A DNA stretch of 32,277 nt, taken from contig JAQUOF010000007.1 of the NCBI GenBank assembly GCA_028717225.1, forward strand, positions 1 through 32,277, in the 5' to 3' direction. Every line of letters begins with the position of its first letter. Position 1 is the stretch's first letter. A program made the translations under genes and the position numbers. Origin of the DNA: Patescibacteria group bacterium. Lineage in GTDB: Bacteria; Patescibacteriota; Patescibacteriia; UBA2591; JAQUPP01. Positions 1 through 32,277 of the stretch are shown piece after piece. The notes beneath the pieces were generated by a model. The model was not told the origin of the DNA and ran no database searches. It was given only the letters and a program-made list of their open reading frames with translations.

Positions 1-78
1 ACGACTTATTTGATAAATAAAATGAGCATACTCATCCATTTTTTCTTTGAGTTTTTCGTAAAATTCTTTACTATTCAT
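1..78 (-). CDS. Four-helix-bundle (S23-type) protein, N-terminal fragment
   Basis: An open frame starts at the ATG at 78 and runs off the window edge. It begins MNSKEFYEKLKEKMDEYAHF and continues into IYQISR. From memory this matches the start of the small 'four helix bundle protein' family (23S rRNA intervening-sequence type), common in Parcubacteria, whose members read roughly 'K-MDEYVHxxYxIT'. Function is unknown. It lies downstream of the pseudopilin gene on the same strand and is preceded by octamer repeats. Only 26 codons are visible, so the call rests on the N-terminus alone. Confidence 0.6.
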   Translation of the reverse strand, partial: MNSKEFYEKLKEKMDEYAHFIYQISR

Positions 79-114
79 AATGCTATAATGTTAAAATGTT
101 ATCATGTTGCCATG
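79..114. repeat. Octamer repeat tract AATGYTAN
   Basis: Four and a half 8-bp units read on the plus strand: AATGCTAT, AATGTTAA, AATGTTAT, CATGTTGC, CATG. The same octamer family occurs in the opposite orientation at 1231-1262. It fills the gap between the pseudopilin stop and the four-helix-bundle start, where an RBS would be expected. Confidence 0.7.
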
Positions 115-118
115 ATTT

Positions 119-658
119 TTACCTCCAATCCGTTAAATGAGTTTCAAGTTCAATACTATGAGGCCTTCCTCTTTCCATCCAATAAACCGTGGAGGTAATT
201 ATTTTTTCACAATCTCCGGCGTTAAGACAATTTCCACCCAAAATATCGCCATTAGAAATATTAATTAATCTGCGATAAATCGTTAATGTATTGCCACTGC
301 CAGAATCACGGGTATAAACATCATTACCGGTTGTGTAAAGATTGCAATTATCGCATTGGCTGATAGTGGCATCGCTGGCGGAAAGAGTTAAATCGGTATC
401 ATCTAAATAATCAACAACCCAATTGCCTGTTTCCACGCCATAAGGCCAAGATTTAGACGGATCTAATCTTTGACTGTTTCTGATGGCATTAACAATTTCA
501 ATGCCCTCTCGAGCCAAATTTGTCGCCACCACTCTTTCTGAGGTTTGTCCGCCCAACATTAAATTACTTAATCCCACAGATAAAATAGCCACTATGGCAA
601 CCGTAATCATACCAATGGCGACAATGGTTTCAATTAAACTCTGTCCACTGCGTTTCAT
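119..658 (-). CDS. Type IV pilus / type II secretion pseudopilin (PilV/GspI-like)
   Basis: A 179-residue protein with a class III prepilin signal at its N-terminus: a short basic leader (MKRSGQS) followed by LIETIVAIGMITVAIVAIL, the hydrophobic helix that PilD cleaves, methylates and packs into the pilus core. The conserved Glu at position +5 is present. The rest is a polar globular domain with the Cys-rich stretch CDNCNLY, and it ends at TDWR. It lies downstream of a second pseudopilin and the prepilin peptidase, which supports a role as a minor pilin or pseudopilin initiating pilus assembly. The exact subtype cannot be fixed from sequence alone. Confidence 0.8.
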   Translation of the reverse strand: MKRSGQSLIETIVAIGMITVAIVAILSVGLSNLMLGGQTSERVVATNLAREGIEIVNAIRNSQRLDPSKSWPYGVETGNWVVDYLDDTDLTLSASDATISQCDNCNLYTTGNDVYTRDSGSGNTLTIYRRLINISNGDILGGNCLNAGDCEKIITSTVYWMERGRPHSIELETHLTDWR

Positions 659-704
659 AATTTTAATTTTTTATTTCTAAAATTAATTTTTTAATTCTAA
701 TATA

Positions 705-1325
705 TTATAACGATTTGCGAACATCAACTTCACCATAAGCCTTAACCTTCACATAAGCATTCAAATTTTCTTCTGTTTGCGTAAGAGTTATTAATTGATT
801 GGTTGTCAGCAGTTGCCCTTCTGAGGGATGATCCGGGTCAAATATATAAATTATGCCCTGTGGCGGAGTAAAAATTATAGTCGTTCCGGTCGGACTCGCT
901 TCCACATACTGAGTAAAATCAAAAGATTGAATTACCGTATCTTGCCCCTCCGTATATAAATGATTAGAAGATTGATAAGTATCGGCAAAAAGTTTATAAG
1001 AATCGGCAGTAACATAAACGCCAAAACCATCCGGCCTGACTCCGCCAATTTGCTGGCCGCTTAATGACATCATTTGAGCTTGTTTGATAATTCCGGCTAA
1101 TTTCTCCGCGTCAGAATTAATATTCACAGAACGCCCGCCGCTTCTCATATTACTAAAAACCATTCCGGCGATTAAAGCCGTAATACTGATAACAACAACA
1201 AGTTCAATAAGGGTAAAACCTGTCTTTATTTTAGCATTGTAACATTTTAGCATTGTAACATTAATAAATTTTGCTTTGCAAAATTTATTTTTTATTACTT
1301 TATTATTATAGTGTCTTGTTATCAT
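705..1325 (-). CDS. Pseudopilin, GspH/FimT-like
   Basis: The protein carries the prepilin motif TGFTLIELVVVISITALIAG, with cleavage expected between Gly and Phe and Glu at +5. A GspH-like domain follows. The frame opens at 1325, one base after the pilD stop, which gives an unusually long leader of about 36 residues. An internal ATG at 1253 (MLKCYNAKIKTG) gives a normal-sized leader. Neither has a clear Shine-Dalgarno. The extra 24 residues are encoded by a hairpin and the octamer repeats, so they may be an acquired addition and 1253 may be the working start. It forms a pilus cluster with the neighbouring pseudopilin and PilD. Confidence 0.78.
   Translation of the reverse strand: MITRHYNNKVIKNKFCKAKFINVTMLKCYNAKIKTGFTLIELVVVISITALIAGMVFSNMRSGGRSVNINSDAEKLAGIIKQAQMMSLSGQQIGGVRPDGFGVYVTADSYKLFADTYQSSNHLYTEGQDTVIQSFDFTQYVEASPTGTTIIFTPPQGIIYIFDPDHPSEGQLLTTNQLITLTQTEENLNAYVKVKAYGEVDVRKSL
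1231..1289. repeat. Tandem 16-bp repeat plus 12-bp-stem hairpin
   Basis: TTAGCATTGTAACATT occurs twice head to tail at 1231-1246 and 1247-1262. It is followed by a perfect inverted repeat, AATAAATTTTGC-TTT-GCAAAATTTATT (1263-1289). On the minus strand the tandem part reads as alternating octamers AATGTTAC / AATGCTAA, the family also present at 79-114. The block overlaps the prepilin leader of the GspH-like gene. Confidence 0.8.
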
Positions 1326-1326
1326 G

Positions 1327-2106
1327 TTAAATTGATTGTAAGTACCAATTAATTATTTGCCGGCCGTAAAAAAGAGCAGTAAATGTGCCAATGGCCAAAA
1401 ACGGTCCCAATGGAATCATACTTTTCATTCCTTTCTTTTTTCCGATTAATAAAATCAAACTGACCAAGGTGCCGACAATATATGAAATAAAAATCGCCAC
1501 TGCCAGTTGCGACCAATTTCCCAGAGCCATGCCCATAAAAATACCGATTCTGTAATCGCCTAATCCCACTCCCTTGCCCTTGGTTATCCAATATTGAAGA
1601 AGGAAAAAAAGAACAGCGATGAAAACAGCTAATAATATTTTAATCGCCGAATAACCCAGTAATAAATCCAAAACAAAAATTATCCCGGCTGAAGGCAAAA
1701 GAACAATATCTTCAATCTCAAGATATTTAAAATCATAGACAAAAGTAAAAATTAAAACAGCTGAAATAATCCAATAACGAAAAAGCGAAAGATAAAATAT
1801 GGAATCTAAAATATGAAGACTGGAATCTAAAATTAAAAAAGAAAACACAAAGAGAAGTCCGGTCGCCAACTCAACCATCGGATATTGCCAAGAAATTTTT
1901 TGATGGCAATAACGGCAGCGTCCTTTAAGAAAAATAAAACTCAAGAGAGGAATATTGTCATACCATGCGATTTGATGACCGCAGTCCGGACAAACAGAAC
2001 GTCCGAGGATTGATTTTTTAATATGCAAACGCCAAATTAAGCAATTTAAAAAACTGCCGATTGCCAAGCCAAAAATAAAGCTGAATAACCAATATAAAAA
2101 ATTCAT
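1327..2106 (-). CDS. pilD: Prepilin peptidase / N-methyltransferase (A24)
   Basis: An integral membrane aspartic protease that cleaves the leader of type IV prepilins and methylates the new N-terminus. The 259 residues match the bifunctional family. The N-terminal domain has the zinc-binding pair CPDC (C39, C42) and CRYC (C64, C67). Several membrane segments follow, with the catalytic aspartates in FVYDFKYLEIED (D125) and GLGDYRIG (D184, the GxGD-type motif). It sits directly upstream of two pseudopilin genes, its substrates, and just downstream of a GT2 glycosyltransferase. Confidence 0.95.
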   Translation of the reverse strand: MNFLYWLFSFIFGLAIGSFLNCLIWRLHIKKSILGRSVCPDCGHQIAWYDNIPLLSFIFLKGRCRYCHQKISWQYPMVELATGLLFVFSFLILDSSLHILDSIFYLSLFRYWIISAVLIFTFVYDFKYLEIEDIVLLPSAGIIFVLDLLLGYSAIKILLAVFIAVLFFLLQYWITKGKGVGLGDYRIGIFMGMALGNWSQLAVAIFISYIVGTLVSLILLIGKKKGMKSMIPLGPFLAIGTFTALFYGRQIINWYLQSI

Positions 2107-2144
2107 AATAACTTAATCTTAACAAATTTTTTCTAAAAAATCAA

Positions 2145-2870
2145 TCATAAACAAAACCTATATTTAATTATTGTCCAAATAGCCTTCAGTCCGTCAATCC
2201 ATTTGATTTTTTTTCCTTCGGCGTAAGTTCGGCTTTGATAAAAAATCGGCATTTCTAAAATTTTATAACCCTTGCGCAAAAATTTAGCCGTCATCTCAAG
2301 CTCCATTTCAAAACCATTGGATTTTAATTTTAAATTTTTAATAATCGATTTTTTAAAAACTTTATAGCAAGTCCAAGGATCGGTAATTTTTCGACCGTAA
2401 AAAATAAAAAATAAAAAGGCAATCAAACGATTGCCTAAATAAAATATTTTATATTTTGCTTTTTGTTTAATTAGAAACCTTGACCCAAAAACTATGTCCG
2501 CTTGTCCTTCTAAAATTGGCCGGATAAGTTTCGGCAAATCTTGCGGATTATATTCCAAATCAGCATCCTGAATGATAATAATTTCACCATTCGCCTCTTG
2601 AAATCCACGCCTCAACGCCGCGCCCTTGCCAGAATTTTTATTTTGAAAAAAAATTCTAATTTTGGAATTTTGAATTTGGAATTTGGAATTTGTTTCGGAT
2701 TTCGGATTTAGGATTTCGGATTTTAATAAAGCAGTAGTGCCATCTGTAGAACCATCGTCAACCACGATAATTTCATAATCGCAATCAAAATTCACCATTT
2801 CAAGATGTTTCAAAATTTTCAAAATCGTTTTCTTCTCGTTGTAAACGGGAACAATAATAGATAAGGTCAT
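2145..2870 (-). CDS. GT2 family glycosyltransferase (dolichyl/polyprenyl-phosphate sugar synthase-like)
   Basis: A GT-A-fold transferase. The N-terminus SIIVPVYNEKKTILKIL and VVDDGSTDGT bind the nucleotide sugar, NSGKGAALRRGF follows, and QDADLEYNPQDL holds the DxD metal site. The family adds a sugar to a polyprenyl phosphate or to surface glycans. No C-terminal membrane helices are evident in the 241 residues. About 20 residues between DGSTDGTTALLK and IRIFFQNKNSGKG (EILNPKSETNSKFQIQNSK) are encoded by a heptamer-type repeat inserted in frame. The neighbouring pilus genes allow a role in glycosylating pilins, but that is only contextual. Confidence 0.88.
   Translation of the reverse strand: MTLSIIVPVYNEKKTILKILKHLEMVNFDCDYEIIVVDDGSTDGTTALLKSEILNPKSETNSKFQIQNSKIRIFFQNKNSGKGAALRRGFQEANGEIIIIQDADLEYNPQDLPKLIRPILEGQADIVFGSRFLIKQKAKYKIFYLGNRLIAFLFFIFYGRKITDPWTCYKVFKKSIIKNLKLKSNGFEMELEMTAKFLRKGYKILEMPIFYQSRTYAEGKKIKWIDGLKAIWTIIKYRFCL
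2655..2724. repeat. Heptamer repeat inserted in the GT2 gene
   Basis: On the plus strand the tract runs as units of AATTTGG/GAATTTG followed by units of ATTTCGG (TTTCGGATTTCGGATTTAGG). It lies within the glycosyltransferase frame and is translated as the SKFQIQNSK region without breaking it. The AATTTGG part recurs in the FemAB-like gene at 21750-21779. Confidence 0.8.
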
Positions 2871-2920
2871 AATGACATTTTATAACAATATTACGATTAA
2901 TCAATGGTTAAAAATCAAAA

Positions 2921-3814
2921 CTATCTTTCGGTTTTAAAAAATAATTTCCCGCCTTTATCAATAAGAATAATGTCGCCATTTTGATCTGTTCTCAATATTC
3001 CTGCATTGATTTTTTCCAAATTCGTTAAAGCCCGCAAACTGGGATGGCCGAATTTATTATTTTGACCAACTGAAATAATGCCGTAAATCGGGCTTATTTT
3101 TTCCAAAAAATCCGCATCCGAAGAATATTTTGAACCGTGATGCCCGACTTTTAAAATTTGAGATTGCAAATCATAATTATTGTCCAATAATATTTTCTCT
3201 ATTTCGCTGGTAGCATCGCCGGTAAAAAGAATTTTATTTTTATTATCAACTAATTTAAAAACCAAAGAATTGGGATTATTATCATCTTTTAAGAACTGGC
3301 CGGCCAATTCTTGAATCGGCCACAAAAAATCCAAATAAATTTGATCATTCAGCCAAATTTTACGCTGTTCTGAAATGACAACGGGCGTGATATTTTTTTC
3401 TTGAATTAATTTTTTCCATTCAAAATAAAGCGAATCCGTCTCTTCAGTATTATTGGTGACGATTTGATCCACCGGCCAACGCTTTAAAACTTCAACCAAA
3501 CCGATAAGATGATCCGGGTCGGGATGAGTTAAAATCATTAAATCAATTTTTCGGCGAGTAATGGGAATATATTTATCCAATTTATAAATAACATTTTTAT
3601 CCGGCCCGCCATCTATTAAAATATTTTTTCCTTCCGGTGTCTGAATCAAAGCCGAGTCGCCTTGTCCGACATCAAAAAAAACAACTCTTAAAGAATTATA
3701 ATTATTCTGTGTCAAAATCAACCAATAACCCAAAACAACCAGATTAATCAACAAAAGTCCGGCAATTGAAAAAATGATTATTTTAAGAATTTTTGGACTG
3801 AATTTTTTGGGCAT
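2921..3814 (-). CDS. ComEC C-terminal-like metallo-beta-lactamase-fold hydrolase
   Basis: A 297-residue protein with one N-terminal membrane helix (about residues 11-35) and then an MBL domain: VFFDVGQGDSALIQTP, LIDGG, and the metal motif LTHPDPDH (H97, D99, D101, H102), with a later GHHGSKYS. This is the domain usually found at the C-terminus of ComEC, where it probably degrades the non-transported DNA strand. Here it is a separate gene overlapping the comEC stop by 32 bp, which suggests translational coupling. The predicted topology puts the MBL domain outside the membrane. Confidence 0.85.
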   Translation of the reverse strand: MPKKFSPKILKIIIFSIAGLLLINLVVLGYWLILTQNNYNSLRVVFFDVGQGDSALIQTPEGKNILIDGGPDKNVIYKLDKYIPITRRKIDLMILTHPDPDHLIGLVEVLKRWPVDQIVTNNTEETDSLYFEWKKLIQEKNITPVVISEQRKIWLNDQIYLDFLWPIQELAGQFLKDDNNPNSLVFKLVDNKNKILFTGDATSEIEKILLDNNYDLQSQILKVGHHGSKYSSDADFLEKISPIYGIISVGQNNKFGHPSLRALTNLEKINAGILRTDQNGDIILIDKGGKLFFKTER

Positions 3815-5252
3815 AAATTAACCACCAAATAATAAAAAAATATAAAATTAAAGCGGCAATTAAAGGAAAATTGATAATAATGGGAGAAAAATAAAAAATC
3901 TTAGCGATAATTTTTACTATTAAAATTAAAAAGGTCAGACCGAGCCAAATCGGCCAAAATAAAATTTGCGCCAAAAAAACAGAAATTGTTCCGAATAAAA
4001 CAAAAAATATTCCTAAAAACATTAAAACCGGGATAATGGGTAAAATTAAAATATTAGCCAGGGGTGCGGCCAATGACAGGGTGCCGAAATAATACATAAT
4101 AAAAGGAAAGACAAAAACCTGAGCGCTGAAAGTGGCTGACAAACAATCTTTGATCGGTAAATACCTAAGATTTGGTATTTTCTTGAAATATTGATTAAAA
4201 AGCGGAGTAAAAAATATCAAGCCCAAAATTGAAGTAAAAGATAATTGAAAACCAATATCCAGAGCTAAAAGCTTCGGATTAATTAAAAGCATAATCGCGG
4301 CCGCCCAAATAACAATCCTTAGTCCGGACTGAGGACGGCCTATTTTTTGAGCAAAAAGAATACCCAAGCCCATAATCGCCGCTCTCACGGCCGCGGCCGG
4401 CGCGCCGACTAAAATAACAAAAAATATGATTAATATCGCCGCCAGCCAGAAAGCTGTTTGGCGGCGAATCAATAAAACACTGACAATAAAAATCATTATC
4501 AGTTGAGATAAAATCGCCACATGCAATCCGGAAACCGATAAAATATGGGTTGTGCCGGTTGTTGAAAACCAATTTCTGACTTCCGGCGGAATTTGGCGCT
4601 GAAGTCCCAATAATAAAGCCGAAAAAACAGATCCTTGCGGTTCGGAAAAACTTTGATCAATTAAATTTTTTACCTGATTTTTAAATGAAAATATTTTTTG
4701 ATAGAAAAAATTACCTTGATTATGATTTAAGTTTTTTATTTTTGGAAAATAACAAACCGAATAAATATCATTGATAATTGCCGCATTATTTTTAAACCCA
4801 TTATCAAACACTCCCTTGAGCGGACATTCTATTTCCACTGAATCGCCATACTGATAATTGGAATAAAGCGGCGCATTAACTAAAATCTTACCATTATATT
4901 GATGATTATTTATTTTTACTTTACCAATAATCATCTGAATTTTATCTGTTTTAACATCTGGGTCGCCGATAATTTGTCCTTCAAAAACAAGATTCGTGTT
5001 GTTGTAAAAAGCCACATTATTTTCATCAATTTTGGGAAAACTAAAATTATAACGAATTGCACCTAAAATAAAAAAGATGGCGAAAAAGACAAAAGGCCAA
5101 ATATTTCTAGTTGGCCTTTTAAAAACGCAAAAAAATAAAATCAATAAGAATACCGGCAAATAAACAAAGTACGGCACATAGAGAAACGAAGCCAATCCGA
5201 TGCCTCCGATAAAACATAGCAAGCAATAGAAAACTATTCTCGAAACATCCAT
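3783..5252 (-). CDS. comEC: ComEC/Rec2 competence channel, without MBL domain
   Basis: The polytopic membrane protein that carries single-stranded DNA across the inner membrane during natural transformation. Visible are N-terminal helices, a DUF4131-like soluble part (GQIIGDPDVKTDK...), and then the Competence domain with THILSVSGLHVAILSQL, GAPAAAVRAAIMG and many helices to the C-terminus. At 489 residues it is shorter than full ComEC because the MBL domain is encoded by the next gene. Together with the pilus genes it suggests a DNA-uptake pathway. Confidence 0.9.
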   Translation of the reverse strand: MDVSRIVFYCLLCFIGGIGLASFLYVPYFVYLPVFLLILFFCVFKRPTRNIWPFVFFAIFFILGAIRYNFSFPKIDENNVAFYNNTNLVFEGQIIGDPDVKTDKIQMIIGKVKINNHQYNGKILVNAPLYSNYQYGDSVEIECPLKGVFDNGFKNNAAIINDIYSVCYFPKIKNLNHNQGNFFYQKIFSFKNQVKNLIDQSFSEPQGSVFSALLLGLQRQIPPEVRNWFSTTGTTHILSVSGLHVAILSQLIMIFIVSVLLIRRQTAFWLAAILIIFFVILVGAPAAAVRAAIMGLGILFAQKIGRPQSGLRIVIWAAAIMLLINPKLLALDIGFQLSFTSILGLIFFTPLFNQYFKKIPNLRYLPIKDCLSATFSAQVFVFPFIMYYFGTLSLAAPLANILILPIIPVLMFLGIFFVLFGTISVFLAQILFWPIWLGLTFLILIVKIIAKIFYFSPIIINFPLIAALILYFFIIWWLIYAQKIQSKNS

Positions 5253-5758
5253 ATAACTCTCTTGGCTAAGAAAAATAAAATACCCAAAGCAATACCGCCG
5301 CTATCCAACCAAAGATCCAAAAACGATGGATCACAACAAATTCCTTCAGCCACATATTCATGAAAAATATTAAATACAAAACCGATTAACAGCGCATACC
5401 AAATATTAAGTCGAAAAAAATATAAAATAATCAAAGTTATTGCAAAAAATCCGACAAAATGAAAAATATTTTCCGCGGCCGTATTTCCGTCGCAAGTAAT
5501 AAATTCTTTTAAATTAGTGAATGTTTGAGCAATGGGCGGAGATATCCAAAAAATAAAAAAGTTTTCAAAATTATATTTAATTCTTTCTGCGCCGAATTGA
5601 GTCATTGATTTAATCGCCCCCCCATCGGAAAAATAACTATAGCTATAACCTTTATGCTGACGACAAACTGAATCATAATTTCCGACTACAAAAAAATCCA
5701 CCAAAAATAGAAGAATCAATAAAACGAAGAATAATATTTTAAATCTCATTTTAGACAT
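5234..5758 (-). CDS. Small polytopic membrane protein (possibly VanZ-like)
   Basis: A 174-residue protein with an N-terminal hydrophobic segment, a polar stretch with several aromatic residues, and three further hydrophobic segments. The end reads FNIFHEYVAEG, then FLDLWLDSGGIALGILFFLAKR. The pattern of an acidic or histidine pair followed by D-x-x-x-x-x-G-G-x-x-x-G recalls VanZ-like proteins, but I cannot confirm it. It overlaps the comEC start by 19 bp, so it is probably in the same operon. Function unknown. Confidence 0.6.
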   Translation of the reverse strand: MSKMRFKILFFVLLILLFLVDFFVVGNYDSVCRQHKGYSYSYFSDGGAIKSMTQFGAERIKYNFENFFIFWISPPIAQTFTNLKEFITCDGNTAAENIFHFVGFFAITLIILYFFRLNIWYALLIGFVFNIFHEYVAEGICCDPSFLDLWLDSGGIALGILFFLAKRVIWMFRE

Positions 5759-5811
5759 AATGATTAAATTTATTCAGCTCCTCACTTAAGCGCCGCTAAA
5801 ATTAAAAATTT

Positions 5812-6910
5812 TTAAACCGCTGTATCACGTTTTTTAAGATAACTTTCAATTATTTCATCCAGCTCTCCGTCTAAAATTTTTTGGGCATCTGATGTCTCAT
5901 AACCGGTTCTCAAATCTTTAACCATTTTATACGGGTGAATGACGTAAGAACGAATTTGATTTCCCCAAGATGCGGATTTGAATTCGCCGCGCAACCGTTC
6001 TTTTTCTTCTTCTTGCTCGGCCTGATAATATCTGAAAAGTTTTGATTTTAAAATTTTAAGCGCTTTTTCCTTATTTTGAGATTGGCTTCTTTCTGATTGG
6101 CAACTGACGGAAATTTTTGTCGGCAAATGAGTGATTCTGATGGCTGATTCTGTTTTCTGGACATTTTGTCCGCCGTGCCCTGAAGCCAAAAAAGTATCCA
6201 TTCTTAAATCATCAGGATTAATTTCAATTTCCACTTCTTCTATCTCCGGTAAAATTTCAATCAAAGCGAAAGAAGTGTGGCGCATTTTTTCCGCGTCAAA
6301 AGGAGAAATGCGCACCAATCGATGAACGCCCGCTTCACTTTTTAAAAAACCGTAAGCATAATTTCCCTGAATTTCCAAAGTAACGCTTTTTATTCCCGCT
6401 TCAGTGCCGCGCGATTGATCAATAATCGCCGCTCGCCAATTTTTTTTCTCAACAAACCTTAAATACATTCTTAAAAGTATTTCCGTCCAATCTTGAGCAT
6501 CCACTCCGCCCGCTCCGGCAAAAATTGATAAAATCACATTTTCTTTGTCGTATTTACCGCTGAAAAAAGTTGTTTTTTCCAAATTTTCCAATTCTTTTCT
6601 GATTAAATTCAATTGTTCTTTAATATCTTCTCTTAAATTTACTGATTGATCTTTTTCGTCTTCTTGGGCTATTTCCAAAAAATCTCTGACCGACTTTTCT
6701 ATTTTCTCCCATTTTTCCACTTCTTCTTTTAATTGGCTGAATTCACGCGATTTTTTTTCTCCCAGTTCCCTGTTCTGCCAAAAATCAGGTTCAGCCATTT
6801 CAAATTCAATTTCCTTTATTTTTTGCTTTTTTTTATCAATATCAAAGACAGTCTCGGACTTTTCCGAGCCTCTGTTTAAAATCTTTTAATTCAGTGATTA
6901 ATTCCTGCAT
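5812..6910 (-). CDS. prfB: Peptide chain release factor 2, with programmed +1 frameshift
   Basis: RF2 recognises UAA and UGA stops and triggers peptide release. The main frame (5812-6843) shows the codon-recognition motif SPF in VRISPFDAEK and the catalytic GGQ in SGHGGQNVQKTES. A first frame starts at the ATG at 6910 and reads MQELITELKDFKQRLGKVRD, then CL and UGA at 6844-6842. Slipping forward one base at CTT-TGA-T (skipping 6844) continues as LDIDKKKQKIKE and joins the main frame. The product is 365 residues, the length of E. coli RF2. The ATG at 6798 is internal. A possible promoter (TTGCTT-17-TATGAT) lies just before the ATG, which would give an almost leaderless message. Confidence 0.95.
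6842..6868 (-). promoter_or_regulatory. RF2 autoregulatory +1 frameshift site with upstream hairpin
   Basis: The minus strand reads CTCGGA-AAAG-TCCGAG, a 6-bp hairpin, then ACTGT, then the slippery CTT-TGA. In the classic prfB site a Shine-Dalgarno-like AGGGGG lies just upstream of CTT and stimulates slippage. Here no such run exists (only GAG within the hairpin arm), so the hairpin may play that part. When RF2 is scarce, pausing at UGA lets the ribosome shift and make more RF2. Confidence 0.8.
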
Positions 6911-6962
6911 GACTTTATCATAAAGCATTATTATTAAAAAAGCAACACTTAAAAAAAATAAC

Positions 6963-6991
6963 TTGACAAAACTCAAAAAATATGCTATTAT
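6963..6991 (+). promoter_or_regulatory. Promoter of the 7058 gene
   Basis: TTGACA at 6963-6968, a 17-bp spacer, and TATTAT at 6986-6991 preceded by TGC (extended -10). The core TTGACAAAA-NNN-AAAAAATATGCTATTAT is shared almost exactly with promoters at 20109-20137 (minus) and 26261-26289 (plus). Confidence 0.85.
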
Positions 6992-7057
6992 AATAACAGT
7001 TAAATAATATTATGTTTCATAATTTAACCTAATATTATCTTAAAAATAGGGGGAAAA

Positions 7058-7363
7058 ATGAATAAATTCGTTAAAGAACAATCATTCTTTATGTTAATAA
7101 TGATTGTTGCTTTCTGGATTGCAGCCGGAGTGGGTAAAATGACTTCTTCAGCCGGTAATTTCGGTATTGCCGCTTTATGCACTCTTGTTTGTATAGTTGC
7201 TTTTATTCTCAATCTTGCGACAAATCCTTTCTCTGCTGCTATTGACTATGACCAAATTACTTCCGAGGCTAAGGTCCAAAAGAGTTTTGTCTCCATGGTC
7301 GTCTCTTCTCGGTTTATATTGACTATCGTAGGATTTACAGTTGCATTAAAAATTGTCTTTTAA
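7058..7363 (+). CDS. Small three-helix membrane protein, unknown function
   Basis: A 101-residue hydrophobic protein. Hydrophobic segments lie at about residues 9-28, 33-53 and 78-99, with a polar link NPFSAAIDYDQITSEAKVQK between the last two. It has its own strong promoter, an AGGGGG Shine-Dalgarno 5 nt before the ATG, and a terminator right after the stop, so it is a monocistronic unit on the strand opposite its neighbours. I do not recognise the family. Confidence 0.75.
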   Translation: MNKFVKEQSFFMLIMIVAFWIAAGVGKMTSSAGNFGIAALCTLVCIVAFILNLATNPFSAAIDYDQITSEAKVQKSFVSMVVSSRFILTIVGFTVALKIVF

Positions 7364-7365
7364 AC

Positions 7366-7397
7366 AAAAGGAGCTCTGATACATCGAGCTCCTTTTA
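7366..7397 (+). terminator. Rho-independent terminator of the 7058 gene
   Basis: AAAAGGAGCTC, a 9-nt loop, and GAGCTCCTTTT: an 11-bp perfect stem ending in a T-run three bases after the stop codon. Confidence 0.9.
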
Positions 7398-7426
7398 TAA
7401 TTAAATTAAATTATTAATTATCCTTT

Positions 7427-7538
7427 ACCCCGTTAGAAATTCATCGTAGATTTTATTTTTCACTAAAATTATAAGGCGAAGCCGCTTCGCTGTCGGTTTA
7501 ATTTAATAAATAATTCTGTTTTAAATTTCTAACGGGGT
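7427..7538. repeat. ~112-bp inverted-repeat (MITE-like) element, copy 1
   Basis: The outer arms ACCCCGTTAGAAATT (7427-7441) and AATTTCTAACGGGGT (7524-7538) are perfect inverted repeats. The interior carries the palindrome GCGAAGCCGCTTCGC (7476-7490), which recurs inverted at 22843-22857 in a similar element. The right arm supplies the last codons (SPR) and stop of htrA. Confidence 0.8.
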
Positions 7539-8926
7539 GAATATTCTTCTAATTTCGCCTTAACTGTTTTTTCCACGCCTTTGTGTAAAATTTTCAACCC
7601 AACTTCGTCTCCGGGTTTAAGGTTTTGAATTGTTTTGCTCAAAGAATTATCTTCTGTAATTTTTACGCCATTAACTTCTAAAATAATATCTCCTTCTTCA
7701 ATACCAGCTTTATCAGCCGGTCCGCCGGGAATAATGGCTAATTCTGTCTGATCGGTGCCGCGTAAAACCAAAGCTCCATAATTTACGGATAAATTATTTT
7801 TTTTAACTATTTCTTCATTAATTAAAACATATCTTACGCCCAAATACGGCCTGACAATCTTGCCGTATTTTTTGACGCTTTCAATCACTTGCTTGGCCTG
7901 ATTAATAGGAATGGCAAAACCAATCATTTGTCCTTGGCTATTGATGGCAGTATTAATGCCAATCACTTCACCGTGAGTATTGATTAAAGGTCCGCCTGAA
8001 TTTCCCAAATTAATTGCCGCGTCAGTTTGAATAACATTTTCCAAAACTTCAGATGAACCGGTATTATCACCCGCTACTACTCGTCTGCCAACACCGCTAA
8101 TTACGCCCTTGGTAACCGTGTTTCTATATTCGCCTAAAGCATTGCCAATGGCAATAACTGTTTGACCAATTTGAATTTTTTCAGAATCGCCCAATTGAAC
8201 TTCCGGTAAATCTTTGATCTCAATTTTTAAAATAGCAATATCATTAAAAGGATCTTGGGCTAAAATTTTTGCATCATATTTTTTTCCGTCATTTGTCACA
8301 ACCGTATATTCTGCCGTTTCATCGCTGGCCACATGCTTGTTGGTTAAAATTAAACCATCTTTTGAAGAAACAACAAATCCTGTTCCGCCGCCAACTTCTT
8401 GTTTTTGTTTTTGGCTGTTATTTGGAGTTGGAGTAGGAACGCTCTGTCCGAACCAATCATTAAATAATTCATCAAAAGGGCTGGCTGTATCGCTATAATA
8501 AGTGGTTACATATTTTGAAACAATAACATTAACCACGGCCGGACTGGTTTTTTTAACCGCCGAAACAATATCGCTCTCCTCCTGATTACCCAAAATAATC
8601 GGCGCGATCGTACCGGCTGTTTGATCTGTTTGATTTTGAGATGAAGCTTGAGTTATGGAATGAAGAATGGTAGGTTGAGAGTAAGAAACAAATTTCGTCA
8701 GCGCATAACTGCCGGCATAAAATCCGGTTACCGCACCGGCGGCCGCACCGATTAAAATGCTGATTATAATTATCACCACTACCGGCCGAAGCGCCAAGGT
8801 AAAAGTTAAAAAGGGCGGAGATTTCTTTTGTTCTCTTGGTTTTTCCGTCCAAATAACCTGGGCTTCATCTGTTTCCAGGGAATCATTTGTTGGCTTATTA
8901 TTATTTCCAAATATTTTTTTAAACAT
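7529..8926 (-). CDS. htrA: HtrA/DegP-family serine protease, membrane-anchored
   Basis: A 465-residue envelope quality-control protease. A cytoplasmic N-terminus is followed by one membrane anchor (about residues 46-75), a linker, and a trypsin-like domain with H198 in LTNKHVAS, D229 in FNDIAILKIE and S310 in GNSGGPLIN. One PDZ domain follows (about 385-460), containing AIIPGGPADKAGIEEGDIILEVNG. The anchor-plus-one-PDZ layout matches HtrA of monoderm bacteria. The C-terminal codons lie inside the inverted-repeat element at 7427-7538, so the original end may have been longer. Confidence 0.95.
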   Translation of the reverse strand: MFKKIFGNNNKPTNDSLETDEAQVIWTEKPREQKKSPPFLTFTLALRPVVVIIIISILIGAAAGAVTGFYAGSYALTKFVSYSQPTILHSITQASSQNQTDQTAGTIAPIILGNQEESDIVSAVKKTSPAVVNVIVSKYVTTYYSDTASPFDELFNDWFGQSVPTPTPNNSQKQKQEVGGGTGFVVSSKDGLILTNKHVASDETAEYTVVTNDGKKYDAKILAQDPFNDIAILKIEIKDLPEVQLGDSEKIQIGQTVIAIGNALGEYRNTVTKGVISGVGRRVVAGDNTGSSEVLENVIQTDAAINLGNSGGPLINTHGEVIGINTAINSQGQMIGFAIPINQAKQVIESVKKYGKIVRPYLGVRYVLINEEIVKKNNLSVNYGALVLRGTDQTELAIIPGGPADKAGIEEGDIILEVNGVKITEDNSLSKTIQNLKPGDEVGLKILHKGVEKTVKAKLEEYSPR

Positions 8927-9030
8927 AAATTTTAGACTTAATAAATATTATTTAATATAATTTTTAACTTTAACCGATAATTATATTATAAACCATTATT
9001 TGAAAGGATACAATCCTAATTTTAAAACAA

Positions 9031-9741
9031 TCATATTCTCGCTTCTACTTTAATACAATATGGTTTTATTTTTTTAACAACTTCATTAAACCATTTTTTA
9101 GAATATGGTTTCACCAGTCCCGTCTTTTTATCTATTACGTCCTTGGGCTCAAATTGGTTCAAAGCGTATTTTTTAGCGCCATTTATTTGTTGGGCAATTT
9201 TTAGAATATCATCTTGATTCAATAAACCAGGAACAACAGTAGTCCGAAATTCATAATCAAGCTTTGAAGCAATAATCATTTTAATGCTTTTTTTAATATC
9301 TTCCATATTAACCGATTTTTGAGAAAGTTGCTTGTATTTTTTAGATTCAAGTGGTGCCTTAATATCCATGGCCACATAATCAATTAATTTATTTTGTATT
9401 AAATATTCAAGCGAGGTTGGATTTGTTCCATTGGTCTCAATCCCAACTTCTAATCCCAATTTTTTAACTGTCTTAATAAAATTTATTAAATCATTTTTAA
9501 TTATGGACAAAACAAGCGGTTCTCCGCCGGTAATCACCACTCCTTCAATCATTTTTTTATTTTCTTTTAAATATTGCAAAATTTCTTTCTCGTCAATATC
9601 GGGTAATTCTTGAGGATGCAAGACTAAAGTTCTATTATAACAAAAAGGGCAGCAAAAATTGCAGCCTCCGACAAAAACGATTGTCGTAATTTTACCCGGC
9701 CATTCAATAAAAGATTCTTTTTGCCAACCCTTAAATATCAT
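9031..9741 (-). CDS. nrdG: Anaerobic ribonucleotide reductase activase (radical SAM)
   Basis: Uses SAM and a 4Fe-4S cluster to generate the glycyl radical on NrdD. C27, C31 and C34 in GGCNFCCPFCYN form the CxxxCxxC cluster motif, and VVITGGEPLV is the radical-SAM GGE motif. The IEWPGKITTIVFVGGC start is typical of NrdG2-type activases. The 236-residue length fits. The gene lies downstream of nrdD on the same strand, separated by a hairpin (9761-9794). Confidence 0.93.
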   Translation of the reverse strand: MIFKGWQKESFIEWPGKITTIVFVGGCNFCCPFCYNRTLVLHPQELPDIDEKEILQYLKENKKMIEGVVITGGEPLVLSIIKNDLINFIKTVKKLGLEVGIETNGTNPTSLEYLIQNKLIDYVAMDIKAPLESKKYKQLSQKSVNMEDIKKSIKMIIASKLDYEFRTTVVPGLLNQDDILKIAQQINGAKKYALNQFEPKDVIDKKTGLVKPYSKKWFNEVVKKIKPYCIKVEARI

Positions 9742-9760
9742 AATAATACTCTGTTTAAAT

Positions 9761-9794
9761 CCAATCCGCCACTATTTAAAAGTTGGCGGATTGG
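9761..9794. repeat. Hairpin between nrdD and nrdG with TCCGCCA/TGGCGGA arms
   Basis: CCAATCCGCCA and TGGCGGATTGG form an 11-bp perfect stem around a 12-nt AT-rich loop. The arms contain TCCGCCA/TGGCGGA, the same arms as the 16-bp palindrome at 21863, 24627 and 25057. It lacks a strong T-run, so I regard it as a repeat and possible mRNA-stability element rather than a terminator. Confidence 0.75.
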
Positions 9795-9816
9795 AAGTTA
9801 AAATTAAAAATTCAAT

Positions 9817-11910
9817 TTATTGAGTAATATCAAACTCTTGCCTGTCTTGATATTCTTCTTGTTTCCCTTTGTTCCATTGTTGGACCGGCCTGTAATAACC
9901 TACCACACGGGAATAAACTTCGTTCTCGGCACCGCATTGCGGACATTTAAATTGTTCGCCGCTTAAATAACCGTGAGTCGGACAAATGCTGAATGTCGGT
10001 GAAAGAGTAAAATACGGCAAACGGAAATTCTCAAAAACTTTTTTAATTATTTTTTTGACCACGGAAATATCACTGATTTTTTCTCCCAAAAAAGCATGGA
10101 AAACAGTGCCTCCTGTATATTTTGTTTGAAGCTCATCTTGAAATTTTAAGGCTTCAAACAGCCCGCCTTGATAATCAACTTGTAATTGAGTGGAGTTTGT
10201 ATAATACGGAGTTTCCTTACCCGCGGTAATAATATCCGGATACATTGCCTTATCTTGTCTGGCCAAACGATAACTTGTTCCTTCAGCCGGAGTAGCTTCT
10301 AAATTATAAATATTGCCGGTTTCATTCTGATAGGTCACTAATCTCTCACGCATAAAATCCAGAACTTTTAAAGCGAATGCTCTGCCTGACTTTGAAATAA
10401 TATTTTCACCCATAAAATTAAGAAGCATTTCATTCATACCGATTAATCCAATGGTTGAAAAATGATTGGCCCAATAATTTCCGCGTAATTGCTTAATATT
10501 CCGCAAATAAAATTTAGAATAAGGATAAAGCCCTTTTTCAATTAATTCTTCAAGGGTTTTTCTTTTGATTTCCAAACTTTCTCTGGCCAGATCCATTACA
10601 TGACCGAGTTTTTCAAAAAATTCCTGATCGGTTTTGGCCAAATAACCGATTCTTGGAAGATTAATCGTCACTACGCCAATAGAACCTGTAAGCGGAGCTG
10701 CGCCGAAAAGCCCGCCGCCGCGATGATGAAGTGTTTTTGTTTCCAATCTGAGACGGCAGCACATTGAACGGACATCTTCCGGGTTTAAATCAGAATTAAT
10801 AAAATTGGAAAAATAAGGTATGCCGAATTTTGCCGTCATTTCCCAAAGAGGTTTTAAAGCCGGATTTTCCCAATCAAAATTTTTAGTGATATTGTAAGTC
10901 GGAATCGGAAAAGTAAAAATTCTGGAATGAGCGTCTCCTTCGCACATTACTTCAGCAAAAGCCCGATTAAACATATCCATTTCTTTTTGAAATTCACCAT
11001 AAGTTTCTTTTTGAAGTTTGCCCCCGATAATTACCGGTGATTTTGCCAATGCCTCGGGTGGAGTTAAATCAATGGTTACATTTTCAAAAGGCGTCTGAAA
11101 ACCCACCCTGGTGGGAACATTGCAATTAAATAAAAATTCCTGCATTGCTTGTTTGACTTGCGGATAAGTTAATTTGTCATATCTGATAAAAGGGGCAAGA
11201 AAAGTATCAAAAGAAGAAAAAGCGACTGCACCGGCGCATTCTCCCTGAACAGTATAAATAAAATTAACTATTTGTCCCAAAGCGGCCCTGAAATGTTTCG
11301 GCGGCTTTGAGGAAATTTTTCCAAAAACACCCGTAAAACCCTGGGATAAGAAATCATAAAGATCCCAACCCATGCAATAAGGAGCCAAAATACCCAAATT
11401 ATGAAGATGAAAATCGCCGCTTTTAACCGCATCGCGAATTTCCACCGGATAAATTTTATGCAGCCAATAATTTTTGGTAATGGTATTTGAAATATAATTA
11501 TTCAAACCTTGAAGAGAATAACTCATATTGGCATTTTCTTTCACTTCCCAATCTTTTTCTCCCAGATATTGATCAACCACGGCCACATTTTCCACGGCCA
11601 AAGCCATGCCTCTGATATTACTATGTTGTTCTCTATATAAAATATAAGCTTTAGCTTCTTTAACCAAATCGGATAAAATTAAAACTTCTTCAACGACATT
11701 TTGAATGTCTTCAACATTTGGAATAATATCTTTAAAACGCCGTCCGATGATTTTAACCACCTTGTCGGATAATTTTTTTGATATTTTCCCATCTTTTCCT
11801 GAAACAGCCGTAATAGCTTTAAAAATTGCGTTTTCAATTCTGCTTTGATCAAATGGCACCAGTTGGCCATCTCTTTTTTTAACTTTGGTTAAAGGAGCGA
11901 TTTTTTTCAT
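9817..11910 (-). CDS. nrdD: Anaerobic (class III) ribonucleoside-triphosphate reductase
   Basis: Reduces NTPs to dNTPs using a glycyl radical, so this cell can make DNA precursors without oxygen. The N-terminal ATP-cone starts VKKRDGQLVPFDQSRIENAI. The barrel contains RSMCCRLRLETK with the expected active-site cysteines. The C-terminal zinc site is ICPTHGYLSGEQFKCPQCG, and the glycyl-radical motif is SRVVGYYRPVQQWNKGK. At 697 residues it has the normal family length. It is probably co-transcribed with nrdG. Confidence 0.96.
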   Translation of the reverse strand: MKKIAPLTKVKKRDGQLVPFDQSRIENAIFKAITAVSGKDGKISKKLSDKVVKIIGRRFKDIIPNVEDIQNVVEEVLILSDLVKEAKAYILYREQHSNIRGMALAVENVAVVDQYLGEKDWEVKENANMSYSLQGLNNYISNTITKNYWLHKIYPVEIRDAVKSGDFHLHNLGILAPYCMGWDLYDFLSQGFTGVFGKISSKPPKHFRAALGQIVNFIYTVQGECAGAVAFSSFDTFLAPFIRYDKLTYPQVKQAMQEFLFNCNVPTRVGFQTPFENVTIDLTPPEALAKSPVIIGGKLQKETYGEFQKEMDMFNRAFAEVMCEGDAHSRIFTFPIPTYNITKNFDWENPALKPLWEMTAKFGIPYFSNFINSDLNPEDVRSMCCRLRLETKTLHHRGGGLFGAAPLTGSIGVVTINLPRIGYLAKTDQEFFEKLGHVMDLARESLEIKRKTLEELIEKGLYPYSKFYLRNIKQLRGNYWANHFSTIGLIGMNEMLLNFMGENIISKSGRAFALKVLDFMRERLVTYQNETGNIYNLEATPAEGTSYRLARQDKAMYPDIITAGKETPYYTNSTQLQVDYQGGLFEALKFQDELQTKYTGGTVFHAFLGEKISDISVVKKIIKKVFENFRLPYFTLSPTFSICPTHGYLSGEQFKCPQCGAENEVYSRVVGYYRPVQQWNKGKQEEYQDRQEFDITQ

Positions 11911-11928
11911 AGGCTTAATTTAAAAAAA

Positions 11929-12441
11929 TTATATTAAAGATTTAATTTGTTTAAAAACTTCAGGTAAAAGCGGAGACAAAATATGGCTGAATTTTACCAT
12001 AATCGGAGCAATATTTGAAGAGGTTAAAATTCCCACCCACCAATCTCCCAAAGGAAATTTGCTTAGAAAATCCAAACCCAAGCCAATTTTTAATCCTCCT
12101 TCTATTAGTCCCAATACTCCTCCGCCCAAATGATTGCTTGATTTCAAAAACGGAATCAGGGACAATAAATCAAAAATTTTATTAATAATCTTAAAAATAA
12201 AAATAATCAATAACCGGGCGACAATAAAAATCAGGATAAAAGCAATAAGTCTGGAAATGTTTTGATTATGAATTATTAAAATTAAAAATTTAGAAGCAAT
12301 TATATCGTACCAACGGGTGGCGAAAGTTACTCCTAAAATTAAACTGATAATTCCGCCTAAACTGGTAACCAATCCTTGCCAAAAATTAAACCAAATAAAA
12401 CCAAAAAGGATTAATAATAAAATTAAATCAAAAAATGTCAT
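11929..12441 (-). CDS. CvpA family membrane protein
   Basis: A 170-residue protein beginning MTFFDLILLLILFGFIWFNF, then WQGLVTSLGGIISLILGVTFA, the N-terminal pattern of CvpA (colicin V production) proteins, with about four hydrophobic segments and G-G-x-x-G-L-I-E-G in the third. The family's role is unclear. It lies 18 bp upstream of nrdD on the same strand, so it is probably in the operon. Confidence 0.75.
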   Translation of the reverse strand: MTFFDLILLLILFGFIWFNFWQGLVTSLGGIISLILGVTFATRWYDIIASKFLILIIHNQNISRLIAFILIFIVARLLIIFIFKIINKIFDLLSLIPFLKSSNHLGGGVLGLIEGGLKIGLGLDFLSKFPLGDWWVGILTSSNIAPIMVKFSHILSPLLPEVFKQIKSLI

Positions 12442-12460
12442 AAATTTTAAAATTAATTAA

Positions 12461-13978
12461 TTATTCAACGCTCTCAATTTTTGGAAATAAAACTTTCCCC
12501 TGGCTGACTTTTTCAAATTTTTCTTCGCCGAATTTTTTTATTTCTGAAAGATTTTTTTTATGCTCCTGGCTTAAAATTCCCAAAGATTCCAAGATTAAAT
12601 TGCTCTTATCGGGCATAAACGGCCATGTTAAACATGACAAATGGCGCAAAGATTCAAGAAGATTATACAGTACATTTTTTAATTTGTCTGGATCGGTTTT
12701 AGACAATTTCCACGGTTCTTCCTGATTAATATATTTATCGCAGAAAAAAATCAAATCATTAATTTGCGCAATAGCTGTTTCAAAATGCAATCCATCCAGA
12801 GCTTTCTCGTATTTTTGCCAAACTGAATCAATTTTTTCTTTAAATTCAACATTGATAATTTTGGAAGAAGCAAATTCCGAACCGTCTTGAGCTAAAGTTA
12901 AAACACGCCTGACCAAATTACCCAAACCGTTTGATAAATCGGAATTATATTTATCATAGAGCCTGGACTCCGAAAGATCTCCGTCTTGTCCAAAAGGAAA
13001 AAGAGAGAGCAATAACCATCTTAAAGAATCAGCGCCGAAGGTTACGGCTAACTCTTCCGGATTAACACCCGTGCCTAAAGATTTGGACATTTTTTGGCCA
13101 TTAACTGTAAAAAATCCGTGAGCGAAAAGTTTTTTCGGTAAAGGCAATTCCAGGGCCAAAAGAAGAGCCGGCCACATTACGGCATGAAAACGTAAAATAT
13201 CCTTGCCGATTAATTGCACTTCCGGCGGCCAAAATTTAGGTAATTTTTTGATATCGCCGTCCCAATCAATACCTGACAAATAATTAAACAATGCGTCAAC
13301 CCAAACATAAATAGTTTGCTCTTTATCAAAAGGAAATTCAATACCCCATTTTACCTTTTTTCTGGAAACAGCCAAGTCCTCTAATTTTTCAGATTTTAAA
13401 AAACCTAAAATTTCATTTTTTCTTTCTTGCGGCTCAATTAAAAATTCATTACTGGAAATTAATTTTAACAAAATATCCTGAAAGGCCGATAATTTAAAAA
13501 AATAACAATCTTCCGAGAGAGTCACCAAATCATGATGATGAAACGGGCATTTGCCGTCAACCAATTCTTTGGGCGTATAATATCTTTCGCAATCTATACA
13601 ATAAAGCCCTTGATAAGTTCCGGGATAAATTAATTTCTTCTTGAATAATTGCTCTAAAACTTTCACTACTGTTTTTTCGTGTTTTGAATCAGTGGTTCTG
13701 ATAAAATTATCATGAGAAATTTTCAAAACATCCCAAGCTTCTTCATATTTGGCTGAATTTTCATCGCACCATTCTTTTGGAGTTTTATGATTAGCTTCGG
13801 CAGAAATAGCTATTTTTTCGCCATGTTCGTCGGTGCCGGTTAAGAAAAAAACTTGATCACCTTTCATTCGATGAAATCGAGCCAAAACATCAGCCGCAAT
13901 CGTCGTATATGCTCCCCCAACGTGAGGCTTTTCATTAACGTAATAGATGGGAGTGGTGATATAAAATTTATTATTCAT
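12461..13978 (-). CDS. metG: Methionyl-tRNA synthetase
   Basis: Charges initiator and elongator tRNA-Met. The class I signatures are PHVGGAYT (the HIGH motif as HVGG, residues 19-22) and KMSKSLGTG. The knuckle region reads YCIDCERYYTPKELVDGKCPFH: two Cys, one Cys, then His where a fourth Cys is usual, so metal binding may use His or be lost. The 505-residue length fits the short form without the C-terminal tRNA-binding domain. Confidence 0.95.
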   Translation of the reverse strand: MNNKFYITTPIYYVNEKPHVGGAYTTIAADVLARFHRMKGDQVFFLTGTDEHGEKIAISAEANHKTPKEWCDENSAKYEEAWDVLKISHDNFIRTTDSKHEKTVVKVLEQLFKKKLIYPGTYQGLYCIDCERYYTPKELVDGKCPFHHHDLVTLSEDCYFFKLSAFQDILLKLISSNEFLIEPQERKNEILGFLKSEKLEDLAVSRKKVKWGIEFPFDKEQTIYVWVDALFNYLSGIDWDGDIKKLPKFWPPEVQLIGKDILRFHAVMWPALLLALELPLPKKLFAHGFFTVNGQKMSKSLGTGVNPEELAVTFGADSLRWLLLSLFPFGQDGDLSESRLYDKYNSDLSNGLGNLVRRVLTLAQDGSEFASSKIINVEFKEKIDSVWQKYEKALDGLHFETAIAQINDLIFFCDKYINQEEPWKLSKTDPDKLKNVLYNLLESLRHLSCLTWPFMPDKSNLILESLGILSQEHKKNLSEIKKFGEEKFEKVSQGKVLFPKIESVE

Positions 13979-14004
13979 ATAAAAAAATTAATATTTTAAA
14001 AAAA

Positions 14005-14679
14005 TTATTTTTTTGCTCTGATTACAACAACAAATTCCCCTTTGATTTCATTTTTAGGTATTTTATTGATTATATTTTCAGCCGTTCCGCGATAAATGGT
14101 TTCAAACTTTTTGGTTAATTCTCTGGCGACCGTTATCTCTCTATCTTTAAAATCTTCTAAATTCGCCAATTCATTCAAGGCTTTCAATATCCGGTAAGGC
14201 GATTCATAAAAAGCAAGAGTATATTTGAATTCGGCCGCTTGTTCAAAAAATGTTTTCCTGCCCTTTTTATGAGGAGGAAAACCTAAAAAAATAAATTTGT
14301 CTGTTTCAAATCCGGAAATACTTAAAGCCGAAATAACGGCTGCCGGTCCGGGGATGGAAATAATTTTCAAATTCGGCAACTGCACAATTAAATGACTGAT
14401 CAGTTTATTCCCGGGATCAGAAATACCGGGTGTACCGGCGTCGCAAATCAAAGCGAGATTTTTGTCTTGTTGAAGCAATTCGGAAATATAATCCATTTTA
14501 GATAATTTGGAATGTTGATGATAACTGATGGTTGGAGCTTTGATTTGATAGTGATCTAAAAAAATTCGGCTATGACGAGTGTCTTCGCAAAGTATAAAAT
14601 CCGATTCTTTTAATATTTCCAGCGCCCTTAAGGTAACATCCTGCAAATTTCCTATAGGAGTAGCAACAATATATAGCAT
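14005..14679 (-). CDS. rsmI: 16S rRNA (cytidine-1402-2'-O)-methyltransferase
   Basis: A SAM-dependent tetrapyrrole-methylase-fold enzyme that methylates C1402 in the decoding centre of 16S rRNA. The start MLYIVATPIGNLQDVTLRAL, then CEDTRHSRIFLDHY, CDAGTPGISDPGN and SIPGPAAVISALSISG are RsmI signatures. The 224 residues lack the short C-terminal domain of some RsmI proteins. The gene starts 4 bp after the stop of the upstream membrane-protein gene, so the two are probably coupled. Confidence 0.94.
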   Translation of the reverse strand: MLYIVATPIGNLQDVTLRALEILKESDFILCEDTRHSRIFLDHYQIKAPTISYHQHSKLSKMDYISELLQQDKNLALICDAGTPGISDPGNKLISHLIVQLPNLKIISIPGPAAVISALSISGFETDKFIFLGFPPHKKGRKTFFEQAAEFKYTLAFYESPYRILKALNELANLEDFKDREITVARELTKKFETIYRGTAENIINKIPKNEIKGEFVVVIRAKK

Positions 14680-14683
14680 AAAT

Positions 14684-16009
14684 TTATTTAGTTGGCAAAC
14701 TAAACGGCGGCTCTCCGCGCTTACTGCCGGTTTTCTTAACTAAAGGAACCCTTGAGGCAATAACCGGAAAATGATAAAGCGTCGCTAATTCTTCAATATT
14801 TAAAACATTTTTTTTACTTGCCTGTGAAATAGTTAAAAATTCCAAAAACTTTTTCCAATCTTTTTGAAATTGCGATTCAATTTTCCAATTGCCGCCTCTT
14901 TTCTTATATGCGGCCATAATCGCCGTTTGTTTGGGACTGGAAGACTTGCTGGTTTCATACATATTAACAAGGGTTTTTGCCGTTTTGTCCGGCATTAATC
15001 CGTTCATATCCAAAGTATTAACCGTATTTAAAGCGCCTAAAACTCCGATTATTCCCCTGGATTTATTAAAAACTTCTTTTTCGGCAATATAAATTATTCT
15101 AATTTTTGTTTCAAAAGAAATTTTAGAAACTTTATTTTGAATCGCTTCAATAATTTTTCTTTCTCCCGGAGAAACGGTTTTTTGTTTTTCCGGCGTAGCT
15201 GAACCGGGAGTCGGAGGCGTCATAATAGTCGCAGCTTGTAAAAATTCTAACGGCAAATTAATTAATTGCTCAGACATTGTTTTGGGCGTTTTAACTTTTT
15301 CGCCCATTAATTTTTTAATCACCATTTCTGCTTCTTTTTTTCCTTTTTTAATTTCTTTGTCAGCAGAATGTTTAATAATAATTTGTATCCAAACTTGTTC
15401 TCCTTCTTGAAGTTTTCCTAAAATTTCCAACATATCAACCATCGGATCTTTTAACTCGCCGGTCATGGTGTGTTCAAAATTCGTATAAGTCCTGATCGGA
15501 TAAGCATTTTTATTGTAAAGAGTAAAATCAGCTCCCCATAAATCATATTTATCATTCGGAAATTTATCCGGCATTTCTTTGGTATAATCTTCCACCTCCA
15601 CAATTTCCGCATCCGGATAAGACGCATAAATCGCCGCTTCGGCTAAGTCACGAAATTGAGATGCAATTCTGATAAGAAATTGAATATGAGATGCGACACT
15701 GATAATTTCCACGGAAATAGGAAGCTCTGCCGGCCCGGTTCCTTTGGCGCCGGACAGATAGGCGAACATTCTTTCCACTGCCTCCGGTCCTTGCTCATTA
15801 TTTCTTGGCACATCAAGCGCCAATAAAACATACTCTTGTTTGGCTACATATTGATCTTGAAGACGCTTAGTATAAGAATGCATGGCAATCCTAAAAATCA
15901 ATAATAAAAATAATAGCCCTAAAATAGCTAAAATCATCATCGAAATCAGAGGGAAAAGCGGATCAGTAATAATTGGTATTAACCATTCTGCGCTAATAGT
16001 GATGTCCAT
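14684..16009 (-). CDS. Membrane-anchored CPR conserved protein (DUF8128-like)
   Basis: A 441-residue protein with one N-terminal membrane segment (about residues 20-45) and a large soluble domain starting YVLLALDVPRNNEQGPEAVE, then RMFAYLSGAKG, containing SYPDAEIVEVEDY and EGEQVWIQIIIKH. From memory this resembles a Patescibacterial family (DUF8128) often found next to TraG/VirB4-type ATPases. No such ATPase is present here, and the neighbours are rsmI and metG. It may have a secretion-related role, but function is unknown. Confidence 0.65.
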   Translation of the reverse strand: MDITISAEWLIPIITDPLFPLISMMILAILGLLFLLLIFRIAMHSYTKRLQDQYVAKQEYVLLALDVPRNNEQGPEAVERMFAYLSGAKGTGPAELPISVEIISVASHIQFLIRIASQFRDLAEAAIYASYPDAEIVEVEDYTKEMPDKFPNDKYDLWGADFTLYNKNAYPIRTYTNFEHTMTGELKDPMVDMLEILGKLQEGEQVWIQIIIKHSADKEIKKGKKEAEMVIKKLMGEKVKTPKTMSEQLINLPLEFLQAATIMTPPTPGSATPEKQKTVSPGERKIIEAIQNKVSKISFETKIRIIYIAEKEVFNKSRGIIGVLGALNTVNTLDMNGLMPDKTAKTLVNMYETSKSSSPKQTAIMAAYKKRGGNWKIESQFQKDWKKFLEFLTISQASKKNVLNIEELATLYHFPVIASRVPLVKKTGSKRGEPPFSLPTK

Positions 16010-16086
16010 ATATTATATAATTTTAACATTATTATCCACAAAAGCAAGGTTTAAAAAGGAAGCGAGTCATTTTTGTAAAACACTAA

Positions 16087-16226
16087 TTTAAATATCTAAT
16101 TCCTAATTGACCTAATTCCTAATTAATGTCTAATGTCAAAATATCCAATGACTAAAATTTTAGTTATTTGGTCATTGAGAAATTGGGATTTATTTAGAAA
16201 TTAAAAATTAGAAATTAAAAATTTTA
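16087..16226. repeat. AT-rich imperfect inverted repeat (TAATTCCTAATT family)
   Basis: This gap between the membrane-protein gene (start 16009) and the dnaJ stop holds CTAATTCCTAATTGACCTAA and related units, the palindrome ACTAAAATTTTAGT inside CAATGAC...GTCATTG, then GAAATTGGGATTTATTTAGA and a duplicated GAAATTAAAAATT. The left half is roughly complementary to the right half. No gene is visible. Confidence 0.65.
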
Positions 16227-16227
16227 A

Positions 16228-17364
16228 TTATAATCCTTCTTTGGACAGGGTTTCTAAAATATCTTTTTGTTTTCTGGTTAAAGATTTTGGAACCCTAATT
16301 TTAACCGTTACAATATGATCGCCACGTCCGTGGGAATTCAAATGAGCAACCCCTCTCCCTTTTAAACGAATTTCCTGACCAGACGGCGTACCGGGCGCAA
16401 CTTTTAATTTTATCATTCCGTCAATGGTTTCCACTTCAACCACTCCGCCCAAAATTGCTTGAGAAACTAAAATTTCTTTTTCGGATAAAATATCATCACC
16501 CTGGCGATTAAAACGATTATCGGAAATCACTTTAATTCTGACATATAAATCTCCTGCTCGGCCGCTTTTTTTGCCTGCTTCGCCTTGACCGGATAATCTG
16601 ATTGTTTGCCCATTGCTGATTCCGGCCGGAATTTTTATTTTAATTTTTGAAGATTGTTTTACTCTGCCCTCTCCTCGGCAATGACTGCATTTTTTTTCCG
16701 CATTTTGTCCTTCGCCATGGCATAATGGACAAACTTCCGCGCTTTGAAAAGTTCCTAAAAATGTTGATTGAGTTTTAATTACTTGTCCCCGTCCGTTGCA
16801 AGTTTTACAAGTGGAAAATTTACTGCCCGGTTCCAAACCGTTGCCGTTGCATTTTTCGCATTTAACATATTTTTCAAATTCAATATCTTTTTCAATACCA
16901 AAAACAGATTCAAAAAAATTAACAGTTATTTCTATTTCAATATTTCGTCCGCTCGGCGATTCTCGGCGTGAGTGAGAAGAAGCTCTGTTAAATCCTCCTC
17001 CGAAAAAACTGTTAAAAATATCTCCCAAATCTCCAAAACCGAAATCTTCTCCGCCATAAGCATTTCCTCTTTCTCCTTGATTTTTCATTGCCTCGGCATA
17101 ACTGGCGAAATCTCGAAAATTATCAAAACCGCTAAAACCGCCCTGAGTTTTGGCATTTTTAAAAGCCGAGCCGTATTCTTCATACAACTTTCTTTTTTCA
17201 GGATCAGAAAGAGTTTGATAAGCTTCGCTTATTTCCTTGAATTTTTCCGCATTGCCACCCGGTTTATCCGGATGATATTTTTGAGCCGCCTGGCGATAAG
17301 CTTTTTTTATCTCGTCTTCCGAAGCGCCTTTCTCAACTCCTAATGTTTTATAATAGTCAGCCAT
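16228..17364 (-). CDS. dnaJ: Molecular chaperone DnaJ (type I Hsp40)
   Basis: Stimulates DnaK ATPase and delivers unfolded clients. The J-domain is at residues 1-68 with HPD at 32-34 (KYHPDKPGG). A Gly/Phe-rich region contains [18 protein letters not shown]. Four zinc-finger repeats follow ([32 protein letters not shown]), then the client-binding C-terminal domains. The full length is 378 residues. dnaK and grpE are not in this window, so the usual operon context is missing. Confidence 0.96.
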
Positions 17365-17412
17365 AAATTAGAATTCAAAATCAATATTTATTTAATTATA
17401 TCAAATTTTTTA

Positions 17413-17455
17413 AAAAAGTAAATAGGGGGCCGAAAACGTACGACCCCCTATTTTT
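17413..17455 (-). terminator. Terminator of the 17465-17815 gene
   Basis: The minus strand reads AAATAGGGGG, a loop, CCCCCTATTT, then ACTTTTTT. The arms lie at 17420-17429 and 17444-17453, directly after the stop codon. Confidence 0.85.
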
Positions 17456-17464
17456 AGATATTTA

Positions 17465-17815
17465 TTATTCTTTATTATAGGGTGGATGGCCTACTAATAA
17501 ATTTGCCATTTTTAATCCTATTAAATTCCCTATACTTAATTTTTCCGTAAAAATAGTAGTAAGAATAATTGCCATAACCGTAAAAGAAATAGCCTCACCA
17601 ATTTCGTTGCATATGAAACCTATCATACCGCAATAAAAAGATATAACACCACTCATTATAAAGGCAATCTTAATTAATTTCCAACCAATAATTTTCTTAC
17701 TTATATTTTGATTTCTCGCTTTGAGAGATGAAATAAGACAGAGAAAACCACCTACTAATAATACTGAACTTACTAGTATCAATATCTTCTCCACCCATAA
17801 TATTGAATCAAACAT
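17465..17815 (-). CDS. Small membrane protein, unknown function
   Basis: A 116-residue protein with about three hydrophobic segments (residues 9-30, 47-66 and 73-95) and a hydrophilic tail HPPYNKE. It is a monocistronic unit: promoter at 17866-17893, an AAGGAGGA Shine-Dalgarno 5 nt before the ATG, and its own terminator. I do not recognise the family. The architecture matches the other orphan units of this window. Confidence 0.72.
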   Translation of the reverse strand: MFDSILWVEKILILVSSVLLVGGFLCLISSLKARNQNISKKIIGWKLIKIAFIMSGVISFYCGMIGFICNEIGEAISFTVMAIILTTIFTEKLSIGNLIGLKMANLLVGHPPYNKE

Positions 17816-17865
17816 TTTATCCTCCTTTTTAAATAATCACCCACGCACGATGAGTAACTGTTTGT

Positions 17866-17893
17866 ATTATAGTATAAATTAAAATTTTGTCAA
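17866..17893 (-). promoter_or_regulatory. Promoter of the 17465-17815 gene
   Basis: The minus strand reads TTGACA (17893-17888), a 16-bp spacer and TATAAT (17871-17866). Both hexamers are perfect matches to the sigma-70 consensus. Confidence 0.85.
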
Positions 17894-17957
17894 GAAAAAA
17901 AATAAAAACGGAAATAAAAGAAATTATATTTCCGATAATAATTACCCGCCAATGCCA

Positions 17958-18028
17958 CGGGGGTGGAAGGAATCGAACCCTCGTCAACGGTTTTGGAGAC
18001 CGCTATTCTACCATTGAACGACACCCCC
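17958..18028 (-). tRNA. tRNA-Trp (CCA)
   Basis: A cloverleaf on the minus strand: acceptor GGGGGTG/CACCCCC, D-arm GTTC-AATGGTA-GAAT, anticodon arm GCGGT-CTCCAAA-ACCGT (anticodon CCA), T-arm GAGGG-TTCGATT-CCTTC, discriminator G. CCA is not encoded. It lies just downstream of rpmG, echoing the common bacterial rpmG/tRNA-Trp arrangement, but without secE or nusG. Confidence 0.93.
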
Positions 18029-18068
18029 AAAGCTCTGGCGGGGTTTATTTTGCCATTAAATCAAACTA

Positions 18069-18224
18069 TTATTTCGTTTCTTTATGCAGAATGTGTTTTC
18101 GGCAAGAACGACAATATTTTTTCAATTGAAGACGTTCTTTAATCGTCTTTTTATTCTTTTTAGAATAATAGTTTATCTTGTGGCACTCTGTACATTCTAA
18201 TTTAATCAAATTTTCTTGAGACAT
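18069..18224 (-). CDS. rpmG: 50S ribosomal protein L33
   Basis: A 51-residue ORF beginning [20 protein letters not shown], then [18 protein letters not shown], and ending [14 protein letters not shown]33 is recognised by its size, its two CxxC zinc-knuckle pairs (CTEC and CRSC) and the K-Y-C-x-x-C-x-x-H end. It is embedded in the minus-strand tRNA cluster between tRNA-Thr(TGT) and tRNA-Trp. Confidence 0.93.
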
Positions 18225-18266
18225 ATATTTAAATTAACAATTAAATAAATTAAAAAATTATTTATA

Positions 18267-18338
18267 AGCCGTCCCTCGGGATCGGACCGAGAACCTACAG
18301 TTTACAAAACTGTTGCTCTACCATTGAGCTAGGACGGC
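18267..18338 (-). tRNA. tRNA-Thr (TGT)
   Basis: Acceptor GCCGTCC/GGACGGC, D-arm GCTC-AATGGTA-GAGC, anticodon arm ACAGT-TTTGTAA-ACTGT (anticodon TGT), T-arm CTCGG-TCCGATC-CCGAG, discriminator T. The T-loop begins TCC instead of TTC, so position 55 is C. CCA is not encoded. Confidence 0.92.
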
Positions 18339-18342
18339 AAAG

Positions 18343-18425
18343 TGGGTGGGGTAGGATTTGCACCTACGAAGACCGAAGCCAGCAGATTTACAGTCTGCCG
18401 CATTTGACTACTTTGCTACCCACCC
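18343..18425 (-). tRNA. tRNA-Tyr (GTA)
   Basis: Acceptor GGGTGGG/CCCACCC, anticodon arm GCAGA-CTGTAAA-TCTGC (anticodon GTA), a long variable arm (TGGCTTCGGTCTTC), T-arm GTAGG-TGCAAAT-CCTAC, discriminator A. The T-loop has G at position 55. The D-loop reads AGTAGTCAAA, with A replacing the first G of the usual GG pair, a matching change at position 18. Confidence 0.92.
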
Positions 18426-18430
18426 CAAAA

Positions 18431-18502
18431 AGCCCAAGGTCGGGATTGAACCGACGACCTACTCCTTACCATGGAGTTGCTCTACCACTGAGCTACTTGG
18501 GC
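18431..18502 (-). tRNA. tRNA-Thr (GGT)
   Basis: Acceptor GCCCAAG/CTTGGGC, D-arm GCTC-AGTGGTA-GAGC, anticodon arm ACTCC-ATGGTAA-GGAGT (anticodon GGT), standard T-loop TTCAATC, discriminator T. It heads a minus-strand cluster of three tRNAs, rpmG and tRNA-Trp that is probably co-transcribed. No clear promoter is visible in 18503-18538. Confidence 0.92.
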
Positions 18503-18538
18503 CCCTTAGTTATGCAATAAACCAAATAATAAGATATT

Positions 18539-18847
18539 CTACTTCTTTTTTCTAAAAAAAGCAAGGGTTTTAAAGACAACATTAGAGGATAAATCTTTTA
18601 GTCTTAAAAAAATATTTTTGGTATTTATTTTAAAATTATCTCTTTTTATTCTAATCCTATGCACCACTTCAATAATTTGCCTGTCTATTTTTTTATCTAA
18701 AAGGTCTTTTTTGACTTGGGCAATTTTTTCTTGAGGAACCTGAGACAAGTCAAGATTGGATATCAAAGGCAATTTCGGTTTGATTATAAAAATAATGCCC
18801 CCGAGAGAGAATATAAAAATAATAAAGAGAATGATATTAATTAACAT
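18539..18847 (-). CDS. Small single-pass membrane protein, unknown
   Basis: 102 residues from the ATG at 18847 (MLINIILFIIFIFSLGGIIF...). The frame opens 12 codons earlier inside tpiA, but those residues are polar and overlap tpiA, so 18847 is preferred. One N-terminal membrane helix is followed by a basic cytoplasmic-type tail with many Lys and Arg, ending FFRKKK. It follows tpiA within a few bases and is probably co-transcribed. No family recognised. Confidence 0.65.
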   Translation of the reverse strand: MLINIILFIIFIFSLGGIIFIIKPKLPLISNLDLSQVPQEKIAQVKKDLLDKKIDRQIIEVVHRIRIKRDNFKINTKNIFLRLKDLSSNVVFKTLAFFRKKK

Positions 18848-18851
18848 AAAG

Positions 18852-19670
18852 TTATTGGGTTGATTTAAGGCCAATGGTTTCAATTATTTTAACAAACTCT
18901 TCTGCTTTTAAACTTGCGTTGCCGACTAAAATTCCATCAATAATATCTTTCTCAATAAATTGGCCGACATTCGTTGAATCAATACCGCCACCGTAAAGCA
19001 ACCGAATATTATTTTTTATCAACGGCAAAGGATAAAAATCAATCATTCTCTGCTGAATAACCTGATTGGTATATTGAGCTTCTTCTTGAGTCACAACTTG
19101 ACCGCTGCCAATCACCCAAATTGGTTCATAAGCAATAATTATTTCTTGGTCTGCTTTTAAAACATTGCCTTCCAGCGCTCTGGTGACTTGATTGATAATC
19201 ACATAATCTTTAGCGCCATTTTGGCGTTCCTCAAAAGTTTCGCCAACGCAAAGAATCGGCACTAATTCGCTTTCTAAAACGGTTTTTATTTTATGATGCA
19301 CCATTTCATCGGTTTCTCCCAAATTCTGCCTGCGTTCCGAATGGCCTATAATGACATATTGGCAGCCCAATTCTTTTAATTGATCAGGAGAAATTTCTCC
19401 GGTAAAAGCTCCTTTGTGTTCCCAGAAACAATCCTGTGCTCCCAAAAATAAATTGGTCATCTGATTTTTTCTGTTAAGCAAAGAAAAACTGCCTTTTAAT
19501 TTTTTTGAAACGGATTCCAAAGCAAAAAATGGCGGACAAAAAATAATATCAACTTTTTCCGCTATTTTTTTTATTTTTTCCAAACGATTTAAAATATCAT
19601 CCATTAATAATTCTCCTTCTTTCAATCCTAATTGCATTTTCCAGTTGGCGACGACAATCGGACGTTTCAT
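18852..19670 (-). CDS. tpiA: Triosephosphate isomerase
   Basis: Interconverts DHAP and glyceraldehyde-3-phosphate in glycolysis. Active-site residues are K11 in VVANWKM, H110 in VIIGHSERRQN and E182 in IIIAYEPIWVIGSG. The phosphate-binding LLYGGGI lies near the end. The length of 272 is slightly above the usual ~250 because of loops around residues 55-75. No other glycolytic gene is adjacent. Confidence 0.96.
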   Translation of the reverse strand: MKRPIVVANWKMQLGLKEGELLMDDILNRLEKIKKIAEKVDIIFCPPFFALESVSKKLKGSFSLLNRKNQMTNLFLGAQDCFWEHKGAFTGEISPDQLKELGCQYVIIGHSERRQNLGETDEMVHHKIKTVLESELVPILCVGETFEERQNGAKDYVIINQVTRALEGNVLKADQEIIIAYEPIWVIGSGQVVTQEEAQYTNQVIQQRMIDFYPLPLIKNNIRLLYGGGIDSTNVGQFIEKDIIDGILVGNASLKAEEFVKIIETIGLKSTQ

Positions 19671-19709
19671 ATATTTAAAAAATTATTTTTATATTAAATA
19701 ACGCCTAAA

Positions 19710-19738
19710 TTTATATCAAAATCATAATTTTATGATAA
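19710..19738 (-). promoter_or_regulatory. Likely tpiA promoter
   Basis: The minus strand reads TTATCA (19738-19733), a 17-bp spacer and TATAAA (19715-19710) with TGA in the extended -10 position. The matches are moderate. Confidence 0.4.
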
Positions 19739-19777
19739 ACGTTTTTGAATTTTTGGCAAGTCCCATCAAATCTATTT

Positions 19778-19813
19778 AAAAAAGTTTCCCCTGATGGAAA
19801 TCAAGGGAAACTT
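19778..19813 (-). terminator. Terminator of the 19825-20055 gene
   Basis: The minus strand reads AAGTTTCCC, an interior with TGA/TCA pairing, GGGAAACTT, then TTTTAA. It lies 12 bp past the stop. Confidence 0.85.
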
Positions 19814-19824
19814 AATTCTTTATT

Positions 19825-20055
19825 TTATAAACCGACAAGTGGGGGATAAAAAATCTGACTTTCCCATCTTTCTACAATTCCAGCAATTTTCTGAAGTTTT
19901 GAAAGTGAAATAGTCCATAACTCTTTTACATTCTTAATCCCGAATTCTTCCTCTAAAAAGGTGTTGCTTCCGGCCGTAACATCAATATCTATGCCTATTG
20001 ATGAGATTAATTCCTCTCTTAACTGATGTTCAAAATCTCTTGTCTTTAATTTCAT
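19825..20055 (-). CDS. Small acidic soluble protein, unknown
   Basis: A 76-residue protein, MKLKTRDFEHQLREELISSI..., with predicted helices and the stretch EEEFGIKNVKELWTISLSKL. No signal or membrane segment. It has its own promoter (20109-20137), an AAAGGAGG Shine-Dalgarno and a terminator, so it is a self-contained unit like the other orphan genes. Family not recognised. Confidence 0.7.
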   Translation of the reverse strand: MKLKTRDFEHQLREELISSIGIDIDVTAGSNTFLEEEFGIKNVKELWTISLSKLQKIAGIVERWESQIFYPPLVGL

Positions 20056-20108
20056 TTTCCTCCTTTTTTAATAATCAAACTACAATAGCTTGATTATTAT
20101 CGTTTATT

Positions 20109-20137
20109 ATAATAGCATATTTTTTAAATTTTGTCAA
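20109..20137 (-). promoter_or_regulatory. Promoter of the 19825-20055 gene
   Basis: The minus strand reads TTGACA (20137-20132), a 17-bp spacer and TATTAT (20114-20109), preceded by TGC. It is almost identical over its length to the promoters at 6963-6991 and 26261-26289. Confidence 0.85.
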
Positions 20138-20163
20138 GAGAAGAAAAATGAAGTTTTCAAAAA

Positions 20164-21069
20164 TTATTTGTTTAATTGTTGATTGGCCCAAAAAATCAAA
20201 CTTTTTGCTTCTTGAAATCTATTTTCGCTTGTTTTCGCGCCCAAAATTATTACCGCCAAATTATGATTGTCTATTTGGCTTAAAGCGGCTAGACAATAAT
20301 CGCTTTCCTCAATATAACCGGTTTTAGCTCCTTTAATATTGATAAAGCTCCCTAATAATTTGTCAGTGTTTTGAATACGAAGATGAGCCAAAGATTTATC
20401 CGATTTTATTATTTGAACATCATAATCTTTTTTTTCAAGCGCTTCTTTAATTTCAGATCTCTCCATCGCCTTAACGATTAATTTCGCCAAATCTTGAGCC
20501 GTGGAATAATTTTTCGGATCAAGTCCGGTCGGTTCTTCAAAGTGCGTATTTGACATTGATAAATCTTGCGCTTTATTATTCATTAAGTCAACAAAATTTT
20601 TTCCGCTGTCAGCTGACACTACGCGAGCTAAAATTTTCATGGCATTATTGGCTGATTTTATCAGTCCGCCGTAAAAAATATCTTTAACTGTCAAAATATC
20701 TCCTTCTCTGACTGCCAAACTCGCCGGTTCAAGCTGATTTGAAAATCCTCCGCTTCCCACTGAATCTTCTTTTTTAACTTCCACTGTGTCTTCCCATGAT
20801 TTAGTTTTATTTTCCAAAAAGACCAAAGCAGTCATTAATTTGGTAATACTGGCAATGGGCAATTTTTCTTCCGGATTTTTTTCAAATAAAACTTTACCTG
20901 AATCCACATCTATAACAATAGCGCTTTTGGCTGTCAATTTCGGACCGAATGAATAAGGAAAATCAGAAACACCAGCCGGCGTTTTGGTTGCGTCTTCCAG
21001 AAAATTAAAATTACTCAAATTATTTGACGGGAAAAAACCGATAATTATTGATAGAAGCAAGGAAACCAT
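20164..21069 (-). CDS. D-alanyl-D-alanine carboxypeptidase (S11, PBP5-like)
   Basis: A penicillin-binding serine peptidase that trims the terminal D-Ala of peptidoglycan stem peptides. A hydrophobic N-terminus (MVSLLLSIIIGFF) serves as signal or anchor. The three active-site motifs are S74-I-T-K77 in PIASITKLMTALVF, S139-A-N141 in GLIKSANNAMK, and K249-T-G251 in IKGAKTGYIEES. The 301-residue length lacks most of the C-terminal beta domain. It precedes a FemAB-like gene, so this is a small cell-wall cluster. Confidence 0.92.
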   Translation of the reverse strand: MVSLLLSIIIGFFPSNNLSNFNFLEDATKTPAGVSDFPYSFGPKLTAKSAIVIDVDSGKVLFEKNPEEKLPIASITKLMTALVFLENKTKSWEDTVEVKKEDSVGSGGFSNQLEPASLAVREGDILTVKDIFYGGLIKSANNAMKILARVVSADSGKNFVDLMNNKAQDLSMSNTHFEEPTGLDPKNYSTAQDLAKLIVKAMERSEIKEALEKKDYDVQIIKSDKSLAHLRIQNTDKLLGSFINIKGAKTGYIEESDYCLAALSQIDNHNLAVIILGAKTSENRFQEAKSLIFWANQQLNK

Positions 21070-21070
21070 A

Positions 21071-21145
21071 ATAGTTTGTAGTTTTTAGTTAATGGTTATA
21101 GTTGTTTAGTTTAAAACTGGAAACCAATAACCAAAAACTGTTAAT
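21071..21145. repeat. AT-rich repeat (GTTTTTGGTTATTGGTTT family)
   Basis: The gap between the carboxypeptidase start and the FemAB stop consists of units such as AGTTTTTAGTTAATGG, TTATAGTTGTTTAGTT and CCAATAACCAAAAACTG. Related units lie upstream of aspS at 30431-30511. The tract is partly self-complementary. Confidence 0.6.
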
Positions 21146-22120
21146 TTATATCTTCTTCACCATCTTACCGACCCTATAAACATTGTACCAAAAATTAGAA
21201 AATGGTAAATCAAAAGTTCCCGGATAAATAACTTCCTCGCCGTTAAATCCTTTTTTAAAACGAGTTACGCCGGGCCATTTTTTTTCGTCTATTCCCCAAA
21301 AATCGTAATAAAAATAACCATTTTTAACAGCTTCTTGAATAATAAACCAGTGCAAAAGATAAGGCGCCATTACATTGCGATGCAAATTAGAAGAAGCACC
21401 ATGGAGATAAGTTGCCGTTTTGGAAGAAAAAATCATCAAATTGGCCGCCAAAATTTTATTTTCATATTCGGCAACATACAATCTGACAAATTGCGGATTA
21501 AAATTCAAAAGATGAGAATAGTAATTGTCCGGATGCGCTCTGAATTGATCGCGCAAAGAAGTTTCTTTGAGAAGTTTTAAAAAAACTTCCGCTCCTTCTC
21601 CTGTTTTTTCATATATTTTTACGCCTTGTTTTTCAGCCAAACGAATATTATATCTGGTTTTAGAATGCATTTTGGTAAAAATTTCATCGGGAGTTTTTTT
21701 TAAATCCAGAATCACTGTTTTTGACGGCTGGACGTCGGCAACCTTTTTAGAATTTGGAATTTGGAATTTGGAATTTGGAGATTCAAATCGCCAGAAAATT
21801 ACTCCTTCTTCTTCGGCCAATTTTTTTATTTCTTCTAGTAATATTCCATATTCTAAATTCCATCCGCCAGCTGGCGGACCAGATTCTTCAATTATCGGGC
21901 CGCGCGGAGAATAAAAATAACTTTTATTAAATAACAATTTATATTTTACAATTAAAGCGGCGGCGACAATTTCGTTATTTTCATAAACGGCCATACGCCA
22001 AATTTTTCGGCCGAGATTTTTTTGAAATTCTCCCCATTGCCACGATTGTAAAAATTGTTCTCCGTTTAAGAGAACAAAATCATCCCATTCTTTTTGTTCA
22101 AGCACTTTTTTAATTACCAT
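21146..22120 (-). CDS. FemAB-family peptidyltransferase (lipid II bridge-forming type)
   Basis: A GNAT-fold transferase that uses aminoacyl-tRNA to add amino acids to lipid II or peptidoglycan. Motifs seen are FLQSWQWGEFQKNLGRKIWR near the N-terminus, MHSKTRYNIRLAEKQGV, then LHGASSNLHRNVMAPYLLHW and YYDFWGIDEK. Residues around GPPAGGWNLEYG and SPNSKFQIPNSKKVAD are encoded by a palindrome and a heptamer repeat inserted in frame about 85 bp apart. They fall in the variable region between the two GNAT halves, so activity may survive. recR lies 2 bp upstream on the same strand. Confidence 0.88.
   Translation of the reverse strand: MVIKKVLEQKEWDDFVLLNGEQFLQSWQWGEFQKNLGRKIWRMAVYENNEIVAAALIVKYKLLFNKSYFYSPRGPIIEESGPPAGGWNLEYGILLEEIKKLAEEEGVIFWRFESPNSKFQIPNSKKVADVQPSKTVILDLKKTPDEIFTKMHSKTRYNIRLAEKQGVKIYEKTGEGAEVFLKLLKETSLRDQFRAHPDNYYSHLLNFNPQFVRLYVAEYENKILAANLMIFSSKTATYLHGASSNLHRNVMAPYLLHWFIIQEAVKNGYFYYDFWGIDEKKWPGVTRFKKGFNGEEVIYPGTFDLPFSNFWYNVYRVGKMVKKI
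21750..21779. repeat. Heptamer tract inside the FemAB-like gene
   Basis: About four tandem copies of the 7-mer AATTTGG. In frame it encodes SPNSKFQIPNSK. The same heptamer forms part of the insert in the GT2 gene at 2655-2724. Confidence 0.85.
21863..21878. repeat. Palindrome TCCGCCAGCTGGCGGA, copy 1
   Basis: A perfect 16-bp palindrome within the FemAB-like coding sequence, read as GPPAGG. Identical copies lie at 24627-24642 and 25057-25072, both inside tRNA-Lys-derived sequence. Confidence 0.9.
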
Positions 22121-22122
22121 AA

Positions 22123-22731
22123 TTAAATTCCCCTTCTGCCCTTTAACGCCTCTGTTAAAGTAATTTCGTCCGCATACTCAAGCTCTCCTCCCAATGGCAA
22201 ACCGCGCGCTATTCTGGTTAATTTTATTTTACTGCTTAAAATTTTGTCTTCTTTGATTAAATTAGTAATATAAAGTATTGTGCTCTCGCCTTCTATCGTG
22301 GCATTTAAAGCGAAAATCAACTCTTTAATCGAAGAATTTTTCAATCTTATTAATAATTCTTTTATTTTGATTTGTTCCGGACTTTTATTTTCAATCATAT
22401 CAATCAAACCGCCAAGAACGTGATAGGTTCCTTGATATTCTCCTGTTTTTTCTATGGCCATTAAATCTTGCGGCTCGGCAATAACCGCCACGACCGAATG
22501 GTCGCGATTTTTATCTTGGCAAATGGAACAAATATTTTGATCGGAAAAATTTCCGCAAACGCTGCAAATATGAATATTTTTAATTCCTTTAAGGCTCAAG
22601 GTTAATTTTTCTATATCTTCCGGACTTTTTCTTAATAAATAAAAAACGAACCGCTGAGCTGATTTCGGTCCTATGCCGGGAAATTTACTGAATTCATCAA
22701 TCAGATTTTTTATATCTTTTGGGTAAAACAT
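22123..22731 (-). CDS. recR: Recombination mediator RecR
   Basis: Acts with RecO and RecF to load RecA at gaps. The 202 residues show the helix-hairpin-helix FPGIGPKSAQRF, a zinc finger C56-x2-C59...C68-x2-C71 (ICSVCGNFSDQNICSICQD), a Toprim domain starting VVAVIAEPQDLMAIEKTGEY, and the C-terminal ARGLPLGGELEYADEITLTE. Full length. Its usual neighbour dnaX is absent. Confidence 0.96.
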   Translation of the reverse strand: MFYPKDIKNLIDEFSKFPGIGPKSAQRFVFYLLRKSPEDIEKLTLSLKGIKNIHICSVCGNFSDQNICSICQDKNRDHSVVAVIAEPQDLMAIEKTGEYQGTYHVLGGLIDMIENKSPEQIKIKELLIRLKNSSIKELIFALNATIEGESTILYITNLIKEDKILSSKIKLTRIARGLPLGGELEYADEITLTEALKGRRGI

Positions 22732-22759
22732 ATCAAATTTGTCGAAATTTACAAGTTAC

Positions 22760-22787
22760 TTTGTAACGAAATAAATTTCGTTACAAA
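22760..22787. repeat. 13-bp-stem palindrome TTTGTAACGAAAT-AA-ATTTCGTTACAAA
   Basis: A perfect inverted repeat between recR and dnaB, immediately before the inverted-repeat element at 22794. It lacks a GC-rich stem, so it is a poor terminator candidate. Confidence 0.75.
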
Positions 22788-22793
22788 TTTACG

Positions 22794-22907
22794 CCCCCTC
22801 CTTTACTCCATCGGAAATCTTTCTTTATACGGTATTCCGTAAGCGAAGCGGCTTCGCCTTTTATCTTAACGATTATCGAAAGTTTATCGTTGAGATAAAG
22901 GAGGGGG
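22794..22907. repeat. ~114-bp inverted-repeat (MITE-like) element, copy 2
   Basis: The outer arms CCCCCTCCTTTA (22794-22805) and TAAAGGAGGGGG (22896-22907) are perfect inverted repeats. The core palindrome GCGAAGCGGCTTCGC (22843-22857) is the inverted counterpart of 7476-7490. An inner hairpin TTATCTTAACGAT...ATCGTTGAGATAA with one wobble follows. The layout and length match the element at 7427-7538, although the arms differ in sequence. Confidence 0.75.
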
Positions 22908-22949
22908 AAGGTTAATTTTTTCCGACTTAACGTCCGGAGACAAAACTCT

Positions 22950-24365
22950 TTAAAACGGCCCGGATTCTTCAATATCGCTGCTGTCGCCTTCCAAATTATC
23001 CAACATTTTTTTGTCTAAATTTTTATAACTGGCAGTTTCCGGTTCAAAATATAATTTAACAATTCCTCCGGCCGGTCCATGACGATGTTTGCCAATATGA
23101 ATTTCCGCAACATTTTTTTCTTCAGGCGGACAAAATTTAATGCTTTTATCCATTCCTTTTCGGTAAATAAACAAAACCACATCAGCATCTTGTTCCAAAC
23201 TGCCGCTTTCTCTTAAATCAGCCAATTTGGGAATAGACGGAGTTCTGGATTCCGTGGCGCGGGAAAGTTGAGAAAGAGCCAAAACCGGAATATTAAGTTC
23301 ACGGGCAATGGCTTTAAGCGCTCGAGAAATTTCTGAAACTTCTTGAACGCGATTTTCAGAACCGCTGGCGCCTTCCATTAATTGTAAATAATCTATAATC
23401 AATAAGCCAAGTCCATGTTCTGATTGTAATCTTCTGGCTTTTGTTCTTATTTCATTCACGCTTGCGGTTGGCGAATCATCGATAAAAATCGGCGTCTCAG
23501 CCAAAACACTGAAAGCTTCGCCTAATTTTTTAAAATCTCCGTCACCGTCTTTGGCAATATTTCCTGTTCTGATTTTCCAAAGATTAACCCCTGCCTGAGC
23601 GCAAATTATTCTATCGCAAATTTGATCTTTTGACATTTCCAAACTAAAAATTCCCACCGGGATTTTATGATAAACCGCCGCGCGTCTGGCAATATCAAGA
23701 GCCAGGGCACTTTTTCCGATAGAAGGTCTAGCCGCCAAAATAATCAGCTCAGATGCTTGAAGCCCGGCCAGAACATTATCCAGATCCGCAAATCCGGTCG
23801 GAACTCCTCTTAATTTTTGATCACCCCGATGCAAAGCATCCATTCTTTCAAAAGCTTCATCAAGAGTATCTTTTAAAGAAACAAAATTTTGTTTTAAAAA
23901 TTTTTGGGAAATATTGAAAAATTTATGTTCAGCCCGATCTAAAACATTTGAGGTGTCAAGATCCTCCTGATAAGCCATTTGATTGACTTCTGTCGTGGCT
24001 CTGATAATCTTTCTTAAGGTTGATTTTTTCTGAACAATCTGAGCATAAGAAACTATATGACTTGAAGTTGGAACGCTGGAAGCCAAGGTGGCCAGATAAC
24101 TTCTTCCTCCCACCATCTCTAATTGTCCTCTTTCTTCCAAGCGATTAACAACGCTTAAAATATCAACAGGCGTATGCTGAGCCCAAACTTCAAGCATTGA
24201 TTCAAAAATTATTTTATTGATATCTTTATAAAAATCTTCGGCATTGATAATATCGGCAATTTTAATAATCGCTTCTTTGTCAATTAAAAGAGAACCGAGA
24301 AGAGCCATTTCGGCTTCAATATTTTGCGGCGGCAGTTTTTCAAACACCGGAGTGATATCTGTCAT
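22950..24365 (-). CDS. dnaB: Replicative DNA helicase DnaB
   Basis: The hexameric helicase that unwinds DNA at the replication fork. The start at 24365 (MTDITPVFEKLPPQNIEAEM) is chosen over the open frame to 24446 because the upstream residues are not conserved-looking and this one begins directly before PPQNIEAEMALLG. The N-terminal DnaB domain is followed by Walker A in AARPSIGKSALALDIA, and Walker B with LLIIDYLQLMEG, then SRATESRTPSIPKLADLRES (arginine-finger region). No intein. 471 residues, a normal length. Confidence 0.96.
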   Translation of the reverse strand: MTDITPVFEKLPPQNIEAEMALLGSLLIDKEAIIKIADIINAEDFYKDINKIIFESMLEVWAQHTPVDILSVVNRLEERGQLEMVGGRSYLATLASSVPTSSHIVSYAQIVQKKSTLRKIIRATTEVNQMAYQEDLDTSNVLDRAEHKFFNISQKFLKQNFVSLKDTLDEAFERMDALHRGDQKLRGVPTGFADLDNVLAGLQASELIILAARPSIGKSALALDIARRAAVYHKIPVGIFSLEMSKDQICDRIICAQAGVNLWKIRTGNIAKDGDGDFKKLGEAFSVLAETPIFIDDSPTASVNEIRTKARRLQSEHGLGLLIIDYLQLMEGASGSENRVQEVSEISRALKAIARELNIPVLALSQLSRATESRTPSIPKLADLRESGSLEQDADVVLFIYRKGMDKSIKFCPPEEKNVAEIHIGKHRHGPAGGIVKLYFEPETASYKNLDKKMLDNLEGDSSDIEESGPF

Positions 24366-24498
24366 AAAAATGAGTTTTAGGACTTTACAAATTATTTTTC
24401 TATTGTATAATAATTGAATAATTAATTCAAGTTTTTTTCTGCACATTTTATTAACATTTGAGGAACATCTAAAAATGTAAAATAAAAGTTTAAAATCT

Positions 24499-24573
24499 GC
24501 CCCTATAGCTCAACTCCGACGTCTTAAGAGTCGGAGTCCCGACCTCTAAAATAGAACGTCGGGGTGAGTAGAG
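24499..24573 (+). pseudogene. Remnant tRNA-Lys head with hairpins (unit A)
   Basis: GCCCCTATAGCTCAA (24499-24513) equals the first 15 nt of the intact tRNA-Lys at 24941. It breaks into the hairpin CTCCGAC/GTCGGAG (24514-24536) and then CCCGAC/GTCGGG (24538-24563). The sequence that follows (24574 onward) matches the 3' end of the GIY-YIG gene, including codons NLIKK-stop. Unit A therefore looks like a copy of the next unit with its nuclease gene largely deleted. Confidence 0.6.
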
Positions 24574-24626
24574 AATTTAATTAAAAAATAGTCCCGTCAC
24601 TTTTGCCCCTATAGCTCAATGGTAGA
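24574..24626 (+). repeat. 53-nt direct repeat, left copy
   Basis: Matches 24910-24962 with two mismatches (offset 336). It covers the last GIY-YIG codons (NLIKK, here ending TAG), the spacer TCCCGTCACTTTT, and the first 22 nt of tRNA-Lys (GCCCCTATAGCTCAATGGTA plus GA). Confidence 0.9.
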
Positions 24627-24660
24627 TCCGCCAGCTGGCGGACATTTAAGCAGTTGATAT
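24605..24660 (+). pseudogene. Truncated tRNA-Lys (unit B) carrying the 16-bp palindrome
   Basis: It follows tRNA-Lys up to GGTAGA. GCAGCTGC is then replaced by TCCGCCAGCTGGCGGA (24627-24642). Identity resumes at TTTAAGCAGTTGATAT (24645-24660) and stops abruptly at the start of the T-arm. The anticodon loop reads CATTTAA, so U33 is lost. The 3' half is missing and the GIY-YIG start codon lies 10 nt further on. Confidence 0.8.
24627..24642. repeat. Palindrome TCCGCCAGCTGGCGGA, copy 2
   Basis: Identical to 21863-21878 and 25057-25072. It occupies the place of the GCAGCTGC palindrome of intact tRNA-Lys. Confidence 0.9.
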
Positions 24661-24669
24661 TACAAGATA

Positions 24670-24927
24670 ATGTTTTACGTATATACTATTTATAATTCCA
24701 TTCGCGATAAAATCTATATAGGACAAACGGCTAATCTAGATGAAAGATTAAAGAGGCATAATAAAATATCAAAAAATAAATCTACATCATTCACCAGTAA
24801 AAATTCGGGAAATTGGAAATTAATATATAAAGAAGAGTTTAAAACCAGACAAGAAGCTATAAAAAGAGAAAAAGAACTGAAAAGTTTTCAAGGAAGAAAA
24901 TTTATTAAAAACTTAATTAAAAAATAA
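24670..24927 (+). CDS. Small GIY-YIG nuclease-domain protein
   Basis: An 85-residue single-domain protein: MFYVYTIYNSIRDKIYIGQT carries the GIY (VYT) and YIG motifs, NLDERLKRHN carries the catalytic Arg, and REKELKSFQGRKFIKNLIKK carries the conserved Glu and end. Related small proteins (UvrC N-terminal / YhbQ type) are frequent in Parcubacteria; the domain hydrolyses DNA in homing nucleases and UvrC. It has no DNA-binding extension. It sits between a truncated and an intact tRNA-Lys inside a direct repeat, which suggests it helped create or spread this structure. No clear Shine-Dalgarno precedes the ATG. Confidence 0.88.
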   Translation: MFYVYTIYNSIRDKIYIGQTANLDERLKRHNKISKNKSTSFTSKNSGNWKLIYKEEFKTRQEAIKREKELKSFQGRKFIKNLIKK

Positions 24928-24962
24928 TCCCGTCACTTTTGCCCCTATAGCTCAATGGTAGA
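24910..24962 (+). repeat. 53-nt direct repeat, right copy
   Basis: The partner of 24574-24626. It spans the GIY-YIG gene end and the head of the intact tRNA-Lys. Confidence 0.9.
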
Positions 24963-25032
24963 GCAGCTGCCTTTTAAGCAGTTGATATAGGTCCGATTCC
25001 TATTGGGGGTATAAGTGGCAGGATTATTTTTT
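24919..25032. repeat. Inverted repeat enclosing tRNA-Lys
   Basis: AAAAAATAATCC (24919-24930) is the exact complement of GGATTATTTTTT (25021-25032), and CACTT (24934-24938) of AAGTG (25013-25017). Between them CGT faces GCA with one mismatch and one wobble. With the acceptor stem this gives a nearly continuous helix enclosing the tRNA, ending in a T-run. It could be a pre-tRNA processing or termination structure, or the ends of an inserted element. Confidence 0.7.
24941..25011 (+). tRNA. tRNA-Lys (TTT), intact copy
   Basis: Acceptor GCCCCTA/TGGGGGT (with a G1-T72 wobble), D-arm GCTC-AATGGTA-GAGC, anticodon arm GCTGC-CTTTTAA-GCAGT (anticodon TTT), T-arm ATAGG-TCCGATT-CCTAT, discriminator A. 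Position 55 is C rather than T. CCA is not encoded. It is the only complete copy among three or four tRNA-Lys-derived sequences here. Confidence 0.9.
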
Positions 25033-25040
25033 ATAATTTC

Positions 25041-25113
25041 ATGGCTCAATGGTAGATCCGCCAGCTGGCGGACTTTTAAGCAGTTGATATAGGTTCGATT
25101 CCTATTGGGGGTA
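25041..25113 (+). pseudogene. tRNA-Lys-like sequence with palindrome, 5' end lost (unit C)
   Basis: The D-arm GCTCAATGGTAGA, the palindrome TCCGCCAGCTGGCGGA (25057-25072) in place of GCAGCTGC, then CTTTTAAGCAGTTGATATAG and a T-arm with the standard TTCGATT, and an acceptor 3' strand TGGGGGTA. The 5' acceptor strand (about TAATTTC) does not pair with it, so a normal tRNA cannot form. Confidence 0.8.
25057..25072. repeat. Palindrome TCCGCCAGCTGGCGGA, copy 3
   Basis: Identical to the copies at 21863 and 24627. Confidence 0.9.
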
Positions 25114-25119
25114 TAAAAT

Positions 25120-25157
25120 AAAAAATCACAGAACTTTGTCTGTGATTTTTTATTTTT
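25120..25157 (+). terminator. Terminator after the tRNA-Lys locus
   Basis: AAAAATCACAGA, loop ACTTTG, TCTGTGATTTTT, then TATTTTT. A perfect 12-bp stem with A-run and T-run, so it could work in both directions. Confidence 0.85.
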
Positions 25158-25172
25158 GATAATCAATTAAAA

Positions 25173-25206
25173 AAGGGCAGGATCCATTATATGAATTCCT
25201 GCCCTT
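25173..25206 (-). terminator. Terminator of the 25215-26153 gene
   Basis: The minus strand reads AAGGGCAGGA, a loop, TCCTGCCCTT, then TTTT. It follows the stop codon by 8 bp. Confidence 0.9.
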
Positions 25207-25214
25207 AATATAAT

Positions 25215-26153
25215 TTATAATTCTACTCTTGGTAAAAATCCGGAAGCAGGAGCCCAATCCTTACAATCTCTATTGAAATTATCCGTCTCGTGAGTACCAA
25301 GTTTAATCCCACCAAGGAAACTAAAAGCCAATACATACAATTCCCAGCCCCAAATTTCTTGCGGACGGAATTCATCACCGGCACAGTCTATATTCAGACA
25401 CCCCTCACTTATCCTTTCAATATGGGTTAAAAGAATTGCGATGATTTCCGGCAACCCAAGGGCAAATTCATTATTCTTGCTAATCAAACTTTTTCTAAAT
25501 TCTCTAACCGTAATATCTTGGTAGAGAAATCCGGTCTGAGCAGGAATAATCCAAATGCTTAATTCTTTCTGTATCTCTGCAATTCTTTCAAGAGCATCTT
25601 TTGTTTTATCTGAACGCCTCAAGTGATTCGGTGTAATTTCCTTTCTTCTATAATTTTGAAAATCCTGAGGAATACCAGTATTCGTTGGTATTAGAGAAAG
25701 TAGAAATTTTACCGCACAATAATATTGTCTATCCAGTTCCGCAATCTTGGGAAATAACGCTTGTATTGATGGAATGGCAAACCATCCTTCGGCCCCATTA
25801 GGAAGCTGGAGAGTCGGAAGCACTTCTTTTATGTATTCAAAAGTAGGACCTGGATTAAGACGTTTGAAAATCTTCGCGAGAATTTCAACTTGCCGTTCAA
25901 TCGGCTTCGGCCCTGTATATGGAAATCCTTTTGGCGGAAGTATTAAATTAACCTTTTTCTCTTCTTTTATCACCGCCACTATTGCCTCTGCCACAATTTC
26001 ATCGGCCTTGGAATATTTCCTAAAAATCGCCTCCAATTCCTCTAAAACCTTAGGATTTTGCATTATTATTCCAAATTGCATCGGTGTAAGTTCCAATTTA
26101 TTGCATATTCTCTCAACAACATCAATCCACCAACTTTGCGATAAAATGTTCAT
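25215..26153 (-). CDS. CPR conserved hypothetical protein (WIIPAQ...CAGDE family)
   Basis: 312 residues from the ATG at 26153 (MNILSQSWWIDVVERICNKL), chosen because AAGGGGG lies just upstream. The frame itself opens 12 codons earlier. Conserved-looking blocks are GWFAIPSIQALFP, YRRKEITPNHLRRS, LSIWIIPAQTGFLY, NEFALGLPEIIAILLTH, CLNIDCAGDEFRP and ASGFLPRVEL. From memory these match a hypothetical family repeated in Parcubacteria genomes and without known function. Soluble, no signal peptide. Monocistronic, with a near-consensus promoter back to back with that of the 26316 gene. Confidence 0.75.
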   Translation of the reverse strand: MNILSQSWWIDVVERICNKLELTPMQFGIIMQNPKVLEELEAIFRKYSKADEIVAEAIVAVIKEEKKVNLILPPKGFPYTGPKPIERQVEILAKIFKRLNPGPTFEYIKEVLPTLQLPNGAEGWFAIPSIQALFPKIAELDRQYYCAVKFLLSLIPTNTGIPQDFQNYRRKEITPNHLRRSDKTKDALERIAEIQKELSIWIIPAQTGFLYQDITVREFRKSLISKNNEFALGLPEIIAILLTHIERISEGCLNIDCAGDEFRPQEIWGWELYVLAFSFLGGIKLGTHETDNFNRDCKDWAPASGFLPRVEL

Positions 26154-26230
26154 AATATCCCCCTTTGTATTGTACTGCTCACTAATCATCTGTTTTCAGA
26201 TGATTTTTATTGTTTTATTTTCTGATTAAA

Positions 26231-26258
26231 ATTATATCATATTTTTGAAAAATGTCAA
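26231..26258 (-). promoter_or_regulatory. Promoter of the 25215-26153 gene
   Basis: The minus strand reads TTGACA (26258-26253), a 16-bp spacer and TATAAT (26236-26231), with TGA before the -10. Perfect hexamers. Confidence 0.88.
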
Positions 26259-26260
26259 GC

Positions 26261-26289
26261 TTGACAAAAACGAAAAAATATGCTATTAT
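26261..26289 (+). promoter_or_regulatory. Promoter of the 26316-26774 gene
   Basis: TTGACA (26261-26266), a 17-bp spacer, TATTAT (26284-26289), preceded by TGC. Its -35 is two bases from the -35 of the divergent promoter, forming the palindrome TGTCAAGCTTGACA. Confidence 0.88.
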
Positions 26290-26315
26290 TTTAATGAATG
26301 AAAAAGGAGGGAGAA

Positions 26316-26774
26316 ATGAAGTTCTTTATAATAACTTTAGTAGTTGTAATTTTTGCTGCTTCAATTAAAGCAGCAACTATAGAACAACTAGATTCTGTGT
26401 TAGACGCAAATGTAAAAGAGAAAGAATGCATACTCCAGAATTTAAAGGATAGTATTAATATCTTTTTTCAAGCTCTTCCAAATGACAACATAATAAGCGG
26501 AAGAGAAATGGAAAATCTACGCGTCAAAGTACAGGGATTTGATCAAGAAAAAGCTCAGATCAATAAAGAGCTGTTTCCTTACAGAAGAGTTATTTGGACT
26601 GAGCTAAGCCCCGTTTATCGGACCAACGCCGGTAATATTAAAAAATATTTTATGGAAAAAACGGGCAGAAATAATATACGAATTGAAACGGTTAGTAAGC
26701 TTTCCTCAAAAGACTTGATTTTCCCCATATTGTGGGGAAGCGCAGCAATATTCATGTTATTAGGATTTTTCTAA
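26316..26774 (+). CDS. Exported or membrane-anchored hypothetical protein
   Basis: 152 residues from the ATG at 26316, preceded by GGAGGGAG. The ATG at 26298 overlaps that Shine-Dalgarno and is rejected. The N-terminus MKFFIITLVVVIFAASIKAA is a typical signal peptide with a possible cleavage after AASIKAA. A largely helical, charged middle follows, then a C-terminal hydrophobic segment FPILWGSAAIFMLLGFF that may anchor it. Own promoter and terminator. Family not recognised. Confidence 0.75.
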   Translation: MKFFIITLVVVIFAASIKAATIEQLDSVLDANVKEKECILQNLKDSINIFFQALPNDNIISGREMENLRVKVQGFDQEKAQINKELFPYRRVIWTELSPVYRTNAGNIKKYFMEKTGRNNIRIETVSKLSSKDLIFPILWGSAAIFMLLGFF

Positions 26775-26788
26775 AAAAATACAATAAT

Positions 26789-26816
26789 AAAGAGCCGTCT
26801 GTTAAGCGGCTCTTTA
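26789..26816 (+). terminator. Terminator of the 26316-26774 gene
   Basis: AAAGAGCCG, loop TCTGTTAAG, CGGCTCTTT: a 9-bp perfect stem shortly after the stop. The T-run is short. Confidence 0.8.
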
Positions 26817-26833
26817 ACATTTAAAAATACATT

Positions 26834-26862
26834 TTGACAATTCATTTTTAAATTGCTAATAT
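26834..26862 (+). promoter_or_regulatory. Promoter of the antiporter-asnS operon
   Basis: TTGACA (26834-26839), a 17-bp spacer, TAATAT (26857-26862), with TGC before it. The ATG lies at 26872, only 9 bases after the -10, so the message would be practically leaderless. Confidence 0.75.
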
Positions 26863-26871
26863 TATTAGATT

Positions 26872-27807
26872 ATGATTTGGCTTTATATTTTAATCATTAT
26901 TGGCTGCTGCGTAGTTTTATTCAGAAGCAGCATGTGGATGGTAAAATCTTTAAATTTTTTGGCGAATTATTACCAAGTGCCGGAATTCGCCATGGCTTTT
27001 GTTTTGGCCGGTCTGGCCACTTCTTTGCCCGAATTAACCGTGGGCATTTTATCAGGTTTAAATAAAGTTTCCATTCTTTCTTTCGGCAATATTTTGGGCG
27101 CCAATTTTGCCGATATTACTTTGGTTTTAGGCCTGCCTATTCTTTTGATTAAAGGAGTAAAAATAGAAACAAAATTTATCAAATCTGACATCATATATAC
27201 TTTTCTTGTCCTTATTTGTCCCTTAACCCTTTTATTGGACGGGCGAATTTCCCGATTAGATGGTGTGGCTTTAATTATCATTTACATTTTATATGTCATT
27301 TTCTTATTCCAGCGAAAATCAGAATCGTCGGAAACATTTGTAAAAAAATCAAAAAAAGATCTTTGGAAAAATATTTTTTTGTTTATTTTGGGAATAATTT
27401 TTCTTTTAATCAGCGCTAAAATAATTGTTTGGGCTTCTCAATTAATCGCCCAACAACTGAATGTCCGCCTTTTCATTATCGGAGCATTTTTACTGGCTTT
27501 GGGCACGACTATGCCGGAATTGTCTTTTAATTTAAAAGCGGCCAAAAATCACCCTGATATGATTTTGGGCAATATTTTGGGATCAGTAGCGGTCAATTCT
27601 TCCTTGATTTTGGGAATCGTGGCAGTTATTTCGCCAATTGTTATTTTAAATATTCAAATGGTTTTGACCACTGTCATTTTTCTGCTCGGCGCTTTTATTT
27701 TTCTTGGATTGTTCAGCCGAACTCAAAAACAACTTTCTTGGCGCGAAGGATTGGTGCTGATTTTTATTTATATCGGATTTTTAATCACTACATTAATAAA
27801 ACAATAA
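26872..27807 (+). CDS. Sodium/calcium exchanger-family antiporter (YrbG-like)
   Basis: A CaCA-superfamily cation antiporter of 311 residues with about ten membrane helices in two homologous halves. The first alpha-repeat is GLATSLPELTVGILSG...GNILGANFADITL. The second is GTTMPELSFNLKAA...GNILGSVAVNSSLI. The two E-containing motifs form the ion-binding site. The halves are separated by a charged loop (FQRKSESSETFVKKSKKDL). It is 10 bp upstream of asnS and co-transcribed. The transported ion cannot be deduced. Confidence 0.92.
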   Translation: MIWLYILIIIGCCVVLFRSSMWMVKSLNFLANYYQVPEFAMAFVLAGLATSLPELTVGILSGLNKVSILSFGNILGANFADITLVLGLPILLIKGVKIETKFIKSDIIYTFLVLICPLTLLLDGRISRLDGVALIIIYILYVIFLFQRKSESSETFVKKSKKDLWKNIFLFILGIIFLLISAKIIVWASQLIAQQLNVRLFIIGAFLLALGTTMPELSFNLKAAKNHPDMILGNILGSVAVNSSLILGIVAVISPIVILNIQMVLTTVIFLLGAFIFLGLFSRTQKQLSWREGLVLIFIYIGFLITTLIKQ

Positions 27808-27817
27808 TTTAAAAAAT

Positions 27818-29110
27818 ATGGATTATATTTTTTTAAGAGATGCTAAAGATTATTTGAATAAAACAGTCGTTTTAAAGGGCTGGGCTTTTAATTTTCGCTC
27901 TTCGGGCAATATTTATTTTCTCCAATTTCGAGATGGCACGGGCGAAGTTCAGGGCATAATTTCCAAAAAAGAGGTCTCTCCTGAAAGCTGGGAAGAGTGC
28001 CAAAAAATAACCTTGGAAACAAGCGTGGAAATAACCGGAAAAATTTACGAAGAAAAACGCTCTCCATACGGAATTGAAATGTCTGTGGAAAATTTAAAAA
28101 TCATTCAACTGGCTCAAGAATATCCGATTGGCAAAAAAGAGCACGGAACTGATTTTTTAATGGACAATCGCCATCTTTGGATTCGTTCCTCGCGCCAAGC
28201 TTCTATTTTAAAAGTCAGAAATGAAATTGTCTGGGCAATCCGTTCTTTTTTCAGACAAGAAGGTTTTATTTTAACCGATTCGCCCATTCTCACTCCCACT
28301 TCCTGCGAAGGCACAACCAATCTTTTCGAAACCGAATATTTTGGCGAAAAAGCTTATCTCTCGCAATCCGGCCAATTATATATTGAAGCGTTAATTTATT
28401 CTTTGGGAAAAGTTTACGATTTCGGACCGACTTTCAGAGCTGAAAAATCCAAAACTCGCCGCCATTTAACCGAATTTTGGATGATGGATGCCGAAGCCGC
28501 TTTTGTGGAACACGAAGAAAATATGAAAACTCAGGAAAAATTAGTTTCTTATATTGTCGCTCAAGTGCTGAAAAATTGCGAAAAAGAATTAAAAATTTTA
28601 GAAAGAGATTTGGAACCGCTTAGAAAAATAGTGCCGCCATTTCCAAAAATATCTTACAGCGAAGCCATAAAAATACTGCAGAAAAATGGCGTTGAAGCGA
28701 AAGAAGGAGACGATTTCGGCGGAGACGAAGAAACGATTATTTCCAAACAATTTGACAAACCTGTTTTTATAGAAAAATATCCGGCAAAAATAAAGGCTTT
28801 TTACATGCAGCCTGATCCGAAAAATCCGGACTTGGTTTTAAATGACGACTTGATTGCTCCGGAAGGTTTTGGAGAAATCATCGGCGGTTCACAAAGAATT
28901 GACGATTTGGAAACTTTAGAAAAAAAACTAAAAGAATTCAAATTAAAACCGGAGCCATTCCAATGGTATTTGGATTTGCGCCGCTATGGCTCAGTGCCGC
29001 ATTCCGGATTTGGCATTGGTTTGGAAAGAACCGTGGCTTGGCTTTGCGGACTTTCCCACATACGCGAAACAATCCCATTCCCAAGATTAATCAATCGCTT
29101 AAAACCGTAA
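27818..29110 (+). CDS. asnS: Asparaginyl-tRNA synthetase
   Basis: A class II synthetase that charges tRNA-Asn, so this cell probably need not use Asp-tRNA-Asn amidation. The OB-fold anticodon domain at residues 15-105 contains LKGWAFNFRSSGNIYFLQFR. Motif 2 is GPTFRAEKSKTRRHLTEFWM and motif 3 is GFGIGLERTVAWLCGL. EFWMMDAEAAF and FLMDNRHLWIRSSRQ are typical of AsnRS rather than AspRS. 430 residues. Its cognate tRNA gene follows at 29277 behind a leader and hairpin. Confidence 0.94.
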   Translation: MDYIFLRDAKDYLNKTVVLKGWAFNFRSSGNIYFLQFRDGTGEVQGIISKKEVSPESWEECQKITLETSVEITGKIYEEKRSPYGIEMSVENLKIIQLAQEYPIGKKEHGTDFLMDNRHLWIRSSRQASILKVRNEIVWAIRSFFRQEGFILTDSPILTPTSCEGTTNLFETEYFGEKAYLSQSGQLYIEALIYSLGKVYDFGPTFRAEKSKTRRHLTEFWMMDAEAAFVEHEENMKTQEKLVSYIVAQVLKNCEKELKILERDLEPLRKIVPPFPKISYSEAIKILQKNGVEAKEGDDFGGDEETIISKQFDKPVFIEKYPAKIKAFYMQPDPKNPDLVLNDDLIAPEGFGEIIGGSQRIDDLETLEKKLKEFKLKPEPFQWYLDLRRYGSVPHSGFGIGLERTVAWLCGLSHIRETIPFPRLINRLKP

Positions 29111-29155
29111 TTGTCACAAAGATTGATTTTATTCGTCTTATATTATAGAAAGGAT

Positions 29156-29215
29156 ATGACAATATTAATCGCAAAATTTTCTAACAATAATAACAACCGT
29201 CTTTGGCGGAATTGA
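29156..29215 (+). CDS. Putative Asn-rich leader peptide
   Basis: A 19-codon ORF, MTILIAKFSNNNNNRLWRN, with five successive Asn codons (29183-29197) and a sixth as the last codon. It lies between asnS and a terminator-like hairpin in front of tRNA-Asn. AAAGGA precedes the ATG, but only by one to two bases, which is close for a Shine-Dalgarno. The composition and position suggest an attenuation leader sensing Asn-tRNA, but in an AT-rich genome an Asn run can arise by chance. Confidence 0.4.
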   Translation: MTILIAKFSNNNNNRLWRN

Positions 29216-29230
29216 TTAGTATTGTTTTAA

Positions 29231-29269
29231 TACTAAAAAATCCGCCTTTATAAGGCGGATTTTTTAGTA
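29231..29269 (+). terminator. Terminator/attenuator hairpin before tRNA-Asn
   Basis: TCCGCC (29241-29246), loop TTTATAA, GGCGGA (29254-29259), flanked by six A and six T, and extended by TACT/AGTA. It sits 7 bp before tRNA-Asn, leaving no room for a promoter after it. TCCGCC can also pair with GGCGGA at 29205-29210 inside the leader ORF, a mutually exclusive structure. Confidence 0.8.
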
Positions 29270-29276
29270 TCTATAT

Positions 29277-29352
29277 TCTGGGGTAGTTCAATCGGTAGAA
29301 TGCCGCACTGTTAATGCGGAGGTTGCTGGTTCAAATCCAGCCCCCAGAGCCA
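29277..29352 (+). tRNA. tRNA-Asn (GTT)
   Basis: Acceptor TCTGGGG/CCCCAGA, D-arm GTTC-AATCGGTA-GAAT, anticodon arm CCGCA-CTGTTAA-TGCGG (anticodon GTT), T-arm GCTGG-TTCAAAT-CCAGC, discriminator G, and CCA encoded in the DNA. It is the only tRNA here with an encoded CCA. Confidence 0.95.
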
Positions 29353-29360
29353 AATAGAAG

Positions 29361-29390
29361 AGCCCCCGGGAAATTTACCGAGGGCTTTTT
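29361..29390 (+). terminator. Terminator of tRNA-Asn
   Basis: AGCCCCCGG, loop GAAATTTA, CCGAGGGCT, then TTTT. One mismatch in the stem. It may also serve the convergent 29401 gene. Confidence 0.85.
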
Positions 29391-29400
29391 AAAATTTATT

Positions 29401-30024
29401 TTAAACTATTACACTTGTTGCATATAATGTCTTCAACTTGACGTGATCAAAATATGCAGCAATATCCATACCTTTTTCATCGTTCATGCCAACTACGATT
29501 GGCGTACCATCTGAGTTTTTTGATAGAGTGCGTACATAATATTTTTCTACCAATCTCTCTCCGGATAAAATATACCTTGCTATTACCGAAGAAATTACCT
29601 GATTGGCCGTTGGCATCTTCTCTCCTTCAACTTTTATTAATTTCTCTTGTTCAACCCGAATTTTCTTGTTGGAATCTTCTATTCCTTCTTTCTTAAAGAG
29701 AAACCAACCTGCCTCCACCTTTTGGACAAATGGCTGTTTTGCCAAAAATTCCATTTTATTACATCCGCAAAATAATTTTTGCTCTGCCGTCTCAAATTTT
29801 TTTGATGCTTCCCATATTTTCAAAATCGACAAACCGGGATTAAGCACCAGCAAATGAGTTTTGTTTTTCTCCTCAAGTATTTTTGAATCTATTTGAATGC
29901 TTGACCAGATTCTGTCTTGCTCTGGAGTGGGCCTAACTTTAAAACAATCAAACGATTCTTCAACCCCGATAAAATTTTCACCCATTATTTCCCGGGCTTC
30001 ATTTGAACTTATTTTTGCTCCCAT
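29401..30024 (-). CDS. CPR conserved hypothetical protein (SGERLxEKYYVRT family)
   Basis: 207 residues from the ATG at 30024 (MGAKISSNEAREIMGENF), chosen for the AAAGGAGG just upstream. The open frame reaches 20 codons further. Conserved-looking parts are ISSNEAREIMG, THLLVLNPGLSILKIW, PTANQVISSVIARYILSGER, VEKYYVRTLSKNSDGTPIVV and GMDIAAYFDHV. From memory this pattern belongs to a repeated hypothetical family of Parcubacteria. No signal peptide, no membrane helix, no catalytic motif I recognise. Own promoter at 30112-30139. Confidence 0.75.
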   Translation of the reverse strand: MGAKISSNEAREIMGENFIGVEESFDCFKVRPTPEQDRIWSSIQIDSKILEEKNKTHLLVLNPGLSILKIWEASKKFETAEQKLFCGCNKMEFLAKQPFVQKVEAGWFLFKKEGIEDSNKKIRVEQEKLIKVEGEKMPTANQVISSVIARYILSGERLVEKYYVRTLSKNSDGTPIVVGMNDEKGMDIAAYFDHVKLKTLYATSVIV

Positions 30025-30111
30025 TTTTTCCTCCTTTGTTATTTTTTGTCCGATTTTGATCGGACTAACACTTATTTTTATCAATTGTTAAAGAGAATTT
30101 ATATGATATAT

Positions 30112-30139
30112 ATTATAGCAGATTTTCAAAAAATGTCAA
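30112..30139 (-). promoter_or_regulatory. Promoter of the 29401-30024 gene
   Basis: The minus strand reads TTGACA (30139-30134), a 16-bp spacer ending TGC, and TATAAT (30117-30112). Full consensus with extended -10. Confidence 0.88.
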
Positions 30140-30144
30140 GTATG

Positions 30145-30179
30145 AAAAATGCCCTGCAGGCATACACAACCTGCAGGGC
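30145..30179 (-). terminator. Terminator of the 32-codon gene
   Basis: The minus strand reads GCCCTGCAGG, a 9-nt loop, CCTGCAGGGC, then ATTTTT. It ends right before the promoter of the next unit. Confidence 0.92.
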
Positions 30180-30210
30180 GACAATTATGAAATAATCCTT
30201 TCTCTTTGGA

Positions 30211-30309
30211 TTATTCCATTGAGGTCTTTTTATTAGCTTTTGACTCTTCGACTAGTCTCCCGGCTAATTTTTGTTCGAGGCAAGTTCCGCCCCGTGGACC
30301 ATTATTCAT
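30211..30309 (-). CDS. 32-residue small protein, unknown
   Basis: A short ORF starting MNNGPRGGTCLEQKLAGRLV and ending EESKANKKTSME. Its signals are the best in the window: promoter at 30336-30363, AAGGAGGTGATT as Shine-Dalgarno 5 nt before the ATG, and a strong terminator. The N-terminus is Gly/Pro-rich with one Cys, and the rest is a charged amphipathic helix. I recognise no family. It could be a regulatory or signalling peptide, but nothing in the sequence decides this. Confidence 0.7.
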   Translation of the reverse strand: MNNGPRGGTCLEQKLAGRLVEESKANKKTSME

Positions 30310-30335
30310 TGTAATCACCTCCTTATATTTTATAT

Positions 30336-30363
30336 ATTATTGCAAAATATATTATTTTGTCAA
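30336..30363 (-). promoter_or_regulatory. Promoter of the 32-codon gene
   Basis: The minus strand reads TTGACA (30363-30358), a 16-bp spacer ending TGC, and AATAAT (30341-30336). Confidence 0.8.
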
Positions 30364-30395
30364 GTGGATAAAATAATATATGGTAAGTTATTAAC

Positions 30396-30424
30396 TTATC
30401 TTTTTTTTGTTTTTATGTTATAAT
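30396..30424 (+). promoter_or_regulatory. Likely aspS promoter (extended -10)
   Basis: TGTTATAAT: consensus TATAAT (30419-30424) with TG one base upstream. The -35 TTATCT (30396-30401) is weak at 17 bp. Confidence 0.6.
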
Positions 30425-30430
30425 AGAATA

Positions 30431-30511
30431 GTTCTTGGTTATTAGTTTAAAGTTTTTGGTTTTAACTAATAACTGAATAACTATAACTAATAACTATCAA
30501 CTAAAAACTGT
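30431..30511. repeat. AT-rich repeat in the aspS leader
   Basis: Units such as CTTGGTTATTAGTTT, AACTAATAACTG, AACTATAACTAATAACTATC and AACTAAAAACTG. The left part is roughly complementary to the right, so the aspS 5' UTR could fold into a long hairpin. Related to 21071-21145. Confidence 0.6.
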
Positions 30512-30517
30512 TTCAGT

Positions 30518-31912
30518 ATGAAAAGAACATGGATAAAAGACACAATTAATAATGTTGGACAAGAAGTCAAGCTCTGCGGCTGGGTTAATACCCGCCGAAA
30601 TATGGGCCAAATGGTTTTTATTGACTTGCGCGACCGATCCGGATTGGCTCAAATTGTTTTTATTCCAAAAGAGCTGGATGAAATTTCTCAAGAAGCGGCA
30701 AAAAAAATCCGCCCTGAATTTGTGGTGGAAATTAAAGGAATGGTAAACGCCCGGCCCAAAAATCAAGTTAATGCTAATTTAACAACCGGCACTGTGGAAA
30801 TTTTGGCCAAAAAATTGACCATTCTCTCCGAAGCCAAAACGCCGCCTTTTGAAATTGATAATGAAACTTTAAAAGCCAATGAAGAACTGCGGCTTAAATA
30901 CCGCTACCTTGATTTGCGACATGAAAGAATGAAAAATAATCTGATTCTCCGCAGCCAAGTCACTAATTTTTTCCGCGAATATTTGAATAAAAATGACTTT
31001 TTGGAAATAGATACGCCGATTTTGACCAAAGGAACTCCGGAAGGAGCCCGCGAATATATTATTCCTTCCAGATTATATCCGGGAAATTTTTATGTTTTAC
31101 CGCAATCTCCTCAACAATTCAAACAGCTTTTGATGGTTGCCGGCGTAGACCGCTATTTCCAACTTGCCCGCTGTTTTCGCGATGAAGACACTCGCGGCGA
31201 CCGCCAACCGGAATTCACTCAACTTGATATTGAAATGAGTTTTATTGACGAAGAAGATATTTTATCTTTGATTGAAAAAATGATGATTGATTTGATTGAA
31301 AAAATATTACCCGCCAAAAAAATCACCGCCAAACCTTTTCCTCGTTTAACTTATGCCGAGGCGATGGAAAAATATAAAACCGACAAACCTGATTTAAGAA
31401 AAGACAAAAATGATCCTGACGAATTGGCTTTTTGCTGGGTTGTTGATATGCCGCTTTTTGAATATTCAGAAATAGAAAAAAAATTAGTTTCTTGCCATCA
31501 CCCATTTACTCATCCCAAAGACGAAGATTTGAATACTTTTGAAAAAGAACCATTGAAAGCCAGAGCCAAAGCTTATGACCTTGCCTTGAACGGTACGGAA
31601 ATTTTCGGCGGCAGCATCAGAATTCATCAGCCGGATTTACAAAATAAAATTTTCAAAATTCTTGGCATTGAATCAAGCGAAATTGAACGCCGATTCGGCC
31701 ATATCTTGGAAGCTTTCCAATATGGCGCTCCTCCACACGGCGGAATTGCCTTAGGATTGGACAGATTGATAATGATTTTAACCAATGAACCGAATATTCG
31801 CGAGGTTATTCCTTTTCCAAAAACCGCTGATGCTAAAGATTTAATGATGGGCGCGCCCACGCCATTAAGTAAAAAAAGTCTTCAAGAAAATCATCTTGAA
31901 ATTACCAAATAG
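30518..31912 (+). CDS. aspS: Aspartyl-tRNA synthetase lacking the GAD domain
   Basis: A class II synthetase that charges tRNA-Asp. The OB-fold starts VKLCGWVNTRRNMGQMVFID. Motif 2 is FQLARCFRDEDTRGDRQPEF and QLDIEMSF follows. Motif 3 is GIALGLDRLIMIL. Bacterial AspRS is about 590 residues with a GAD domain inserted between YGSDKPDLR and WVxDFPxFE. Here KYKTDKPDLRKDKNDPDELA runs straight into FCWVVDMPLFEY, so that domain is missing and the protein is 464 residues. The bacterial-type flanks show it is a reduced bacterial enzyme rather than an archaeal one. Confidence 0.93.
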   Translation: MKRTWIKDTINNVGQEVKLCGWVNTRRNMGQMVFIDLRDRSGLAQIVFIPKELDEISQEAAKKIRPEFVVEIKGMVNARPKNQVNANLTTGTVEILAKKLTILSEAKTPPFEIDNETLKANEELRLKYRYLDLRHERMKNNLILRSQVTNFFREYLNKNDFLEIDTPILTKGTPEGAREYIIPSRLYPGNFYVLPQSPQQFKQLLMVAGVDRYFQLARCFRDEDTRGDRQPEFTQLDIEMSFIDEEDILSLIEKMMIDLIEKILPAKKITAKPFPRLTYAEAMEKYKTDKPDLRKDKNDPDELAFCWVVDMPLFEYSEIEKKLVSCHHPFTHPKDEDLNTFEKEPLKARAKAYDLALNGTEIFGGSIRIHQPDLQNKIFKILGIESSEIERRFGHILEAFQYGAPPHGGIALGLDRLIMILTNEPNIREVIPFPKTADAKDLMMGAPTPLSKKSLQENHLEITK

Positions 31913-31921
31913 CTGACTAAA

Positions 31922-32277
31922 ATGCGTATTATAAAATTAGCTTTCCAAAATTTTTTCCGCAATCTTCCTTTGTCTTTAACCAGCATTTTAATAATGCTTT
32001 TAATGCTTTTTTCATTAAGTTTTCTTTCCATAATTAATATTTTGGCTCAAGAAACACTGAATTCTTTCAAGGATAAATTTGATTTAAGCGTTTATTTCAA
32101 ACAAAATGTTGACGAAAATCAAATTAATTTATTCCGTTCAGAACTGGAAAATATGGTTGAAGTAAAAGAAGTTCATTACATTACTCCGCAACAAGCTTTG
32201 GAACAATTCAAAAGCAAGCATCAAGATGTTTTAACCCAAAAATCATTGGAAGAACTGAATGACAATCCTCTCAGTTC
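31922..32277 (+). CDS. ftsX: Cell-division ABC-transporter permease FtsX, N-terminal part
   Basis: An open frame from the ATG at 31922 to the window end (118 full codons). MRIIKLAFQNFFRNLPLSLT, the membrane helix SILIMLLMLFSLSFLSIINI, and the extracellular start KDKFDLSVYFKQNVDENQI then VKEVHYITPQQALEQFK are FtsX signatures. FtsX pairs with the ATPase FtsE to activate peptidoglycan hydrolases at division. It starts 9 bp after aspS. ftsE is not upstream here. Confidence 0.88.
   Translation, partial: MRIIKLAFQNFFRNLPLSLTSILIMLLMLFSLSFLSIINILAQETLNSFKDKFDLSVYFKQNVDENQINLFRSELENMVEVKEVHYITPQQALEQFKSKHQDVLTQKSLEELNDNPLS

Follow-up and report, generated by a model that had tools for sequence, protein, structure and literature searches.

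The window, by which we mean the whole 32,277-nt stretch of DNA analysed here (positions 1 to 32,277 of contig JAQUOF010000007.1, assembly GCA_028717225.1, Patescibacteria group bacterium), contains a small open reading frame encoding a GIY-YIG nuclease and, immediately downstream, an intact tRNA-Lys, and these lie together between two fragments of a broken tRNA-Lys, a head on the left and a tail on the right. Both fragments are interrupted at the same place by the same 16-bp palindrome, TCCGCCAGCTGGCGGA, while a further, older head interrupted by a different double hairpin lies to the left (together 24499-24565). The tail runs into the terminator-like hairpin that directly follows the tRNA in the genome of a congener (the sister genome, G001), and so the tail marks the ancestral gene and the tRNA now in use lies inside the insert. 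The features of the locus are collected in Table 1; in what follows, genomes are denoted by G numbers, the genome of the window being G000, and the individual loci taken from them by L numbers.

Table 1. Features of the tRNA-Lys locus and of one further tRNA gene in the window, with the basis for each
Position	Strand	Feature	Basis
24499..24513	+	Orphan tRNA-Lys head of an older element (tRNA nt 1-15)	Repeat analysis; same head with same hairpin type at the orthologous place in the sister genome (L034)
24514..24565	+	Double hairpin CTCCGAC..GTCGGAG / CCCGAC..GTCGGGG interrupting the older head	Sequence; same type as in Arg elements L032 and L108 and Lys element L101
24605..24660	+	Orphan head of the broken resident tRNA-Lys (tRNA nt 1-23 and 34-49)	Repeat analysis and comparison with the intact tRNA
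24627..24642	+	Palindrome TCCGCCAGCTGGCGGA inside the orphan head	Inverted-repeat analysis; same place in Lys elements of other genera
24670..24927	+	GIY-YIG nuclease ORF, 85 aa	Pfam GIY-YIG (PF01541), E=8e-17; active-site residues conserved; dN/dS 0.10-0.21 against Lys homologues
24918..24945	+	Left arm of the inverted repeat enclosing the intact tRNA (clamp)	Inverted-repeat analysis
24941..25011	+	Intact tRNA-Lys(UUU) carried by the element; the only tRNA-Lys(UUU) found in this genome	ARAGORN (24940-25012); Rfam tRNA, 71.2 bits
25006..25033	+	Right arm of the clamp	Inverted-repeat analysis
25041..25113	+	Orphan tail of the broken resident tRNA-Lys (tRNA nt 11-23 and 32-73)	50-nt repeat, 96%; Rfam 23.5 bits, below the tRNA cut-off of 29
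25057..25072	+	Same palindrome inside the orphan tail	Inverted-repeat analysis
25115..25156	+	Terminator-like hairpin of the ancestral tRNA-Lys gene	Inverted-repeat analysis; position in the sister genome
29277..29352	+	tRNA-Asn, unoccupied allele of a site broken and replaced in the sister genome	ARAGORN; comparison with the sister genome

What a first-pass annotation had observed at this locus, namely a truncated tRNA-Lys, a GIY-YIG gene, an intact tRNA-Lys, a direct repeat and a further head followed by hairpins, is confirmed in our analysis, although it had missed the tail. The direct repeat is 58 nt long with 93% identity (24574-24631 and 24910-24967). One detail is not secured, that the upstream copy of this repeat holds the end of a second nuclease gene, since in the sister genome a similar flank precedes the older head without any nuclease.

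Recurrence of the arrangement and its orphan tRNA halves

The same nested layout is found at many different tRNA genes, both in ultra-small bacteria and in Bacteroidota. Eight PF01541 matches lie in the 0.86-Mb genome of the window and seventeen in a congener. Of 106 distinct small GIY-YIG ORFs in loci taken from related genomes, 50 have a same-strand tRNA within 400 bp and one (L107) has only an opposite-strand tRNA; 34 have a same-strand tRNA starting -15 to +130 bp from the stop codon, where roughly 0.4 would be expected at the measured density of about 46 tRNAs per 0.85 Mb. The association was measured from stretches found by searching and then retrieved, and it meets one of the checks that the first-pass annotation had set for itself, that GIY-YIG ORFs elsewhere should show an association with tRNA genes or repeats. 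The targets include Lys, Arg, Leu, Ser, Met, Gln, Cys, Gly, Trp, Asn, Glu, Ala, Pro, Tyr, Phe and Asp, and in several cases the ORF ends at a stop codon inside the tRNA.

The signature of these loci is the orphan half. In 57 of 75 ORF-tRNA pairs fragments of that same tRNA remain, while 18 show no detectable orphan; a fragment lies on the left in 51 pairs and on the right in 26, against about 7% each when another isotype is used as query. Left pieces are mostly 5' (72 of 87) and right pieces mostly 3' (36 of 40; Fisher p=2e-15). The intact tRNA may follow the ORF (53 pairs) or precede it (22 pairs). The cleanest case, L080, consists of a tRNA-Ala head (nt 1-34), then TCCCGAT, the ORF, an intact tRNA-Ala and ATCGGGA, and then a tRNA-Ala tail (nt 35-74), so that the split falls inside the anticodon. 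Gln elements of two families (L099 and L123) are split at the same 34|35 position and share a covarying double hairpin, and the insertion sites are likewise constant in the Lys and Asn lineages. Several serine tRNAs of the sister genome (L012, L028 and L029) are followed by hairpin-containing orphan 3' tails of the same tRNA, which suggests repeated insertion in the T loop.

Orphans carry GC-rich hairpins at positions that are fixed within a lineage. In Lys elements of many genera the palindrome lies at the same tRNA position, after GGTAGA, with paired substitutions in L152 and L153, and for this reason it is unlikely to be random repeat junk. The inverted-repeat clamp, by contrast, is not a universal feature: a comparison of 75 element tRNAs with 106 control tRNAs gave p=0.40, and two of the top controls proved to be element loci retrieved a second time. 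It is instead confined to loci with both orphans, being present in 8 of 21 of these and in none of 54 others (p=1.2e-5); here, the L080 clamp was counted by eye because the scan does not allow for its encoded CCA, and L002 was placed by eye among the loci with both orphans. For the window, the predicted acceptor-stem probability is 0.97 natively, 0.97 without the palindromes, 0.67 on average with the clamp shuffled, and 0.00 in all 12 trials with both changed. This suggests that both features protect the working tRNA from its broken copies, but L080 and L005 do not follow, and folding insulation is not shown as a general rule. Finally, there are tandem arrays of hairpin-tagged heads without ORFs between them, with four Lys heads in L153 and several Gln heads in L168, which resemble miniature non-autonomous units.

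Filled and empty sites, and nuclease lineages

The first-pass annotation had also proposed that close relatives be compared for empty sites, and such sites are present at four loci in the two congeners. At tRNA-Ala(CGC), G001 has the plain resident gene, with flanks 87-90% identical to the filled site in G000. In G000 that resident is reduced to GGGCCTATA on the left and GACGACAGTTC[hairpin]GATTCTGCCTAGGTCCA on the right, and between them lie a different tRNA-Ala(CGC) and the nuclease. This carried tRNA is 79% identical to the sister's resident, but 89% identical to a tRNA in another family (G021), where a tail of the resident type also follows it. At tRNA-Met, G000 is empty and G001 carries two tandem 323-bp units. 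At tRNA-Asn it is the window's own gene that is unoccupied, while in G001 (L219, G001:C1:277300-278800) the gene is split, hairpin-tagged and replaced by a foreign tRNA-Asn in an inverted-repeat clamp; the replacement is 92% identical to a tRNA-Asn in G012, where a similar hairpin-tagged head precedes it. No nuclease ORF remains at this Asn site, and a similar ORF-less replacement lies in G012 (L239). At both Ala and Asn the replacement tRNA is nearer to tRNAs of other families, where tRNA fragments of the resident type also flank it, than to the resident. At tRNA-Lys, G001 lacks the nuclease and the palindromic orphans but shares the older hairpin-broken head; it also has an extra small gene of about 70-75 codons (L034, about 1700-1910, minus strand) between dnaB and the tRNA-Lys locus that is absent from the window. 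A further comparison, of G012 against G018 at Arg(CCT), gave no clear synteny. Among the tRNAs compared between the two sister genomes, Ala (79%), Asn (74-82%) and Met (93%), and slightly Lys (97%), are the diverged ones, and all others are 96-100% identical.

Nuclease proteins cluster by target across families, albeit in a tree based on a short alignment and a quick method. The clusters comprise Lys (L003, L085 and L089, with Asn L093; support 99), Gln (L099 and L123), Trp (L084 and L124), and Arg (L032 and L108) with Lys L101. The association with tRNA genes is concentrated in one of two major groups of the tree, the other, of 21 rows, having only three associated members. The window's older head has the hairpins of the Arg/Lys cluster, and so this locus was probably visited by two nuclease lineages. 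A search of 381 genomes by protein similarity alone returned homologues that nearly all abut tRNA genes, the closest mainly at tRNA-Lys, then Asn and Ser, and mostly with orphans; the named genomes include a Saccharibacteria MAG and Bacteroidota such as Indibacter alkaliphilus LW1, Cecembia lonarensis LW9 and Agriterribacter humi YJ03. The nuclease, which has a known homing-endonuclease fold with an intact active site, is maintained: Y5, Y16, G18, R26, H30 and K71 are invariant, and E67 is present in 99%, of 76 tRNA-linked homologues, and dN/dS is 0.05-0.21 in the pairs that could be computed.

A proposed homing-type element and its alternatives

In explaining these observations, we propose that the locus is one of a large group of small mobile elements made of a GIY-YIG nuclease gene plus a complete tRNA gene, which inserts into a resident tRNA gene, often in the anticodon loop and elsewhere in the D or T loop. 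The resident would be left as an orphan head on one side and, where it survives, an orphan tail on the other, while the element's own tRNA takes over. Our data demonstrate the nested insertion into resident tRNA genes, the polymorphism of orthologous sites between congeners, the replacement of a resident by a different tRNA of the same anticodon, the match of nuclease lineage to target across families, and the conservation of the nuclease under purifying selection. The remainder is inference: that the enzyme cuts the unoccupied tRNA gene (cleavage was not assayed), that repair then copies the element in, that the carried tRNA makes this survivable, that the hairpins and the clamp keep the orphan halves from mispairing with the new tRNA, and that ORF-less copies are decayed or were moved in trans. 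We hold this reading with reasonable, but not complete, confidence. At many loci the carried tRNA equals the orphan over its whole length (L084, L124 and L137), and the model does not say why the nuclease would then spare it, nor how tandem units arise; the absence of a nuclease ORF from the Asn site in G001, and of orphans from some pairs, also count against it.

The interpretation offered by the first-pass annotation, of a small GIY-YIG element that targets tRNA-Lys and restores a complete tRNA at its right end in the manner of integrative elements at att sites, but without an integrase, is supported in part. A small GIY-YIG element is indeed associated with tRNA-Lys, and with many other tRNA genes; it leaves a complete tRNA, and has no integrase. 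However, the tRNA is not restored as att-site elements do it, for the insert carries a whole tRNA gene, before or after the ORF, and at some loci the carried tRNA differs in sequence from the resident. The two tandem units that it described, one with the nuclease gene deleted, are better read as two element generations of different nuclease lineages.

Other explanations seem less likely. Local duplication and decay of tRNA genes, with GIY-YIG genes as passengers that tolerate such intergenic places, has some support in the tandem arrays at Met, in L153 and in L168, and in the several orphans identical to the intact copy. Yet duplication does not nest an intact tRNA between the head and tail of another (L080, L123), does not put a 79%-identical tRNA with the same anticodon inside the resident, and does not make nuclease clades follow the tRNA isotype across families; we consider it unlikely, and it is already contradicted at the Ala and Asn loci. 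Slightly less improbable, though still doubtful, is that the protein acts on hairpin or cruciform DNA in the manner of a structure-specific nuclease and moves hairpin-flanked DNA, tRNA genes being favoured because they fold into cruciforms, so that target choice is by shape and not sequence. The hairpins of the orphans and the inverted repeats that flank relatives of the same protein family away from tRNA genes agree with this, and the only solved relative found by sequence is an uncharacterised UPF0213 protein; against it, clades tied to one isotype across families argue for sequence recognition, and the hairpins differ between lineages.

A host function, in which the orphan head is a tRNA-like leader that controls the nuclease and both form an operon for tRNA quality control, is very unlikely. 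The head does lie in the presumed 5' leader of the ORF at 51 of 75 pairs, with conserved, covarying hairpins, but presence and absence differ between congeners, orphan tails lie on the far side, and very many isotypes are involved. An assembly artefact of repetitive tRNA sequence can be all but dismissed; many genomes are metagenome assemblies and two loci (L089 and L168) contain runs of N, but the same layout occurs in many independent genomes and in the named isolates of Indibacter, Cecembia and Agriterribacter.

Precedents and related insertions

The closest precedent comes from the mobile endonuclease ORFs (mORFs) in atp6, atp9, cox2 and nad3 of fungal mitochondria (Allomyces, Glomus; PMC3630166), in which a homing-type endonuclease ORF, of the GIY-YIG kind in atp9, is inserted in an essential gene and carries a foreign replacement for the part it displaces, the native part staying behind as an orphan that matches the close relative better than the insert does. 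There, a C-terminal part of a protein gene is replaced; here, it is a whole tRNA gene, in bacteria, with orphans on both sides, hairpin-tagged orphans and a stem clamp, and the nuclease is only about 85 aa. Literature searches for GIY-YIG with tRNA genes in bacteria found no description of this arrangement, which is not proof of absence given that bioRxiv and most subscription journals lay outside them. Group I introns with homing endonucleases are also nuclease-bearing insertions in structural RNA genes, and those in bacterial tRNA genes commonly sit in the anticodon loop. However, a permissive Rfam scan of 24300-25300 found no intron family, the RNA need not be spliced because an intact tRNA is carried, and the nucleases studied in CPR rRNA insertions are mainly LAGLIDADG in rRNA genes (PMC11270868). 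Integrative elements that use tyrosine recombinases at tRNA att sites similarly target tRNA genes and leave a functional tRNA, but in the insert of about 0.4 kb the only ORF is that of the GIY-YIG nuclease, with no integrase gene of either the tyrosine or the serine recombinase type, and the tRNA is a complete internal gene, not a 3' end restored by an att repeat.

The logic also resembles that of engineered cleave-and-rescue or home-and-rescue drives (PMC7951863, PMC7968924), which destroy an essential gene and supply a working replacement in the same cassette. These are synthetic, nuclease-programmed and use recoded rescue genes, while the present case is natural; a destroyed resident and a working rescue copy do occur in one cassette, but whether the rescue copy is altered so as to be spared is left undecided by our comparisons, since the carried tRNA differs from the sister alleles at Ala, Asn, Met and Lys but is identical to the orphan at other loci. 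It is possible, though we put it forward only tentatively, that this is a natural cleave-and-rescue system in bacteria, in which the nuclease destroys unoccupied copies of an essential tRNA gene while the element's own tRNA is spared and keeps the cell alive, so that losing the element is lethal and it spreads between lineages, replacing tRNA genes with foreign ones as it goes. Elements of the kind we propose would explain why tiny GIY-YIG genes are so numerous in reduced Patescibacteria genomes, would show that essential tRNA genes are turned over by selfish elements, and would provide a natural counterpart to the engineered drives. They also warn that tRNA phylogenies and the annotation of split or pseudo tRNA genes in these groups are shaped by such replacements, and the cultured Bacteroidota that carry such loci bring the proposal within reach of experiment.

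The small GIY-YIG nucleases of the UPF0213 kind (PDB 1ZG2) have the same catalytic domain, but 1ZG2 has no known target, and most of the 21-member group in the tree that is not tRNA-linked probably corresponds better to it. Away from tRNA genes, GIY-YIG ORFs (L006, L007, L010, L019, L022, L024 and L031) are flanked by inverted repeats of 13-20 bp, and at murC (L024), grpE (L010) and another gene (L022) one arm lies at or in the start of the downstream gene. L006 and L019, and L007 and L031, share outer flanks (GCAACAAAACCTTTACC) but have different arms, and this is possibly a second insertion mode of the same nuclease family. In the group without tRNA links, ORFs at L122, L102 and L083 have copies of GC-rich hairpins (CCCGCC..GGCGGG) on both sides, in L122 as direct repeats, which hints at a link between these nucleases and REP-like hairpin repeats.
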